From the NCBI GenBank assembly GCA_018062085.1, contig JAGOSY010000003.1, positions 13,215 to 77,214 on the forward strand: a stretch of 64,000 nt of DNA, read 5' to 3'. How positions within the stretch are numbered: position 1 is the stretch's first letter; the number at the start of each line of letters is the position of its first letter. A program made the position numbers and the translations under genes. The notes under the pieces were generated by a model. That model saw only the letters and a list, made by a program, of their open reading frames with translations. It made no database searches and had not been told where the DNA came from. Origin of the DNA: a bacterium. GTDB lineage: Bacteria > Cyanobacteriota > Vampirovibrionia > Obscuribacterales > Obscuribacteraceae. This document shows positions 1-64,000 of the stretch, piece by piece.

Positions 1-168
1 GTACCTTCAGGCTTCACCACCGCTGTCTCTGCAACCAGTGGCTGTGCACGTGTACCTTCAGGCTTCACCACCGCTGTCTCTGCAACCAGTGGCTGTGCAC
101 GTGTACCTTCAGGCTTCACCACCGCTGTCTCCGCAACCACTGGCTGTGCACGTGTACCTTCAGGCTTT
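1..168 (-). repeat. 51-bp tandem repeat inside a coding region
   Basis: Units at 1-51, 52-102 and 103-153 are nearly identical, and a partial unit follows at 154-168. The period of 51 bp is 17 codons, so copy number can change without a frameshift. The array continues to the left edge, so its true length is unknown. Copies differ by only a few substitutions (for example tct/tcc and agt/act), which suggests recent expansion or homogenisation. Confidence 0.95.
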
Positions 169-650
169 AAGACAGGCTCCCCTTCTCTGTTACCCCTTGG
201 GACTCTAGCATCAGGAGTCTGCAGAGTAGGTACTCCATTCTCACTGCGAGTAACCGGATATATACGACGGTTCTCGCCTTCCATTTGAGCAAAATATTCT
301 TGACCTTGCTTTGTATACAGCCTGCCATTTACTGTCTGGCCATCAGGTGTGACCATACTTTCCTGTTGCCGAACTCTCACCGGCCCACCATGACTTGCGT
401 CATCCTCGACTTTGCGAGCGGCGCCGTTAACAGTACCCGGAGCAGGTATTTTGTCTATACCTGCAGCGTCGCGGAACTTCTCAGGCAGAGTCGTACCACC
501 CTCAAGATTACCTTCCGGCTTCTTTTCAGGAACGCCAGCACCGGCATCTTTAAGAAGCCCAACAGGGGTCTGACCAGTGTCAGTCGCTGGTTTGGCAGGT
601 TGAGTATCTAAGTTGCTTGCAACATCTGCAGACGCGTTGTTATTGGCCAT
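1..650 (-). CDS. N-terminal part of a repeat-containing protein of unknown function (runs off the window)
   Basis: An open frame reads from an ATG at 650 down to base 1 without a stop, giving 216 residues; the C-terminus lies outside the window. A GAAGAG ribosome-binding-like stretch sits about 10 bases upstream, and a very good sigma-70-type promoter lies at 719-747. The first ~160 residues are hydrophilic and rich in Gly, Pro, Lys and Glu (MANNNASADV...), with no signal peptide. From residue 162 the protein enters exact 17-residue repeats KPEGTRAQPLVAETAVV, at least three copies plus the start of another. I do not recognise a family. The repeat region could be a spacer or surface stalk, but nothing here proves export. 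Confidence 0.8.
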   Translation of the reverse strand, partial: MANNNASADVASNLDTQPAKPATDTGQTPVGLLKDAGAGVPEKKPEGNLEGGTTLPEKFRDAAGIDKIPAPGTVNGAARKVEDDASHGGPVRVRQQESMVTPDGQTVNGRLYTKQGQEYFAQMEGENRRIYPVTRSENGVPTLQTPDARVPRGNREGEPVLKPEGTRAQPVVAETAVVKPEGTRAQPLVAETAVVKPEGTRAQPLVAETAVVKPEG

Positions 651-718
651 GTTAAGGAAGCTCTTCGATTAGTAAGTTTGAGCATCCGACTGACAGAAAA
701 AACTCTGGCGGAAACCCC

Positions 719-747
719 AATATAATTGTACAGGCCCTTGATGTCAA
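719..747 (-). promoter_or_regulatory. Sigma-70-type promoter for the repeat-protein gene
   Basis: On the minus strand a perfect -35 TTGACA (747-742) is followed by a 17-base spacer and a -10 TATATT (724-719). Transcription would start near 712, leaving a leader of about 60 bases before the ATG at 650. This is the best consensus promoter I noticed in the window. Confidence 0.75.
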
Positions 748-927
748 GATGTCGCGTCTTTGAGGCTTACCATTAATACTCCCGCTGCGACACCGGAGAG
801 GCAGTAGGTTTTGCACTCACCGATTTAATATTGGCAGCTGTCGAAAATTTGCCCAACCCGAATAGATATTGTCACAAAGCGACAACCCAAAATTTCGCCG
901 ACAACTTCTTTCATCAGGGAAACGCAG

Positions 928-2064
928 ATGCAGAACCAAGCCAGAACAAGAACTCTCAAATCAAGTGCAAGAATCAAGCATGCCGTTAAAGCCGGTGAGA
1001 GTTTGGCCAGCATTGCGCTAAAAGAATATGGCGACGCTCGCTTTGCTCGTTTGATTTTAACTATAAATAGAGGGGAAGTAGCCAACCGCTGCGACGGCTT
1101 CAACAACTACGCCTCCATATTTCCTTCGCAAATCCTACTCTTACCAACTGCCGAAGAAGCACAAATTTATGAGCGCCAGTTTTTCACAGAAACATCACGG
1201 GCTAAATTTGACCTTGCCCACTACGCTAGGCCAGCAATGCCATCAGATTGCATTCCTGCAATGGTGCTCAACAACTTCTCAATATCAAACATCGAAGTTG
1301 AGCACCACGTCGAGATCGAATCAACCGCCAATAGACTAAGAGCCCAAGCCAAATTAGAACAAGCACAAGCAGCCACAGCCAGAGAAGAGCAACTAAAAGC
1401 CGCTAAAGACAGAGCTGAAAGAGTTAAAGCTGAGTATCTTAAGGCCGAAGAAACTCGCCTAGCTGCCGAACAAGAGAGGCAAAATACCTGGCAAGCCGCA
1501 TCACAAATAGCATCACAAAGGCCACATCTGCACCTCGTTGCAGAAAATTCTGCAGCTAGCAAGCAGCCTATTGCCACCAGCACTTCAAATATTTCAAGTT
1601 CGCCATCCACCATTGACATGACACCACCAGCAGCTCAGCCAAAAATAGCTAGCAAAAGAGACAAGCAACACCAGGCAGAAACTGCCGACGATCACGAACT
1701 ATTCTTTTCTCAGGGCACTCTTGAAATCACGTCACTGTCTCACTATTGCCGCCTTATGAAATTCGAAGCAATGGAAGCACAAGCATCGCTCATGATCAAA
1801 CTCCAAGTCTTTGACCAAAATAGATGGCAAACAATTGCTTCGTATGTGGTGCAAAAAGAAACCACACAAAGGCTGGCTCACTATTCAGATGGCAGCTTTG
1901 ACTTTGTCAATCTTGAACTACCAAGAGCAGTGGTAAAAGAGCTTTCAGTAAGCGACTTCAACCGCAATTGGAAGAACTACACCAAAGTCTATTTCAATCA
2001 CAAAGAAAAAATACTTCTAGAGCAGCTAACTGGGCCAGCAAAAATGATGCTGCATGCAGTTTAA
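928..2064 (+). CDS. LysM domain protein with Ala/Glu-rich coiled-coil region
   Basis: A 378-residue protein. Residues ~18-75 (AVKAGESLASIALKEYGD ... IFPSQILLLP) fit a LysM module, the ~45-residue fold that binds peptidoglycan or chitin sugars. Residues ~135-190 are Ala/Glu/Lys/Gln-rich and should form a coiled coil, followed by a Ser/Pro/Ala-rich linker. The last ~120 residues look globular but match no family I know. No signal peptide is visible at the chosen ATG, which is preceded by CAGGGAAA. It converges with the GT9 gene, with five bases between them. The LysM call is good; the cellular location is uncertain. Confidence 0.8.
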   Translation: MQNQARTRTLKSSARIKHAVKAGESLASIALKEYGDARFARLILTINRGEVANRCDGFNNYASIFPSQILLLPTAEEAQIYERQFFTETSRAKFDLAHYARPAMPSDCIPAMVLNNFSISNIEVEHHVEIESTANRLRAQAKLEQAQAATAREEQLKAAKDRAERVKAEYLKAEETRLAAEQERQNTWQAASQIASQRPHLHLVAENSAASKQPIATSTSNISSSPSTIDMTPPAAQPKIASKRDKQHQAETADDHELFFSQGTLEITSLSHYCRLMKFEAMEAQASLMIKLQVFDQNRWQTIASYVVQKETTQRLAHYSDGSFDFVNLELPRAVVKELSVSDFNRNWKNYTKVYFNHKEKILLEQLTGPAKMMLHAV

Positions 2065-2069
2065 GTTAG

Positions 2070-3203
2070 TCATGCTTCGTCAACTTCTGATGGTCGCTGT
2101 GAGCGCATAAACTCTTCCATTTCGCGCATGACCTCAGGCTCAAATAAAACTCCTGGTGGCGAGTCAGAGAAATCATGGTGACTAGAACCAGGCAGCTCAG
2201 CACCAATTGCCTGCCGCACTTTCTCTAACACTTCTGGCAGCATAATTTTGCCCATACATTCCCCTGGTTGACCCGGACCAGTAAGCTGACAAAACTTTTC
2301 CCCGATACATTGGCAAGCCTGATTTTGATCAAGTATCTGATCAAAGTTTCCATAAGGTCCACTACGAGCCGGATAAGTAGGCCCGTACAAACCAATAACA
2401 GGTGTGCCAACAGCTACAGCAATGTGGGCAGGTCCGGTATCACCCGATACCACCACATCACAACATTTTAGAATTGCCGCAGTCTCATCCAACTGAAGCT
2501 GACCACATAAATTGATGCAACGAGAACCAGACTCCATATTTATGCGTTGGGCTAGCTCAAAATCTTCAGGGCCACCAATCAAGACCGGTATATGCTTGTA
2601 TTCATCAAGTATATATCTGGCAAGGTAAACCCAGCCATCAAATATCCATCCCCTATGGGGTCGCAAGTGCCCAACTCCCGGCACCAAGCCGATCAACGGA
2701 CCGTAAGGCAGGTTATGAGCTGCCACCAATTCGGGAACCAATTTTTCAGCAATAGCATCGGGATAAAGCGTCGGAAAAAGTCGAGCCGGAGTCTCAGGCG
2801 AAATCGCCCGAATGGTTTCCAAAAAGTTGCCAACGGCATGTTGTTGAGAAGGCGTGTTGCTATCACTCTTGTCATAATGCAGAGCTTTGATTTTGGTGAA
2901 GCTAGTAAGAAATTCCCCACGAAACGAATTTGAAAGATCAATAAAGAGGTCAGGTTGCATAGCCAGCAACTGCTTGCGCAGTTCAAAAAAGCCCAGTTCT
3001 TTATGAAAATCAACAAATTCATCAATAGATGGACATAGGCCAAGAAGAAGAGAACGCAGGGATGCGTGAGACCAACATGTTATTTTTGCACCAGGATAAT
3101 TTAGCCTTAAAGTAGCAGCAACAGGCGTAGCTAAGACAGCATCCCCGATAGCTGCTGGATGAAAGATCACTATATTGGCGAAAGATTGAGCGCTCGAATC
3201 CAT
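2070..3203 (-). CDS. Glycosyltransferase family 9 (ADP-heptose:LPS heptosyltransferase-like)
   Basis: About 377 residues with GT9 features: an N-terminal Rossmann start IVIFHPAAIGDAVLATPVAA and the C-terminal nucleotide-sugar site VVVSGDTGPAHIAVAVGTPV followed by GLYGPTYPARSGPYG. The family transfers heptose or related sugars to lipid-linked glycans such as the LPS core at the cytoplasmic membrane. A C-terminal Cys cluster (CQCIGEKFCQ) is also seen in some family members. I prefer the ATG at 3203 (MDSSAQ) over a GTG at 3212; a GGAG lies just upstream. No other LPS genes flank it, so the acceptor is unknown. Confidence 0.88.
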   Translation of the reverse strand: MDSSAQSFANIVIFHPAAIGDAVLATPVAATLRLNYPGAKITCWSHASLRSLLLGLCPSIDEFVDFHKELGFFELRKQLLAMQPDLFIDLSNSFRGEFLTSFTKIKALHYDKSDSNTPSQQHAVGNFLETIRAISPETPARLFPTLYPDAIAEKLVPELVAAHNLPYGPLIGLVPGVGHLRPHRGWIFDGWVYLARYILDEYKHIPVLIGGPEDFELAQRINMESGSRCINLCGQLQLDETAAILKCCDVVVSGDTGPAHIAVAVGTPVIGLYGPTYPARSGPYGNFDQILDQNQACQCIGEKFCQLTGPGQPGECMGKIMLPEVLEKVRQAIGAELPGSSHHDFSDSPPGVLFEPEVMREMEEFMRSQRPSEVDEA

Positions 3204-3271
3204 ACTCTCCACGGGCTTTATTGGCTACTGTTCACTGGACTTATTTCAAATATGACTTATTATTATCAGTG

Positions 3272-3589
3272 ATGAATCAAGATTATTATTACGTTTTAGG
3301 TTGGGAACAGCCCTCGGGCAAAGTAGCGATACTTTGTCGTTCTAGAGGCAATAACCCTGGGCCGGCTTATTGCTGGACAAAACGCGAAGCCATTCAATTG
3401 CGCACGCGACTTGCTAACGACCGACGCGGAGAGCAAAATCCATCAGCTCGTCGCATCATCCGTCAGTTACTAGTATATAGATATCTCGTGCATCATCCAC
3501 TACTGTGGAGACAAGGAGATCTATGGGTCTATGCAGATCCAAGTGAACTTGAACCAGTAGAAGCAAGTGTGGCGACCCACGGTTACTAA
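3272..3589 (+). CDS. Small protein of unknown function
   Basis: From the ATG at 3272 (MNQDYYYVLGWEQ) the product is 105 residues; a longer in-frame start at 3221 would nearly abut the divergent GT9 gene and leave no room for promoters. The protein is basic and rich in Arg, Tyr and Trp. Its N-terminal half reads like a small beta fold (YYYVLGWEQPSGKVAILCRS), followed by an Arg-rich helical stretch and LVYRYLVHHPLLW. There is no signal peptide or membrane segment. I do not recognise the family. Confidence 0.6.
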   Translation: MNQDYYYVLGWEQPSGKVAILCRSRGNNPGPAYCWTKREAIQLRTRLANDRRGEQNPSARRIIRQLLVYRYLVHHPLLWRQGDLWVYADPSELEPVEASVATHGY

Positions 3590-3645
3590 TACCCTTCCTG
3601 ACAACAATCAGCTCCTAAAGCAGGTTTAAGAAAAACCTTGCTGGC

Positions 3646-3664
3646 TTTAACTCGCCCTTAACCG
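3646..3664 (+). promoter_or_regulatory. PHO-box-like direct repeat upstream of the phosphate transporter
   Basis: Two octamers, TTTAACTC (3646-3653) and CTTAACCG (3657-3664), are spaced exactly 11 bp start to start. Each matches seven of eight positions of the cyanobacterial PHO box PyTTAAPyPy(T/A), which occurs as 8-mers separated by 3 bp and is bound by the PhoB-type regulator SphR. No third copy is visible in phase. The pair lies about 100 bp upstream of the PiT start at 3765. The sequence pattern is direct; regulation by phosphate is inferred. Confidence 0.5.
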
Positions 3665-3764
3665 TAGACCTGCTAAAACGCCAGTATCAAGTTCAGAAGA
3701 CTATATATAGAATTAGCGACGAAGACTTTTAGCAAACATAAGAACCGTAGCAAAGAAGAATTAG

Positions 3765-4820
3765 ATGGAATTAGAAACAGTTATAGCGGTGCTGGCGATT
3801 GCACTTGCTCTGGCATTTGACTTTGTCAACGGCTTTCACGATACTGCCAACGCCTGCGCCACCGTCATCTACACCAAGGCCCTGAAACCTAGCGTAGCAA
3901 TTGTTATGAGTGGCATCCTCAACTTCATGGGAGCCTTGCTCGTTGGCACTGCAGTTGCTCAGGTAATCACTAAAATTATTCCCGCCGCATCGGTGACACT
4001 GCCGATAGTGGTAGCTGTTCTGGTAGCAGCGGTAGTCTGGAATTTGATCACTTGGTGGTATGGCATACCAGTTAGCTCATCTCATTGTCTTATTGGCAGT
4101 CTATTTGGCGCAGGTATCACTGCAGCCGTAGCAAATGGAGCAGACTGGCGCAGCGGTGTGGAATGGCATGAATTGCAAAAGGTAATTCTGGCCTTGCTAA
4201 TTTCGCCATTAGTAGGTTTTGCCGCAGGCTATATCACAACCTGGGTCACTCTAAGAATAACCAAAGAAAAGGAACGCGAAGTAGACGCGAAAAAAGCACC
4301 AGAGCAACATGCAGTCATGCGCTGGTTGCACATATTTTCTAGCGCATCAGTGAGCTTTTCTCATGGCAGTAACGACGGCCAAAAAACTATGGGCTTAATC
4401 ACCCTGATCTTAGCAACTCACTTTGCTAGCTACGGCTACCATAGCGATCAAGTGCCCGGTTGGGTTATGGGTTCAGCCGCTCTAGCTATTGCTCTAGGAA
4501 CCATTATTGGTGGTTGGCGAGTAATTCGCACAGTAGGCACCAAAATTAGTAGAGAAAAGCTCAGCCATTCTCAAGGCTTTGGCGCTTCAATGAGTACAGC
4601 TGTAATCATTTTGATTGCCTCTCATATTGGTGCACCAATTAGCACCACCCACACCTTAAGCTCAGCAGTTGCCGGTGGAACTATTCCGGTACACGGCAAA
4701 GACAAACTCAATCCGAAAACCATGAAGCTAATTTTATTGGCTTGGGTATTAACTCTCCCAGTGGCAGCTACACTGGCATCAGTAACCTATATGATACTTA
4801 GAACAATCTGGCACGCTTAG
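3765..4820 (+). CDS. Low-affinity inorganic phosphate transporter, PiT family
   Basis: A 351-residue polytopic membrane protein carrying both PiT signatures: GFHDTANA at residues 23-30 and GSNDGQKT at 201-208. The family imports phosphate (as metal-phosphate or with a cation) across the cytoplasmic membrane. The hydrophilic loop around residues 165-190 separates the two homologous halves, as usual. Length fits short bacterial PiT members. A universal stress protein gene follows after 39 bp on the same strand, and a PHO-box-like repeat lies upstream, so phosphate control is plausible. A PPK2 gene 22 kb away would fit storage of imported phosphate as polyphosphate. Confidence 0.95.
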   Translation: MELETVIAVLAIALALAFDFVNGFHDTANACATVIYTKALKPSVAIVMSGILNFMGALLVGTAVAQVITKIIPAASVTLPIVVAVLVAAVVWNLITWWYGIPVSSSHCLIGSLFGAGITAAVANGADWRSGVEWHELQKVILALLISPLVGFAAGYITTWVTLRITKEKEREVDAKKAPEQHAVMRWLHIFSSASVSFSHGSNDGQKTMGLITLILATHFASYGYHSDQVPGWVMGSAALAIALGTIIGGWRVIRTVGTKISREKLSHSQGFGASMSTAVIILIASHIGAPISTTHTLSSAVAGGTIPVHGKDKLNPKTMKLILLAWVLTLPVAATLASVTYMILRTIWHA

Positions 4821-4859
4821 GCTGTACTTGTCGGCTGTACTTGAAGGATAGTAAACGAT

Positions 4860-5330
4860 ATGAAACTGGTAGTAGCATTTAGCTCACCAAAGCGCAGCGC
4901 CAAGACCATTGAAATGGCTGCCAATCATGCCAAAGCCACAGGCTCTGAAATTATCTTGCTGCGCATAATTCCTGACCCAGAAAAGATGGGTGTCATTGCC
5001 CAATTGATCTCGTCAGACAGACCTACCGACAAAGCTCAATTGCAGATAGACCAATGTGTCAAGGATTTGCTAGAGCAAGGCATCAAGGCTTCGGGCATTG
5101 TTAAAGTGGGCGAAGTTGCTAGTGGCATTGTCCAGACTGCAATCGAACTAAAGGCCGATATTCTCTATGTTGGTACCACCAATGTCGGCGGGCCGAAATT
5201 CTTCTTGATGAAAAAAGACCCGATTGTGCACTATATCGTAGACAACTGTCCGATCACGCTCTGTCTAGTGCGGCACGACGGCGCCCAAGAGGCAATTACT
5301 GAAGCAGACGAAGAAATAGAGCTTAGCTAG
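4860..5330 (+). CDS. Universal stress protein, UspA family
   Basis: 156 residues with the alpha/beta nucleotide-binding fold: KLVVAFSSPKRSAKTIEMA at the N-terminus, a central regulatory stretch ADILYVGTTNVGG, and the end strand CPITLCLVRHD. The usual ATP-binding pattern G-x2-G-x9-G(S/T) is present only loosely (GTTNVGG then a long insertion), so ATP binding is unsure. It starts 39 bp after the PiT gene and is probably co-transcribed, suggesting a role tied to phosphate or energy status. It converges on the DinG-like gene, leaving 8 bases. Confidence 0.88.
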   Translation: MKLVVAFSSPKRSAKTIEMAANHAKATGSEIILLRIIPDPEKMGVIAQLISSDRPTDKAQLQIDQCVKDLLEQGIKASGIVKVGEVASGIVQTAIELKADILYVGTTNVGGPKFFLMKKDPIVHYIVDNCPITLCLVRHDGAQEAITEADEEIELS

Positions 5331-5338
5331 CGGCCTAT

Positions 5339-7390
5339 CTAACCAGAATAATCTTGACCAAGATCAAGAAAATCTTCCATTATGTGCGACTCAACACTTG
5401 GCAGTGAGCGAATCAATTTCATCGGCGGTAAGCATTCGATGATCTTGCGTCCATAATATTTTTTGGTCAAACGCGAATCTAGAATAGCCACTAAACCACG
5501 GTCTTTCTTCGTGCGAATCAAGCGACCAACACCTTGCTTCAAGCGCATGGTGGCATGGGGCAAAGCCAAATCGTTGAACCAGCTGCGATCGGTATCTTCT
5601 TTCATTTGCTCGCAACGAGCTTCATAAACAGGGTCATCAGGCACCTGAAAAGGTATGCGATCGATGATCACGCAGCTGAGTTGTTCGCCATCAATGCTGA
5701 CACCTTCCCAAAAGCTTGAGGTGCCAAAAAGAACGGCATGGGGAGTAGCCTTAAACCATTCCACAAGTTTTTGCCGGGGCATATCACCTTGTTTGCGCGA
5801 TTCGTAGGGCATACGTGGAGCCAGAGCCTGGTAAGCATTATTGAGAGCCGCTCTACTTGTGAAGAGAACAAAAGCTCGACCTTCGGTCAGTTCGACAATG
5901 CGCTCAATTTCAATCAAAGCATTCTGAAAGAAATCAGAATGATTAGGTTCAGGCATGTTCGGCGGGAGGTAGAGCAAGGCTTGATTTTCAAAATCAAAAG
6001 GGCTGGGCACTTGATCTTGAATGACATAGCGGTCAACACCAATTGAGCGTTTGAAGAATTCAAAGGGATCATCGCCGGCAGTAGCTAGAGTTGCCGACAT
6101 CCAGACCGATGTCTCTAAACCACCTTTATTGATGAGTAAGTCAGAGATGAAATGAGAAGGATCTAGTGGAGCCGCCACCACTTCAATTTTCACTTCTTGT
6201 CTTTCTGTTCGCTCTAACCACATCACCCATTCAGCACTGGGAGCGGCAATTAATTCTAGGCAGGCACAATAACCAGATATGGTGCTAATGATACTTTTGG
6301 CCTTGAGTTGAGCTTTCTCTCTCAAGAGATCAACATCAAGAATATGTTCGAAAGTTTGATTTTCTAACCAATCTCGCAATGTCTTCAGGGCGAATATAAG
6401 CTCGACTGCGCCTTCAACTGGCTGTCGCAGACGCATTCTAGCTGAGCGCGCCATCATATTTAAGCGGACAAAAAGCTGACCAGATAAATGCTCAATATCG
6501 TTGATCAAGTTGCCCGGAGGATTGAGGCGCTTTACTGCCTTACCCAGCAAAATGCGAATACCTCGATTGCTTATTGATCGGCTGAAAGCATCGGTGGCAA
6601 TATCAGGTAAGTGATGGGCCTCATCAACAATCAGTAATTGATAAGGCGGTAAAATACTTCCGCCAGAGGCAGCATCAGCTAAGAGTAGAGCATGATTGAC
6701 CACTAGAATATCGGCCTTCTCAGCGCGTTTACGTGCTTCAAAATAGAAACAGTTACCAAAGCTAGGGCATTTATTGCGCAAACAGTCATCCGAATCAGAA
6801 TTGATCTCGCCCCAAACGTCATAGGGCGGTACAAAATCTAACTCAGAGACATCACCGTTTTGGGTGTTATTGACCCAATCGACAAAATCATCATCAATAT
6901 GTTGTTCGAGAACATGGTCACGAAAACGACGAATGCCAAGATAGTTTCCTCGCCCCTTAAGCAAAGCGGCGTTAATCTCAAAGGGAAAGATCTCCTTGAG
7001 AATGGGAATGTCTTTATTCATGTATTGCTCTTGTAAAGCAATAGTGGCGGTTGAAACAACCACTTTTTTACCAGCCAAGAAAGCTGGTATTAGTGCGGCA
7101 AAACTCTTACCAACGCCAGTTCCAGCTTCAAATATTCCAGTTTTTTTTGTGTTGAAGGCCCGCTCAATATGATGGGCCAGATCGAGTTGGGGCTCGCGCA
7201 CTTCATAGCCATCGAGACTCTCAGCGAGCATCTCGAAAATCCGCTCAACGGTATAGTCGCCTCTGGTTTCAGGCGACAACGGCTTCTTCTCTGGTCTTGT
7301 CGGTGAAGACTTACCAGAAAGGGATGTAGCTGAAGATGAGCCGTTGGTTGTTTCGGCAGACACAAGCGTTATCTGAGATTGAGTATTCAA
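5339..7390 (-). CDS. DinG/XPD-type ATP-dependent DNA helicase
   Basis: 683 residues of superfamily 2. Walker A AGTGVGKS is at 89-96, DEAH at 256-259, and a motif VI-like stretch QGVGRLIRTKKDRG lies near the C-terminus. Family members unwind DNA 5'-3' and usually hold a 4Fe-4S cluster on four cysteines. Here three are clear (C203, C208, C214), but the first, expected in a KGRGNYLC context, is Gly152 (codon at 6937-6935). No exonuclease domain precedes the helicase. The start is a TTG without a clear ribosome-binding site, and the first ~40 residues are low-complexity, so the true start may be further in. The family call is firm; cluster binding is doubtful. Confidence 0.92.
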   Translation of the reverse strand: MNTQSQITLVSAETTNGSSSATSLSGKSSPTRPEKKPLSPETRGDYTVERIFEMLAESLDGYEVREPQLDLAHHIERAFNTKKTGIFEAGTGVGKSFAALIPAFLAGKKVVVSTATIALQEQYMNKDIPILKEIFPFEINAALLKGRGNYLGIRRFRDHVLEQHIDDDFVDWVNNTQNGDVSELDFVPPYDVWGEINSDSDDCLRNKCPSFGNCFYFEARKRAEKADILVVNHALLLADAASGGSILPPYQLLIVDEAHHLPDIATDAFSRSISNRGIRILLGKAVKRLNPPGNLINDIEHLSGQLFVRLNMMARSARMRLRQPVEGAVELIFALKTLRDWLENQTFEHILDVDLLREKAQLKAKSIISTISGYCACLELIAAPSAEWVMWLERTERQEVKIEVVAAPLDPSHFISDLLINKGGLETSVWMSATLATAGDDPFEFFKRSIGVDRYVIQDQVPSPFDFENQALLYLPPNMPEPNHSDFFQNALIEIERIVELTEGRAFVLFTSRAALNNAYQALAPRMPYESRKQGDMPRQKLVEWFKATPHAVLFGTSSFWEGVSIDGEQLSCVIIDRIPFQVPDDPVYEARCEQMKEDTDRSWFNDLALPHATMRLKQGVGRLIRTKKDRGLVAILDSRLTKKYYGRKIIECLPPMKLIRSLPSVESHIMEDFLDLGQDYSG

Positions 7391-7423
7391 CTGATGCTAC
7401 GCTTTTCTTTTACGTATCAAGAA

Positions 7424-8158
7424 TCAGTGTACTTGAGCAGCAGCAGTTGCAGCAACCTGCGATTGAGCTTGCACTTGAGCAGTTGATTGATAGTTAGGTA
7501 ATGTGATTTTCTGTCCGAGACTCAAGAAGTTAGCGTTCTTAAGACCATTTGCTCGACAAATCTCGTCGAGAAGACGTGGGCTAACACGTTTGTATTCACG
7601 CAATGCTATAGCAGCTAGAGTGTCGCCAGTTTGAATCTCAACACTTGTATGGGCTGGCACCAAAAGCGAATTAGGGTCGCTGCCGCTCGGAACTACAGCC
7701 ACCGACTGCCCAGCGGGCGCAGCGGCTGGCGATCCAGAAGTAGCAACTGTAGCTCTGTTACTAGCTTGGGGATTATTGGCAATCATTCCGGAGACTGATG
7801 AATAGCCCCAGATTCCGACCATAGACAGGAAAGCACCAGCCATGAAGCCTAACGTCAGGTAGAAGCTAGGCGTACGCTTAGGTGAATGCAAGAAGTCTTG
7901 ATGTACTCCTGGCCAAAGAGCCTCAAGCTCATCAGACTTAGGGGTCTCCACTTCAGTTGTGATACGTGCGAAAGATCCGGTGTCTCGCTGAGACTGCCGG
8001 TCAGATGTAGAAGCAGTACGTTGAGCTTCTCTCTCCGCTAATGACCTGGTGGAAATTGAAACAAATGCGTCCCGTGAGCTGACATCGCTGTCACGCACGT
8101 ATTCGGGAAGACCTTCCATTTCCAGTTTTTCTTGATCGTAGTTGAGCACTATGTTCAT
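7424..8158 (-). CDS. Membrane-anchored LysM domain protein
   Basis: 244 residues. A hydrophilic N-terminal region of ~100 residues precedes one membrane segment (~102-126, FYLTLGFMAGAFLSMVGIWG), then a Ser/Ala/Pro linker and a LysM module at ~178-225 (IQTGDTLAAIALREYKR ... LGQKITLP). Topology is probably N-in with LysM facing the cell wall. The Gln/Ala-rich tail is short. It lies 33 bp upstream of the DinG gene on the same strand. The protein may anchor or sense the peptidoglycan; no catalytic domain is visible. Confidence 0.85.
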   Translation of the reverse strand: MNIVLNYDQEKLEMEGLPEYVRDSDVSSRDAFVSISTRSLAEREAQRTASTSDRQSQRDTGSFARITTEVETPKSDELEALWPGVHQDFLHSPKRTPSFYLTLGFMAGAFLSMVGIWGYSSVSGMIANNPQASNRATVATSGSPAAAPAGQSVAVVPSGSDPNSLLVPAHTSVEIQTGDTLAAIALREYKRVSPRLLDEICRANGLKNANFLSLGQKITLPNYQSTAQVQAQSQVAATAAAQVH

Positions 8159-8638
8159 CTCTTACAACGCCACTGGGGGTAACCATGGCTGCATATTATC
8201 GAACTTGTCACTAGAAAGTCAATTTTCTTCAAGACAGCCCAAGAAGCTTACAGAGCTAGCCTCTCACCCCTAATGTAAAATCGACCAAGTGGCTGAAAAT
8301 AGGCAAGACGCAGCATTTGAGCCAATCGCATTAAATAAATGACAACCTCCCCGAAGTTTACATTGCTCTCTAAATTAAGCTCAATAGCCACTTTGCGGAC
8401 TATTACGGTTAAATTGCCACAGTTTTCAAGCAAATGCAGCAAAACGGCACCACTTGATAACTTACAGCTATCGCACCAGTCAGATAAGCGACCAACAGTG
8501 CAGCAGATATAGAACAAGAAGAGGATTTATTAGCGACCACTCATTACTTACAGCAAGCGCCTCTTGACTTGTGGCATTTTCTCAGATTAGTAGCTGCTTA
8601 TTTTGGTAATCACTCTGTAATCAATTGCACTCATGTAA
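8159..8638. other. 480-bp intergenic region, no convincing gene
   Basis: This gap lies between two minus-strand genes and must hold the promoter of the LysM gene at 7424-8158. An 89-codon frame at 8248-8517 (minus) begins with TTG and has no ribosome-binding site. It looks helical but I cannot support it as a gene. No hairpin terminator with a T-run was found after the M16 peptidase gene. Confidence 0.5.
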
Positions 8639-11600
8639 TTAATGACCTGCAGCCCCAGAATTACTAGCTCCAGTCGCGCCACCTGATTCAGTAGCACCCT
8701 CATCTTGCCTTAAGCCATGCACCTGACCTATGGCCTGCTTAGTGCCAGCAATCACTAGAGTGGCGCGGTCTGGCTTGAATGTGGTGCGCACAAACCGATT
8801 GAGACTATCCAGGGTAGAGGAGCGGATGCCCTGCTGAACGAGCGGCAGTGGATCGCAAGCTCCATCCAATACAACCGAATCGAGAATTGAGTGCGCGGCT
8901 AACTGACTATTTGCCATCCACCGCACCGGCAGTGCCCCGTTCAAATAGAGCCTAACCTCCGAATACTCCTCGGCACTCAAGCCAGTGCGAACAAATTTTT
9001 TCAATTCTGACTGAATCGACCGCACAGCAACCGGCATCAGATTTGATACCAATAGCATATCTATTGACCATACCGTAGTACCAGGCAAAGACTCAACATC
9101 TGAAGCTAAGTCTTCAAGACTCATACTGCTAGAAAGCCCAAGCTCTCCCGAAATCTTCTGGGCGAAACGAGAAAAAATCGGGTGACTTGTTAGGGCACAA
9201 TCACTCAACAGAAGTAACGGATAATCAGGGCGACCAAGGCCTGTATCAACTAGGCGACCAATAGTCACCATAGTATCTTGGCGTTTATCAATAGTCATTG
9301 ACGACTTAAGCATGCGTCGAGGATTAGCCTGCACCAATACTTTCTTAGCTGTACTCTTTCCGTTCCAAGCAGCAAAACTACGTTCTGTAAGCTCGACAGC
9401 TTGGCTGAGAGAAATATCGCCAACAAAAACAATTGTGGTGGCATCTGGCCGGATCGCCTGAGAGTGAAAATCAAGCACGTCACTGGCTTTTAGCGCACCA
9501 ACAAAGCGGGCCTTGTCCATAGGTTCAAGTGGATAGAAGCTTGTGTTCGGAGCTACCAGCCCTTGCATCAAAGCTCTTTTGACTCTCGCCTTTACAGTGT
9601 CTTCAGTATGCTTAACCCGCTCGATAACAACTTGTTTGGCATGTTCGATATCAGCATCTTTGGTTAGCGGATCATGAAGCTGACTGGCCAATATTCCCAA
9701 CATAGTACTGGTATCACGGGAGAGGCAACGGGTTTGAAAACTAATCCACTGCGGCCCCGAATCGAAGCGCAGCATAGCGCTTGGTGCTATACCCAGTTCA
9801 TCTTGCACGGTGACAGCCAACTGGTGAGGGTACTTAGGCGACCCATCAGCCATGGCTTGAGCAAGCACTGCCGATACTCCCCGCTTACCCACGGGCTCGT
9901 AAGCTTCGCCAGCTTTAACAGCACCGATAATCTGCACCGCAGGACTGAGTTTTGTTTCAAGAACAGCTAAAGTCAGACCGTTTTTAAGCACGGCCTTCTT
10001 TATATTAGGATTAGCAGTAATCTCGGCTAGAGGAACTTTAGCTGCAGCTGTAGTATTAGTAGAACTTGTCGTAGCGGAATTAGAAGGTGCAGAACTAGTC
10101 GCAGCACCTTGAGCCACTTGGAGGGGGCGTCCACCGCGCAGAGTTAGATCACCCACCGTCTCGTCATCATTTTTATAAGCACAGCCACTCAAGCCAAAAG
10201 GAAGCCTTGGCTCAGTCCAAGCAGTCTTATGACGAGGTCCATTCTTACTCGGCTTTTTAGACTTATCTATGTCTGACTTGTTCTTACCTGAGTCTTTCTT
10301 TGAGTCGACTTTAGAGTCAGATTTTCCATCCTTGCTGTCTTTATTAGATTTACCAGAAGCACTGTCTTTACTGTCTTTACTGTCTTTACTGTCTTTGTTG
10401 TCTTTACCGTCTTTAGCATTAACGTCTTTGGCGTTGCCATCTTTAGCATTAACGTCTTTCTTTGCGGTCGCAGACTTATTGGCCGCACCAGATAGCACTC
10501 CTAGAACACGATTTTCTTGATTGAAATAACGCTTGGCCACCCGCTGAACATCAGAAGAGGAGACCGCGCGCACCTTGGTGAACCAGGCAAAGGCGGCGGG
10601 CCAAGACTCAATACTCTCAGCATAAGCAAGGTGAAAAGCTGTTCGATATGGCCCATCACGCTCAGCTAGAACATGAAATTCAGCGTGATTACGGGCCCGC
10701 TTAAGTTCGGCTTCTGGCACCAAAGTAGTGCGCAACTGTTCTAAAACAGATTGACAAGATTCGATTACTTTCTGAGAGTTGGTGCCAGGCGTAGACGCTA
10801 GATTGATAGTAAAGAGCCCTGGGTCTCGCTTTGCTTCAAAAGTACAGCGCACATTGCTACAAATTTTTGAATCGACCAATTTAGTCTTTAGTCGTCCACT
10901 GACACCAGAAACCAACAGTTTTTCCAAAACAGCCAAAGCGGCAGCATCAGCGTCTTGAACATTGGTAGTGTGATAGGCCATTGCCACCACATCTGAATTG
11001 CCACCATACTTCATATAGACTCGCCGTTCTGCTTTTTGCGCTGGTTCTACCACGCGCACTGCTCGCGGTGACTCACCTTTGGCTATTGCACCAAAATATT
11101 TTTGCACCTGAGCGGCTTGGGTCTTGGCGTTGAAATCACCAACAATTACCAAGGTGGCATTGGCTGGTTGATAGTAGTCGCGGTAATGCCGCTTTACGTC
11201 GTCTAACGTGAGCTTCTGCACGTCACTGCGCCAACCAATGGTTGGGTTCTTATAGGGGTGCAATTGAAAAGCCGCAGAACGAACTTCCTTGTTGAGAAGA
11301 TTGGCTGCATCTTTTGCTTCCGTATCTAACTCCTTTTCAATGCGCTTTATCTCAGCTTGCACATCTTCAGCGCTGAAAGTAGCCGAATGCATCCGATCAG
11401 CCTCTATTCTAAGAGCCATCGGCAATTTTGCCGGGCTGAGAGTCTCAAAGAAAACAGTAAAGTCATCGCTAGTGAAGCCGTTGAACATACCGCCATTGCG
11501 GGCAATGGTGGCACCCAATTCACCTTTTCTAAAGCGCCCAACTTTCTCAAAGAGCAAATGCTCAACCAGATGGCTTAAGCCTGTCTCACCAAGATTTTCG

Positions 11601-11974
11601 TTGCGTGAACCAACCCGGTAGACAACCATGCTGGTGACCACAGGAAAAGCATGCTCCTCCAGCAAAAGAACCTTTAGACCGTTGGCTAAGAGCATCTCCT
11701 GCACACCGTTCTCTTTAGGTGTGAGGGTGTATGGGGCAGAATCTTTCTGACTTATCCCATTTGTCAAAGCTGAATTAGTACCTGCTGTATTAGTACCTAC
11801 TGTATTAGTGGAAGTATTCTCATTTGTAGCTGGCGTGACCGATTTATTTTCCCCAGCCGCCAAGCTTGCCAGCGGAAAGCCACAAACCGAGGTCAGTAAA
11901 AGATCAACCGTTGCCAAGACCATCATTGTGACGGACAGCGCTTTCTTCCTTTTCAAAATTTGCTTAATGATCAA
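8639..11974 (-). CDS. Fused two-unit M16 family zinc metallopeptidase, exported
   Basis: 1111 residues, about the size of two M16 units fused. An N-terminal signal/anchor (residues ~10-40) suggests export. The first unit has the inverted zinc motif HLVEH (H135, E138, H139) with a Glu-rich helix near 210-220 for the third ligand. It ends around residue 500. A Lys/Asp/Ser linker (~505-585) is built of KDS, KDG and NAKDVNAKDG repeats. The second unit starts at LKNGLTLAVLETKLSPAVQ and lacks HxxEH, as is normal for the non-catalytic partner of M16B pairs. The start is TTG. The family degrades peptides or removes targeting sequences; the substrate here is unknown. Confidence 0.9.
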   Translation of the reverse strand: MIIKQILKRKKALSVTMMVLATVDLLLTSVCGFPLASLAAGENKSVTPATNENTSTNTVGTNTAGTNSALTNGISQKDSAPYTLTPKENGVQEMLLANGLKVLLLEEHAFPVVTSMVVYRVGSRNENLGETGLSHLVEHLLFEKVGRFRKGELGATIARNGGMFNGFTSDDFTVFFETLSPAKLPMALRIEADRMHSATFSAEDVQAEIKRIEKELDTEAKDAANLLNKEVRSAAFQLHPYKNPTIGWRSDVQKLTLDDVKRHYRDYYQPANATLVIVGDFNAKTQAAQVQKYFGAIAKGESPRAVRVVEPAQKAERRVYMKYGGNSDVVAMAYHTTNVQDADAAALAVLEKLLVSGVSGRLKTKLVDSKICSNVRCTFEAKRDPGLFTINLASTPGTNSQKVIESCQSVLEQLRTTLVPEAELKRARNHAEFHVLAERDGPYRTAFHLAYAESIESWPAAFAWFTKVRAVSSSDVQRVAKRYFNQENRVLGVLSGAANKSATAKKDVNAKDGNAKDVNAKDGKDNKDSKDSKDSKDSASGKSNKDSKDGKSDSKVDSKKDSGKNKSDIDKSKKPSKNGPRHKTAWTEPRLPFGLSGCAYKNDDETVGDLTLRGGRPLQVAQGAATSSAPSNSATTSSTNTTAAAKVPLAEITANPNIKKAVLKNGLTLAVLETKLSPAVQIIGAVKAGEAYEPVGKRGVSAVLAQAMADGSPKYPHQLAVTVQDELGIAPSAMLRFDSGPQWISFQTRCLSRDTSTMLGILASQLHDPLTKDADIEHAKQVVIERVKHTEDTVKARVKRALMQGLVAPNTSFYPLEPMDKARFVGALKASDVLDFHSQAIRPDATTIVFVGDISLSQAVELTERSFAAWNGKSTAKKVLVQANPRRMLKSSMTIDKRQDTMVTIGRLVDTGLGRPDYPLLLLSDCALTSHPIFSRFAQKISGELGLSSSMSLEDLASDVESLPGTTVWSIDMLLVSNLMPVAVRSIQSELKKFVRTGLSAEEYSEVRLYLNGALPVRWMANSQLAAHSILDSVVLDGACDPLPLVQQGIRSSTLDSLNRFVRTTFKPDRATLVIAGTKQAIGQVHGLRQDEGATESGGATGASNSGAAGH
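10361..10459 (-). repeat. Short tandem repeats coding the M16 interdomain linker
   Basis: Six 9-bp units of the form actgtcttt (10361-10414) encode repeated Lys-Asp-Ser/Asn/Gly. They are followed by 18-bp-spaced units encoding Asn-Ala-Lys-Asp-Val/Gly. All units are multiples of three, so length changes keep the frame. The frame seen on the opposite strand here is a shadow of this low-complexity stretch. Confidence 0.9.
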
Positions 11975-12155
11975 TTACTACTAACTTCCCTGCGACAATC
12001 CCAAAACCCAAGCCCCAGGGCAATACAGCCCATCCACCCAGCCATCAAGGTTCAAAGTTACCACAGTAGTGATTAAGTCTCATGAGGCATTACTCAAAGG
12101 GACGTCATAGCAACCTATTCTATTGATACAATTTCTCAATAAGCCTCTTTAGATT

Positions 12156-12168
12156 CCGTCGACGACGG
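12156..12168. promoter_or_regulatory. Palindrome CCGTCG-A-CGACGG just upstream of feoB
   Basis: A perfect 6+1+6 inverted repeat ends 8 bases before the FeoB start codon, where a ribosome-binding site would normally be. It could be an operator or a small RNA hairpin that controls translation. It does not resemble a Fur box. A second, looser inverted repeat TATTGA...TCAATA is at 12121-12141. Function is inferred from position only. Confidence 0.35.
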
Positions 12169-12176
12169 TCATAACT

Positions 12177-14264
12177 ATGTCTTCACCCACAAAATTGACC
12201 ACGGCAAACACTTCCAAAAACCAAGGGAGTAACAAAGCTGGGGAAAACCACAAAGTTCAGAGCATTGTTCTGGCTGGCAATCCCAATGTGGGCAAATCTG
12301 TCATCTTTAATGCCCTAACCGGCTCTGATGCCGATGTATCTAACTATCCAGGCACGACCATCGACATCGCTCGTGGCCACTTAGGCAAAGACGAGCTGGC
12401 TGACACACCAGGCATATACGGCGTTTCAAGCTTTAACGACGAAGAACGCGCCGCCCGCAAAATGATTCTGTCGGCCGATATTGTCATTAACGTAGTTTCA
12501 GCCATCACCCTTGAGCGCGATCTCTTTCTCACTGTGCAACTGGTAGAAATGGGCAAACCGCTGATTTTAGTAATCAACCAGTGGGACGAAGCCAAACAGC
12601 GCGGCATCACAATTGATCTAAACCGACTCAGTGCCGAGTTTGGCGTAGAAGTATTGACCTGCGTGGCCGTCAAAGATGAAGGCATCGAAGAAATCAAAGC
12701 GGCTGTGTCCAAGGCTCGGCCCGGCAAAATTAGACCAGAGCTTCTAGAGCTGATTGAGCCAATTCTCAATCAGTCAAATAATCTAGATAAAGTTGGCGAA
12801 ATTACACAAGCAATGGCTGTATTAATAGTGGAGGGCGATCAACCCACCGCCACTGCCTGTGGTGTGACAATTCCTAGTCATAGAGCTGAGATTTACAGCT
12901 TCCGTCGTAAGTTCGTCAACGATTTAGTTGAAGCATCTGTGGTCCAGAGTGGCAGTAAGCGCTCGTTTTCAAACAAACTCGGTAAATTATTGCTGCACCC
13001 TATTTGGGGCTCGGCCATATCATTTGCTGTTTGTTATTTGATCTTTTATCAAATGCTCGGCGTCTGGATTGCGGGCAATCTAGTGGACTTCACTGAAAAG
13101 CAAACAATGAAAGTCTACTATGAGCCAAACGTTCGCAGACTGGCGGCCAATGTCTTTCCTACAACCATAACTGTAGGCGAAAAGAAGTTTGACTTCCCCA
13201 ACGGAGCCTTGAAAGACGAAGCCGCAAGCAAAGAATTAGATCAAGCAATCGCGTCTAAAAGCGTTCCTGCTGACGAAATCAAATTCAATTTCTGGTCGTA
13301 TCGCAATATTATGGCTGTCCTCGGCAACGTATTTGTCGGGGAATATGGCCTAGCCACACTAACAGTTACCTATTTAATTGGCCTCTTAATGCCGCTCGTT
13401 ATCGGCTTCTATCTTGGTCTATCGCTGCTAGAGGACTCCGGATATTTACCGCGTCTAGCTGTACTTGTTGACCGCATGATGAATAAAATCGGTCTCAATG
13501 GCCGAGCAATTATTCCACTGATCTTAGGATTAGGCTGCGTCACCATGGCGACAATCACCACCCGCCTCCTGACCACTCGCCGCGAAAAAATTATCGCCAC
13601 TGCACTTTTAGGAGTTGCCATCCCCTGTTCGGCCCAACTAGGTGTGGTATCTGGCACCCTGGCAAGAGCCGGAGGCGGAGCGGCCTGGGCTGTCTACCTA
13701 TTTGTAGTAATTGGAATACTGGCAATCACCGGCGTTTTGCTCAACATGGTACTGCCAGGGAAATCGCAGGGCTTGATGATTGACCTGCCACCAATGCGCT
13801 TGCCTCGCCTAGACAATGTACTGCGCAAAACTTGGAAGAAATCTTGGAATTTTCTAGTTGACGCCACACCAATGTTTTTCTTGGCTGGTTTTGTCGTTAC
13901 CCTCGCTCAAATGGTCGGCCTACTCGATTTAATTATCAAGGTGTTACAGCCGATAGTCGTCAACTGGCTAAATTTACCTAACGACCCACGCATACCGACA
14001 ACCTTCATTCTCGGAATAGTTAGGCGTGACTTCGCCTCATTTGGCCTAGCTGATGTGGCCTTGACCCCAGTTCAAGCGGTCACAGCAATGATTGTAATTA
14101 CTCTCTTTGTACCGTGCATAGCCACTGTGGGCGTCATGATCAAAGAACGCGGCATGAAAATCGCCCTCTCTATTTGGTTCGGTTCTTGGGCCGCCGCCTT
14201 CGTTATAGGCGGAATATTGGCGCGCATCTTGCCCTACATCTTCAGCCCCTTAGGCCTTAAGTAA
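12177..14264 (+). CDS. feoB: Ferrous iron transport protein B
   Basis: 695 residues. The N-terminal G domain shows G1 GNPNVGKS (34-41), a switch region SNYPGTT, G3 DTPG (76-79) and G4 NQWD (134-137). The membrane part carries two Gate-like segments (CVTMATITTRLL ... IPCSAQLGVVSG, and FVPCIATVGVMIKERGMK). FeoB imports Fe(II) across the cytoplasmic membrane under GTP control. The protein is shorter than E. coli FeoB, and no feoA or feoC lies next to it. A ~25-residue Asn/Lys-rich leader precedes the G domain. The gene is divergent from the M16 peptidase gene and is followed by tRNA-His. Confidence 0.95.
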   Translation: MSSPTKLTTANTSKNQGSNKAGENHKVQSIVLAGNPNVGKSVIFNALTGSDADVSNYPGTTIDIARGHLGKDELADTPGIYGVSSFNDEERAARKMILSADIVINVVSAITLERDLFLTVQLVEMGKPLILVINQWDEAKQRGITIDLNRLSAEFGVEVLTCVAVKDEGIEEIKAAVSKARPGKIRPELLELIEPILNQSNNLDKVGEITQAMAVLIVEGDQPTATACGVTIPSHRAEIYSFRRKFVNDLVEASVVQSGSKRSFSNKLGKLLLHPIWGSAISFAVCYLIFYQMLGVWIAGNLVDFTEKQTMKVYYEPNVRRLAANVFPTTITVGEKKFDFPNGALKDEAASKELDQAIASKSVPADEIKFNFWSYRNIMAVLGNVFVGEYGLATLTVTYLIGLLMPLVIGFYLGLSLLEDSGYLPRLAVLVDRMMNKIGLNGRAIIPLILGLGCVTMATITTRLLTTRREKIIATALLGVAIPCSAQLGVVSGTLARAGGGAAWAVYLFVVIGILAITGVLLNMVLPGKSQGLMIDLPPMRLPRLDNVLRKTWKKSWNFLVDATPMFFLAGFVVTLAQMVGLLDLIIKVLQPIVVNWLNLPNDPRIPTTFILGIVRRDFASFGLADVALTPVQAVTAMIVITLFVPCIATVGVMIKERGMKIALSIWFGSWAAAFVIGGILARILPYIFSPLGLK

Positions 14265-14379
14265 GAAAGTGGCCTGAAATTAGGCTGAACTTAAGATCTA
14301 TTGGTTACAAAATATTTGTGCCGCCAATAGCGAATGAGCCTATGGCGACGGACATGTTAGTATAAAAACTGCACGATAT

Positions 14380-14456
14380 GGCAGGTGTCGCCAAGTGGTT
14401 AAGGCTCCGGTTTGTGGTATCGGCATTCGCGGGTTCAACTCCCGTCATCTGCCCCA
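14380..14456 (+). tRNA. tRNA-His (anticodon GTG) with encoded CCA
   Basis: The cloverleaf is complete. The acceptor stem GCAGGTG/CATCTGC (14381-14387 with 14446-14452) has one G-T pair. The D arm contains AAGTGGTTAA. The anticodon stem CCGGT/ATCGG carries loop TTGTGGT with GTG at 14414-14416, and the T arm is GCGGG-TTCAACT-CCCGT. The extra G at 14380 opposite C73 (14453) is the G-1 identity element of tRNA-His. CCA is encoded at 14454-14456. A TATAAA at 14361-14366 could be its -10 element. Confidence 0.97.
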
Positions 14457-14468
14457 TTTTCGTGTTAC

Positions 14469-14516
14469 AAAAGCAAAGGCTCCAATTCTTGAATAGATTT
14501 GGGGCCTTTTGCTTTT
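14469..14516 (+). terminator. Intrinsic terminator of tRNA-His
   Basis: The arms aaaagcaaaggctcc and ggggccttttgctttt pair over about 14 bp with one bulged T and one G-T pair, and the 3' arm ends in a T-rich run. It begins 12 bases after the tRNA CCA. Confidence 0.75.
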
Positions 14517-14569
14517 ATAAATTAGGTGTATATACACGCATTTTAGAAATGGCGACTATTGGCCTTTTA

Positions 14570-14599
14570 CACAGATAGTTGTATGTACAACTATCTGTG
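14570..14599. repeat. 13-bp perfect inverted repeat with 4-base loop
   Basis: CACAGATAGTTGT (14570-14582) and its exact complement ACAACTATCTGTG (14587-14599) flank ATGT. No T-run follows on either strand, so it is not a textbook terminator. It lies between the tRNA terminator and the remnant gene end at 14618-14659, at the edge of a rearranged segment. It could be a transcript-end hairpin of the minus-strand gene or the trace of a mobile element. Confidence 0.7.
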
Positions 14600-14617
14600 C
14601 CACTAGCGCTAAGGAAC

Positions 14618-14659
14618 TTACTCTGGATGATTTGAGCGCTGAAGAAATTCAATAAATGA
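14618..14659 (-). pseudogene. Remnant 3' end of a GWYRIP-family gene
   Basis: On the minus strand these bases read SFIEFLQRSNHPE then stop, almost the same as the end of the intact paralog at 15615-16352 (SFIEFLQRSSHPELIP). At DNA level 14634-14659 is identical over 26 bases to 15640-15665, and the 13 bases before it match at 10 positions. No other part of the gene remains. The last codons of the 14649-15539 gene overlap this piece in another frame, so the copy was interrupted or replaced by that gene. Confidence 0.75.
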
Positions 14660-15539
14660 CAGATCGTCTAATTTGCTCAGGCATAAGCTTCCTGTAAATT
14701 TCATATGCCATCAAAGCAAGAGGAGAAGGGAAAAATTGCCTACTAGTTAAGTTGATTCGGCCGTCTACGCCAACTCCAGCCGCGAGGCTTGGAAATACTC
14801 CACCAATCAAGCGAGGAAAGACTTCAAGCAACACACTGGCAGCAGCGCAGTTCACGACCGCCTCAAACCCTCTGTGACCGAACTCAGAGGAGACAAAAAC
14901 CGGTCTAAAATCTACTTGCGAACAAAACGACCTTTCAACCGGTTCAAGAGCTTCAAGGAGGGGCGGCATCAATCGACCGCACCACGATGAACCTTTCGGC
15001 ATAAAAGCCACCGCAAGCTCTTGGTCAGTGGGCAGCCGACCGAAGTAATATTCTTTAGCATTCTCTCGACCGCATAATATATGGGTTGGGGCAAGGTCAC
15101 GCCAAGTACTCCGGTCTAATAAGTTACCACCACCAGCAAGCGGCGAGTCTGCCACAGGCCAGGCCAATACATTCTTGTAATAAGTTTTACTCTTTGTCTT
15201 GCCGCGCACAATCGAGGTCAATCGCTGCAATAGCCTCATAGATCGAGCTCTTTCGATCACATCTTCAAGAAGTACCCCGTACTCAAGACCAAAGTCATCT
15301 AGATGTATGCGATCGGCCGACCAGGGAAATCCATAAGAATCAATCCAGCCAATGGCACTTCTTAAATCACAAACTTTGCAAAAATCGCGCAGCATAATGA
15401 CACCATTTGCAGTGCCTAGATCATAGGTTCGCGCAGTAGTACTACGAGTAGCCAAAAGCAAAGGACCTTCTAGGGAATCTTCACTGGAAGCGTCAAAAAG
15501 CGCCCAAGGGTTAGAATAAGTCGGTTGAAACAATAGCAA
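14649..15539 (-). CDS. Protein of unknown function, bracketed by a direct repeat
   Basis: 296 residues from a TTG preceded by AGGA. No signal peptide or membrane segment. It has a CKVC pair near residue 55 and aromatic-rich stretches (IGWIDSYGFPWSADR). I recognise no family. Its general build (a helical region around IDSYGFPW, then LEDVIERARSMRLLQRL) faintly recalls uncharacterised proteins with a YG-containing helix, but this is too weak for a call. Its final codons (Val-Ile-Tyr-stop) lie inside the remnant of a GWYRIP-family gene, and the same sequence recurs about 1 kb upstream at the end of the neighbouring intact copy. This suggests the gene arrived by recombination between paralog copies. 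Confidence 0.65.
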   Translation of the reverse strand: MLLFQPTYSNPWALFDASSEDSLEGPLLLATRSTTARTYDLGTANGVIMLRDFCKVCDLRSAIGWIDSYGFPWSADRIHLDDFGLEYGVLLEDVIERARSMRLLQRLTSIVRGKTKSKTYYKNVLAWPVADSPLAGGGNLLDRSTWRDLAPTHILCGRENAKEYYFGRLPTDQELAVAFMPKGSSWCGRLMPPLLEALEPVERSFCSQVDFRPVFVSSEFGHRGFEAVVNCAAASVLLEVFPRLIGGVFPSLAAGVGVDGRINLTSRQFFPSPLALMAYEIYRKLMPEQIRRSVIY

Positions 15540-15614
15540 TCTTTCCTACAGTTCTTACAAGCTGATTGATCTTATCAGATGTTAGAAACTGCCATACGGT
15601 AACAAAGAAGCTAG

Positions 15615-16352
15615 TTAAGGGATAAGCTCTGGGTGACTCGAGCGCTGAAGAAATTCAATAAATGAGTCTTTGTAGTTAAACTTGTCATCGCTATCGAGAG
15701 GGGCAAAGGCACTTGTTTTATGCTCTATGTAAGAAGCCGGATTGATCAAAACGTTTCTTAAAGTGCCGTCAGGCCTAAAATAAACTGACTTTTCAATCTG
15801 CGCAAAAATTGAGCCGTCAGGCCCTGGCGTGAAGCTGTGAATTTGCACAGTTCTGTAACTATCCAAAATACGGCGATCCTTTTTGCGCTCGCACACCATA
15901 AGAAAATAGTAGGCCATCACTACCTGGGTCTTCACGACACTTATAGGAACTTCCTCTTCTAGAATTGTGTGCACCACCATCTTGTCTTGATCAATGTCAT
16001 ACATGATTGGCTCACGCTTCGCCTCCCAGATATGACCTTTGGCGTCAATCTGTCGACCGCGCTCACGTCGGCGAACACTTTTCTCAACTCGTCCACTAGG
16101 ATCTATTGTCTCTGTTCTTATGGTGGCACCGGCAAACCAAGCAGGTATGCGATACCAGCCATTGATAATTTGCTGGGGCAAATTGCGATCGTCAAAAGTG
16201 GCGCCAGCCTGAAGTGTCTTGGGCACAACTTTCTGATTGCCAGCAGGCAACGTGCCGTTCGTAGGCACGTCGTCAGCCAAGACCCTCTGTGGCGCCGAGG
16301 CGATCGACAGAAGCAGAAGCAAAGGCAAAAATAGTCTTAGCAGTAAAAGCAT
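15615..16352 (-). CDS. Secreted protein, GWYRIPxWFAG family, copy A
   Basis: 245 residues with an N-terminal signal peptide (LLLLRLFLPLLLLLSIASAP). The mature part begins with LQAGATFDDRNLPQQ followed by GWYRIPAWFAG (~residues 67-77). A second block is RGRQIDAKGHIWEAKREPI, and the C-terminal block is FNYKDSFIEFLQRSSHPELIP, with the family's F-Y-K ... LIP pattern. There are no catalytic-looking triads or conserved Cys. Three more intact copies lie at 17706-18497, 47186-47998 and 48005-48799. I do not know a described family with this motif. The role is unknown; secretion is well supported by the leader. Confidence 0.85.
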   Translation of the reverse strand: MLLLLRLFLPLLLLLSIASAPQRVLADDVPTNGTLPAGNQKVVPKTLQAGATFDDRNLPQQIINGWYRIPAWFAGATIRTETIDPSGRVEKSVRRRERGRQIDAKGHIWEAKREPIMYDIDQDKMVVHTILEEEVPISVVKTQVVMAYYFLMVCERKKDRRILDSYRTVQIHSFTPGPDGSIFAQIEKSVYFRPDGTLRNVLINPASYIEHKTSAFAPLDSDDKFNYKDSFIEFLQRSSHPELIP

Positions 16353-16501
16353 ATGCTGAAAGTATCATACCTTTGGATTAGAAGACAGACTCATAGAACA
16401 TCAGCGATGATAGAGTAGCCTCTTCCAAACATTTTGATGTTTAAATCAGCCTAGATAAGGTAAATAAGAAGCGGAAGAGTCGTCACTAAGAGAGAAAACC
16501 T

Positions 16502-17626
16502 TTGTTGAAAACCGTTGGCAAGCAAACAATCGCCCCAGTTCTCATCCTTACAATCGCATATAGCGCCATGTCGGCATTAGCCGACGAGGCCAAGCCCACA
16601 GCTCCGAGCACCGAAGCAACGGCCTCTCCTTCTATTTCTATTTCTAGCTCTAGCGGCGGCAAAATTGAAAATCTCATCAAAGAACGTTACCTTCTGTACC
16701 ATCAAACCTTGCTCAGAGCTAACAGCTTTGATGAATTAATGCCATTTCGCTCAACCAAGATGCAGGCAGAAATGGAAAAGAAAAAGAGCGAAGCTTTAGC
16801 CAAGGATGGAGACGCCGGTAAGAAGATGATGGCCGGGCTATTTAGCATGGTCAAAGCAATGGAGCCACGCAACGTAACAGTTACAGCAGTTGCAATCACA
16901 GGCGACAGCGCCGAACTAAGCGTCACGGCCAGCGATGCTGGTGAATTTCCCGATGCCATGAACAAAGGTTTTAGCAACATGGCCAACAGCATCAGCGCGG
17001 GCCTAGGAGCTAAGCCTGGTGCAACCAAGCCAATGCGCAGCACCACCACTGGCAAAATTAAGATGGTGAAGGAAGGCGGCAATTGGTTAGTTGGAGAAGA
17101 GAGTTGGGCCACAAAAGTAACCAATCTAACTCCAGCACAAGAAGCCAAAAAAAATGCAGAAGATGCACAGAAGAAAGGCCTAAGTTCTTGGTGCGCCCCA
17201 GCAGCATCAATGGCATTTCCACAGAAACCAGCTGCAGGGCGCATTCATGGTCAACCATTCGTTGTGGAAAACGCCGAACTATCGAACGATATTTTGACTC
17301 TGCGACAAGGACGAGACTTCTTCGCCGACAGAGAATTTGTGATCTTTGTTTTTGGCCTTGATGGAAAACTCGAGGGCCAACAAGTTGTAGTCAAAGATGG
17401 TGCCCCCGTAGGAAAATCAAGTTGCCACGTGCACATGAAATGGCTAGTACAGGGCAAGAGCCTTCCTGAGACAGCAATGTTTATGCCCACCGATGGTTAT
17501 GGTATTCGCATAGCATTCGGCCAGCGCGACCCCAAAACAGGCTTGCTACCAGGATACATCGTGCTGCGTATGCCCGACAAAGAACAAAGCTTCGTGCAAG
17601 GCTATTTCTATGCCAAACGGAAATAA
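16502..17626 (+). CDS. Exported protein of unknown function
   Basis: 374 residues from a TTG preceded by AAGAGAG; a second in-frame TTG is at 16505. A signal peptide (IAPVLILTIAYSAMSALADE) is followed by a Ser/Thr/Pro linker. Residues ~55-215 resemble the small alpha+beta folds of exported proteins of the DUF4878 kind (helix YLLYHQTLLRANSFDELMPF, then strands VTAVAITGDSAELSVTA and KIKMVKEGGNWLVGEESW). That likeness is only by pattern. The C-terminal ~130 residues form a second beta-rich region with single Cys residues. The gene is on the opposite strand between two copies of the GWYRIP family. Confidence 0.8.
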   Translation: MLKTVGKQTIAPVLILTIAYSAMSALADEAKPTAPSTEATASPSISISSSSGGKIENLIKERYLLYHQTLLRANSFDELMPFRSTKMQAEMEKKKSEALAKDGDAGKKMMAGLFSMVKAMEPRNVTVTAVAITGDSAELSVTASDAGEFPDAMNKGFSNMANSISAGLGAKPGATKPMRSTTTGKIKMVKEGGNWLVGEESWATKVTNLTPAQEAKKNAEDAQKKGLSSWCAPAASMAFPQKPAAGRIHGQPFVVENAELSNDILTLRQGRDFFADREFVIFVFGLDGKLEGQQVVVKDGAPVGKSSCHVHMKWLVQGKSLPETAMFMPTDGYGIRIAFGQRDPKTGLLPGYIVLRMPDKEQSFVQGYFYAKRK

Positions 17627-17640
17627 GGCTTCGGAAAGTA

Positions 17641-17680
17641 GGTGGGAGTCGGTGAGAGTAGGTGAGAGTAGGTGAGAGTA
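17641..17680. repeat. 10-bp tandem repeat between convergent genes
   Basis: Three exact copies of ggtgagagta (17651-17680) follow one imperfect copy (17641-17650); a degenerate copy follows at 17681. It is non-coding, between the stops of the 16502-17626 gene and GWYRIP copy B. No hairpin potential is visible. Confidence 0.85.
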
Positions 17681-17705
17681 TGGGAGAGGACAGGCTATTG
17701 GTTGC

Positions 17706-18497
17706 CTAAGGCCCAGCATTAGCCTGAGGAATTAGACTAGACTGTCCTGTAGATTCCAAAAATCTAGTAAACGAGCCTTTGTAATCAAACTTCTCGTCTC
17801 TATCGGTTGGCTCGAAGTCTGCAATTTTATGCTCTACATATGAAGCTCGCACAGGCAGCGTATTTTGAAACACACCAGCGGCATTAAAGTAAATAGCTTG
17901 GGCAATGTTGGCGTTTATTGAGCCATCTGCATTCGGCGTGAAAACATGAATCTGTTCAGTCTGAAAACTCTTGATGATGCGGTGGTTTTTGATATTTTCG
18001 CATATCATTAAGGCGAAATAGCGCATCACTACTTGATCACGAGCTACTTTCAATGGCAACTCTTCGGTGAGAACCGTGTGCACTATCATATTTTTTTCTT
18101 CAATATCGTAGCGAATTGGCTCGCGACGGGCTTCCCAAACATGGCCCTTCGCATCAATCTGTCGACCGCGCTCACGACGACGCACGTCTTTAATTGATCC
18201 ACCCATATCTGAATAAACCTTGGTTCGCTCGGTCAATCCAGCAAACCAGTGAGGAATGCGATACCAGCCGTTGATATTCTGCTGGGGCAAGTTGGCGGCA
18301 TCGAAAGTTTCGCCAGCTTGCAGAGCCTGAGGAATGACATGGGTTTTCTCGGTGCCAAGCTGAAAAGTTGGAGTTTGATCCTGAGTTTGCGTTTGAGCAT
18401 AGGCAGGAGCCGAACCCAAGATCACAGCAAATGTGAACGAACAAGTGTATGCGGCACAGGTAAGACCGAGCAAGAAAAATAAGTTGATTCTATTCAT
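17706..18497 (-). CDS. Secreted protein, GWYRIPxWFAG family, copy B
   Basis: 263 residues from the ATG at 18497 (MNRINLFFLLGL), which has a signal peptide. A TTG at 18548 gives a longer frame but would spoil the leader, and the ATG overlaps the stop of a small upstream gene. Conserved blocks: LQAGETFDAANLPQQ, GWYRIPHWFAG, RGRQIDAKGHVWEARREPI, and the C-terminal FDYKGSFTRFL...LIP. It is the closest relative of copy A, and the central block RRRERGRQIDAKGH is identical in both. It is the last gene of a probable minus-strand cluster that starts at 22287. Function unknown. Confidence 0.87.
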   Translation of the reverse strand: MNRINLFFLLGLTCAAYTCSFTFAVILGSAPAYAQTQTQDQTPTFQLGTEKTHVIPQALQAGETFDAANLPQQNINGWYRIPHWFAGLTERTKVYSDMGGSIKDVRRRERGRQIDAKGHVWEARREPIRYDIEEKNMIVHTVLTEELPLKVARDQVVMRYFALMICENIKNHRIIKSFQTEQIHVFTPNADGSINANIAQAIYFNAAGVFQNTLPVRASYVEHKIADFEPTDRDEKFDYKGSFTRFLESTGQSSLIPQANAGP

Positions 18498-18621
18498 CGT
18501 CGTCCAAAAGCTTACTATCACGAGCCCTACTAGCAAGCCACGAGTCAAACTCTTGGCGTTCGCTGTCAGAAAGCTCGCTATCTGAAATTCGCACTTTCAA
18601 CCAATCGAAACACTCCTTCAA
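18490..18621 (-). CDS. Small acidic protein (43 residues) overlapping GWYRIP copy B
   Basis: A TTG-started frame (KECFDWLKVRISDSELSD...) ends in KLLDDDE and a TAG. The ATG of copy B (18497) lies inside its last codons, so the two would be translationally coupled. An AAGGAG lies 12 bases upstream of the TTG, a long but usable spacing. The composition is acidic with a helical look and no membrane segment. No family is recognised. It may be a real small gene or an unselected leader; the stop/start overlap and ribosome-binding site favour a gene. Confidence 0.5.
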   Translation of the reverse strand: MKECFDWLKVRISDSELSDSERQEFDSWLASRARDSKLLDDDE

Positions 18622-18652
18622 TCTTTAAGGCGCTCCTTTTTCTTAGAATCGC

Positions 18653-19279
18653 TCACTCCAGCTCCATGGAATCAAGCACAGACTCTATTACGCCGTGAAA
18701 ATCATCGAAAATCTCACTATCAGCGGTGTAATTGAACACATAGCCCCTATCTCCCTTAACAACAAGATATTGCTCAATTTTAGGGGTGCGTGGCGAATCT
18801 TCAAATGTAAATGTATAAATCGACTTTTTGGCTGGAACACCAGCTAACTTGCTATCACTTTCACTGACAACAGTAATTGGCATCTTTTGTGCGGCCATGG
18901 CCGCCTTAACTTGCTCGGTTGTAACTTTGAAATACTCGGCAAGTGTTGTTCCCGCAGGCAGACTCTCCACGGCCACGCGATAACTAGCCAAGCCACCCAT
19001 GATTAGGAACTTGCAAACTATTGGACTATCTCTAGGTTCCAGCTTGCCCCAGTTCTGAGGATACTTAATACTAAATTTGTGCTGAGGGCTGCTATACCGC
19101 AACATTTCCTTAAGAGAGAGTTGGGCTGCTTCTTTTACTTCCTTCTTCGTCGGAAATTCGCCAGCAAGTGCTGGACCCGCAGCCAGAACTCCCAGCAGAG
19201 TCCCTAGCAGCAGGCCTATCAGGCAGGCGTTGCCGAGAGCTGCCAATAGTTGTTTTCTAAATGAAATCTGAATTTGCAA
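18653..19279 (-). CDS. Exported PsbP/DcrB-like fold protein
   Basis: 208 residues from a TTG with GAGGG just upstream. The signal peptide spans ~10-40 (LLAALGNACLIGLLLGTLLG ... ALAGE). The mature domain has the pattern of PsbP-like proteins: FSIKYPQNWGKLE at the start, a GVPAKKSIYTFTF strand pair, EQYLVVKGDRGYVFNYTA, and the final helix VIESVLDSMEL. In plants and cyanobacteria PsbP binds photosystem II, but the fold is widespread in non-photosynthetic bacteria with unknown roles. The fold call rests on pattern, not alignment. It lies 39 bp after the TadG-like gene, with a hairpin covering its ribosome-binding site. Confidence 0.75.
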   Translation of the reverse strand: MQIQISFRKQLLAALGNACLIGLLLGTLLGVLAAGPALAGEFPTKKEVKEAAQLSLKEMLRYSSPQHKFSIKYPQNWGKLEPRDSPIVCKFLIMGGLASYRVAVESLPAGTTLAEYFKVTTEQVKAAMAAQKMPITVVSESDSKLAGVPAKKSIYTFTFEDSPRTPKIEQYLVVKGDRGYVFNYTADSEIFDDFHGVIESVLDSMELE

Positions 19280-19282
19280 TTT

Positions 19283-19307
19283 TCCCTCAACTAAAAAGCT
19301 AGAGGGA
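19283..19307 (-). promoter_or_regulatory. Hairpin sequestering the ribosome-binding site of the PsbP-like gene
   Basis: On the minus-strand transcript TCCCTC (19307-19302) is the exact complement of GAGGGA (19288-19283), which contains the ribosome-binding site of the TTG at 19279. The loop is 13 bases. Ribosomes terminating on the upstream TadG-like frame at 19319 could open it, which would couple translation. The pairing is visible; regulation is inferred. Confidence 0.4.
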
Positions 19308-19318
19308 GTTTAACACTG

Positions 19319-20926
19319 TCAGTTGTATTGCGGAGAGGAAATGACAAACTCCACCGCTAATCCACCATCAAAATAGCTTTTGCGCTCAAGATCACCGTGT
19401 TTACTGTCTATCGTTTTTCCGTACAAGCTACCAGTAGGGCGCAAGCAGCCATCGAGTTCCATCAACTGACCACAGTGCTTGCCACCATTTGCAACACCAA
19501 GATTATGCACCTGATCGCGAAATGCCACTGTCCACATGGCATTGTTTGCTTTCAGTGTATTGAGTCCAAGGGTATAAACTTGGCGGTCATGGACAATTTG
19601 ATTGGGTACATCAGAAACAAAATACCCATCGACAACAACGGCACCACTCTTATCAAAGCGATAAACGAGAGACTGACCGTAGGCCATCGAACCAATTGAG
19701 GGTTGCATGCGGCCGCCAATCACAGCCAATAGCGAATCGAGCCTAACACGGCCATGGGCAGTGCGAATCCAGTCGTAGAGGCCTTGAACGAAAACATTTG
19801 ATAATGTGCGGGTTTGACCATCATCAATATCGCGGGTTAGCATCGCTTGTGCGTCAAGGGGATAGTCACCGCCATTGGCTCTAAACATCTCCATATTGGT
19901 GCGGCTCGAACGAGGGTCGTTGATATAATCGGCCAAAGAAAGATAGCCACTTGGATAACCATCAGGTAGACCCACAATCATCACCCCGGCAGCGGCCCTA
20001 TCTGTCAACGAGAACGGAGCAGCACAAGCAGAGCAAAAGACATTGCCAAAAACGCGGTCTCTAACATCAGCAAATTCTAACTCTGCTTTGGCACGCACTA
20101 TACTTGATGGCATCTCACTTTTACCACCGTCGGCAATAAACTGGTCTTTGGCCACCAAATTCGGCTGTGCACCAACGCAGGCAAAAACGAATGACTGACC
20201 GGCCACAGCCAGGTCTCTAAAAGCTTTGTAGCAGCCGTTTTGAGCTGAAGCAGCTGGCACTTCGGCTAGCACTTCTGAAAGCGCCAAAGAGGTGTTCGTT
20301 GTGCCACCTTGAGAAAGATAGCCCAGCTCAAGAGTGAAGTTTTTTAAGTCTACAGCCTCCATGGTGCGCGATGATGCCAGACTTTTGATGAAAGTTTGGC
20401 GGGCGATAGTTAGAGGCTTAACGGCCTTGCCGCTGATACTGAGGGGTGCCCGAACGTCTTCGCACATAGCTAGCTTTAAGCCTTCCACTAGCCGCCTAGC
20501 TGCGGCCTTGGTGTTTGCAGCGTCAAGGCTGGCTAAGCGCAAATACTCTTCATTATTGAGATGCTTGGCCACCAGCATACTAGTGCGCGCCGTTGCAACT
20601 AAGGTATTTATGCCGACAACAGGTATGGGCTTGCCGTCTTGGGCAATCGACGATGAAGCAGTAGGTGCACCGTCGCTCAAGCCGACATATCCATAATTTG
20701 GATCTTCCACGACCACCTGAGACAGCTCCCGTGCAGCCGCCAATGAAGCCGCCTCTACGGCACTTTCGGCATGCCTATGGGCGGTGAAAAACTTGACCAC
20801 GCTAGCGCAGGAAGTAGCAAAGAAAATCAAGAGAGCCATAGCAAAAATAAGCATGAGAAAGAGCATTGCTGAGGCTCGTTTGCCTCTTGCTTTTCGTATT
20901 CTCGATGATGATTTGCTATGGCTCAT
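19319..20926 (-). CDS. TadE/TadG-like pilus-assembly-type exported protein
   Basis: 535 residues. After a basic start (SRIRKARGKRASA) comes one membrane segment (~20-45, MLFLMLIFAMALLIFFATSC). It is followed by HRHAESAVEAASLAAARELS, the pattern typical of TadG-like proteins (H/N-R-x-A-Q-x-A-A-D-A-A-A-L-A). The remaining ~450 residues are extracytoplasmic and match nothing I know. Real Tad systems include an ATPase, TadB/C and a prepilin peptidase; none is in this window. An AGGA precedes the ATG. It sits in a run of minus-strand exported-protein genes. Confidence 0.78.
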   Translation of the reverse strand: MSHSKSSSRIRKARGKRASAMLFLMLIFAMALLIFFATSCASVVKFFTAHRHAESAVEAASLAAARELSQVVVEDPNYGYVGLSDGAPTASSSIAQDGKPIPVVGINTLVATARTSMLVAKHLNNEEYLRLASLDAANTKAAARRLVEGLKLAMCEDVRAPLSISGKAVKPLTIARQTFIKSLASSRTMEAVDLKNFTLELGYLSQGGTTNTSLALSEVLAEVPAASAQNGCYKAFRDLAVAGQSFVFACVGAQPNLVAKDQFIADGGKSEMPSSIVRAKAELEFADVRDRVFGNVFCSACAAPFSLTDRAAAGVMIVGLPDGYPSGYLSLADYINDPRSSRTNMEMFRANGGDYPLDAQAMLTRDIDDGQTRTLSNVFVQGLYDWIRTAHGRVRLDSLLAVIGGRMQPSIGSMAYGQSLVYRFDKSGAVVVDGYFVSDVPNQIVHDRQVYTLGLNTLKANNAMWTVAFRDQVHNLGVANGGKHCGQLMELDGCLRPTGSLYGKTIDSKHGDLERKSYFDGGLAVEFVISSPQYN

Positions 20927-20961
20927 TATTTGCTAATCCTGCAAACTGATTCTATAAATAC

Positions 20962-22287
20962 TTATGGACCGCCAACGTTTGAAGGTAGTCCATAAATTGG
21001 GCCATAAGGGGCGCAAATATCAGACACTTTCACTATTGACGAGCCCTTCCCCACAGCAGGGGAGCCAGGAGCAACAGAAAAGTTGAGAGAAGTCAGCGTG
21101 CGCGGAGTAAAGGCAGAAGGAGCCACTACGGTTGAAAGCGCGGCAGAATCGACAAACTGAGGGTCGACCAAGGTTGGGGCAAATGCCACAGTATTACCAG
21201 AAACTGCATACTGAACGTTGCCACTACCATTGACCTTCTGACCAGCTGGCACGTCAACAAACCCGCCCCAAACAATTGAATTGGCGACACGCAAAGTGCC
21301 CTGGGCATTTAGGCTGACCACATACTCGGGGATACCATATGGTAAGGGCTGCAGTGGATTAAGTTTCTTCTGATAGAGAGTGCAGTTGGCTACATTAACG
21401 TTAGCGCTGCTACCAACCGCGGGGGCAACTTTGATGTTTGCCAGACGAGCCGACAAGAAAAGACTATTTGTCAGACGAGCACTGCCACTAGCAATGTCAA
21501 CGCCATAGTCAACGTAGGGCCCAAAGACACACTTGTGTGCGTAAATCGTCGAGGTCGCTCCACTAGCAGTTTTAGAACCCTGAATGCCAGTGCCATTATT
21601 AGCCCAGAAACCATAACCATTTGAACCGAAAGTGCAATTATTGAAGACAGTAATATTGCTAACACCGGCCACAGGCAATTCAAAAGCACTTATGCCACAA
21701 TCGCGAAAATCACAGTTGATAAAGTGATTGTTGCTGCCACCAAAAACGACACCACCTTTCTTTCCTCCAGCATAAGGAGGAAAACCAGTAATCCTTGAAA
21801 TTTCTACATTTCTCAAAGAGTTATTGCTTGTCTGAATATTGACGCCTTCAGCACCATAAGCCTCAAGCTTAATACCAGAGCGTCGTACTCCGACTAAATG
21901 AATATTTGATCCTACAAATTTCACTCCTGTGGCGAGTGGATATCCCGGCATTGCACCACTGAAAATCACTTGTCCTGAATGTCCTGCGGCACTACTTTGT
22001 CTAATCACTATATTGCTTACAGGAACACTTACTGAAGTCTTATAGGTGATACCGCTAGTGCCACCGTCCACAACAATGTGATCTCCGCTGGCAACTTTCG
22101 TCCAATCAATCTGAGCTGGGTCCTTCCAGGCTGAAGCCCAGTTCTGACCAGTGGTACCCAAACCCGCAGGAGATACATATAAGTTACGAGCTGCGACATC
22201 TTGAATGGTGGCAATATGGGCAGTGAGAGCGATAGACAGCCCAATCAAGCTACGAACTGCAAATTTGGGGATAGAAATACTTTTCAC
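20962..22287 (-). CDS. Exported right-handed parallel beta-helix protein
   Basis: About 441 residues from the GTG at 22287, which has a strong GGAG seven bases upstream; a frame extension to 22335 lacks such support. A signal peptide (VRSLIGLSIALTAHIATIQD) is followed by ARNLYVSPAGLGTTGQNWASAW, a usual opening for DUF1565/NosD-type beta-helices. Repeating Asn/Gly/Val-rich strands follow (NNHFINCDFRDCG, NITVFNNCTFGSNGYGF, ARLTNSLFLSARLANIKV). Such proteins bind or cleave polysaccharides, but I see no catalytic motif. It is the first gene of a possible five-gene exported cluster running to 17706. Confidence 0.85.
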   Translation of the reverse strand: MKSISIPKFAVRSLIGLSIALTAHIATIQDVAARNLYVSPAGLGTTGQNWASAWKDPAQIDWTKVASGDHIVVDGGTSGITYKTSVSVPVSNIVIRQSSAAGHSGQVIFSGAMPGYPLATGVKFVGSNIHLVGVRRSGIKLEAYGAEGVNIQTSNNSLRNVEISRITGFPPYAGGKKGGVVFGGSNNHFINCDFRDCGISAFELPVAGVSNITVFNNCTFGSNGYGFWANNGTGIQGSKTASGATSTIYAHKCVFGPYVDYGVDIASGSARLTNSLFLSARLANIKVAPAVGSSANVNVANCTLYQKKLNPLQPLPYGIPEYVVSLNAQGTLRVANSIVWGGFVDVPAGQKVNGSGNVQYAVSGNTVAFAPTLVDPQFVDSAALSTVVAPSAFTPRTLTSLNFSVAPGSPAVGKGSSIVKVSDICAPYGPIYGLPSNVGGP

Positions 22288-22365
22288 AATTATTCTCCAT
22301 AGCAGCGGCCGCTCAAGACACCCCTGAGCTTTCACTTATTTGATGCCTCAACTGTAATGGCGAAC

Positions 22366-22403
22366 CGTGAATAAGTCGTGAGCCCAACGTGAAAAGGGCG
22401 TGA
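22366..22403. promoter_or_regulatory. Four CGTGA direct repeats at exact 11-bp spacing
   Basis: CGTGA occurs at 22366, 22377, 22388 and 22399, each start exactly 11 bp after the last. The region lies between the divergent beta-helix gene (start 22287) and the TPR-kinase operon (start 22590). Direct repeats with an 11-bp period are the usual binding pattern of OmpR/PhoB-family winged-helix regulators, which line up on one DNA face. A GACAAT at 22414-22419 could be a -10 element for rightward transcription. The repeats are a direct observation; the regulator family is inferred. Confidence 0.6.
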
Positions 22404-22589
22404 AGTTACTAATGACAATAAAAACAATAGCGCTAGAGATTTCGCCAGCCCTAGCTAGCTGCTCTTTGCCGCTAGTTAGCCTGGGCCGGATCACAGCCTT
22501 AATATTTGGAGACTATGCGTTAATTTTCAGCCATTGGTGGAATAAGGACCTTGAACTCTACTTATATTTGTCAATTAAATGGTCTTTCC

Positions 22590-23465
22590 ATGCCCAAAAA
22601 GACAATTGCCACCTTACTAGCGATACTAACAACTACATCGGTGACGCTTCTAACAGGGCCAGCTTTAGGTCAAAGCATCATGGAAGCCGGTGGTCTACAT
22701 GCTGGAGTTGCCGGTCTAGGAGCCGGTTTGGCAGCCAGTCAGAACCACGGCAAAGCAATAAGATCGACCTATGAAGTGGCTGCACAGACCCAACAGGCAA
22801 TTCTCGCTCAGAACAAAGCAATTGAGCAGTACCTCAATCTTGGCTCAAAATATGAGACAAAAAAAGAATGGGCCGCAGCTGAAAAATGCTATGCCTACGT
22901 TTTACAAGTGGTCAATCGCCGCGACGGCCCAGGCAGCGCTAACGGCCTACCAGCCCTTAAACACCTGGTTAGTGTCAATGTTGCCCAAAACAAGATTCCT
23001 GAAGCCATTGGTTTCCAGAGAACAGTTGTGGCATTTACTGAGCGTGCTAAAAAACTTGATCCTCAAGCAATCGTGCAGACCAAGCTCGACCTCTCTAAAT
23101 TGTTTATCAAGCAAAATGATTACAGCAGCGCTGAGCCATACTTGCAGCAATCAGTCGTCATTGCCCAGAAAGAGACAGCCATTCCTAGGGCTCAGCGAAC
23201 GACAACGCTAAAAACCTACAGCACTGTTTTGCGCAAGCTCAAAAAGACCACTGAAGCCGAGGCTATCGAAGCGGCCTTGGCCGCGCAAGTATTAGAAGAT
23301 GAGGCCATGGCAAGCAAAAAAGACGAAGCCCAAAACGATACCAAGCCAGAAGCTGAAACAAAAACAGAGCAAAAGCCAGAAGAGAAATCTTCTCTAAAAG
23401 ATGACAAGCCAGCAGAAAAATCTGGACCAGCGGTAGAGACTAAGGCCTCTGTGGAAATCAAATAG
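22590..23465 (+). CDS. Exported TPR protein, partner of the downstream kinase
   Basis: 291 residues from the ATG at 22590, which gives a clean signal peptide (MPKKTIATLLAILTTTSVTL, cleaved near GPALGQS). An earlier TTG at 22551 would spoil it. Residues ~80-200 hold TPR-like helix pairs (LGSKYETKKEWAAAEKCYAYVL; LSKLFIKQNDYSSAEPYLQQ). The tail from ~235 is a charged Lys/Glu/Ala/Pro-rich stretch. The stop is 3 bp before the kinase start, so the two are one operon. It likely binds other proteins outside the cytoplasmic membrane; partners are unknown. Confidence 0.82.
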   Translation: MPKKTIATLLAILTTTSVTLLTGPALGQSIMEAGGLHAGVAGLGAGLAASQNHGKAIRSTYEVAAQTQQAILAQNKAIEQYLNLGSKYETKKEWAAAEKCYAYVLQVVNRRDGPGSANGLPALKHLVSVNVAQNKIPEAIGFQRTVVAFTERAKKLDPQAIVQTKLDLSKLFIKQNDYSSAEPYLQQSVVIAQKETAIPRAQRTTTLKTYSTVLRKLKKTTEAEAIEAALAAQVLEDEAMASKKDEAQNDTKPEAETKTEQKPEEKSSLKDDKPAEKSGPAVETKASVEIK

Positions 23466-23468
23466 GCC

Positions 23469-24563
23469 ATGTCAGCTGAAATAGACCAGCCTGATCTCTT
23501 GCAAAACGAGCTGCCAAAGCAATATCAAGTTTTAGGCCAAATCAAAGCCGGCGGCATGGGGGCAATCTACAAAGTAGAGAATCGCTTCACCAAAGTAATT
23601 TATGCCGTCAAAGTTATCAATCCAGAGAACGCTAAAGATGCCAGTATGCGTCAGCGTTTTATTGTCGAAGCAAAAGCGGCAAGCCTCCTGAAACATCCAA
23701 ATATTTGTCAGACCTATGACTTTGGCGTCAGTGAAAATCACGTGCTGTACTTGGTGATGGAATGGCTTAGTGGTATCAGTCTGCAACAAAAAGTATCGAG
23801 AGACGGCCCCTTGCCTTCGGCTGAAGCCACCACAATTTTCCAACAAGTGGCATCAGCACTCAATCATGCTCACGAGAATAATGTCATCCATCGCGATCTA
23901 AAACCCGACAATATCATGCTCAGCCGCGATCAAAAGGGCGGCACAGTGGTGCACATTGTCGACTTTGGTATTGCCAAAGTAATTAGCGATAATACTCCGT
24001 CTAAGGACGGCCTAACGCAAGCTGGTGCTCTACTGGGTACGCCTATGTACATGAGCCCAGAACAGGCCAACGGTGACCCAGTAGACCAGCGTGCTGACCT
24101 CTATTCACTGGGCTGTGTCATGTATTTTGCTCTCAGTGGCAAGCCTCCCTTTTTAGGCAATAGCCTGCTCGACACTCTCTACCAGCATGTACACAAGCCG
24201 CCACCACCACTTGATACGGGCTTGAAAATTTCAAACGACATGATTTCTATCATGATGAAAGCTCTTGAGAAAAAACCAGATGATCGCTACCAAAATATGA
24301 ATCAGCTCTTAGCTGACCTCAACAAATTGGCCAAAGGGCACAATGTCAAACCCCGATTACTTGCTCGCGATCGCAAAAAGATTCGCAGCGGCCTACTCTT
24401 GCCCGTGTTATTCATTGCTGGCTTTACGGCCATCCAACTCTTGGTCACTGGAATCGAGGCCCTTAACAATTCAATGAAACAGCAAAATGCCATGCGAAAA
24501 ACAACTCCCCAGAAAACTGGCAAACTTAAGAGCAATGCCAAGCACGTACTGCCCAACAAATAG
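23469..24563 (+). CDS. Membrane-anchored Ser/Thr protein kinase (Hanks type)
   Basis: 364 residues with all core motifs: Gly loop IKAGGMGAIY (25-34), catalytic Lys48 in YAVKVI, HRDLKPDN (141-148, Asp143), DFG (165-167), and MYMSPEQ as the activation-segment end. The kinase domain ends near residue 290, followed by a basic juxtamembrane stretch and one membrane segment (~311-332, LLLPVLFIAGFTAIQLLVTG). Only ~30 residues lie outside, with no PASTA or other sensor domain. The exported TPR protein encoded 3 bp upstream may supply the sensing part. Substrates are unknown. Confidence 0.95.
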   Translation: MSAEIDQPDLLQNELPKQYQVLGQIKAGGMGAIYKVENRFTKVIYAVKVINPENAKDASMRQRFIVEAKAASLLKHPNICQTYDFGVSENHVLYLVMEWLSGISLQQKVSRDGPLPSAEATTIFQQVASALNHAHENNVIHRDLKPDNIMLSRDQKGGTVVHIVDFGIAKVISDNTPSKDGLTQAGALLGTPMYMSPEQANGDPVDQRADLYSLGCVMYFALSGKPPFLGNSLLDTLYQHVHKPPPPLDTGLKISNDMISIMMKALEKKPDDRYQNMNQLLADLNKLAKGHNVKPRLLARDRKKIRSGLLLPVLFIAGFTAIQLLVTGIEALNNSMKQQNAMRKTTPQKTGKLKSNAKHVLPNK

Positions 24564-24615
24564 AATTTTAGCAATAGATTTTTAGCAAGAAGTACCAAAC
24601 AAAATCTTGCGGCTA

Positions 24616-25170
24616 TCATCCGTAGTGGAAAAATAACTTCATTATCGGTGTGAGCCAATGCTTAGCAATTAAGTTGAAAAAATATTGTTCGTGCTCAACT
24701 TCTTTTTGTGCGAACACTTTGATAATAGCCGCATACTGCTCCAAGCCTAAACCACTAGCATGGTAGGCGGCTTCTTCATACTCTTTGATATTAGCCTGCT
24801 CCAAACGCCCGGCAAAATACATGGGCATATACCAACCACTGACAAAACAAGCCAAAAAAATCACAGAACCGATGGTTCTCATCATCAAATCCCGCCAAGC
24901 TACAGGCTTTGCCCCTAACTCATCAAGCATTTTCAACAAGCTAACGCGATGGTGCCATTCATCCATTTCGATGCGGCGAATATCTTGCCGTTCAGACTTC
25001 TTCCATGCCGCACGCCAATGCCCAGCATAAGCCAAAGCAGCGGCAAGTTCACCAGAATATGCCATTTGCAAAATATGAATGAGTTTCTTCCTATGATACT
25101 CAGGTTCAAACTCTGTTTGCTTTTCAGGTTCAAACATAGGGCGATTGATGTGGTTAATAGAGTCGGCCAT
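24616..25170 (-). CDS. Ferritin-like diiron protein, COQ7/rubrerythrin-type helical bundle
   Basis: 184 residues. Two helix pairs carry probable metal ligands: E in YSGELAAALAY and E..H in IEMDEWHHR in the first half, then E in IKEYEEAAYH and E..H in AQKEVEHEQYFF in the second. This E...ExxH twice pattern is that of diiron carboxylate proteins. A hydrophobic segment (~100-120, IGSVIFLACFVSGWYMPMYF) fits the membrane-associated COQ7-like group, which hydroxylates ubiquinone precursors. No other quinone genes are adjacent, so the exact reaction is open. It converges on the kinase gene with ~50 bp between. Confidence 0.8.
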   Translation of the reverse strand: MADSINHINRPMFEPEKQTEFEPEYHRKKLIHILQMAYSGELAAALAYAGHWRAAWKKSERQDIRRIEMDEWHHRVSLLKMLDELGAKPVAWRDLMMRTIGSVIFLACFVSGWYMPMYFAGRLEQANIKEYEEAAYHASGLGLEQYAAIIKVFAQKEVEHEQYFFNLIAKHWLTPIMKLFFHYG

Positions 25171-25273
25171 CTATATCAATCCCCATTAGAGCGACTGTAT
25201 TATAAGGGCAAATAAAGGTCTATACTTAGGCTTTAAAACCTAAGTTAAACGCAATAATAGAAATCACTCGTCA

Positions 25274-25756
25274 ATGCAACAATCTGAAGAATTACTTGAA
25301 GACAGAACTCTTGAACGAGCAACTGGGCCTGAGCGCGTCAGGGCGACCTTTCGCATTTATCATCCAGATCTCGAACCAGAACTGCTAACAGCACTTCTTG
25401 AGATCACACCATCAATCGCTTGGCGCGGCGGCGAAGACTCATACGGATGGCGCAAACGACCAGGCTTTAAAGCCCCATCTGGGGGCTGGTTACTAAGCTC
25501 ACGCACAGTCATGCGCGGCAACAACGCCAGTGCCCACATAGATTGGCTCCTCGACCAGTTAGCAGGCAAAGCTAATATGATCAAAGACTTGCAAAACAGG
25601 GGCTTTATGATAGATGTCGTGGTTGGCTGGCACGCCACATCATGGAACACAACCCCAGCCCTTTCGCCCGATCTCATGAGGCGGCTTGCCAAGCTCAATT
25701 TACCTATCTGGTTTGACGTATATCTGTTTGGCTCAGAAGAAAGAGAAATTAGTTGA
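25274..25756 (+). CDS. DUF4279 domain protein, first of a pair
   Basis: 160 residues. The sequence RATFRIYHPDLEPELLTALLEITPS followed by GGWLLSSRTVMRGNN and HIDWLLDQL follows the DUF4279 pattern. A later conserved block is MIDVVVGWHATSWNTTPALSPDLMRRLAKLNLPIWFDVYL. No signal peptide. The family occurs widely in bacteria with unknown function, often in tandem copies and sometimes as immunity-like proteins near toxins; no toxin gene is seen here. The next gene is a clear paralog. Confidence 0.82.
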   Translation: MQQSEELLEDRTLERATGPERVRATFRIYHPDLEPELLTALLEITPSIAWRGGEDSYGWRKRPGFKAPSGGWLLSSRTVMRGNNASAHIDWLLDQLAGKANMIKDLQNRGFMIDVVVGWHATSWNTTPALSPDLMRRLAKLNLPIWFDVYLFGSEEREIS

Positions 25757-25788
25757 TATAAACACTAAGAAATACTAGTAAATTGAAC

Positions 25789-26256
25789 ATGAATTTTGAA
25801 ACACAGCCCCAAGAAACCTACGCCACTCTGCGCATCTATCATGCTCAGCTAGTGCCAGATGAATTGACTGACCTCTTTGAGATCAAGCCGACAATGGCCT
25901 GGAAAATGGGCGATCAAATAACCATCGCTCACTCTGACAAGTATACAGACACTCCAAACGCAATCGATGCTCAGACTGGCGGCTGGCTGCTTTCTTCTAA
26001 GCAATCGGTACGCAGCACCGATGCCATGAAACACATCGAATGGATGGCTGACCAGTTGGCCAATCACGGCAACTCCATCTACAAACTACAGCGATCTGGG
26101 TTTACCGTTGATTTGGTCGTAGCCTGGTTTTCGGATTCATGGAATACTTGTCCAGCGCTAACACCAGAGCTAATGCTACGCCTTGCTAATCTACGCATAC
26201 CTCTCTGGTTCGATGTCTATCTAGACCAGCCCATGGATCTTAGTATTCTCAGTTAA
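25789..26256 (+). CDS. DUF4279 domain protein, second of a pair
   Basis: 155 residues from the ATG at 25789 (MNFETQPQETY); a TTG six bases earlier is also in frame. It aligns along its length with the preceding gene: ATLRIYHAQLVPDELTDLFEIKPT, GGWLLSSKQSVRSTDAMKHIEWM, and VDLVVAWFSDSWNTCPALTPE...PLWFDVYL. The two arose by tandem duplication. Its stop codon overlaps the stop of the convergent WD40 gene. Confidence 0.82.
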   Translation: MNFETQPQETYATLRIYHAQLVPDELTDLFEIKPTMAWKMGDQITIAHSDKYTDTPNAIDAQTGGWLLSSKQSVRSTDAMKHIEWMADQLANHGNSIYKLQRSGFTVDLVVAWFSDSWNTCPALTPELMLRLANLRIPLWFDVYLDQPMDLSILS

Positions 26257-27056
26257 CGGTAACCGCCACCATACTGCACATCAGCAATTTTGATAAATTG
26301 TTTGGCATCCCACAAATAGGTCCATTGCTCAGTCGAACACAGTAAGTATCTTCCATCAGGGCTAAAGAGAGCGGCCCGAACCGGATACTGATGAGTAATT
26401 GTGCCAACTTCGGCACCATCAGCAGTTTTCCACAATTTAGCATTTTGGCCATCAAGGGTGACGAGCTGGCTGCTATCAGGATTGAAAATCAGCGAAATCA
26501 CTTGCTTTGATTGCGGCATCTTAAGAGTCATCAGACCTTGAGAGGCAGACCATAGTTGAAAATTTTCCTCTGTGGTAACAGCAATCAAATTGCCATCTTG
26601 ACTGAGCACCATTTGCCGAACATTGGCTTGATGATCAAGCTGCTTTCTGAACTCCCCGCCAGGTGACCAAGTTCTAGTCCAGGTGCCACCACTGGTGACG
26701 ATGAAAGAACCGTCTCGACTGTACGCCACCCAGCGAATGGGCCCACCATGCTGCAAAGCCATCAATTCAACACCGGTGGTTGCATTCCACAATGAGGCCG
26801 TATCGCCAGAAACAGTGAGAAACGACTGACCAGATGGGCTATAAATAATCACTTTGGCTGAGCCGATGCTTGGCACCATGGCGCTAAAATCAGCAGCGGT
26901 TGTACGTACAGGCATGCCTCCGGTGGGGTCAGCCATAAAACGCGGTATTTTATTACCGAACACCACCGAGTTAATTTGGTTAACTTGGGCAAAGGCGTCA
27001 AGATTTGAGCTTAAAACTAACCCGAGAGAAAGCGTCAGTAACACTAATTTCCGCAT
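26253..27056 (-). CDS. Exported WD40-repeat protein
   Basis: 267 residues from the ATG at 27056 (MRKLVLLTLSLGLVLSSNLD...), which gives a signal peptide and has GAAGG about seven bases upstream; the frame extends further to 27335 without support. About five WD40-like blades are visible with patterns such as GPIRWVAYSRDGSFIVTSG, ANVRQMVLSQDGNLIAVTT, QVISLIFNPDSSQLVTLDG and YPVRAALFSPDGRYLLCS, each ending in a W. It would form a propeller platform for protein contacts. No enzyme motif. It lies divergent from the PPK2 gene. Confidence 0.85.
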   Translation of the reverse strand: MRKLVLLTLSLGLVLSSNLDAFAQVNQINSVVFGNKIPRFMADPTGGMPVRTTAADFSAMVPSIGSAKVIIYSPSGQSFLTVSGDTASLWNATTGVELMALQHGGPIRWVAYSRDGSFIVTSGGTWTRTWSPGGEFRKQLDHQANVRQMVLSQDGNLIAVTTEENFQLWSASQGLMTLKMPQSKQVISLIFNPDSSQLVTLDGQNAKLWKTADGAEVGTITHQYPVRAALFSPDGRYLLCSTEQWTYLWDAKQFIKIADVQYGGGYR

Positions 27057-27189
27057 TTGCAACCTTCGATGAAAGCCCCGTAAACCATGTCTAAAAGATC
27101 GATTTATAGTATTTGTAGCAGGATATGTTAGCACTCGACGTGGCATAAAGATTCCAGAGAACTGCAAAGTCGAGGCAACAAGCGAGAGT

Positions 27190-28254
27190 ATGAGTACAGA
27201 CAAAAGATCAAGTGGCGTCAGCTCAAGCCCCATAGATGTCGATTCTATAGCACTAATTGATAGCGACGACGCCAAATCTACCAACAGCAAAGATAGCAGT
27301 AATAAAGCCGTTATCAGCACTGCTAGCAGCAACAACGGAAAGGCCAGCTCGACTACCGAGCCAGAAGCGGATGCGAAGAAAAAGAAAACGCAGATTCAAA
27401 AATCTGAAAGCAAACTATCAGAAGACGATTTAAGAAGAGTTAACACCAACAAAGGCCTGCTAACCCTTCTAAGAACCAAAGACATCAAAATAAAAGATGT
27501 TATGGCCGATCTTGAGTACGAAGAGGAACTAGAGAGGCTGCAAGTTGAGCTTGTCAAACTACAGAGATGGGTGCAAGACAAAGGCAAGCGCATCGCAATT
27601 ATTTTGGAAGGCCGCGATGCTGCTGGTAAGGGTGGCACCATACGTAGGTTTACTGAGCACCTAAATCCCCGTTCTATGCGAGTGGTGGCACTACCCAAGC
27701 CTACCCAACAAGAGCGCGGTCAATGGTACTTCCAGCGCTATTCTGTTCAACTACCTAATGCTGGTGAAATAGTATTTTTTGATCGCAGCTGGTACAACCG
27801 AGCGGTGGTCGAACCTGTCAACGGTTTCTGCACAAAAGTTGAGTACCAACGCTTCATTCAGCAAGTTCCTGAATTTGAGCATATGCTCTACGAAGACGGT
27901 ATTACAATCATAAAATTTTGGTTTTCCATCTCAAGAGAAGAGCAAAAAAAACGCTTCGAATCAAGACAGTCAAACCCCCTCAAACAGTGGAAGCTGAGTC
28001 CAATTGACCAACAAGCCCAAGACCTCTGGGAGCACTACACAACTCACAAAGAAGAGATGTTCAGCCGCACCCACATGTCCTTCAGCCCGTGGATAGTAGT
28101 CAAAGCTAATGACAAGCGTTTGGCTCGCCTTGAAAGCATTCGCTATGTCCTCAATTTGCTAGATTATAGCGGCAAGTCTGATGCCAAAGTCAGACTCTAT
28201 CCAGATCCGAATATAGTCAATCGCTTCCACCGCCAGATAGCTAATATCGACTAA
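27190..28254 (+). CDS. ppk2: Polyphosphate kinase 2 family protein
   Basis: 354 residues. The first ~80 are Ser/Lys/Asp-rich and disordered, an unusual leader for this family. The PPK2 core starts near 100 and has Walker A GRDAAGKGG (141-149), Walker B-like FFDRSWYNR (196-204), and conserved blocks RSMRVVALPKPTQQERGQWYF and IKFWFSISREEQKKRFESR. PPK2 enzymes move phosphate between polyphosphate and (d)NDP/NMP, mostly using polyphosphate to make GTP or ATP. One-domain, class I-like. A TTAGCACTC lies upstream, but no inverted mate follows. Together with PiT it points to polyphosphate metabolism. Confidence 0.94.
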   Translation: MSTDKRSSGVSSSPIDVDSIALIDSDDAKSTNSKDSSNKAVISTASSNNGKASSTTEPEADAKKKKTQIQKSESKLSEDDLRRVNTNKGLLTLLRTKDIKIKDVMADLEYEEELERLQVELVKLQRWVQDKGKRIAIILEGRDAAGKGGTIRRFTEHLNPRSMRVVALPKPTQQERGQWYFQRYSVQLPNAGEIVFFDRSWYNRAVVEPVNGFCTKVEYQRFIQQVPEFEHMLYEDGITIIKFWFSISREEQKKRFESRQSNPLKQWKLSPIDQQAQDLWEHYTTHKEEMFSRTHMSFSPWIVVKANDKRLARLESIRYVLNLLDYSGKSDAKVRLYPDPNIVNRFHRQIANID

Positions 28255-28372
28255 CTAATAAATTTAGAGCACTAAGCCTAGAACAATAAAAGTAGAAAAA
28301 ATAACATAGAGAATTCTTCAAGAAGTGGCAAGTCAAGCACACTGAAGCTCTCAAAATTTATACTCTATACAA

Positions 28373-29719
28373 ATGTCGATTGCCTACACCGCCGAGCAGA
28401 TCCTAGAGCTTGCGCCAGACAGTTCTGCCGGTAAAGCCGGACGGGATTTGGCCACTGCTTCAAAGTGGAAAAATCTGGGCTGCAACGAGCAAGCAATATG
28501 GGGCGAGTGTCAAGGTAGCGGCGCCTCCCCCTATCAGACCAGAGCAGACCTCAGCGGCCCAGCGTTTAAGTGCAGCTGCCCAAGCCGAAAGTTTCCCTGC
28601 AAGCATAGCTTAGCCCTAGCCCTGCTTTGTAGCGCCAGCCAAGCACTTTTTGAAGAGAAAGAGCCACCAGCTTGGGTAAGCGAATGGCTAACCAACCGCG
28701 GGGCGAAGAAGCGCAAAGAAACTAATGAAGTTGAGAAGAGCCCAGAACAGCTAGAAGAATCGCTCTTAGCTAAAGACAAACGCAAGCAAGACAGACTTAG
28801 CCGTGTACAAACAGGCATCGAAGAGCTAGAACTGTTTATTAGTGATTTGATGCGTCAGGGCATAGGCACAGTGAAGAAGCAACCATTTGCTTTTTGGAAG
28901 AGCCGAGCCGCTCGCCTAGTAGACGCCCAAGCACCAGGCTTGGCCAGGCTAGTCAGTGAGTGTGCTGAAATTATTGCCCGCAGCAGCGACTGGGAAGACG
29001 CCCTAATCGACAAATTGGCCACTATAAATCTCATTTGTCGTGCCTTTCTCAAGCTAGAAAATCTTCCACCAGAGCTAAAAGCCGACGTGCTCACCGCTAT
29101 TGGTTTCAACCAAAGCCAAGATGAGCTGCTCAGTGGTGCTGGAAAGTGCCTCGACGATCTCTGGTTAGTTGTAGGGCAATATAGCTACACGCAAGATCGC
29201 TTGCGTGTTCAAAGAAATTGGCTCTGGGGTAAAGGCGGTCAATCGGCATTAGTACTAGGCTTTGCCCATGGCACGGCCCCCTTTGACACTATGCTTATAC
29301 CAGGATTGTTTTACAGAGGTGAGCTAGTTTTCTATCAAGGCTCGCTACCACAGCGCGCTTTGATCAAGTCGAAACACAGCGAGCCAAGCATCGCACCGTT
29401 TGTCAGCGGCCTCCCTTCGGTAGGGGCTGCACTTAGTAGCTATGCTAGCGACTTAGCTAAAACTCCATGGTTAGACACTGTGCCTTTTCTCTTAGAAGAA
29501 GTGATACCACTTAGAACCTCAGGTGGAAAGTGGTGGCTGGTAGACAAAGAGAAAAATGGCCTACCGCTGATTGTCAAAGAAGAAACCGGCTGGCAGCTGC
29601 TCAGCTACGCAGGAGGCCTACCGCTCTCACTGTTCGGTGAATGGGATGGCACCACCCTCAAACCGCTAGCAGCCATGAAAGATGGCAATTACCTCCGACT
29701 GCAAACACTGGAGGTCTGA
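28373..29719 (+). CDS. SWIM zinc-finger protein, first gene of a five-gene operon
   Basis: 448 residues. Residues 67-78 are the SWIM motif CxCx6CxH (C67, C69, C76, H78) in FKCSCPSRKFPCKHSLALAL, a small zinc-binding fold thought to contact DNA or protein. A charged helical stretch (~100-150) follows; the rest is unfamiliar. The start has no ribosome-binding site, but a TATACT lies 9 bases upstream of the ATG, so the mRNA may be leaderless. Its TGA overlaps the next ATG. The family regularly accompanies MoxR/VWA gene clusters of unknown function. Confidence 0.88.
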   Translation: MSIAYTAEQILELAPDSSAGKAGRDLATASKWKNLGCNEQAIWGECQGSGASPYQTRADLSGPAFKCSCPSRKFPCKHSLALALLCSASQALFEEKEPPAWVSEWLTNRGAKKRKETNEVEKSPEQLEESLLAKDKRKQDRLSRVQTGIEELELFISDLMRQGIGTVKKQPFAFWKSRAARLVDAQAPGLARLVSECAEIIARSSDWEDALIDKLATINLICRAFLKLENLPPELKADVLTAIGFNQSQDELLSGAGKCLDDLWLVVGQYSYTQDRLRVQRNWLWGKGGQSALVLGFAHGTAPFDTMLIPGLFYRGELVFYQGSLPQRALIKSKHSEPSIAPFVSGLPSVGAALSSYASDLAKTPWLDTVPFLLEEVIPLRTSGGKWWLVDKEKNGLPLIVKEETGWQLLSYAGGLPLSLFGEWDGTTLKPLAAMKDGNYLRLQTLEV

Positions 29720-31380
29720 TGGCCATCCAAGTGAAAAAGAGTCCATTCTATGAACTCACAGAAACAGCTATTCTTGGTACCGACAGAAAGCCTTTAAACC
29801 GCATTCTAGCAGGCGGCGATCTCGGAAAGACAATTGCTGATCTTTCAGAACGAGAAGGCCAGGGTGAAAACCAATCGCCAGAGCGCGTCTTAATAGATCA
29901 ACTGACTACCCTGAGTATAGCGCGTAAAGCCGGTATTCATGCCAATGTCTTTGAGAACCCAATAGCTGTCTGTCCGCCAGAATCCCAGCAAAAAGTGTCC
30001 GAGCGCTCATTGGCTCTGCTAGTACAAATACTAGCTCTAGAGACAAAGGGCAGCGAGCTGAGACCGTCAAAAATGGTTGCCGACTGGCTAAGCTATTGCG
30101 CTGAAGCCAATCAAAGAGTTCCTGAAGAATTTGTGCCTCGTCTACTAAGCTTGGGCAGAAACATCAGCGACTTGCACCAACTAATAGCTAAATGCTGTGG
30201 TGAACATTTCGCTTGGCTCATATCACTCAATCAAGAGTGGCGCACTGCCTATAAAATACAAGAACCTGACCAGCCTGATGATTCTGACCAAATTCAAGCC
30301 TTAGTCAATACTTTCGAGACAGCCGATCAAAAAGAACGCTATCAGGCCTTGCTTACTATGCGGCAGCATGACGCTCAAGCAGCACTAACACTCTTAAGCT
30401 CAATTTTCGAAAAAGAATCATTCGATAGTAAAATCCTCTTCCTTAAGGCCCTGAACATATCTCTCAGCCTAAGCGACGAACCTTTTCTCGAAGACGTAGC
30501 ACTAGCTGACCGGCGCAAAGAAGTGCGCGCGCAAGCAGCAGCACAACTCTGCTTGATCGCCAACTCACGTTTTCAACAACGCATGATAGCAAGAGCTGAT
30601 CAATATCTTGCCTACAACAAAAATGAAAACCGCTTTGCCATTACCCTTCCAGATAAACTCGAAGACAGCATGAGCCGCGATGGTATCATTGAAAACTTGT
30701 CCATTGATTCACGCTTAGGTCAAAAGGCCACTTGGCTGTGCCAAATAGTAAGCTTAGTACCAGCATCTCATTGGCAAAAGCGCTTCGCCTTGAGCGCAAA
30801 AGAAATACTCAAAGTCGCCACAGCAAACAGCGAATGGTCACTCGCCCTCACTCTTGCCCTAATCAACTCAGCAGCAAAATTTGGTGAAGTCGAGATTCAG
30901 CAGGCAATTTTAGAATGCGGTGAAATTCACCTTACTGACTCACAATCTGGCTTGCTTCTTCTTAAAGCGCTGCCCCACGCGCTGCTAGAAAATCTCATTC
31001 TGCAAAAGCTCCCGAGCTGGTCAAGACCGAGTGAGCAGGCACCAAGGCTTGACCTCTGGTATTACCTAGAGCAAGTTGACTTCAATTGGAGTGAACAATT
31101 CACTCGCGAAATAATGAAATTTATCATCAAAGAATGTCGCGAGAAAGTACCAGTATTCGGTCACACTTTCTACAGTAATGCCAGCATCTTTGCGCTGCGC
31201 ATGCACATTTCAGCAGGCGAGTTAATCGAACAGATTGCCATCAACTCGGAAATGACCGATGTCTATCGACGCAACGCCCTAGAGCGCATGAGCGACACAG
31301 TAAAGCTGCGCTATGAAATTTTTCAATCTTTTAAGTCATCCAAAGAAATTATTACCAGCACCAAGGGGAATAGACAATGA
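29719..31380 (+). CDS. DUF5691 family protein
   Basis: 553 residues from the ATG at 29719, which overlaps the TGA of the SWIM gene and has GGAGG five bases upstream; an in-frame extension to 29641 lies inside the SWIM gene and is rejected. The N-terminal block YELTETAILGTDRKPLNRI is characteristic of DUF5691. The remainder is helical, perhaps HEAT-like. There are no metal or nucleotide motifs. It ends in ATGA, shared with the AAA gene start. In this gene order it is probably a scaffold or adaptor; that is inference. Confidence 0.82.
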   Translation: MAIQVKKSPFYELTETAILGTDRKPLNRILAGGDLGKTIADLSEREGQGENQSPERVLIDQLTTLSIARKAGIHANVFENPIAVCPPESQQKVSERSLALLVQILALETKGSELRPSKMVADWLSYCAEANQRVPEEFVPRLLSLGRNISDLHQLIAKCCGEHFAWLISLNQEWRTAYKIQEPDQPDDSDQIQALVNTFETADQKERYQALLTMRQHDAQAALTLLSSIFEKESFDSKILFLKALNISLSLSDEPFLEDVALADRRKEVRAQAAAQLCLIANSRFQQRMIARADQYLAYNKNENRFAITLPDKLEDSMSRDGIIENLSIDSRLGQKATWLCQIVSLVPASHWQKRFALSAKEILKVATANSEWSLALTLALINSAAKFGEVEIQQAILECGEIHLTDSQSGLLLLKALPHALLENLILQKLPSWSRPSEQAPRLDLWYYLEQVDFNWSEQFTREIMKFIIKECREKVPVFGHTFYSNASIFALRMHISAGELIEQIAINSEMTDVYRRNALERMSDTVKLRYEIFQSFKSSKEIITSTKGNRQ

Positions 31381-32468
31381 CCGAACTTCTGGCTCAAGTA
31401 CTGCGCCAACATGCCGAGCAGCAGTACGCCAGCGAACTGGCTGAACTAGCCTTAGTCGACAAACGGCAACGGCCACCGAGCTGGAAGCTTTCACCTTGGG
31501 CCGTGATGCAATATCTCATGGGCGGGAAACTGGAAAACGGTTTTGAAATTACACCTAAATATGTCGGCAACAAGCGCATCATCGAAATTGCTATAGCCAC
31601 CCTGACCACAGACCGCGCCCTATTGCTTCTGGGAGTACCTGGTACAGCCAAGACCTGGGTATCGGAGCATCTAGCAGCAGCCATCAGTGGCGACTCCACT
31701 CTATTGGTGCAAGGGACAGCAGGAATGCCAGAGGAGTCAATTCGTTACGGCTGGAACTACGCCAGACTGATTGCCGATGGCCCCTCATTCAACGCCTTAG
31801 TAGCCAGCCCAGTAATGCAAGCCATGCGCCACGGCAAGATAGCTAGAATTGAAGAACTAACCCGCATACCAGCCGATGTGCAAGATTCACTAATCACAAT
31901 TCTTTCAGAAAAGGTCCTGCCGATTCCGGAACTAGGCGACGAAGTGCAAGCAATCAAAGGCTTCAATGTCATTGCCACGGCCAACGATCGTGACAAAGGC
32001 GTAAATGACTTGTCGAGCGCTCTCAAGCGCCGCTTCAACACAGTTGTATTGCCCACTCCTGCCACCATTGAAGAAGAAGTAGACATTGTCGCCCGTCGCA
32101 CCGAAGCTCTGGGCCGGGCCTTAGAGCTTCCAGCGGAGCCACCAGCTCTAGAAGAAATTAGACGTGTAGTGACAATTTTCAGAGAGTTGCGCAGTGGTAT
32201 CACTGCCGACGGCAAGAACAAAATCAAGAGCCCCAGCGGCACACTCAGTACCGCCGAAGCCATATCAGTAATAAACAGCGGACTAGCTCTAGCTGGCCAT
32301 TTTGGCGACGGCACCATCAAAGCAGATGACTTGGCAGCTGGAATAGTTGGGGCTGTGGTCAAAGACCCAGTGCAAGATGCCGTTGTCTTTCGTGAGTATT
32401 TAGAAACCGTAGTAAAGGAACGAGACGGTTGGAAAGATTTCTATCGGGCATTGCGCAATATCTCCTAA
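31377..32468 (+). CDS. MoxR-type AAA+ ATPase
   Basis: 363 residues. Walker A GVPGTAKT is at 86-93. The Walker B-sensor region reads GKIARIEELTRIPADVQDSLITILSEK, as in MoxR ATPases, and VIATANDRDKGVNDLSSALKRRF carries sensor 1 and the Arg finger region. MoxR proteins act as chaperones that load cofactors or remodel complexes together with a VWA protein; the VWA gene is two genes downstream. The start overlaps the previous stop by ATGA. Confidence 0.93.
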   Translation: MTELLAQVLRQHAEQQYASELAELALVDKRQRPPSWKLSPWAVMQYLMGGKLENGFEITPKYVGNKRIIEIAIATLTTDRALLLLGVPGTAKTWVSEHLAAAISGDSTLLVQGTAGMPEESIRYGWNYARLIADGPSFNALVASPVMQAMRHGKIARIEELTRIPADVQDSLITILSEKVLPIPELGDEVQAIKGFNVIATANDRDKGVNDLSSALKRRFNTVVLPTPATIEEEVDIVARRTEALGRALELPAEPPALEEIRRVVTIFRELRSGITADGKNKIKSPSGTLSTAEAISVINSGLALAGHFGDGTIKADDLAAGIVGAVVKDPVQDAVVFREYLETVVKERDGWKDFYRALRNIS

Positions 32469-32510
32469 ACTTTTCTTGTATCTTCAATATTATTGGTATC
32501 TTCAGTATAA

Positions 32511-35123
32511 ATGAGCGAAACGAAAATCTTTGGTATCAGACATCACGGCCCGGGCTCTGCCCATAGCCTCTTGTCGGCATTGAAAGAATTTCAGCCCGAC
32601 TGTGTTTTGATAGAAGGACCACCAGAGGGCAACAGTCTTCTGCCTCTTGTCACCGAAGCAGGCATGGTACCGCCAGTGGCACTGCTGGTTTATGCCCAAG
32701 ATAATCCACGCCAGGCCTGCTACTATCCATTCGCTGAGTTCTCACCAGAATGGCAGGCCATGAAATATGCCGTCAGCAAAGCCGTTGCTTGCCGCTTTAT
32801 CGACCTGCCTCAAAGTCACTGGCTAGCTCTCAATGAAGCAAAGATCAATAAGGCTAAGCAAAAGAAAGACACTGCTATTGGCGCCTTCACACCGGTGGCG
32901 AGCCAGGACTTTGAACAAAGACCGGAAGACCCACTCAATGCTTCCGATGCTGCAATCGATCTTAAGATCGAAATTAGGCCGGCCTTGGAGGCCCTGACTT
33001 TCGATGATTCTAGCCCTGATGAATTAGCCCCAAAAGAGCATGAGCACGACGTAAAAGAGCTGCTAGAAGCTCAAGAATTGGCTAATCTGACTAAAGAAAG
33101 AGCAGAGTACAACGAGAAAATTAAGCGCGATCCAATTGGCTGCTTAGCCGAAATAGCAGGTTTTAGCGACGGCGAACGCTGGTGGGAACAGATAGTCGAG
33201 CAGCGCTCGCAAAAGCATTCAGCCCTTGCCACTGAGGATTCATCTAACTACTTAGTATTCGATGCCATCAGCGAAGCCATGCAGGTGCTTCGCCTAGAAC
33301 TCGCAAAAGATGAAGACCCCAATGCTCGAGAAAGGACAGCCAAGCTAGAAATTTCAGACGACGGCAGTGAGCGCACAATTTATGATGAAGACGAACTGAT
33401 TGAGCCCATGCGCGAGGCCTATATGCGCCAGTGCCTGCGGGCCGCTAGTAAAGAATTTAGCCGCATTGCTGTGGTCTGTGGTGCCTGGCACGCTCCAGCT
33501 TTGCGACAGATACCAGCAGCAAAAGAAGACAATGCCTTACTCAAAGGTCTACCCAAGCAAAAAGTTGATGCCACCTGGATACCATGGACCCACGGCCGAC
33601 TTTCATTTTCTAGCGGCTACGGTGCTGGTGTCGAGTCGCCGGGATGGTATCACCATATATTTACTAACAGAGAAAACCCGGTTCTCACTTGGCTCGTGAA
33701 AGTAGCGCAACTATTGCGAGCAGAAGATCTTGATGCCTCATCGGCCCAAGTAATTGATACTTTGCGCCTAGTCGAGGCAGTGTCGTCTATGCGCGAACTG
33801 GCTCACCCAAGCCTTGACGAACTAAATGATGCCATTATTACGGTGCTCTGCTCTGGCAATAGTATTCCTCTTGGCCTAATAAAAAAGAAACTCATTGTCG
33901 GCGAGACCCTAGGTCAAGTACCAGAAAACACACCAGGCACGCCACTAGAGCGCGACTTAAGCAAACTGCAAAGTAAACTACGCCTGAAGCCTGAAGCTAC
34001 CTCAAAAGTGCTTGAATTAGATTTGCGCAAGCCCCTTGACCTAAGCCGCAGTGAGTTGCTCAATCGCCTGCTAATACTCAATATTGATTGGGCAGAAAAA
34101 CAATATATTCGCGGCAAGAGCGGCACTTTTCACGAGAATTGGGATCTTGAATGGTACCCAGAACTAAGCATCAGATTAATAGAGGCTGGCATTTGGGGAC
34201 GCACCATTGAGCATGCCGCTGCAGCCAAGGCGGCCGATGTGGCCAGTAAAAATAATAGCCTCGCGACGCTAGTTGATTTGCTTGAGAAAATTCTAGAAGC
34301 TGACTTACCTGACGCCCTAAAGATGGTAATGGAGCGCATTAACAGTGAAGCAGCTGTAGCTGGCGATGTCATTGAACTGATGAAAAGTGTTCCTACATTG
34401 GCCCGCGTTGTACGCTACGGCAACGTCAGGGGCACCGACGTCGAAGCAGTCAAATCGATTATTGATGCCTTGGTCACCCGCGTTGTAATTGGGCTGCCAT
34501 CAGCCTGTCAGTCACTTGATGATGAGGCCGCCGACTCAATGCAAGGCCTAATCAATGAAGTTAATGCGGCCTTACTGCTGCTGAGCAGACAAGATCACCT
34601 CAGCTCATACAGAGAGCTGCTGACAAAATTAGCAAACAACGAAAACCTCCATGGCCAGGTAGCTGGCAAGGCCACAAGACTATTGTTTGAAAGTCGCACC
34701 CTTGACGATCAAGCGGCCGCACGCATGATGCAATGGGCTCTTTCGCGGGCGGCCGAACCGCTTTATTCAGGCAAATGGCTTGAGGGTTTTCTCAGCGGCA
34801 GCGCCCTAGTCTTAATTCACGATAGTCGCCTCTGGCAACTACTCGATAATTGGTTGCTCAGTTTAGATAGCGAAGCATTCAAAGAGTTGCTACCTCTTTT
34901 AAGACGAACTTTTTCCACCTTCACCAGCCCAGAACGCCGTCAAATTGGCGAAAGAGTGCGCGAAACCCAGGCTATTGAAGGCGACATTTTCATTGCCGCT
35001 GACGAGGAAGATCTCAATTTGGAGCGCATTCGACCACCACTGAATATGGTGCGATTTTTGCTCGGGCTACCACCCCTTCCCGAATTTTCAAAAGACGAGA
35101 CACCTAGAGGTGAATGCCCATGA
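32511..35123 (+). CDS. DUF5682 family protein
   Basis: 870 residues. The opening KIFGIRHHGPGSAHSLLSAL followed by CVLIEGPPEGNSLL and PPVALLVYAQ is typical of DUF5682. The early His-Gly-Pro-Gly-Ser and Glu-Gly-Pro positions recall the EreA/ChaN-like fold, but whether it is an enzyme is not known to me. A conserved block VVCGAWHAPAL lies near residue 325. It has no ribosome-binding site in the 42-bp gap before it, which contains a direct repeat GTATCTTCA(A/G)TAT at 32478 and 32496. The stop overlaps the VWA start. Confidence 0.83.
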   Translation: MSETKIFGIRHHGPGSAHSLLSALKEFQPDCVLIEGPPEGNSLLPLVTEAGMVPPVALLVYAQDNPRQACYYPFAEFSPEWQAMKYAVSKAVACRFIDLPQSHWLALNEAKINKAKQKKDTAIGAFTPVASQDFEQRPEDPLNASDAAIDLKIEIRPALEALTFDDSSPDELAPKEHEHDVKELLEAQELANLTKERAEYNEKIKRDPIGCLAEIAGFSDGERWWEQIVEQRSQKHSALATEDSSNYLVFDAISEAMQVLRLELAKDEDPNARERTAKLEISDDGSERTIYDEDELIEPMREAYMRQCLRAASKEFSRIAVVCGAWHAPALRQIPAAKEDNALLKGLPKQKVDATWIPWTHGRLSFSSGYGAGVESPGWYHHIFTNRENPVLTWLVKVAQLLRAEDLDASSAQVIDTLRLVEAVSSMRELAHPSLDELNDAIITVLCSGNSIPLGLIKKKLIVGETLGQVPENTPGTPLERDLSKLQSKLRLKPEATSKVLELDLRKPLDLSRSELLNRLLILNIDWAEKQYIRGKSGTFHENWDLEWYPELSIRLIEAGIWGRTIEHAAAAKAADVASKNNSLATLVDLLEKILEADLPDALKMVMERINSEAAVAGDVIELMKSVPTLARVVRYGNVRGTDVEAVKSIIDALVTRVVIGLPSACQSLDDEAADSMQGLINEVNAALLLLSRQDHLSSYRELLTKLANNENLHGQVAGKATRLLFESRTLDDQAAARMMQWALSRAAEPLYSGKWLEGFLSGSALVLIHDSRLWQLLDNWLLSLDSEAFKELLPLLRRTFSTFTSPERRQIGERVRETQAIEGDIFIAADEEDLNLERIRPPLNMVRFLLGLPPLPEFSKDETPRGECP

Positions 35124-36346
35124 GCACAGGCCAAGAAGAGCTTGAAGAGCGCTTAAGAAGATGGCGCCTTCTGCTGGGCAGTCAAGATAATGAAGGGCTT
35201 AAGCATGCCCTTACAGGAGAAGATACCGCCATCGATGCCACACTTTCTTCTCTGTACAATCCGCGAGAAGACGATGGTGGCCGCCGCGGTGCCGACCTTG
35301 GCAGTTCAAGCCCAAACGTAGCCCGCTGGCTCGGAGACATCCGCAAGTATTTTCCTGCATCGGTGGTCACCATCATGCAAAAGGACGCTCTGGAAAAACT
35401 CAATCTTAAACGTATGCTTTTAGAACCAGAGTTATTGTCGTCTATGGTGCCCGATGTTAATTTGGTTGCCACGCTCGTGGCCTTAGGCTCAGCCATGCCC
35501 AATAAGACCAAAGAAACTGCCCGCATGGTGGTGCGAGCAGTTGTCGATCAGTTGATGGCTAAACTGGCCAACCCAACCAGACAAGCAATTGTTGGAGCCA
35601 CCAATCGAGCAACAAAAAACTATCGCCCGCGCCACCACGAAATCAACTGGGCTAGGACGATCCAAATAAACCTGAAGCACTATCAACCTGGTCTCAAAAC
35701 CATAATTCCCCAACGAATTATTGGCTACGGCCGCAAACGCTCAAGTCTGAAAGACATAATTTTACTGGTTGACCAAAGCGGATCGATGGCCACCTCAGTG
35801 GTCTACTCAAGCATATTCGGAGCAGTGCTCGCCTCTCTGCCTGCAGTTTCGACACAGCTAGTAGTCTTTGACACGGCCATCGTTGACTTGACAGAAAAAT
35901 TGGCCGACCCTGTTGACGTTATCTTCGGTACCCAGCTTGGTGGCGGCACCGACATAAACAGAGCGGTGACCTACGCCCAGACACTCGTCAAAAGACCTAG
36001 TGATACCATACTGGTTTTAGTAAGCGACCTCTTCGAAGGCGGCAACAACCAAGAAATGCTCAAACGCATCTATACATTGGTCAATTCTGGTGTGACGGTG
36101 GTGGCCCTGCTGGCACTTACTGATCAAGGTGCACCCGCCTTCGATCACCGCAATGCTGCACATTTTTGCGAGATGGGAATACCTGCCTTTGCTTGCACAC
36201 CAGATCAGTTTCCGCAACTGATGGCTGTGGCCATCAACAAAGGCGACCTAGCATCGTGGGCCGCAGCCCAGGGAATTGTCACGGCAAGGGCAGAAAAAAA
36301 GCGAAGTCTAGACAAGCTAATAGCTCTAGACATACAACAACTTTAG
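35120..36346 (+). CDS. VWA domain protein, last gene of the SWIM/MoxR operon
   Basis: 408 residues from the ATG at 35120, which overlaps the previous TGA as ATGA; an ATG six bases earlier is too close to the GAGGTG ribosome-binding site. The MIDAS motif DQSGS lies at ~218-222, with the later Thr and Asp ligands plausible in GGGTDINRA and LVLVSDLFEGG. The N-terminal ~200 residues are helical. In MoxR/VWA pairs the VWA protein binds a metal and a target, and the ATPase drives remodelling. Cytoplasmic: there is no signal peptide. It converges on the PEBP gene. Confidence 0.9.
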   Translation: MSTGQEELEERLRRWRLLLGSQDNEGLKHALTGEDTAIDATLSSLYNPREDDGGRRGADLGSSSPNVARWLGDIRKYFPASVVTIMQKDALEKLNLKRMLLEPELLSSMVPDVNLVATLVALGSAMPNKTKETARMVVRAVVDQLMAKLANPTRQAIVGATNRATKNYRPRHHEINWARTIQINLKHYQPGLKTIIPQRIIGYGRKRSSLKDIILLVDQSGSMATSVVYSSIFGAVLASLPAVSTQLVVFDTAIVDLTEKLADPVDVIFGTQLGGGTDINRAVTYAQTLVKRPSDTILVLVSDLFEGGNNQEMLKRIYTLVNSGVTVVALLALTDQGAPAFDHRNAAHFCEMGIPAFACTPDQFPQLMAVAINKGDLASWAAAQGIVTARAEKKRSLDKLIALDIQQL

Positions 36347-36352
36347 AGGAAT

Positions 36353-36988
36353 CTATTGACGAATATAGGTACCGACGGTTTCGCCGTGAGCAAGAATATG
36401 GCCAGCAATAGCCTTCTCAAAAGCAACTTTATCTAAGCCTGGTTTAACGCTTAGCATTTTATCTAAGGCAAAGACGCGGAAATAATAGTGGTGCACTTTG
36501 CCCTTGGGCGGAGATGGACCGTTATAGCCTGTTTTTCCGAAGTCATTCTTGCCCTGACTAGCTCCCACTGCTGTGGCTGTTTTTGCTGTTCCTTCTTTCA
36601 ACTCAGTGATTTTGGCATCAAGACCATAGAGCAACCAGTGCCACCAATCCCCCCGAGGCGCGTCAGTATCAACTACGCAAATGGCAATGCTTTTAGTCTT
36701 AGCAGGAGGGGTAGACCAGGTCAAAGAGGGGGCAATGTCTTCACCGTCAGCCGTGTAACTAGTCGGGATGGCGGCACCGGCGGCAAAGGCAGTAGTTGAG
36801 ACTTTCAAACTCTCGATTTGTGCCTCCTTCAGATTTTTCTGATCATTTTTAGCGTGCCCTGGCAGCATCAAAATGCTAGGGGAAAATGCCAAAGTTAAAA
36901 CTAGTGCTAGTAATAAAGGTGGCAAGAATACTAGTTTTGGAAAGAGGAAAACCGAAAAAGGCTTAGCCGGAAAATTGAGGCAATTCAA
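36353..36988 (-). CDS. Exported PEBP protein (YbhB/YbcL, Raf kinase inhibitor-like)
   Basis: 211 residues. A hydrophobic signal or anchor (~15-45) is followed by the PEBP domain: IPTSYTADGEDIAPSLTWS, CVVDTDAPRGDWWHWLLYG and GPSPPKGKVHHYYFRVFALD, including the DxDAP and GPxPPxGxHxYxF motifs that line the phospholipid/anion pocket. Bacterial members have no firmly known role. The start is TTG with GAGG ten bases upstream. The gene lies 2 bp after the next minus-strand gene and is probably co-transcribed with it. Confidence 0.9.
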   Translation of the reverse strand: MNCLNFPAKPFSVFLFPKLVFLPPLLLALVLTLAFSPSILMLPGHAKNDQKNLKEAQIESLKVSTTAFAAGAAIPTSYTADGEDIAPSLTWSTPPAKTKSIAICVVDTDAPRGDWWHWLLYGLDAKITELKEGTAKTATAVGASQGKNDFGKTGYNGPSPPKGKVHHYYFRVFALDKMLSVKPGLDKVAFEKAIAGHILAHGETVGTYIRQ

Positions 36989-36990
36989 CG

Positions 36991-37527
36991 CTAATTAACC
37001 TCGGCAATACTTGTAGCTCTAACTTCGCCGCGCTTAATGATACCCACCACTTTTACAACATGGGCCTTATCGCGAGTAGATGCCTTCATTACTTTCTTGG
37101 CAATTGCCGAACTAGCATTGTCAAGATCAAGCCATTGCCCTTGACTATATATTGAAAAACCAGCCTCACAGCAAGAAGGTTCAAGAGAACAGGCCTTAGT
37201 ATGCTCTTTGACACTCTTGATCGCGTCTTTGTTGTCGCCCTTTATGGCTGCAGCGCAGGAACGGTCAACTAGGTACCCGGTCCAGCTCTGTGAGCCCGAG
37301 GCGGCAGCATTGGCCCCAGCAGATGCTCCAGAAGCTGACGTAGAAGCGGCGGCAGCCTTGGCCACAGTCATATCTGCTGTCTTCGAAGCGGACTTATCTA
37401 CAGGCCTAGCTGCGGTCTTGGCTGCCGGCTTCGCAGTTTTGCTTGTAGTTGGCTCTGAAGCAAAAGTAGGCAGGGCTGTTAAGGGAAACAGAGCCATGAG
37501 AGAAACGGTAATTTGTTTTGGTAACAT
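36991..37527 (-). CDS. Small exported protein with Ala-rich spacer and Cys-containing domain
   Basis: 178 residues from the ATG at 37527 (MLPKQITVSLMALFPLTALP), which gives a signal peptide; a frame extension to 37575 has a poor leader. An Ala/Lys/Thr/Ser-rich spacer (~25-85) precedes a ~90-residue domain, SWTGYLVDRSCAAAIKGD ... CSLEPSCCEAGFSIYSQGQWLDLD. Its four Cys could form disulfides or bind a metal. Domains with the GYLVDxxCA pattern occur in exported bacterial proteins, but I know no function. It is upstream of the PEBP gene in the same direction. Confidence 0.75.
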   Translation of the reverse strand: MLPKQITVSLMALFPLTALPTFASEPTTSKTAKPAAKTAARPVDKSASKTADMTVAKAAAASTSASGASAGANAAASGSQSWTGYLVDRSCAAAIKGDNKDAIKSVKEHTKACSLEPSCCEAGFSIYSQGQWLDLDNASSAIAKKVMKASTRDKAHVVKVVGIIKRGEVRATSIAEVN

Positions 37528-37673
37528 GATCCACGTGGTTGCTAACTGAAGTTTTACTATCCGAATAAAGAACATCCTAGCAAATCTGTTCTAATTCTAG
37601 TATCAAGTTATAAGTGTTAGTTCTAAGCGCAATTACTAACCCAATTTTCTCCTGTTGATAACGAAATTTTCTT

Positions 37674-38567
37674 ATGAACGTTGACGAGCTAGCTCAGAGC
37701 CTGATCAAAATTACATCTCGACTGCCAGAAAATCAGGCTGAGCAGGTGCGTCAATTCATCTCTACTAGCCGTACAAAAACCCTAGGTCTAGTGGCCCACG
37801 CTATTTCGAGAAAAGGCAGTAGCAATCAAGCACCAAGTTCCTTAGCCGGACTAATTGGCGGACAACCACTCTTACCGCCTTATTTCAAATGGCCGGATGA
37901 TCGCTACGGCCAATCAATGCTATTCCTTGCCCAATTCGATTTGGCCCACTTACCGACCGTTAACCCCGATGCGCCCAAGGGCGGCTTCCTTACTCTCTTT
38001 CGCTCAGCAGCGGCAACAAACCTAAATAGCAAAGACAGAAAAGGATTTTATATTCAATGCTTGCCCGAAAGCGACCGCAAAAACCTTGCGCCAACAGCAC
38101 AACCAGAAGACAAAGAGCTGCCAGCCTTCAGCTTTGAAAGCGGCCTCACTTATACTGTCACTCAAGACTTAGACGCCTTGATGAGAGTAGTCGACATACC
38201 CTTTGATATGCAGGCCGACCTAGAAAACTGGATCAGCTCATTCAATTCACTGTCAAAATGCCAAAGCCAGCTGTTCGGCACCAATATTAGTGGCTTCAAT
38301 CAGCTACAAGAAACCTGTGCTTTTGCCTTCAACGGCATCTCTTATAATCCGTCCCGCGCTAGCGATAGACACTACAGCCATCTTGTCAAAGAAGCCGCCG
38401 ACTGGATTTTACTCACTCGCATCAATGAAAAAGAACTGTTTGGAGCCAATCACACGGTACAAGAAACGGTCGTGCTCATACGTCAGGAAGATTTGAAAGA
38501 AGGTCACTTCGACCGAGCCTGGATGATAGTGCGTCCTCTGGCAGCAACTCCAGCACCACCGGCCTAA
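37674..38567 (+). CDS. DUF1963 (YwqG-like) protein
   Basis: 297 residues. The core SSLAGLIGGQPLLPPYFKWPDD then SMLFLAQFDLAHLP and GGFLTLFRS follows the YwqG/DUF1963 pattern (GG.P.LP...WP, then a FLAQ(I/F)(D/N)L strand). The second half carries LFGTNISGFNQLQE, matching the usual LLG.P...Q block, and DWILLTRINE. The family is cytoplasmic and without assigned function. No signal peptide. Confidence 0.82.
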   Translation: MNVDELAQSLIKITSRLPENQAEQVRQFISTSRTKTLGLVAHAISRKGSSNQAPSSLAGLIGGQPLLPPYFKWPDDRYGQSMLFLAQFDLAHLPTVNPDAPKGGFLTLFRSAAATNLNSKDRKGFYIQCLPESDRKNLAPTAQPEDKELPAFSFESGLTYTVTQDLDALMRVVDIPFDMQADLENWISSFNSLSKCQSQLFGTNISGFNQLQETCAFAFNGISYNPSRASDRHYSHLVKEAADWILLTRINEKELFGANHTVQETVVLIRQEDLKEGHFDRAWMIVRPLAATPAPPA

Positions 38568-38579
38568 ATTGGCAAACAA

Positions 38580-38604
38580 GTATGGTTCACCCCGAGAACC
38601 ATAC
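38580..38604. terminator. Hairpin between convergent genes (possible terminator)
   Basis: GTATGGTTC (38580-38588) and GAACCATAC (38596-38604) pair perfectly over 9 bp with a 7-base loop, just after the DUF1963 stop. On the plus strand it is followed by A-residues, on the minus strand by TTGTTT. It could end the leftward protease transcript or act without a T-run. Confidence 0.5.
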
Positions 38605-38650
38605 AAAAAAGGAAACAACCTATGGCCTGTCGTTAAGACAAAAAATATTA

Positions 38651-38664
38651 GTTTCCATGGAAAC
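38651..38664. terminator. 14-bp palindrome flanked by T-runs, possible bidirectional terminator
   Basis: GTTTCCATGGAAAC is a perfect palindrome. It is followed on the plus strand by CATTATTTTT and on the minus strand by TAATATTTTTTG. The stem is short (5 bp with a CATG loop), so termination would be weak; it could instead be a protein-binding site. Confidence 0.4.
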
Positions 38665-38720
38665 CATTATTTTTAGAACAAAAGACTATGCCAATGACCG
38701 ACGCACATGTCGATTGCAAT

Positions 38721-40424
38721 TTATGTATGTACGCTAGACTCAAGCCATTCAAGAATGTGGTGAATTGAACTTTTCACTTGGCTCTTCAAAGTAGCAGGTG
38801 CAGCTTTGCCTTCCAGACTAGCTAGGTAATTACCAGTGCTCTTAAAATCAAAGGCACGGCGCAAGAATAGCTTCGGGTCATTGACACCTTCCATACTTAC
38901 CGGTCGCTGATTGCGGTCCAGACTGACAACTAGCTTAGAAGACTTGATTGGCACAGAAGATCCCGGCCAAACAGCATCAGGAGATAGGGCCTTTCCATCT
39001 AGTGCCAGAGGCTCAACCACAATCTGTCTGGTAGCAGGCTGATACTGACTGCGAAGCATCAATTCAGAAATGCGACTATCGCGAGTAGGCATTAACACCC
39101 TTGTAATTTTAGAGTGGAAGAAATCAGACGTGCCGTCAATACGCTTATCGAGGGGAAAAAGTTTCTCCACATTGCCGGCAGCAGCCTTACTATCGCCAAT
39201 TTCATAATACTGGCGATTCACCACTGGTGGTGTTGCCTCCAGGCGTCCAACGAATTTTGTGCTTTCAACTAAAGCGTTGACGCTTTCAGCTGGGGTCAAA
39301 ATAGTGACATCATGGTTAGAACGATCACCTTGCTTGAGAACACCAACCAGGCGACCCTGAGAATCAATGATAGGGCCGCCTGAATTGCCATTTTCAGCGT
39401 GTAGTTTGATGCGCATGTTTAACGGGTCTACGCGCACAGAGTTAATAGTTTCACCTGGAGATAAGAAAGGCTTTTGCCAGCCATTCGGAAAACCAACACT
39501 GAAGAGCTGCTCGCCAGCCACGTTGCTCTTAATCACTCCCGAGCCTTCTACGGTCACTGGAGAAAATCTTGCAGCAGCTGTGGGATTTTTCAGTTGAATC
39601 AAAGCGAGGTCGTAAAGCGGCGACGACTTGATTACTGAAGCCTGGTGCGCCCGACCAAAGCTGTCGAAGATGGTCAAATCAAGCGCGCCTTCAACCACGT
39701 GATGATTAGTTACCATGCGACCGTCTTTGCCCACCGAAAACGCGGTACCGAAGCGACCGGCCATAGCACCATTCTCTTCAGCAAGAACTTCAACCCTGCC
39801 AACTTTTCCGCTCATACTAGAATAGAGCTTAGCCAAATCATCATACTTAGAGACAGTGACTTTAGAGCCAACAGCGGCCTCTTCACCCACTTGCAAAAGA
39901 GGTATATCAATTTTAGCAGCAGCCTGACGGACAAAATATGAACGAGCACCGATGGCTCCAGCACTACCTGCGGCGCCCATCAAAGTAGTATCAAATAAAA
40001 AAGCACCAGCGGAACTACTGACGACAGCTTTATTTTGCCAATGCTGCAAGTCTGATTGCCAGCTTGAGCTAGCAGCAGCAGATACTTCTGCCCCGTGTTT
40101 TCCGGCTTCAAGACCAAAGGCAACCCCACCAGCAAGGCCAAAGCTTTTCGCTGCCATGCCAATCATTCCTGGTTTGTGCGTCACCACAGCCAACCCTAAG
40201 CCAAAAGCAGCCGCCCCAGCAACTTTCAAGCTCGTTTCACCAGGATTTTCAACAGCCCGCTTAGCCTCAGCGGCAAAGCCCGAACCAACTGAGCCTAACA
40301 AATCGATTTCGCGCAGAATCTTAGCCCCGGTAGATTCGGCAGAATCAGAAGCAGGCCGACTCAAGCTCACAGCATTTGCTGCTGAATCAAGAACTGGTTG
40401 CTCTGAACTAACGTCAAGGGGCAT
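38721..40424 (-). CDS. Trypsin-like serine protease (S1C/HtrA type) with helical N-terminal region
   Basis: 567 residues. The protease domain (~200-370) has His242 in TNHHVV, Asp272 in YDLALI and Ser348 in GNSGGP, a full triad. The first ~180 residues are Ala/Gly/Ser-rich with hydrophobic helices (SLKVAGAAAFGLGLAVVT; SAGAFLFDTTLMGAAGSAGA) but no standard signal peptide, so it may sit in the membrane. There is no PDZ domain; the C-terminal ~190 residues are unfamiliar. HtrA-like proteases degrade damaged exported proteins. Confidence 0.9.
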   Translation of the reverse strand: MPLDVSSEQPVLDSAANAVSLSRPASDSAESTGAKILREIDLLGSVGSGFAAEAKRAVENPGETSLKVAGAAAFGLGLAVVTHKPGMIGMAAKSFGLAGGVAFGLEAGKHGAEVSAAASSSWQSDLQHWQNKAVVSSSAGAFLFDTTLMGAAGSAGAIGARSYFVRQAAAKIDIPLLQVGEEAAVGSKVTVSKYDDLAKLYSSMSGKVGRVEVLAEENGAMAGRFGTAFSVGKDGRMVTNHHVVEGALDLTIFDSFGRAHQASVIKSSPLYDLALIQLKNPTAAARFSPVTVEGSGVIKSNVAGEQLFSVGFPNGWQKPFLSPGETINSVRVDPLNMRIKLHAENGNSGGPIIDSQGRLVGVLKQGDRSNHDVTILTPAESVNALVESTKFVGRLEATPPVVNRQYYEIGDSKAAAGNVEKLFPLDKRIDGTSDFFHSKITRVLMPTRDSRISELMLRSQYQPATRQIVVEPLALDGKALSPDAVWPGSSVPIKSSKLVVSLDRNQRPVSMEGVNDPKLFLRRAFDFKSTGNYLASLEGKAAPATLKSQVKSSIHHILEWLESSVHT

Positions 40425-40506
40425 TAAGAAATCTCATATATGTAGTAAAGAGATCTAGATGTTAAGCCCAACCATCCACCATGTCAGTGGGGAAAATACG
40501 AAGTCA

Positions 40507-41661
40507 TTAGAACTGACGGAATATCACTCGTCGGTTGCGAGCTCGGTTTGCCTCGTTTGTATTTGGTTTCTCTGGCTTGGTGAAGCCAAAGCCCAGAGCC
40601 TTAAGCCGCCCTGGCGAAATCCCGCAACTGTCTATCAGGTAACGCTTTACAGACTCAGCCCGGCGCTGAGACAAGCTCATATTGTAGCTATGGCTGCCTA
40701 TAGTGCAGGTATGGCCTTCCACTTGCAGCTTTAATTTAGAATCGCTAGCAATGTAATGGCTGAGGGAGCGCAGAATAGCTTTAGATGAATCGCGCAATTT
40801 AGCCGAATCAAAGTCAAACAAAATCAGATAAGAAGTGGCTACACCGCCATCTTTCAACTGATCGAAGATATTCTTGGCTTCTTTATTAGCGTCGCTTTCG
40901 CCGTAGGCATGGCCAAGGGAGGCCACCCAGCGAAAGGGAGCATTACCCTGAACCATAAGGGGAAAGCGAGGATTATCCAAAATCCAATAGGTCCAACCAT
41001 TATCACAAACAGCCTTGATACAGCGCACCGGCACGTCTTTGCCATCAATGCGCATAGATACAGACTCTTCCCCACTGCCAGTGATGTAATGGGGCATCGG
41101 CACTGTCTCTTGATGCAGCACCATGACACTTTCCGGTCCATCTAGTGAAAATTCTGAGCGCTTGCCCTGCTTTATGTCTCTAAAGAGGTCATCTGAAATA
41201 CGCAGAGCATTGTTATAACCAACCAGGGTGGTAGTCTCATGTTTGGGATAAAACAAACTAACTTTGCGGGAATGATGCATATCCCCCGGTTCAACGCGCC
41301 TTGAGCCCGAAGCATCGGCCGGTTCGCCCATCTGCCACTCGTATATATAACCATCGCGGCCTGATTCTTCAATGCGGGCCATAAAGTCATAGTTGCCAAC
41401 CAGTCGCCACTGGGTGTCTAGACCATCGAAAATATGAAATGTCACTTCCAAACCGGGAGCAAAAACCACTTGAGTAGTGGGGTCGGTGATCTCGCGGGCC
41501 GCCGGTGCTGCGCTCTGGCGCATCACTGGGTCAGCAATTATGGTTTTCTTCGGGGCATAAGAGGCAGCCTGCGCCGATGGGGCCAGAGTTACGAAAACTA
41601 GATTTAGTAAGAGGGCGACTAGGCCGCAGGCAAACACAGATTTATAAGCGAAATTTGACAT
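40507..41661 (-). CDS. OmpA-family peptidoglycan-binding protein
   Basis: 384 residues. A signal peptide (~5-33, VFACGLVALLLNLVFVTLAP...AQA) is followed by a ~230-residue beta-rich region of unknown family (EVTFHIFDGLDTQWRLVGNYDF). The OmpA-like domain spans ~270-384: LFDFDSAKLRDSSKAIL, LKLQVEGHTCTIGSHSYNMSLSQRRAESVKRYL and RNRRVIFRQF. The usual Asp after GHT (GHTD) is Cys here, so the diaminopimelate contact is altered, while the later N..LS..RA and R pattern is intact. Implies an outer membrane or wall link. Confidence 0.9.
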   Translation of the reverse strand: MSNFAYKSVFACGLVALLLNLVFVTLAPSAQAASYAPKKTIIADPVMRQSAAPAAREITDPTTQVVFAPGLEVTFHIFDGLDTQWRLVGNYDFMARIEESGRDGYIYEWQMGEPADASGSRRVEPGDMHHSRKVSLFYPKHETTTLVGYNNALRISDDLFRDIKQGKRSEFSLDGPESVMVLHQETVPMPHYITGSGEESVSMRIDGKDVPVRCIKAVCDNGWTYWILDNPRFPLMVQGNAPFRWVASLGHAYGESDANKEAKNIFDQLKDGGVATSYLILFDFDSAKLRDSSKAILRSLSHYIASDSKLKLQVEGHTCTIGSHSYNMSLSQRRAESVKRYLIDSCGISPGRLKALGFGFTKPEKPNTNEANRARNRRVIFRQF

Positions 41662-41852
41662 CTCTAAATTGTCGCAAAACTTGGCAGTTCTAATCTAGGT
41701 AAAGGCGCTAATGAGACAAAGAGCAACGACGATGATTAAAGAAAACTAGAGAATTGGCGGTTAAGCCCGGGAGTTCAATAGGCTGACATTAGAGGCACGC
41801 TGAATAAGTGGGGCCAAATTGTTTTTTAAGGTCACAAAACGGAGTTAGAGCA

Positions 41853-43829
41853 ATGGGCAAGGCAGTAGGAATCGACTTAGGCACCACCAACTCTGTAGTA
41901 GCGGTTATGGAAGGCGGACAGCCAACCGTGATTGCCAATACTGAAGGGGCACGCACTACACCATCAGTTGTTGCCATGAGCAAGGGCGGAGAGAGGCTGG
42001 TAGGCCAATTGGCTAGGCGTCAGGCTGTGGTCAATCCGCAAAACACCGTCTATTCAATAAAGCGCTTCATGGGCAGACACTACTCTGAAGTAGCTTCTGA
42101 ACTGCAAAACATTTCCTACAAAGTAAAAGAAGGCCCAGAGGGCGGCTGTAAAGTTGCCATGGGAGGCAAAGACTATAGCCCTGAAGAAATTTCAGCCATG
42201 ATTCTGCGTAAGCTCAAAGAAGATGCTGAAAAATATTTAGGCGAGAAAGTAACCGGAGCAGTTATCACCGTTCCTGCTTACTTCAATGACTCACAGCGTC
42301 AGGCCACCAAAAACGCTGGCCAAATCGCCGGCCTTGAAGTACTGCGCATCATCAACGAACCAACTGCAGCAGCACTTGCATATGGCTTAGATCGCAAGAA
42401 GAACGAAACTATCCTGGTCTTCGACCTTGGCGGTGGAACCTTCGACGTATCCGTTCTCGAAGTTGGCGACGGTCTCTTCGAAGTCAAATCAACTTCAGGC
42501 GACACGCACTTAGGCGGCGACGACTTTGACCACTGTGTAGTCGAATGGCTCGCAAACGAGTTCAAACAAGCGGAAGGTATTGATCTGCGCAAAGATCCAC
42601 AAGCGCTGCAAAGACTTATGGAAGCTTCTGAGAAAGCCAAGATTGAACTTTCTTCAGTAACCGAAACTAGCATCTCTCTGCCTTTCGTTACAGCTAACGA
42701 AACCGGTCCGAAGCACCTCGACATGAAGCTCACCCGTTCGCGCTTCAACGAACTAACCAGAGACCTTGTGGCTCGCTGCAAAAAGCCTGTAGAGCAAGCC
42801 TTGGCTGATGCAAAATTGACCTACGACAATATCGAAGAAGTTGTATTGGTCGGTGGCTCTACTCGTATACCTGCTGTCAAAGACTTGGTTAAGAGCCTGA
42901 CTGGTGGCAAAGAGCCAAACCAAAGCGTCAACCCTGATGAAGTGGTAGCTATTGGTGCTGCCGTACAAGCTGGCGTACTCGCTGGTGAAGTAAAAGAAAT
43001 TGTATTACTCGATGTCACTCCACTATCGCTCGGTATTGAAACCATGGGTGGTGTCTTCACCAAGCTAGTAGAGAAGAACACAACTATTCCTTGCCACAAA
43101 TCGCAAATCTTCTCCACCGCCGAAGACAATCAACCAAACGTTGATGTCCAGGTCTTCCAAGGAGAGAGAGCCATGGCTCGCGACAACAAGATGCTCGGCA
43201 ACTTCATTCTTGATGGTATTGCCCCAGGTCGTAGAGGCCAGGCCAAAATTGAAGTATCTTTCGATATTGACGCCAACGGTATTGTCTCAGTAACTGCCAA
43301 AGATCAGACCACTGGCAAAGAGCAAAAAATCACTATCACAGCCACAACTAATTTGACCAAAGAAGATGTGGAACGCATGGTCAAAGAAGCCGAATCGCAT
43401 GCTAAAGATGACGAAAAAGCAAAAGAGAAAGCTGACATGCGCAACGATGCCGATGCCTTGATATACGCAGTAGAAAAGCACGTCGCTGACTTTGGTGCTA
43501 GCAATAGCGCTGACAACAAAACCAAAGCGGAGACACTGATTGCTGAACTGCGCCAGAAAATCAAAGACAACGTCAGCAACGAAGCGCTCAAAACAGCTAT
43601 TGAAGCGCTACGCAGTCAATTAATGACTATGCAACAAGAAGCTGAAGCGAAAAACAGAGAACCTGTCGGCGCTACCGCTGGTGGTGCATCAGGCGGCAGT
43701 GCCAGCTCCGGATCTGGCTCTAGTAGTAATTACGACAGCACTTCTGCTGGCAGCTCTAACGCATCATCTAGCTCAGGCAGCAAACCCAGCTCTAACAACG
43801 ACGACGTTGTTGATGCTGAAGTTGTCTAA
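41853..43829 (+). CDS. dnaK: Hsp70 chaperone DnaK
   Basis: 658 residues from the ATG at 41853, preceded by GGAG ten bases upstream; an in-frame extension to 41808 is rejected because the Hsp70 start [18 protein letters not shown] is canonical. ATPase signatures [20 protein letters not shown] and [12 protein letters not shown] are present. The substrate domain has [15 protein letters not shown], and the tail ends in a Ser/Gly/Asn stretch and DAEVV. It folds proteins in the cytoplasm with GrpE and DnaJ; neither is adjacent. No CIRCE element is in the 190-bp upstream gap. msrA follows 26 bp downstream with a strong ribosome-binding site. Confidence 0.98.
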
Positions 43830-43855
43830 CTGAGCTAAATAAGGAGGAGCTAGAA

Positions 43856-44323
43856 ATGGAAAAGGCAACGTTTGGTGCCGGTTGTTTCTGGGGCGTAGAA
43901 GAGAATTTTCGCCAGACCAAAGGCGTGGCTGAAACTAAAGTCGGCTACAGCGGCGGTCACACCGAAAACCCCACCTACGAACAAGTATGTGGCAAGCAAA
44001 CTGGTCACGCTGAAGTTGTAGAAGTCACTTTCGACCCGGCGGTGATTAGCTACGAGCAACTCTTGAAGAAATTCTTTGAGATGCACGACCCCACAACCCT
44101 TAATCGCCAAGGTCCGGATCATGGCAGCCAGTACAGGTCAGCCATCTACTTCCACTCAGCAGAACAAGAGCAGCAAGCAAACGAAACGATTGCGGCTCTG
44201 AACAAAGCTGGTACTTTTAGAGACCCAATTGTTACCGAAGTGGCTGAAGCAAAGCCGTTTTATGACGCCGAGGAATATCATCAGAAGTATTTAGCCAAAC
44301 GCGGGATTAACGTCTGTCACTAG
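43856..44323 (+). CDS. msrA: Peptide methionine-S-sulfoxide reductase
   Basis: 155 residues. GCFWG with the catalytic Cys10 is at the N-terminus, followed by [34 protein letters not shown] and [23 protein letters not shown], all standard MsrA blocks. A single Cys near the C-terminus (INVCH) could resolve the disulfide. It repairs oxidised methionine using thioredoxin. A perfect AAGGAGG precedes the ATG. The position after dnaK suggests a protein-repair operon. Confidence 0.97.
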
Positions 44324-44330
44324 TTTTTGC

Positions 44331-45236
44331 TTATACTTTAAAGAGCGGCAAGGCTTTGTCGGCGCCCCACTCCATAATAGAGCCATCATAAACCGGAAGC
44401 ACCCGCCCGGTGTATACCTCTAGCAATAGAGCATACATAGATGCGCGCACCCCTACCTCGCAATAGGTAATTAGATTAGAGTCAGCCAGCACCCAGGGGT
44501 CGAGCAGTGAGAGAAATTTCTCGCGACCGACAAACACACCTGAATCTTCAAATAGACTCTCATAAGAGAGCTGAACTGCCTCAGGTAGATGACCAGTGCG
44601 TGGTTGATAATCAAAAGAGTCACCTTGAAATTCGCTCAAGCTGCGAGTATCGACCGAAGTAGGCATTCTTCCAAGACTGCACATTCGTGCCAAGCAATCG
44701 GTGCTGACGCGCCTGCGGCCATCTATGCGCAAGGTGAAATTGCCGCGTTCCACTCTGCTCTCTTGGCGGTCACAGGCGCCGCCAGCATCGAGCCAGGCTC
44801 GCCAACCGCCGTCTAACAAAAAGACGTTTTCGACGCCTAAATAAAGAAGCATCCAGGCAATACGACCCTCTCGGCCTTTAGAGGCCAGAGCATCAGCATA
44901 AACCACCACTGGTCGATGGTTAGACAGACCAAGCTTAGCCAGGCGGCCGACAAATTCGTCTAGGCGTTTATTGTCGAGGGCGCCCCAATAGCCTGGTTCC
45001 CAAAGGGCTAGGCTGAACCCAACACCCTGGCGCATTGGCTTGGCGTTCCAATCTTCCCAGCCGATGGGCACAGCCGTTGGAATATGGCCAGCCTCATACT
45101 CATGCTCAGGTCGTGAGTCGACCACAATAGGCGGCAGCATCGACCCAGCGATTTCTCCGGCCAACAGCAGTTGTAGTTTTTTCGCTGAGATTAGTGCTAT
45201 AGCCAAATACTTAGTCGATCTCTTGATCTGTGACAT
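44331..45236 (-). CDS. Two-domain rhodanese-type sulfurtransferase
   Basis: 301 residues. The first, non-catalytic rhodanese domain contains PPIVVDSRPEHEYEAGHIPTA and VVYADALASKGREGRIAWMLLYLG. The second has TSVDTRSLSEFQG, TGHLPEAVQL and the active loop around Cys259 (YCEVGVRAS). The loop differs from the thiosulfate type CRKGVT and the mercaptopyruvate type CG(S/T)GVT, so the donor is uncertain. It moves sulfane sulfur to an acceptor such as cyanide or thiols. It converges with msrA, 7 bp apart. Confidence 0.9.
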   Translation of the reverse strand: MSQIKRSTKYLAIALISAKKLQLLLAGEIAGSMLPPIVVDSRPEHEYEAGHIPTAVPIGWEDWNAKPMRQGVGFSLALWEPGYWGALDNKRLDEFVGRLAKLGLSNHRPVVVYADALASKGREGRIAWMLLYLGVENVFLLDGGWRAWLDAGGACDRQESRVERGNFTLRIDGRRRVSTDCLARMCSLGRMPTSVDTRSLSEFQGDSFDYQPRTGHLPEAVQLSYESLFEDSGVFVGREKFLSLLDPWVLADSNLITYCEVGVRASMYALLLEVYTGRVLPVYDGSIMEWGADKALPLFKV

Positions 45237-45356
45237 TTATTGCTCTACATAATGAGGCAAGCTAAGCCTAGAGGCAATAGTGGGTTCACGTAGGGGTACA
45301 AGTTAGTTAGGTTACTTTAAATAGTCAAATTCTATCGATTGAGAAGCTTTACTGCG

Positions 45357-46043
45357 TCATTTAAACAAATGAACAACCATGCTGCTTTTGTTGTTTAGTG
45401 GTCTGCATTCAATTTTAAATTGCTTGAATCCAGACTGGTTTATAATGTCACCAATGGTGTCTCTCGTATGAGCAAATGACCTAATCTTCAAAGGCTCATC
45501 ATGCCCGGCGAATGGCCGGTACCAGGTTACTATTTGATCTTGAGCAGTGAGAAGCTGCGATTTCCAGGGTTCTTTCTCAGTATCTGGCAAAACCAAGTAC
45601 GAGTATCCATCGGGTTTCAGAACTCTATATATTTCTTTCATACAAGCGAGTTGATCGTCTCGCGTTAGCAAATGGGTAAAGCTGTTCCAGAAGCAAAGTA
45701 CTTTGTCAAAATAGTGAGATTCGTAGGGTAGAAATCTCATGTCGCCAACCTTATACGCATTGCCACTCAACTGAAATTCTTTGGCATCTCTCACTGCAGC
45801 TTCTATTAGCACCGGGCTAATGTCTATGCCATAGGCATCGACACCAAGTTTCATGAGGTACGAAGTTATACGCCCAAAGCCGCAGGCAAGGTCAAGCACC
45901 CGTTCACCCGGCACAGCTAAACTGGAAGCCGTCTCATAGTCATCGTTAGTGCCAACGTCGAGCTCGGATTCGAGCATGCCAGATTTGCCGATTGTATTGT
46001 AGTAGAAGACAAATTCGTCCAAATTATGATTTCTCTTCCTCAC
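45357..46043 (-). CDS. SAM-dependent methyltransferase, class I
   Basis: 228 residues from a GTG. Motif I VLDLACGFGRITSYL and motif II region AYGIDISPVLIEAA mark the SAM pocket; MRFLPYESHYFDKVLCFWNSFTHL and IYRVLKPDGYSYLVLPD correspond to motifs IV and VI. The substrate is not evident. The gene is isolated, with a 300-bp gap upstream. Confidence 0.9.
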   Translation of the reverse strand: MRKRNHNLDEFVFYYNTIGKSGMLESELDVGTNDDYETASSLAVPGERVLDLACGFGRITSYLMKLGVDAYGIDISPVLIEAAVRDAKEFQLSGNAYKVGDMRFLPYESHYFDKVLCFWNSFTHLLTRDDQLACMKEIYRVLKPDGYSYLVLPDTEKEPWKSQLLTAQDQIVTWYRPFAGHDEPLKIRSFAHTRDTIGDIINQSGFKQFKIECRPLNNKSSMVVHLFK

Positions 46044-46343
46044 GGTCTAGGAACGAATTTTTGTGTCTAAATTGCAAAATTCAATGATTAGCTTGCAGGA
46101 TGGCATCTATCGACAAGCTTACAAACCTCAAGGAGAGCTAGAAACCATATACCACAAGCCCATCTTAAATTGAGCCACTCGGCATGAAACTGAAGTTTTA
46201 ATCTAGGAAACTAAAATTTCTCCAGTTTTCTTTGAACTTTTTGGAGCTTGCCGACGTTTAACAGTAAGTAAGAGGCATTTGAAGAAATCCAAAATTCGAT
46301 TTGCCTATCACTAACAAAACAATATGAACAAGGAACCAGAGCA
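46044..46343. other. 300-bp divergent intergenic region
   Basis: The region lies between the methyltransferase (minus) and the Spy-like gene (plus). It contains an imperfect AT-rich inverted repeat around 46184-46231 (arms related to GAAACTG and CAGTTTTC). I found no gene and no clear consensus promoter. Confidence 0.4.
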
Positions 46344-46865
46344 ATGAAAAAATCTATTGCCTTCAGCACACTGTGCCTATCTTTAGTCACTGCCCTAATG
46401 CCAGCGCTCGCTCAAGGCAGTGATACTAAAAGTGAAATCAAGACCGAGGTTCAGAGTGAAAATTCCTGCAAGACAGGCGGACACAAGCGCTGCGACCGCA
46501 AGAGAGGCGAGCACAAGAAAGGCGCCAAACTTGAAGCTCTCAATCTAAGCGAAGCACAAAAGACCAAAATGACCGAGCTAAAGACCAGCCTCAAAGCTTC
46601 AATTAAGCCCAAACGTGAAGAGTTAAAGACCCATCGCAAAGCTCTCGGTGAACTACTCTCAAGCGACAAAATCGACAAAGGCGCTGTGCAATCTGAACAA
46701 GATAAGATCAATGCATTATCAAACGATCTAGCAAACTCAATGCTGGCTTTCCGCATCGACTTTAACGAGAACCTCACGGCCGATCAGCGCAAGCAGCTGA
46801 AAGAGATGCGGGCAAGCTGGGGCGAGAAGAAGCATGGCCGTGGTCACCATCAACGCAACAGCTAA
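46344..46865 (+). CDS. Spy/CpxP-like exported LTxxQ protein
   Basis: 173 residues. A signal peptide (IAFSTLCLSLVTALMPALAQ) is followed by a basic, His-ended helical protein. Two LTxxQ-type motifs are visible: LNLSEAQKTKM and NLTADQRKQL. This family includes CpxP, Spy and ZraP, small periplasmic chaperones and stress or metal responders. A short Cys/His/Lys region (CKTGGHKRCDRKRGEHKKG) and the C-terminal His-rich KKHGRGHHQ could bind metal. AAGGAA lies 10 bases upstream of the ATG. A hairpin terminator follows. Confidence 0.82.
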   Translation: MKKSIAFSTLCLSLVTALMPALAQGSDTKSEIKTEVQSENSCKTGGHKRCDRKRGEHKKGAKLEALNLSEAQKTKMTELKTSLKASIKPKREELKTHRKALGELLSSDKIDKGAVQSEQDKINALSNDLANSMLAFRIDFNENLTADQRKQLKEMRASWGEKKHGRGHHQRNS

Positions 46866-46919
46866 TGCCAATAGCTAAATGCTAATTCGCAAGCAACTAT
46901 GCCCGCGATAGGCGTACAT

Positions 46920-46949
46920 AAGAAGCGTCAGCTAGGGCTGGCGCTTCTT
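46920..46949 (+). terminator. Terminator of the Spy-like gene
   Basis: AAGAAGCGTCAG (46920-46931) and CTGGCGCTTCTT (46938-46949) pair over 12 bp with one G-T pair and a 6-base loop, followed by CGTTT. The T-run is short, so efficiency is unsure. Confidence 0.7.
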
Positions 46950-47185
46950 CGTTTAAGCTTTGCTCTTACGTATCTAGAGACAATAAATGCCCCGCTGGCG
47001 AGGCGTGGCATTTATCTGGAGTCTCTACAGCTGCGATTATCAGGGTTGTCAAGATTAAAATATATAGGGGAAAGGATACTTATTGGCCAAGGTCTCAAAA
47101 GTATCAAAAGGTCTCAACGGTTTCAAATGAATCAAGCCGTTATAATCTAGTAGTCCTGCGCCAAATTGAAATTCCGAAGGCAACT
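46950..47185. other. Intergenic region with a hairpin before GWYRIP copy C
   Basis: The gap from the Spy-like stop (46865) to 47186 is about 320 bp. Besides the terminator it holds a second inverted repeat, ATAAATGCC (46983-46991) with GGCATTTAT (47007-47015), and the repeat AAGGTCTCAA near 47089 and 47109. A short frame at 46899-47150 starts inside the terminator and is not supported as a gene. Confidence 0.5.
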
Positions 47186-47998
47186 TTGAACAAACTAGCG
47201 TCTTCAATCTTACTCTTCATAATTTTTGCAATGAGCCCACAGAGCTGGTTTACAGAACCAGCTCACGGCCAAGTGCTTCAAGGTGGCATTGAAGAACGCG
47301 CGACCCCGGTGCAAGACAAATTTCGCATCGGTTCAACTTTCTCTGAAGACTTACTGCCGGGCAATCACAAAATAAAAGAATGGTACAAGCTGCCAGCCTG
47401 GCTAACAGGCGGCTTTGAATCAAAAACACTAAAACTCACAACTCTGCTTGGCGCCATCGAAAGCAAAAACGAAACTACATGCATACGCGGCCTACAAGCA
47501 GATAAGACAGGCACGGTTTGGGACGCTGTGATTATTCCGAACTATGCTAGGGTCAAAACTGTTGGCGCCACAGACTTTGACATATTTGAAGAATACAAAG
47601 TACTAGAGAGCACGCCAGAAAAATTTCGCTGCGAAATTAAGTACACCGCAATAACAGTAGATGATCAATCGCACAAAATTTTACGCGCTGAAAAGCGCAG
47701 CGAGCTGCAAGAACTTGTACCGGCGGCCGACGCAAAAGTGATCGAATACAGCAAACAAATGCGCTACGACCAAGACGGCAAGCCTCTCATGCGCAGGGCA
47801 AAAAAGCTTGAAGTAATGCTTTTCCCCATCAGCAAATTTAAACCCATCGACCAATCACCAGGCGGTACCTTCAACTATAAAGAAGAATTTCGCACCTACT
47901 TAACCGAGTCAGGGCAAGCCGATTTACTTCCAGAAGAATCAAAAGGCAATCAACAATCGAAAGACACGCAACAAGCCACAGAGTCCAACCAGCCATAA
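47186..47998 (+). CDS. Secreted protein, GWYRIPxWFAG family, copy C (divergent)
   Basis: 270 residues from a TTG with GAAGG five bases upstream. Signal peptide: ASSILLFIIFAMSPQSWFTE. The family blocks are present in altered form: FRIGSTFSEDLLPGNHKIKEWYKLPAWLTGG, RGLQADKTGTVWDA and FNYKEEFRTYLTESGQADLLP. A Gln/Ser/Lys-rich tail of ~20 residues follows. The shared positions (WY(R/K)(I/L)P.W, RG.Q.D..G.VW, F.YK..F...L) make it a member despite low identity. It converges with copy D, 6 bp apart. Confidence 0.8.
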   Translation: MNKLASSILLFIIFAMSPQSWFTEPAHGQVLQGGIEERATPVQDKFRIGSTFSEDLLPGNHKIKEWYKLPAWLTGGFESKTLKLTTLLGAIESKNETTCIRGLQADKTGTVWDAVIIPNYARVKTVGATDFDIFEEYKVLESTPEKFRCEIKYTAITVDDQSHKILRAEKRSELQELVPAADAKVIEYSKQMRYDQDGKPLMRRAKKLEVMLFPISKFKPIDQSPGGTFNYKEEFRTYLTESGQADLLPEESKGNQQSKDTQQATESNQP

Positions 47999-48004
47999 AC
48001 GCGC

Positions 48005-48799
48005 TTACTTAGTGGGAATCAAATCATCTTGATTGGTTGATTGCAAATAATCACAGAAATCGCGAAAGTAGTCGCGACCATCTTCACTTCTAATTGGCTT
48101 AAAAGGCGCCTTGAGAAATTCGGTATAGTATTTTTTGAATGGCTTATCCAAAAGCGGTCGCCCTTGCTGATCGTAACCCATGCCCGTTGATTCAGCTTCA
48201 ATAGTACGACCGGCTCGGCCCGGTCTAAAAGTGTGCAGTTCTCTCTTTTGAATATTTGAAATAATTCGACCATCAGCTTTACTGACACGAATACCCATGG
48301 CATGAATTTCAAGCACAACTTGATTAGCACTAACTTCTAGCGGCTTCATCTCAAGAGTATTGTTCAAGTCATAACTATCACCGCGATCTACGCGCACCGT
48401 AAATGGTTCATTGCGCGGATGCCAGACATCACCGCGATGATCGGCCTGATAGCCGCGGCGCATGTCGCGCTGAGAGACCTGACTACGATCCGGATAACCA
48501 AACTTCTTTTCTATCAGCGCGTCGCGATGCCAGTAGCCAGCAAACCATGAGGGGATGCGGTACCAACCCCTGCCTGTATTCTGCGGCGGCAGATTCGTTT
48601 CCTGAAAAGTAGCTCCAGCTTGCAGCTTAAGCGGCAAGGGAGCGACTGTCGCTCTAAACTCAACATGCTCAGCCCCAGTACTCTCTCCAGTACTTTCTTT
48701 AGCATTCTGACTGTGCGCCTCTAAAGAAATAACGATAGGCGCCAAGACTGCCAACAGCGGCGCAAGACAAGCTAACAACAAGAACCTAGAGAGGCGCAT
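48005..48799 (-). CDS. Secreted protein, GWYRIPxWFAG family, copy D
   Basis: 264 residues with a signal peptide (LSRFLLLACLAPLLAVLAPI). Blocks: LKLQAGATFQETNLPPQNTG, GWYRIPSWFAGYWHRD, RRGYQADHRGDVWHPRNEP and the end FRDFCDYLQSTNQDDLIP. Its ATG lies 1 bp after the TAA of the GNAT gene, so the two are co-transcribed and probably coupled. Function unknown, as for the other copies. Confidence 0.85.
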   Translation of the reverse strand: MRLSRFLLLACLAPLLAVLAPIVISLEAHSQNAKESTGESTGAEHVEFRATVAPLPLKLQAGATFQETNLPPQNTGRGWYRIPSWFAGYWHRDALIEKKFGYPDRSQVSQRDMRRGYQADHRGDVWHPRNEPFTVRVDRGDSYDLNNTLEMKPLEVSANQVVLEIHAMGIRVSKADGRIISNIQKRELHTFRPGRAGRTIEAESTGMGYDQQGRPLLDKPFKKYYTEFLKAPFKPIRSEDGRDYFRDFCDYLQSTNQDDLIPTK

Positions 48800-48800
48800 C

Positions 48801-49388
48801 TTAAGAAACCAATGATTTAAACATCACCTGGGATGGTGGCTCGTAGCGAAAAATAGAATAGCCTTCAAAGTCAGGCAAGAGTTCAATGTGTCCGTTTAAG
48901 ATGACCTGATAACCAGCCTTTTCATACATTTTGCGAGCACGCTCATTGGTTGCCTTTACGCCAATTTCAGAGGCCACCAGCCCGGCTCGAACAATTAGGG
49001 CTTCAGCATTATAAAGCAGTGCCTGACCCACACCTTCTCGTTCAATTACTGAGCGCACCCGCTCAATTATTCCAGTGGGCTTATCAACTTTAATGCGACT
49101 CTTAGGTTTCTGCCTCTCTAAAAGATCGACATAAGCCATGGCCACAATTTCGTCGTCCAAAATTCCCACAATGGCCACAGAACCAGAGTTGATCAAATGC
49201 TTGAAGAAGCGCCTAGTCAAATCTAAAAATTCTTCGCTTGGCGGAGGGGCATCATCTGGCTCAGAATCAGAGCCCAGAAAAGCGAGGGAAAGGCGGTCAA
49301 TATCAGCGAGTTCGGCCAATCTAAATTTGACAATTCCTTTAGAGGTTTTGTGCTCAGCTACAGGTAGAGGAGTTTCAAGAAAATTCAC
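48801..49388 (-). CDS. GNAT-type N-acetyltransferase
   Basis: 195 residues from a GTG with AGGA six bases upstream. A GNAT core is visible: RLAELADIDRL at the start, SVAIVGILDDEIVAMAYVDL as the central strands, GVGQALLYNAEALIVRAG as the acetyl-CoA loop and helix (degenerate Q/RxxGxG/A), and NERARKMYEKAGYQV as the C-terminal motif. It transfers acetyl groups from acetyl-CoA to an unknown amine. It shares a transcript with secreted copy D, which could suggest a processing link, but only by position. Confidence 0.83.
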   Translation of the reverse strand: MNFLETPLPVAEHKTSKGIVKFRLAELADIDRLSLAFLGSDSEPDDAPPPSEEFLDLTRRFFKHLINSGSVAIVGILDDEIVAMAYVDLLERQKPKSRIKVDKPTGIIERVRSVIEREGVGQALLYNAEALIVRAGLVASEIGVKATNERARKMYEKAGYQVILNGHIELLPDFEGYSIFRYEPPSQVMFKSLVS

Positions 49389-49455
49389 GGCAATTCCTAA
49401 AATCTATCGGCACAATAATGACACATGCCGACAAAAGTATAAACCCAAATTGGTC

Positions 49456-49839
49456 TTACTTACAGGAGCCTGCACAGCCGCTAGCGGGGTTGAGAAGAAC
49501 TGCTTTCGACTCAATTGTACAGGCATCATCAAAGTTGCCACAGCTGCCGTGGCAAAGCAATACAGGGCAAAAAACCGGACTGATAAAACGCTTACGCCAA
49601 TGGTTAAAATGAGCCAAGGCTGACCCGGGCAAGACTATTGCCTGTTCCGGACCACTTGCATCAGCTTCACCCGAACAACAAGATTCCACAGAATCGACGG
49701 CAGCAGGGCGACTAATGCGCACGCCAGAAGCTGAGCCTGGCTGACAAAGCCAAACCCAGCAACTAAATACAAGGCAGAATAAAAGACAGAAAACACTGCA
49801 AGTAGCCAGACTAGGCAACAACCGAGAAAAATTTGGCAT
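49456..49839 (-). CDS. Small Cys-rich exported protein coupled to a TPR gene
   Basis: 127 residues from the ATG at 49839, which overlaps the TGA of the upstream TPR gene (TGATG); the coupling makes a real gene likely. The N-terminus is a hydrophobic, Cys-rich signal or anchor (CSVFCLLFCLVFSCWVWLC). The C-terminal part has spaced Cys residues (CPVLLCHGSC...DDAC...GCAGSCK) that could bind metal or form disulfides. No family recognised. Confidence 0.6.
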   Translation of the reverse strand: MPNFSRLLPSLATCSVFCLLFCLVFSCWVWLCQPGSASGVRISRPAAVDSVESCCSGEADASGPEQAIVLPGSALAHFNHWRKRFISPVFCPVLLCHGSCGNFDDACTIESKAVLLNPASGCAGSCK

Positions 49840-50927
49840 CAAAAGCGAAAACGCAAGAAGTGGCAGGCAGGGCAATGCAGCCCAGCGGCTCGCAGCCCAA
49901 TAGATGCACCCTGGTTGAGAGCCGTATTAAGAAACATCCGCGCCACAGGGTGACTGCGGGGAGCAACCCCTACCACCGGCGGAGTGGCTGGCAGCGCCGC
50001 CGCTGCTGGCGTTACCCCCAAAGTCGGTGCCAACAAGCCATTTTTGGCCGAACTAAGTTGAAATGTACCGGGGGCAATGGTGGTGGGATCAACCAACAGC
50101 GCTGGCCCAAGTTGAGGTGAAGCCACTAAAGGAGGAAGGTCGGCGGCAGCAGGAAACGCTGGAGTACTGAGATTAGGCGCACCTAGAACAGGTGAAGTTA
50201 AAACGGGCGCGCCATCATATGCGGCGGAAGAATCCGGAATCAACGATGGAAATTGACTGAGCGGAGAAGCCGGTGCAAAAGATGCTGCCGGATTACCTCG
50301 GAAACTAAATGCCGGACGATTGCGCAGAGCCTTTTCGATAGAGCTGACGGCCTCGGCAATTTCTTTATCATGAGGCTTGAGAGCTAAGGCAGCGCGATAG
50401 CTGCTCAGGGCGGCAATAAAGTCACCCTTGCGCTCAGCCAGTGCACCGAGATCGTAGAAGGCATCAACATTTGAGGGATCGCGACTAAGTACATGGCGAA
50501 AAGCAGCTTCAGCCTCTTCATAATTGCCCTCAGCATGCTTGCGGGCACCATACCTGAGCACCGAAGCCACTTCGGCTTCAGCCTTTTGCCCCGGGGTCTG
50601 GTCTGCGTGCGGCGTAAGGGCCCTTAGCTCAGGGTTTGCAGAAGTTACAGGATTTGCAGGATTTGACACCCTCGCAGCAGCTGTAACAGACGGCACGACT
50701 GGCCTCTTGGAAATCCTCCGTCTAGAGGCAGACTTTCGCCTCTTTGCGGACTTTGTCGTCTTTTGCTGAGGAGATTGCGCTACTGAACCGGAATGTTCGG
50801 CTTGAGCACTGGCCGGCCCTATAGCAAAACCGCTAACTCCAATAATCGCAAGGACAAGCGCGCTAACCAGAGTGGCCAATAGCCACTCTCTTTGTTCTGT
50901 ATGCTTTTGCTCGCGAAGCCTGCACAT
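49839..50927 (-). CDS. Exported/anchored TPR protein with Pro/Ala-rich C-terminus
   Basis: 362 residues from the ATG at 50927 with AAAGGA nine bases upstream; a TTG at 50951 is in frame but precedes the ribosome-binding site. One hydrophobic segment (~15-40, LLATLVSALVLAIIGVSGFA) is followed by a basic Lys/Arg/Ser stretch and two to three TPR units (YGARKHAEGNYEEAEAAFRHVL; FYDLGALAERKGDFIAALSSYRAAL). The last ~150 residues are Pro/Ala/Ser/Leu-rich with no fold call, ending in CPACHFLRFRF. It is co-transcribed with the Cys-rich gene. Confidence 0.82.
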   Translation of the reverse strand: MCRLREQKHTEQREWLLATLVSALVLAIIGVSGFAIGPASAQAEHSGSVAQSPQQKTTKSAKRRKSASRRRISKRPVVPSVTAAARVSNPANPVTSANPELRALTPHADQTPGQKAEAEVASVLRYGARKHAEGNYEEAEAAFRHVLSRDPSNVDAFYDLGALAERKGDFIAALSSYRAALALKPHDKEIAEAVSSIEKALRNRPAFSFRGNPAASFAPASPLSQFPSLIPDSSAAYDGAPVLTSPVLGAPNLSTPAFPAAADLPPLVASPQLGPALLVDPTTIAPGTFQLSSAKNGLLAPTLGVTPAAAALPATPPVVGVAPRSHPVARMFLNTALNQGASIGLRAAGLHCPACHFLRFRF

Positions 50928-50975
50928 ACAACAATTATCCTTTAATTTCAAAAATTAGGCAGAATCTACCAAAAT

Positions 50976-51001
50976 CAGAACCACTTTAGTGTGTGGTTCT
51001 G
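50976..51001 (-). terminator. Terminator of the DUF2207 gene
   Basis: CAGAACCAC and GTGGTTCTG form a perfect 9-bp stem with an 8-base loop. On the minus strand it is followed by ATTTTGG. It lies 15 bases after the end of the DUF2207 gene. Confidence 0.7.
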
Positions 51002-51016
51002 GGCCTAACTTTACTT

Positions 51017-52729
51017 TCAATGGCTTGGACCGCCAACAGTATCGTTACACGAAGCAACCCTGCTATCAATCGATAGGTCTATAGCCGACATTGCCCGAGC
51101 CAGCCCGTCGGTGTAAGCCTGCGAGTCGAACCTGGTCACTTCTGCCATTGCTTCGTGGTCTGCATCATAATCGCCGCTGCGAACACGAAAATAATCTGGC
51201 CCCTCTGCTAACAGGTCTTTGAAATTGTAGGCCCATTTTCCAGCGCAACCCAAGACACAAGCATAGGGCAATAGGCGACCAAAAATAGAAGGATCTTCTC
51301 TAGCAATGCGCTCAAACTGTGCCCGGTCACCGCAGTTGACGAAATCACTAAAGGCCTGAGCTTGTTTTAGAGCAATCACTCCTTTGGCTGTGCGTTTGGG
51401 CATAACAGCACTGGCTAGAATAATCATTAGGCCAGATATGGCAAAACCCACCCCATAGTTTTCATAGAGGTCGCCAGCAAGAATACCTTTGCTGAGAATT
51501 ATCGCTCCCACAGCCAAAACCATAGTACCGACAACAACAAAAATATCGCGATCTTTGTAGGGCAAGCGAGCGAAATACTGATCTCGCAGCAATAATTGAT
51601 AAACCAAACGCCTCATTTCGCCTTGAAAAATGCTAGTCTGTCCGCGTAAAACGGACAAATAGGTTTGGTCATTAGCTACAAACATGCTCGAGAGAAGCAA
51701 AACTTCATGAGCTTTTAAACGCTCAGGGTCAGGGCTTGCAGCCTTCTTAAACTGATAATCTCTATTGCTATGGCCGACCAAGCCACCATAAGGCACCTCA
51801 GTGATAATCAAATAACCACGAGCTGCCAAATCGAACAAAGTAGCGGTAAGATCGGAACGATCGCAGTGCTCGTCGATTAGTGTTCCCAACTCGGCCGGTG
51901 TCAGCTCACTAAGTGGCATCCAGCTGGAAGCAGCCGGAACTCTAAGCGGATCTCGACCAAGTGTAAGCCACAATAAGAGTAGTAAAACCGATGTAATGGC
52001 TGGAATAATAAAACTTGATTTGCAATAGAGCATGGCGAAATAGAGTTTGTCAAACGCAGACAGGGGGCTGAGTGAGCCCGGGGGGAAAGTTACAACACAA
52101 GAAAAATCTTGACCTGAAGTTACATGATTTGCAGAAAACTGAATAGTGTCTCCCTCAATTTTGCCTTGGCTGCGCCCTTTGGCGCCGATGTGGCCGAGAT
52201 AAGACAGGGTCTTAACGGCAGAAAGATTGACCTTGGGCGGACAGTGCAAAACTACGTTCAAACTGTCGATAGAGCACGGCAACTCAGTACCAAGGCAACT
52301 CCAAAACAGCTCTGCTTTTTCCCCGACAAAGTTGACAGCATTGCTGACCTCATACTGAATTCGAAAAACATGCTTTCCACTGAGCGTGGTTTTATTGTCA
52401 CCAATCTGCAGAATGGCATAGCCACCCATGATCTTGCAGTTATAGGACATAGCCTTGTCACCATCTTTGACAGATAGTGGCAGTATCGCCAGCCGTTCAT
52501 TTGTATCATGGCGTTCGTAGAGCAGTGGGATGCGCCGATAAAGTGCTGGCCGCTGGCCCCCTTCAAAATCAAATAGAAAGGTTTCGGTGACTTTGAGCAA
52601 ACCATTATTGGCTAAAACTAAATCGACTTGAAAGTCTTTTATTCTCTCAGCTTGTGCATTTTGCCAGGGGAAGCAAAAGGCCAGAGAGAGCAACGCACTA
52701 AGCAATAGTTTCGACCAACTAAAATGCAT
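51017..52729 (-). CDS. DUF2207 membrane protein
   Basis: 570 residues. A signal peptide (LLSALLSLAFCFPWQNAQA) leads to the extracytoplasmic DUF2207 domain: IKDFQVDLVLANNGLLKVTETFLFDFEGG and RRIPLLYE at the start, then FRIQYEVSNAVNF. A membrane segment at ~240-258 (IIPAITSVLLLLLWLTLG) is followed by SELTPAELGTLIDEHCDRSDLTATLFDLAARGYL, the usual cytoplasmic block, and a further membrane pair near 405-445. The usual Gly/Ser-rich C-terminal tail is absent. Function unknown. Confidence 0.9.
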   Translation of the reverse strand: MHFSWSKLLLSALLSLAFCFPWQNAQAERIKDFQVDLVLANNGLLKVTETFLFDFEGGQRPALYRRIPLLYERHDTNERLAILPLSVKDGDKAMSYNCKIMGGYAILQIGDNKTTLSGKHVFRIQYEVSNAVNFVGEKAELFWSCLGTELPCSIDSLNVVLHCPPKVNLSAVKTLSYLGHIGAKGRSQGKIEGDTIQFSANHVTSGQDFSCVVTFPPGSLSPLSAFDKLYFAMLYCKSSFIIPAITSVLLLLLWLTLGRDPLRVPAASSWMPLSELTPAELGTLIDEHCDRSDLTATLFDLAARGYLIITEVPYGGLVGHSNRDYQFKKAASPDPERLKAHEVLLLSSMFVANDQTYLSVLRGQTSIFQGEMRRLVYQLLLRDQYFARLPYKDRDIFVVVGTMVLAVGAIILSKGILAGDLYENYGVGFAISGLMIILASAVMPKRTAKGVIALKQAQAFSDFVNCGDRAQFERIAREDPSIFGRLLPYACVLGCAGKWAYNFKDLLAEGPDYFRVRSGDYDADHEAMAEVTRFDSQAYTDGLARAMSAIDLSIDSRVASCNDTVGGPSH

Positions 52730-52793
52730 CGTCTCCCGCCTGTAAAGTTAGGGCTATTATAGATGGGTTAGCAGTGATGAATTTCAAGAGGCT

Positions 52794-54365
52794 TTGACCA
52801 AAGTTTTACCGAGCATGGCATATGACAACCCGAACATTACTGGCAGTGGCTGCCCTGTGGATAATTTGGGCAAATGCTTGACCAATCTAGCATTCTCGCT
52901 ACTGCTCGTTGCTGGTCTTTACTGGCCTTCTTCTTGCCGAGCTGCCGAGAATGAAGTAAAAAATTCTAGCAATACTGATCACTTTTTACGTTGCTACAAC
53001 GAAGCACTGAAAGCCGCCCAGTCAAGGCGCTGGCAAGTAGCGCTCGAATTCAACACAGCAGCATTGCACGAAGCTAATCAAGCCAGTTCAAAGCGCAGCC
53101 GTTATCTGCAAGCTCGGCTGCTGCAAGGCCTACTGTTCAATCGCATGGACAAACCTCAAAAGGCCTTCGAGACCCTGAGCGACCTGATAAAACCTCTCAC
53201 AGCGCAGTACGGCAAAGGCAGCATTGAAGTTGCTAACGCATTTTCTGAACTGGCAGAAGCAGAACTAGCCTTGGGTCAAAACAAGAATGCTGAACAAAAT
53301 GCCCGCACAGCAATTGGCATTTTTGAAGGCCTGAGCAAAGACGAAGACAAAAACAAAGAAAGAAGAGATAGCGAAAGAGATCTAGGGTTCGGCTTCTCCC
53401 GACTAGCGAGGGCGCTCTCCAAACAAGGGTTTAATGAAGATGCTCGTGACTATTTTCTTCGAGCTCGAGGGGCACTAGCTAAAGAGCCAGGCTACAAAGA
53501 ACAAGACCTTGCTGACGAGTTAAGACTCGAGGCAATGTTCTTTGGAAAAGTTGGTAGCCACAAAACAGCCACACAACTCTTCGAAAAAAGTTGCCAAATC
53601 AAAGAAACTCTGTCTGACCCAGAGCAACCAGCCCACTTGTCTGGCGAAGTAAAATTCACCTGGGAGCATGGTTCACCAAGAGCTCATGAAATTATCGATC
53701 ACGAATTTCCCTTACGATACATCACAGCCAATCATGTACGCGTTGCGGTAACCGTAATCGATTTATGGGAATTGGCCTCAGTGCTGGTTTGCGTTACCAA
53801 TTTAGACGATCACAGAAGGCCTGTCGGCCTAGGCACAGTCAACGCTTTTCATGCAATTGTAGATACGAAGAGCGGTCTGACAAAACAACTGGCACCACTT
53901 ACTTATGTTGACCACAAAATAATCGATAGAATTCGCCGCGAGCGAGGCATGTGGGATCTAACACAAGATAGGCCCTGGCTTGCCAACATTCAAAGAACGC
54001 GCAATATCCGAGGCCTAGTGCCACCTTCCGGCCACGATCTATTCCGTGGACCAAATGTATTTGGAGTCTGGGGAGAATGGCCGGGAGTATCGCATACGGT
54101 GCCAACCCGAGTGTCAGTATATCCCTCAAGAGAAAACATTTTCAACCGCAACGAAGACGACGATATTGATACAGAAGCTGGTCTGATTCGCAATGAGGGG
54201 GCAAAGCATGCAGGTTTAGCCACTATCGCCTTAGAGCCCATGGAATCGCGCACCGGTGAAACCTTCTATATCTATCCCCGCGGTGAAGACATATTAGTGC
54301 AAGTGGTGGTGGGCAATACTACTTTCGAGTTTCCGTTCCATTGTCGCAAGCGCCGCATACCTTAG
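52794..54365 (+). CDS. Exported TPR protein with an unknown C-terminal domain
   Basis: 523 residues from a TTG; an ATG at 52815 is an alternative. A hydrophobic leader (~30-50, LTNLAFSLLLVAGLYWPSSC) precedes TPR-like helices at ~60-260 (ALKAAQSRRWQVALEFNTAAL; EVANAFSELAEAELALGQNKNAEQNAR; ARALSKQGFNEDARDYFLRA). The C-terminal ~250 residues are beta-rich and unfamiliar, with Trp-rich blocks (MWDLTQDRPWLAN, FGVWGEWPGVSH). It probably acts as an interaction module in the envelope. Confidence 0.8.
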   Translation: MTKVLPSMAYDNPNITGSGCPVDNLGKCLTNLAFSLLLVAGLYWPSSCRAAENEVKNSSNTDHFLRCYNEALKAAQSRRWQVALEFNTAALHEANQASSKRSRYLQARLLQGLLFNRMDKPQKAFETLSDLIKPLTAQYGKGSIEVANAFSELAEAELALGQNKNAEQNARTAIGIFEGLSKDEDKNKERRDSERDLGFGFSRLARALSKQGFNEDARDYFLRARGALAKEPGYKEQDLADELRLEAMFFGKVGSHKTATQLFEKSCQIKETLSDPEQPAHLSGEVKFTWEHGSPRAHEIIDHEFPLRYITANHVRVAVTVIDLWELASVLVCVTNLDDHRRPVGLGTVNAFHAIVDTKSGLTKQLAPLTYVDHKIIDRIRRERGMWDLTQDRPWLANIQRTRNIRGLVPPSGHDLFRGPNVFGVWGEWPGVSHTVPTRVSVYPSRENIFNRNEDDDIDTEAGLIRNEGAKHAGLATIALEPMESRTGETFYIYPRGEDILVQVVVGNTTFEFPFHCRKRRIP

Positions 54366-54392
54366 AATCTAAGTAACTAAAATTCTTATGCG

Positions 54393-55226
54393 TTAGCTGC
54401 TAGCCAAGCACTGGGTAAAGCCTTCGACATAAGTTGGATAAGCAAGCTGGATATCAAGATCGGCTAAAATTTTTGCGGCACAGATCTGGCGATTGCCTCT
54501 CAGGCTAGGGTTAACGTCGCTAAGGGGTACTGCCTGCGGCAAGGGTAAAGAAAGCTTCTGGCAGAGCCATTCAACAACCTCTAAATGGGTCGTTGGTTTG
54601 AGATCACCAACAACATAAGTTTGCCGTGATAGAAGTGATTGAGAAAAAAACGCTTTTGCAATAATTGCAGCAAGGTCATCTAAATGAATGCGCGATACAT
54701 AGTTTAAGCCGTCTCCAGGCAGACGATAAGAGCCGCTAAGAAGACGCCGATGCAATCCGCTATTGGCATTATAAAGCCCTGGTGCTCTAAGCACTATTGA
54801 TTTTGCTGCCCAGATTTTCTCAGCATTGAGCCTGACTGATGCGCGTGGGTCATCTTCATCAACAGCACTGCTCTCGTCAATCAACCCCTCAGTTCTGCCA
54901 TAAACACCAGTGCTTGAAATATAGATTACGGCCCTCGGTTGAGCAGCAAATACAATATCGCTAAAAACTTGATCTGAATTACCATCGGGCGGAAAGGAGA
55001 CAAGCACATAAGCATCACGGCAGACTGCAGCCAGAGTCTCCTGCCATAGATCCTGCTGACCAATCAGAATAGGCTTAATACCTAAATTAGTCAGCACCGC
55101 CCCAGAGCCACTGCGAGTCGTGCCCCACACTTCAAGGGCCGCATCAGGAGAAAGAAAGTTAACAAGGGCTCGAGCAGTTTGACCAACACCGAGCAAAACA
55201 ATTTTAATTGTGTCAACACCGCTCAT
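54393..55226 (-). CDS. NAD(P)-dependent epimerase-like protein (extended SDR, YeeZ-like)
   Basis: 277 residues. The N-terminal nucleotide site is IVLLGVGQTARALVNFL (GxGxxAR, atypical spacing as in YeeZ). The catalytic region VIYISSTGVYGRTEG resembles the Ser/Tyr part of extended SDR enzymes, and SVRLNAEKIW has the expected Lys area, but the YxxxK pair is not clean. The substrate is unknown; sugar-nucleotide processing is possible. Its start overlaps the end of the Pro-rich gene by four bases, so they are one operon. Confidence 0.82.
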   Translation of the reverse strand: MSGVDTIKIVLLGVGQTARALVNFLSPDAALEVWGTTRSGSGAVLTNLGIKPILIGQQDLWQETLAAVCRDAYVLVSFPPDGNSDQVFSDIVFAAQPRAVIYISSTGVYGRTEGLIDESSAVDEDDPRASVRLNAEKIWAAKSIVLRAPGLYNANSGLHRRLLSGSYRLPGDGLNYVSRIHLDDLAAIIAKAFFSQSLLSRQTYVVGDLKPTTHLEVVEWLCQKLSLPLPQAVPLSDVNPSLRGNRQICAAKILADLDIQLAYPTYVEGFTQCLASS

Positions 55227-57235
55227 TTTTTCGTATCAAGAGCAAGCTCGCTGGCAGCTTCCTCAAACGTTACGCGCATGCGTTGACAATAATGCAAGGC
55301 CATAAAGGCTTGATCTGGGCGCAGATGACCGCCATCAATAAACCTTTGGCAGCTGGTGGCAGCATCAATAGTCAATTGATCTAGTTTACTCGAAGCCAAA
55401 AGCACCTTAACAACATTGGCACCACCAGTAGCATCAACCTTAGTCGCAGCTTCGATATCAGCATCGGAGAGCATGCCAGCTTGCCTTAGCAAGGCAACAA
55501 TCTTACGAATTTCTTCGATATCAATCTCTTCGGCTTGTGCAGATGGCACCGGTTGTCCAGCGAGGCTCAACTCTCTATGCAGACTGTCGACAGCCTCTTG
55601 CATGGTCATAGCGCCAGCATGCATTGCTTCCTGCATGCGCAAACCGGCTTTCAATTGCGTGGCTGTAATAATGCCCGCCATAACCAGCACTTGCCCTAGT
55701 TGAGGTTTAACCCGAACGATAGCTTCGTTAGTAGCAGTTGACTGAATATTCTCTGGCTCAACATAACCGCCCCGTTGGTGGGCACGCCGCACAGCCTCAG
55801 CGGCCTTCATAGCCGAAAGTGTACCTTGGCTAACTAGAGCTTGCACCTGCAAAGCAGCATCAATAGTCGAACTTGGCACCAGTCCTGCTTCAACCAAGAA
55901 GGTCCCGAGCATCACCACCGGTCGTTTTTTTATCAAGTCTGGGTGGGGCAACATGCCCAAATTGCCATACGGATCCGCTGGCATCGCTGCTCCACTAGGC
56001 CCGTAAGACAATGGCACTGTCGAGGCAGTACTGAGAGACTCTCCAGGCACCTGTTGTGATGGCACAGCATAATTGGGCGGATATCCCGGTGGATAGTTTT
56101 GGCCAAAAGCATTTGGATACTGATAATTGGGCGGGTAATTGGGTTGCCCAGCCGGCATACCAGGATATTGCCCTGGATAATTCTGGGGATAATTGGCCGG
56201 ATAATTAGAAGGATAATTCGGGGGTAAATTAGTCGGGTAATTCTGCACATTACCAGGCACATTCGGATATTGAGGTGGATAATTTGCAGGCAAATTAGGC
56301 GGATAGCCCGGTTGCCCACCTGGCACAATTTGCTCACCAGCCTGAGTAAATTGACCGCTGGGCGGATAAGGCTGCTGAAAATTAGGCGGGTAATTCTGAG
56401 CATTACCAGGCACTGCTGTAAATTGCCCAGAAGCCTGCCCCGGAGCAGGCGCTTGAGCTGGAACCTGACCAGAATTTGCTAGTTGGCTGACAGCAGCGGC
56501 AGGGGTGATAGAAGAGTCTAGCGATCCAACAGTAGAAGGATTCTCAGAAGCAGCACTGACACTAGTGCTAGTACTAGAATTTCCAGCACTAATGGTGACA
56601 CTAGTAGGCTCAATCATGAATTCGGAAGTCTGGGTTTTGTTAGCAGAACCCGATTTTTCAAAAGCTGGCTCTGCGGTATAGAAATCATCGCCAGCTAAAT
56701 GGGCCGGATAGGAACTTGGTGAAGAGTCTTGTGAGGATTGAGGTGAAAGTTCAGATGAGGGTTCTGGTGAGAAACCAGCATTGGAGCTAAAATCAGTCGC
56801 CTCGTAAAACGATGCCGGTCTCTGGCCGGTACTAGCTTCAGGGCTAGAAGTTGCTGCAGAACTAGCACCAACTGCCGCCCCACTAGAGGAGAAGGTCGAT
56901 GGCCTCGAATTGGGATCAAAAATATTGGGTCCATCAGAGGGTAACGAGAGTGTGAGCACGTCATAAAGCAGCTCTACATCACCGAAGCCAGTACTCCACA
57001 TCACTCTAGACTTGCTGCCATCGCCTTCGTAAAGGGTCCAGACAGGCTCGCCGCTGCCACCCAGCTCCACTCTTACGGTTAAACTAAAGGGCATCTTCAG
57101 GTTTTCAGAGCGCCAAGGCTGCTCAACCGTGCATGAGCGCGACTTAGAAGCTGCTGCTAAAAGATTGCGCACATCAGCCAATCGAGGCGTGCGCAGCAAG
57201 GGGTCAAGGCGAACGTATTTCTTCGGGCGGTACAT
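55223..57235 (-). CDS. Large protein with Pro/Tyr/Asn-rich region and repeated helical modules
   Basis: 670 residues. Residues 1-105 are a folded N-terminal domain (FSLTVRVELGGSGEPVWTLYEGDG). Residues ~105-270 are Ser/Pro-rich. Residues ~275-395 are a Pro/Tyr/Asn repeat region (NYPPNY and related). The C-terminal part has repeated modules beginning LGTFLVEAGLVPSSTIDAAL (~443), LGQVLVMAGIITATQLKAGL (~520) and a looser one near 585, resembling the LGxLLVxxGLITxxQLxxAL pattern of MshEN/GspE N-terminal domains, which in some proteins bind cyclic-di-GMP. This likeness is by pattern only. No signal peptide. Confidence 0.75.
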   Translation of the reverse strand: MYRPKKYVRLDPLLRTPRLADVRNLLAAASKSRSCTVEQPWRSENLKMPFSLTVRVELGGSGEPVWTLYEGDGSKSRVMWSTGFGDVELLYDVLTLSLPSDGPNIFDPNSRPSTFSSSGAAVGASSAATSSPEASTGQRPASFYEATDFSSNAGFSPEPSSELSPQSSQDSSPSSYPAHLAGDDFYTAEPAFEKSGSANKTQTSEFMIEPTSVTISAGNSSTSTSVSAASENPSTVGSLDSSITPAAAVSQLANSGQVPAQAPAPGQASGQFTAVPGNAQNYPPNFQQPYPPSGQFTQAGEQIVPGGQPGYPPNLPANYPPQYPNVPGNVQNYPTNLPPNYPSNYPANYPQNYPGQYPGMPAGQPNYPPNYQYPNAFGQNYPPGYPPNYAVPSQQVPGESLSTASTVPLSYGPSGAAMPADPYGNLGMLPHPDLIKKRPVVMLGTFLVEAGLVPSSTIDAALQVQALVSQGTLSAMKAAEAVRRAHQRGGYVEPENIQSTATNEAIVRVKPQLGQVLVMAGIITATQLKAGLRMQEAMHAGAMTMQEAVDSLHRELSLAGQPVPSAQAEEIDIEEIRKIVALLRQAGMLSDADIEAATKVDATGGANVVKVLLASSKLDQLTIDAATSCQRFIDGGHLRPDQAFMALHYCQRMRVTFEEAASELALDTKK
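56060..56400 (-). repeat. Pro/Tyr/Asn codon repeats
   Basis: About 110 codons of imperfect repeats in 9-15 bp steps encode NYPPNY, NLPANYP and related strings. They read as low-complexity sequence in other frames too, which produces shadow ORFs on both strands here. Confidence 0.85.
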
Positions 57236-57306
57236 CGAGCACCTTTATCTAAATTATGATGAGTCAAGATTATCAATGAATTGCAGGCAAGGATCAAGAT
57301 CACTCC

Positions 57307-59874
57307 TTAATTGCGGGCGTAATAAGCAGCAGGACCCTTATCAGACGGTCGATATATTGTAATTACATCAGACCAGTCGCCCAGCGGCCGCCCCGAGATA
57401 TCAAGAGCCCGGGTTTTGATTTCATAATACCCGTTGCTTTGATGATAACTCGTCGGCAACTCAATCAAACCTTGCACATGAGCACTTTCAAAACGCTGAG
57501 CTTCAACTGAATCGCCCGCTCGTTGGTCAAAAGCAAGAAAGTTATCGAACGATTCATTGACACGAGAAATAACCAGTTGCATTCTGGCAGCTCGCGGAAT
57601 ATTAGAAGCATCGAATTTGAGCTTGACTGGCTCCCGTCCCACAAGGTAATCGCCAGAGGCTCGCGCCTTGAGATTCTCCATGCTCAGGCTTGGCATCATA
57701 CAGACGTCGTTAATCAAGCGTACATTCTTCACCGCTAGGTGACTTGCCCCAGAGAATACAAGTTTTATTCGGCGAATATTTTCTCTGCCATACCAGCGCC
57801 AGTAGTGTGAAACGTGAATATTTATATGAGCCCATCGCAACTTCAATTGACCATCTGGATCGCGATCACTGCTATCAGGTGCTGGTTTTCCCGGCGGCAG
57901 AGAAATCAATTGCACAATTTGAGGGTCACCGACAAAAGGCATACCAGGCATAAGATCATCAAATTGAGCGGATGCAGCGTAGACCTTAAAACTAGGCTGT
58001 AGAGCAACATCAAAGCTAAGGTAGTCAGAGCCGAGTGGGTTAACCTCAAGGCCCTCAATCAGAATACCGCCACTCTTATCTATTTCAGCTAGGGCAAGAG
58101 CGTTTTCCTTACCATTAAGCGATGCCATGGAACGAGCTTTTTGACCAGGCAGAGGAGAAAACGCTCCGAGCCTTGGTTTCTCGGCAAGCTCCAAGGTAAG
58201 CGGCGACCCGGTATTGGTTGATGGCACAGGCACATGCTTTACCAATTTAAAGCTCTTGTCTTTAACAGACCAGACGTAAGGACCAACCGCTTCATTGCTA
58301 GCTAGAACTTGCTTGAAGCGCGCACTATTAATTGGTTCTTCAGGACCAGCAACACTACTATGAAAGGTCAAAAGCTTGTCAGATATTGACTTTAGCCTAA
58401 ATGGTGGGTCAAATAATTCCCTGTAACACAAGCCAAATAGCAAGATGTGCGCCGCGCCGAGATTCTTGGGAATACCCAAAACAATTACCGGTTTTTCTTG
58501 CGACTCAGCCAGCTGAGCCGATTGAGCCATCAAGGCCCTAACCTGACTGCCGCCGTCAACCCAACTAGCAGTAACGGCAAAACTAATAAAAGCAAATACT
58601 AGAGCTAAAGCCGAGAAAACAGTGGTCAAAGCAATACCGAGGAAAGCCTCAACTCCTTGCGATAAAACCATAGAAACCGCCTGTGCTTGCTTTCTATCGA
58701 CCACCTTTGGGGCAAATACCAGCAAAGGAAGGAAAAGAGCCATAGGCAACGTAAAAAAGTAATAGACCCGCTGATTGTGGAGATCCTGATCGAGACCCCA
58801 CAAACTATAGAGAGGCAGTAACGCCTGAAAAGTCATGATTGCAAGAAACAACAGTCCACGCCAGTTAAGCTGTTGAGTTACCAGGCGAACAATAAACAGA
58901 CCCAAAATTGCAGCATAAAGAGACTCTATCACTAAATAGAAAACACTTGGGTCTGGAAAAATACAACTAGGCAGCGGAAAAACTAAACGCCAAAAAGTGA
59001 TTGGATCAACCCAACGATAAAATAGCAGCGGCAGAAGAGCTTTACCCATATCGCCGCTATAACCACCGATTGGGTCCCCCAGCGCTATTGTTCTCACGAC
59101 AAAATAGGGTAGAAGTAGAAGGAAATATGGCAGCGAAAATTTTAGCCAATGTTTGAAATTGCCTTTCGCATCAAGAACACTAGATTGGCAAACTAAAGGC
59201 AGAGCCGCTACCAAAATAGGGAGGCCCACGGCCGACTCTTTGCTCAGCAGCGATAGCACATAAAGAACTAAAGAGAAACAATAGAGCTTGATTGACTGCC
59301 TCTTTTCAGAGGCCTGCCAGCTTTTAATCGCTAGATAAAAAGCCGGAAGGTAAAAGACCGCAGCCAATAGGTCTGCTCGACCAGAGATCCAACAGATGTC
59401 CTCACAGTGTAGTGGCGATGAGGCAAACAAAGCCGCTGCCGATAGAGCACAATAGAACGAACGACTTGAGCCAAAATCAGTAGTTAATGCACGCACCGAC
59501 ATAAAGAAGAAGAGCGCCGCTAGCCAAGCCAAGATCAAGTTGGTGAGATAATACCCCCACGGCTTCAACCCATAAATTAGATAATCGCTTAGGTAAGTAA
59601 AACCAAGCAGGGGTCGATAAAAATCAAGGGCTGGTACACCTAAATAACTCTTGAAAAAATTATCAAAAAGCAGATGACTCTCACCATTGATCACACGATA
59701 AGCAAACTGCACTTGCCAGGTATCGTCAGCCAGAAAATAACCGCTCAAACAATAACCATAGGCAATGGTAACGAGCAGCGCTAAGAAGGCGGCGGCAAAG
59801 CCTAAAGACTTATCAAATGAGTTTTTCAAAATTGTTTGATTTTCGTATGCTACTGTTGAGACCGTAAAATGCAT
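57307..59874 (-). CDS. GT-C-fold-like polytopic membrane protein with soluble C-terminal domain
   Basis: 855 residues. The first ~440 contain about ten membrane segments. The first loop LADDTWQVQFAYRVINGESHLLF followed by DFYRPLLGFTYLSDYLIYG has the acidic pair and architecture typical of GT-C glycosyltransferases that use lipid-linked sugars. The loop ASSPLHCEDICWISGRADLLAAVFY matches the PxxxExVxWxxxR type seen in TMTC/ArnT-like proteins. The C-terminal ~400 residues are soluble and beta-rich (LEVNPLGSDYLSFDVALQ...), unfamiliar as a whole. Envelope glycosylation is probable, but the acceptor is unknown. Confidence 0.8.
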   Translation of the reverse strand: MHFTVSTVAYENQTILKNSFDKSLGFAAAFLALLVTIAYGYCLSGYFLADDTWQVQFAYRVINGESHLLFDNFFKSYLGVPALDFYRPLLGFTYLSDYLIYGLKPWGYYLTNLILAWLAALFFFMSVRALTTDFGSSRSFYCALSAAALFASSPLHCEDICWISGRADLLAAVFYLPAFYLAIKSWQASEKRQSIKLYCFSLVLYVLSLLSKESAVGLPILVAALPLVCQSSVLDAKGNFKHWLKFSLPYFLLLLPYFVVRTIALGDPIGGYSGDMGKALLPLLFYRWVDPITFWRLVFPLPSCIFPDPSVFYLVIESLYAAILGLFIVRLVTQQLNWRGLLFLAIMTFQALLPLYSLWGLDQDLHNQRVYYFFTLPMALFLPLLVFAPKVVDRKQAQAVSMVLSQGVEAFLGIALTTVFSALALVFAFISFAVTASWVDGGSQVRALMAQSAQLAESQEKPVIVLGIPKNLGAAHILLFGLCYRELFDPPFRLKSISDKLLTFHSSVAGPEEPINSARFKQVLASNEAVGPYVWSVKDKSFKLVKHVPVPSTNTGSPLTLELAEKPRLGAFSPLPGQKARSMASLNGKENALALAEIDKSGGILIEGLEVNPLGSDYLSFDVALQPSFKVYAASAQFDDLMPGMPFVGDPQIVQLISLPPGKPAPDSSDRDPDGQLKLRWAHINIHVSHYWRWYGRENIRRIKLVFSGASHLAVKNVRLINDVCMMPSLSMENLKARASGDYLVGREPVKLKFDASNIPRAARMQLVISRVNESFDNFLAFDQRAGDSVEAQRFESAHVQGLIELPTSYHQSNGYYEIKTRALDISGRPLGDWSDVITIYRPSDKGPAAYYARN

Positions 59875-59921
59875 GCATAACTTTTTACTATTACTTTAGA
59901 TGGTCCTCTTTATTAACACAA

Positions 59922-60917
59922 ATGGTGGTTATGACAGCGAGCAAAGTCAAGGGCATTTTAGTAAGCGAAAACGGCGGTCCCGAAGTTCTCAAGTATCAAG
60001 ACCTTGAGATTAAGGCACCAGGCCCGGGTCAGGCTTTCGTCAAAATTGCCGCTTGTGGCGTCAACTTTATCGACATATATCAGCGCATCGGTCGCTACAG
60101 CGTGCCATTGCCTTACACCCCCGGCCTTGAAGGGGCGGGAGTGGTTGAGGCCATTGGCGAAAATGTTGATTGTGTGAAAATCGGCGACAGGGTAGCTTAC
60201 AGCAGCACACTTGGGGCCTACGCCGAAGCTTCTTTAGTGACAGCCAGCGAACTAATTCCGCTGCCAGACGACCTATCATTTGAAGAGGGAGCAGCATTTC
60301 CTTTACAAGGAATGACCGCCCATTATTTGATCAATGATTTTCGCAAAGTAAAAGGCTCAGATACGGTCTTAGTTCATGCGGCAGCTGGCGGCATGGGTCA
60401 ACTACTGGTGCAATGGCTGAAGCACCTCAAGGCGACAGTGATTGGCACGGTGTCTACTAGTGCCAAAGCTGACATTGCCAGAGCTTGCGGCGCTGACCAT
60501 GTAATTGACTATAGCAGCGCTGACTTTGTTGCAGAAGTTGCCAAAATTACAGGTGGTAAAGGTTGTGAAATGGTCATAGATGGCGTGGGCAAATCGACCT
60601 TTGCCGGTTCACTTGAAGCGGTGGCAAGCCATGGCCACGTAGTGCTTTTCGGCTCTGCCAGTGGCCCAGCAGAACCAATTGCGCCAAACTCTCTACAGAA
60701 GCGCTCGATCACCATATCTGGTGGCAGCCTCTTCAACCACTTAAACGACAGAGACGAGCTATTGACGAGAGCAAGCGACGTGCTACACGCCATCAAAGTT
60801 GGCTGGCTCAAGCTAAACATCGAAGAAGTAATCAGTCTTTCTCAAGCAAGCAAGGCTCACGAATTACTTGAGAGCAGAAAATCTACCGGCAAAATCATAC
60901 TGTCGACAACTAAATAA
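59922..60917 (+). CDS. Quinone oxidoreductase / zinc-independent MDR enzyme
   Basis: 331 residues. N-terminal catalytic domain with CGVNFIDIYQRIGRYSVPLPYTPGLEGAGVVEAIG, the QorA-like pattern lacking zinc ligands. Rossmann domain with VLVHAAAGGMGQLLVQWLKHLKATVIGTVST, matching the AAAGGVG NADPH motif of Qor. It reduces quinones with NADPH in the cytoplasm. ATG codons at 59922 and 59931 are both possible. It is probably co-transcribed with proC, 13 bp downstream. Confidence 0.93.
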   Translation: MVVMTASKVKGILVSENGGPEVLKYQDLEIKAPGPGQAFVKIAACGVNFIDIYQRIGRYSVPLPYTPGLEGAGVVEAIGENVDCVKIGDRVAYSSTLGAYAEASLVTASELIPLPDDLSFEEGAAFPLQGMTAHYLINDFRKVKGSDTVLVHAAAGGMGQLLVQWLKHLKATVIGTVSTSAKADIARACGADHVIDYSSADFVAEVAKITGGKGCEMVIDGVGKSTFAGSLEAVASHGHVVLFGSASGPAEPIAPNSLQKRSITISGGSLFNHLNDRDELLTRASDVLHAIKVGWLKLNIEEVISLSQASKAHELLESRKSTGKIILSTTK

Positions 60918-60930
60918 TCAGGTAATAGAA

Positions 60931-61764
60931 ATGCTAGCAAAAAAGACATTGGCTGTTGTGGGCGTAGGCAAATTAGGTGAAGCTTTAATTTCAGGCCTAT
61001 TAAAAAACAGCTCACTGGCAGCTGAAGATATCACCGGTAGTGTTGGCAAAATGACCTCGGTAGAGAGAGTCGAGAAAAAACTCGGCATTAAAGTCTCGCA
61101 AAACAACATAGAAACAGTCGCGGGCAAAGACATTATTTTGCTAGCAGTAAAGCCACAAAATATGGACCGGGTGCTAAAAGAACTGAAAGAGACAATTACG
61201 CCAAACCAATTAGTAATTTCGGTGGCGGCTTCAGTCACTTCATCGTTTGTGCAAGAGCGGCTCAAAGAAGGGGTACCCGTAGTGCGGGCCATGCCCAACA
61301 CACCTTCGGTGATTAATGCCGGTATGGCTGGCCTCTGCGCGGGCATACACGCCAACGCTGAACAGATTGCAGTAGCAGAGGCAATCTTCAAATGTGTGGG
61401 CGAGACTGTTTTTGTTGACGAATCACTAATGGATGCAGTAACTGCCCTGTCTGCCAGCGGTCCAGCTTACCTATATGTAGTAGTCGAATCACTGGCCGAA
61501 GCTGGCGTTAAGCTTGGCATTCCGCGCGAAACGGCGACTTTACTAGCGGCACAAACAATGTTTGGTGCCGCAAAAATGGTGCTCGATTCAAAAGCTCACC
61601 CAGCCATGCTCAAAGACACAGTCACCACTCCAGCTGGCTGCACCATCGATGGACTGATGGAGCTCGAAGAAGGCAAGCTAAGAGTAACTCTAATCAAAGC
61701 TGTTGTAAAAGCAGCAGAAAGAGCACGAGAGCTAGTCAACAGCCAGACTCAGACTTATAAATAA
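60931..61764 (+). CDS. proC: Pyrroline-5-carboxylate reductase
   Basis: 277 residues from the ATG at 60931, where the Rossmann start LAVVGVGKLGEALISGLL begins; an in-frame TTG at 60868 lies inside the previous gene. Core motifs are AVKPQNM, MPNTPSVINAGM, LSASGPAYLYVVVESLAEAGVKLG and the signature HPAMLKDTVTTPAGCTIDG. It makes proline from pyrroline-5-carboxylate using NAD(P)H, the last step of proline synthesis. AGGTAATAGAA precedes the start. Confidence 0.96.
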   Translation: MLAKKTLAVVGVGKLGEALISGLLKNSSLAAEDITGSVGKMTSVERVEKKLGIKVSQNNIETVAGKDIILLAVKPQNMDRVLKELKETITPNQLVISVAASVTSSFVQERLKEGVPVVRAMPNTPSVINAGMAGLCAGIHANAEQIAVAEAIFKCVGETVFVDESLMDAVTALSASGPAYLYVVVESLAEAGVKLGIPRETATLLAAQTMFGAAKMVLDSKAHPAMLKDTVTTPAGCTIDGLMELEEGKLRVTLIKAVVKAAERARELVNSQTQTYK

Positions 61765-61789
61765 ACAGCTTATTGAACGCCTAACTAAA

Positions 61790-62605
61790 CTATGAAACTA
61801 TCAACTCACAGTTAGGCATATCTTTTTTCAAGGTCTCTAAGGCCAACTCGTTTAAATTGGTGCCGGTGATCGAGAGCTTCTTGAGCTTGCTCAGTGAAAT
61901 TAAGGCCGGTACACATTGCTCGTCAATAGAAGTGCGATCAAGCCAGAGTTTTTCTAACTTTGCCAAAGATTTGAGATTGACGACACCAGTGCTACCAATA
62001 GTGGTGCCAGACAAATCTAACTCTCGAATTGAACCAAGCCCACCCAATTTGCTCAAATCATCGTCACTAACTTTGGCGTCGCTAGCATCAACAGAGTAGA
62101 TGGCATCAGAAGGAAATGCACTTAAAAACGAAAGGTCGACGCGAATGTCTTTAGCCAACTCTAGTTGCACCCTTTTACCTTTAGGTAATTCTATCGAGCC
62201 TTTAGCCTGACAATAGTCTTCCCAATATTCAGAATCGTCTTCAGACTCAACGAAGAGCTCACCCAAATAATAGTCGCGCGGCAAATCGACTTTAGTCGTC
62301 TTCACAGCTTTACTACCTGTGTCTATATTGTTGGCAGCTGGAATAAATGATGGCGGATCAGGTCTGCCGCCAGCAGTGACAATCAAACCTGCGGTAACTG
62401 CAGCAGCCAATAGTAATTCTATGCCAAGGCGAGAAAAATCAATGTCAAGACGAGTGGCCCCAGCGCTCAGAGCCGGCGGCTGATTGATCGGGGCAAAAAC
62501 TGATGGCTTTTCAACTGCACCGAATTCTTTCCATGGTGGATAAATTCCTATCATCACCATGGCCATTACGCCAAGCCAGAGGTTTTTCCGTTGTTTATCG
62601 TTCAT
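61790..62605 (-). CDS. Membrane-anchored leucine-rich repeat protein
   Basis: 271 residues. Two hydrophobic segments are near the N-terminus (~10-22 and ~60-80, LLLAAAVTAGLIVTAGGRP). The C-terminal half has LRR units of ~24 residues: IRELDLSGTTIGSTGVVNL, LEKLWLDRTSIDEQCVPAL and LKKLSITGTNLNELALETL, of the Cys/ribonuclease-inhibitor-like class. LRRs bind proteins. The middle (~95-170) is acidic and unfamiliar. Confidence 0.85.
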   Translation of the reverse strand: MNDKQRKNLWLGVMAMVMIGIYPPWKEFGAVEKPSVFAPINQPPALSAGATRLDIDFSRLGIELLLAAAVTAGLIVTAGGRPDPPSFIPAANNIDTGSKAVKTTKVDLPRDYYLGELFVESEDDSEYWEDYCQAKGSIELPKGKRVQLELAKDIRVDLSFLSAFPSDAIYSVDASDAKVSDDDLSKLGGLGSIRELDLSGTTIGSTGVVNLKSLAKLEKLWLDRTSIDEQCVPALISLSKLKKLSITGTNLNELALETLKKDMPNCELIVS

Positions 62606-62734
62606 CGTATGTCGTTAATCTCTTGAGATCGCCTTTTACACGTTTACTTCTCAGCTACTTGTAAGGAAGTAACTAACTAAGTTTATCTTAGCGTGATTGA
62701 TCTACACTATTGTCCAACGTCTAGCGAGGGCAAA

Positions 62735-63094
62735 ATGATGTGGGAACGTTACAACCTAATGGCTCAAAATGCCATGAATCAAGGCAAACCCCAAGAAGCT
62801 GAGGATTTGTTTCGCAGTGCTATTGCCGAAGCAGAGAAACTTGATGCTAAAGATCCCAAGTTGGCTAACTCACTGAACAATCTAGCCAATTGCCTTCGTA
62901 ACCAAGGCAAATATCCTGAAGCAGAACAAAACTATAAACGAGCCCTAGAAGTGAGACAGAAAGTCCTCGGGCCTCTTCACACCGACCTAATTGGCATTTA
63001 CGAAAACTACGCAAAAATGCTAAGAGCAGCTGGCAGAGAGGCAGAAGCAACAAAAATGGATAGCCATGCTCGCGCTATCTTCATGAAAAAGTAA
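62735..63094 (+). CDS. Small TPR protein
   Basis: 119 residues from the ATG at 62735, with GAGGG a few bases upstream; a GTG at 62693 would extend it by 14 residues without a ribosome-binding site. It consists almost wholly of tetratricopeptide-like helices: YNLMAQNAMNQGKPQEAEDLFRSAI, ANSLNNLANCLRNQGKYPEAEQNYKRAL and IGIYENYAKMLRAAGREAEATKM. These match the TPR_10/12 type with longer helices. It has no leader peptide. The homogentisate dioxygenase gene starts 26 bp later, possibly in the same transcript. Confidence 0.85.
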   Translation: MMWERYNLMAQNAMNQGKPQEAEDLFRSAIAEAEKLDAKDPKLANSLNNLANCLRNQGKYPEAEQNYKRALEVRQKVLGPLHTDLIGIYENYAKMLRAAGREAEATKMDSHARAIFMKK

Positions 63095-63120
63095 GTAAGT
63101 CAGTCAGTAAGGATCAACTC

Positions 63121-64000
63121 ATGACGCTCCCAGAACGTTCGCCTGAATGCGACAACTATTTAGCTGGTTTCGGCAATCACTTTATATCTGAGGCCGAAAA
63201 AGGTGCTGTTCCCCACGGCCAAAATTCACCGCAAAAAGCTCCCCTCGGGCTATACGCCGAACAATTGAGCGGTAGTTCATTCGTCATGGCTAGACACGAG
63301 AATTTTAGAAGCTGGCTCTACCGCCTTAGACCTTCCGTGATGCATTCACCGTTTGTCCGTATAGCTAATCAATCTATTCGCAGCCGGCCTTTTAACGAAA
63401 TCGAGGCCTCGCCTAATCAGATGCGCTGGGATGCTTTTGCTCTACCTGAAATGTATGAAAAAGTCGACTTTATCGATGGCGTCAAAACCATTGCTGGCAA
63501 TGGAGACTCTGCCAGCCTGAGGGGCTCGGCCATTCATGTTTTTTGCGCCAACAGCGATATGAATGATCGCTTTTTCTACAACAGTGACGGCGATTTTCTC
63601 GTCGTACCAGAAAAAGGCAGACTAAAATTTGCCACCGAATTCGGTACTATAGATCTAGCACCGGGCGAAATAGCGGTCATTCCTCGCGGCATCAAATTTC
63701 AAGTATCTCTACCTGACAAGTCAGCACGCGGATACATCCTAGAGAATTATGGCCCGCCCTTTAAGCTACCTGGTCTAGGCCCAATTGGCTCAAACGGTCT
63801 AGCCAATAGTCGTGACTTCTTAGCACCCAAAGCTGCCTACGAAGATCGCGCCAGCGGTGAGGTCTCATTTAAATTAACCAATAAGTTCAACGGTAACCTC
63901 TGGCAAGCCGAAATTTCTCACTCGCCACTAGATGTGGTGGGATGGCACGGCAACTACTATCCCTACAAATATGACCTCGCCCTTTTCAATGTCATCAACA
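63121..64000 (+). CDS. hmgA: Homogentisate 1,2-dioxygenase (C-terminus outside the window)
   Basis: The frame is open from the ATG at 63121 to the window edge, 293 residues of an expected ~430. AAGGA lies seven bases upstream. Strong family blocks are FGNHFISEAEKGAVPHGQNS, LGLYAEQLSGSSFVMARHEN, SWLYRLRPSVMH, VIPRGIKFQVSLPD and WHGNYYPYKYDLALFNVIN. The iron ligands (two His and one Glu) lie further on and are not visible. The enzyme opens the ring of homogentisate with O2 in tyrosine/phenylalanine breakdown, which implies aerobic life. Confidence 0.95.
   Translation, partial: MTLPERSPECDNYLAGFGNHFISEAEKGAVPHGQNSPQKAPLGLYAEQLSGSSFVMARHENFRSWLYRLRPSVMHSPFVRIANQSIRSRPFNEIEASPNQMRWDAFALPEMYEKVDFIDGVKTIAGNGDSASLRGSAIHVFCANSDMNDRFFYNSDGDFLVVPEKGRLKFATEFGTIDLAPGEIAVIPRGIKFQVSLPDKSARGYILENYGPPFKLPGLGPIGSNGLANSRDFLAPKAAYEDRASGEVSFKLTNKFNGNLWQAEISHSPLDVVGWHGNYYPYKYDLALFNVIN

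Follow-up and report, generated by a model that had tools for sequence, protein, structure and literature searches.

The described proteins closest to the family reported here are all-beta domains of three kinds. Nitrobindin, the heme-binding domain of THAP4 (PF08768), shares with the family an all-beta up-and-down build as well as an (A)LAGxW segment, which aligns with the WLAGTW of the family, and binds heme via a conserved histidine. The lipocalins (PF00061 and PF08212, the latter Lipocalin_2) are, like the family, exported beta proteins with a G-x-W close to where the first strand begins, and are built as a closed eight-stranded barrel with a side helix. The eight-stranded outer-membrane barrels of the OmpX/OmpW/Ail type have a signal peptide and an antiparallel meander in common with the family. 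Outer-membrane barrels typically end in a C-terminal aromatic beta-signal.

We analysed a stretch of 64,000 nucleotides (the window) from a 5.8-Mb, Candidatus Obscuribacter-like genome of the Obscuribacteraceae (Vampirovibrionia/Melainabacteria), whose genes have named relatives in Candidatus Obscuribacter and Candidatus Obscuribacterales, and in which an initial annotation had pointed out four secreted proteins marked by a GWYRIPxWFAG motif. They belong to one lineage-restricted family of predicted exported proteins, undescribed in the libraries and literature searched.

Four homologous genes in the window

The four copies proved intact where they had been annotated, as judged from their open reading frames. 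Copy A (15615-16352, minus strand) encodes 245 residues with a predicted signal peptide and an all-beta domain, copy B (17706-18497, minus strand) 263 residues, or 280 if an upstream TTG is used, copy C (47186-47998, plus strand), a divergent copy with an inferred TTG start, 270 residues, and copy D (48005-48799, minus strand) 264 residues. A and B flank a single exported gene on the opposite strand (16502-17626, plus strand; 374 residues, without a Pfam match), and C and D face each other with their stop codons 6 bases apart, both as originally described. The gene between A and B occupies the same position in two genus relatives with about 79% identity of its protein, and partial paralogues of its two halves occur separately at other places in the genome.

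A and B are 52-57% identical. BLASTP comparisons gave 33% identity for A and D (E=4e-32), 31% for C and D (E=7e-26) and 24% for A and C (E=3e-15). Searched with a profile of A, B and D, C scored E=4e-27, while 2000 shuffled versions of C gave 0.3 at best; this excludes the possibility, raised at the outset, that C and D resemble A and B in chance motifs alone. All four align across the full domain and are, on sequence grounds, true homologues forming one real family.

The motifs first proposed as common to all copies had to be revised. Motif search and translation located the exact GWYRIPxWFAG in A (GWYRIPAWFAG, 16128-16160, minus strand), where it opens the beta domain, and also in B (GWYRIPHWFAG, 18237-18269, minus strand) and D (GWYRIPSWFAG, 48536-48568, minus strand), but C reads EWYKLPAWLTG in translation and alignment (47378-47410, plus strand). 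Similarly, the LQAGxTF...NLPxQ block does not extend to C, which has FRIGSTF and LLPGN instead, and the C-terminal F.YK block does not extend to D, which reads RDYFRDF. The alignment yields a better signature, W..[IVL]P.W.aG.W ... G.Q.D..G.[IV]W ... F...G ... L.P, whose C-terminal part in its longer form is F..[FY]L...L.P; A, B and C lack the tryptophan after aG, and the four copies otherwise conform to it. Among 42 diverse members, W66, P70, W72, G75, G99, Q101, D103, G106, W109, G196, F231, L235, L243 and P245 (numbering of A) are near-invariant.

The conserved polar residues raise the question of whether the proteins could be enzymes that act on polymers of the envelope or the cell exterior, the active site being the Q.D pair of G.Q.D..G.IW and a Q.E pair. 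Q101 is found in 86% and D103 in 95% of the members, and Q and E occupy positions 167 and 169 in most of them. However, the latter two are replaced by R and V in copy A, D..G.IW resembles a hairpin turn, and no enzyme fold or family was matched, which leaves catalysis a very unlikely function.

The members share a layout of signal peptide, conserved mature N-terminal peptide and a single domain some 180 residues long. In 67 of 81 members, the motif is preceded by a hydrophobic stretch, and export, though predicted, is very likely; the lineage has a diderm envelope (PMC4040986). Lipoprotein anchoring was rejected because lipobox-like sites occur in just 5 of 85 members and at inconsistent positions. 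The N-terminal peptide has the consensus LQGGIEHS..LPPV...LR.G, and 81 of the 85 collected members score against its profile; within the window, it is clearest in C (47273-47341, plus strand; LQGGI..., motif profile A7). The peptide is still recognisable across linkers to the domain that are mostly 6-22 residues long and reach about 130 residues (one apparent length of 203 and two negative lengths are probably scoring errors). In the genome carrying the window, all matches of the N-terminal motif profile at E<=0.1 are family members.

Two partial hits to TrbI-like proteins in another family of the class had prompted the idea that the peptide is a general sorting signal. This idea was rejected: a scan of 60 genomes from that family with the profile gave no hit at E<=0.01, and the two hits are probably signal-peptide matches. 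Three exported proteins outside the family, encoded near members (L111:9135-10610, L139:8738-10177 and L140:1167-2594), begin their mature part with AEPLQGGI, which resembles the first residues of the N-terminal peptide and is too short to score. Members from the second family of the order (L051:708-2390, L053:995-2272 and L053:2488-3975) have an extra N-terminal domain, which begins like IIGYWLGKGVDTYSGQSYEIAL and is also without a Pfam match.

Distribution, copy number and selection

The genome carrying the window has at least ten family members by profile search, five of them on the contig of the window. Among 289 genomes drawn across the class, members are present in 48 of the 50 listed genomes of the host's own family, the two exceptions coming from one genus with small genomes. 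Three genomes from a second family of the order and three from one other, more distant family of the class also carry members, and two short N-terminal matches lie elsewhere in the class. A profile built without sequences from the distant family already matched it at E about 1e-6. The full domain is absent from 291 other genomes drawn across the phylum.

None of 42 members gave a credible match in Pfam or NCBIfam, PHROG and the PDB sequences returned no significant match for the family, and no description of it was found in the literature searched, which was covered in part. The initial statement that no described family is known with these motifs thus holds for these sources, and the profile search proposed along with it did return hits confined to one clade and without a named domain. 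Sequence searches on plasmids and phages were likewise without relatives; together with the PHROG result, this led us to reject an origin from mobile elements.

Genomes contain from 0 to about 12 copies, and the number increases with genome size (Spearman 0.70, p=0.0002, for 22 genomes without correction for kinship). The annotated expansion is therefore real, amounting to up to a dozen copies per genome: Candidatus Obscuribacter and its kin, non-photosynthetic relatives of cyanobacteria, have multiplied the family.

Orthologues of A, B, C and D stand at the same places in genus relatives. Against these, dN/dS was 0.04-0.06 for A, 0.03-0.04 for B and 0.06-0.07 for C, ratios that are approximate because synonymous sites are near saturation; for D, dN was 0.045-0.06 and dS 1-1.9. 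As estimated from the alignments, the genes are under strong purifying selection, with dN/dS of 0.03-0.07. We regard the status as a family, the restriction to the clade and the constraint as firm, with hardly any room for doubt.

These data also bear on a reading in which the proteins are surface or coat proteins diversified by contact with other organisms or phages, without binding small ligands. Such proteins would be in keeping with the rise of copy number with genome size and with the large sequence divergence between paralogues. The strong purifying selection on orthologues, unlike that expected of rapidly diversifying surface antigens, and the lack of relatives on plasmids or phages argue against this reading, which we consider unlikely.

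In a family tree made by a quick method, with many forks left open, A and B come out as sisters whose split predates that of the genus relatives. D lies within a starred set together with A and B, and C forms a long separate branch, its pairing with D being one of place only. Other subfamilies hold their loci across genera, for example a member adjacent to mnmG. That copies come in pairs is true of the loci in the window but not of the family as a whole, most other members of which stand alone.

In this clade, which lies at the base of the cyanobacterial phylum, a single genome can devote up to a dozen genes to the family. Being conserved, multiplied and confined to the clade, the family can serve as a marker and is probably part of what sets the envelope of the Obscuribacterales apart.

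Neighbouring genes and a lead towards metals

A search with tblastn detected an A-type gene remnant of 50 bases from the 3' end (SFIEFLQRSNHPE, followed by a stop) at 14610-14659 on the minus strand, with 84% identity to 15616-15665. It lies beyond the open reading frame 14649-15539, on the side away from A. In the relative L062, the homologue of this open reading frame is found on the other side of A, giving a swapped order. A duplication of A around the open reading frame, followed by the loss of one copy, would explain both the remnant and the swapped order, as this arrangement suggests. On the other side of the A/B pair, the window encodes at 18653-19279 an exported protein resembling PsbP (match to the Pfam family PsbP at E=6e-5, just above the cut-off), in a lineage without photosystems.

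Across about 75 member neighbourhoods, no gene accompanies the family in general, and no shared partner or system emerged. A universal neighbour was rejected, as the recurrent neighbours are either kinases, PAS and TPR proteins, which are widespread in these genomes, or genes linked by orthologous position. The envelope or extracellular system originally postulated is plausible in view of the signal peptides and the diderm envelope, but these neighbourhoods do not supply a shared partner gene or system for it.

A few neighbours nevertheless point to metals. FeoB adjoins the A/B locus in every genus locus covering the spot, and in another genus it lies 2.3 kb from a related member. A Spy/CnrX-like gene of the LTXXQ/heavy-metal-resistance type precedes C in each of the genus loci seen. 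Two species have a CzcB-like/CzcA-like RND pair between C and D (L067:8631-13158 and L060:2493-6996), which follows C at a distance of 264-269 bases and on the same strand. The members could accordingly be accessory periplasmic proteins for metal handling, with A and B serving the FeoB ferrous-iron transporter and C a heavy-metal efflux system. However, such genes occur in just a few of the about 75 neighbourhoods, the synteny with FeoB may be mere inherited position, and neither the window nor three other relatives have the RND pair between C and D. The family alignment furthermore has no invariant Cys/His cluster, its invariant residues being Gly, Pro, Trp and Asp. A metal-handling role is hence improbable as a general explanation, and we take the FeoB, LTXXQ and RND neighbours as a lead for a metal link, not as evidence for one.

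Predicted fold and comparison with known systems

The structure prediction and fold comparison proposed at the outset gave an all-beta model with a helix and no confident match in the PDB. AlphaFold2 predicted mature A (residues 40-245, 18 sequences) with a pLDDT of 94 and a pTM of 0.85. The model comprises ten strands, of which about eight are long, arranged as a meander and followed by a C-terminal helix. The model of D, predicted as the whole protein including the signal peptide, has the same order of elements at lower confidence (pLDDT 81), and the conclusions on the fold therefore rest on the PDB search with the better, mature-only model of A. Neither model found a PDB match at E<=0.001, and query-normalised TM-scores were at most about 0.27. 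Weak matches of the A model include nitrobindin and NanoLuc, the best being nitrobindin 3ia8 (E=0.075, probability 0.60, TM-score 0.23), and those of the D model include, among others, lipocalin- and OmpW-like barrels (E 0.01-0.07). With a structure that is predicted confidently yet unmatched in the PDB, the family is a reasonable target for structure determination.

The meander with long strands, together with OmpW, OmpX and Ail among the weak matches of the D model, could indicate small outer-membrane beta-barrels of the OmpX/OmpW type carrying a periplasmic C-terminal helix. However, a helix and L.P follow the last strand in place of a C-terminal aromatic beta-signal, charged residues are abundant on both strand faces in the alignment, and the Omp-type matches fade with the better model of A. 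Insertion into the outer membrane is thus quite unlikely, and we infer soluble proteins instead.

Our best guess is that the family comprises soluble periplasmic or extracellular calycin-like modules for binding or scaffolding, because a meander is followed by a helix, the domain has a G-x-W-like start, and there is no beta-signal, lipobox or obvious catalytic centre. G75 is invariant and W77 is present in 71% of the members, with mostly other aromatic residues in the rest, and both begin the first long strand; a G-x-W in this place is a hallmark of lipocalins, although so short a motif is weak evidence. The fold similarity to up-and-down barrels is weak but recurs with both models. Against the calycin-like reading stand the lack of a fold match at E<=0.001 and the low profile-profile probabilities, and no conserved partner gene in the about 75 neighbourhoods points to a ligand. 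We therefore hold this reading tentatively, at somewhat under an even chance. A genuinely new fold is a rather unlikely, if coherent, alternative: an exported all-beta domain in which a family-specific docking peptide would link the paralogues to one common envelope component.

In the calycin-like model, Sec export with a cleavable signal peptide would take the soluble protein to the periplasm or the cell exterior. The antiparallel meander, opening with P.W.aG.W, would form the body of a pocket or scaffold, against which the C-terminal helix ending in L.P would pack, closing the domain. The N-terminal peptide may dock the domain to another component or cap it, and the paralogues may have specialised through surface residues that select a ligand or partner. 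The conserved peptide offers a concrete bait for finding such partners.

Compared with nitrobindin, the family differs in having a signal peptide, the N-terminal peptide and the C-terminal helix. Profile-profile alignment (hhalign) with PF08768 gave a probability of 2.3%, no member among the 42 matched this Pfam family, and the genome carrying the window has no PF08768 match of its own. The heme-binding histidine of nitrobindin has no counterpart, since the family domain is without a conserved histidine in the alignment; the one frequent histidine (55%) sits in the N-terminal peptide. Lipocalins are approached by the weak matches of the D model to anticalins, nitrophorin and RBP, and the A model has a meander of about eight long strands plus a helix, with no fold match at E<=0.001 and TM-scores of at most 0.27. 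In the family, however, the last strand is followed by the helix and by no further strand, the hhalign probability with Lipocalin_2 is 0.4%, no lipocalin family was matched at E<=1 by the 42 members, and the genome of the window lacks a Lipocalin_2 match. The OmpX/OmpW/Ail barrels, despite their weak fold matches (TM-score <=0.27), part from the family at its C terminus, where helix and L.P stand instead of the beta-signal. In kind, the family resembles the lineage-restricted, functionally uncharacterised families listed in the FESNov catalogue of unknown gene families from uncultivated taxa (PMC10849945).
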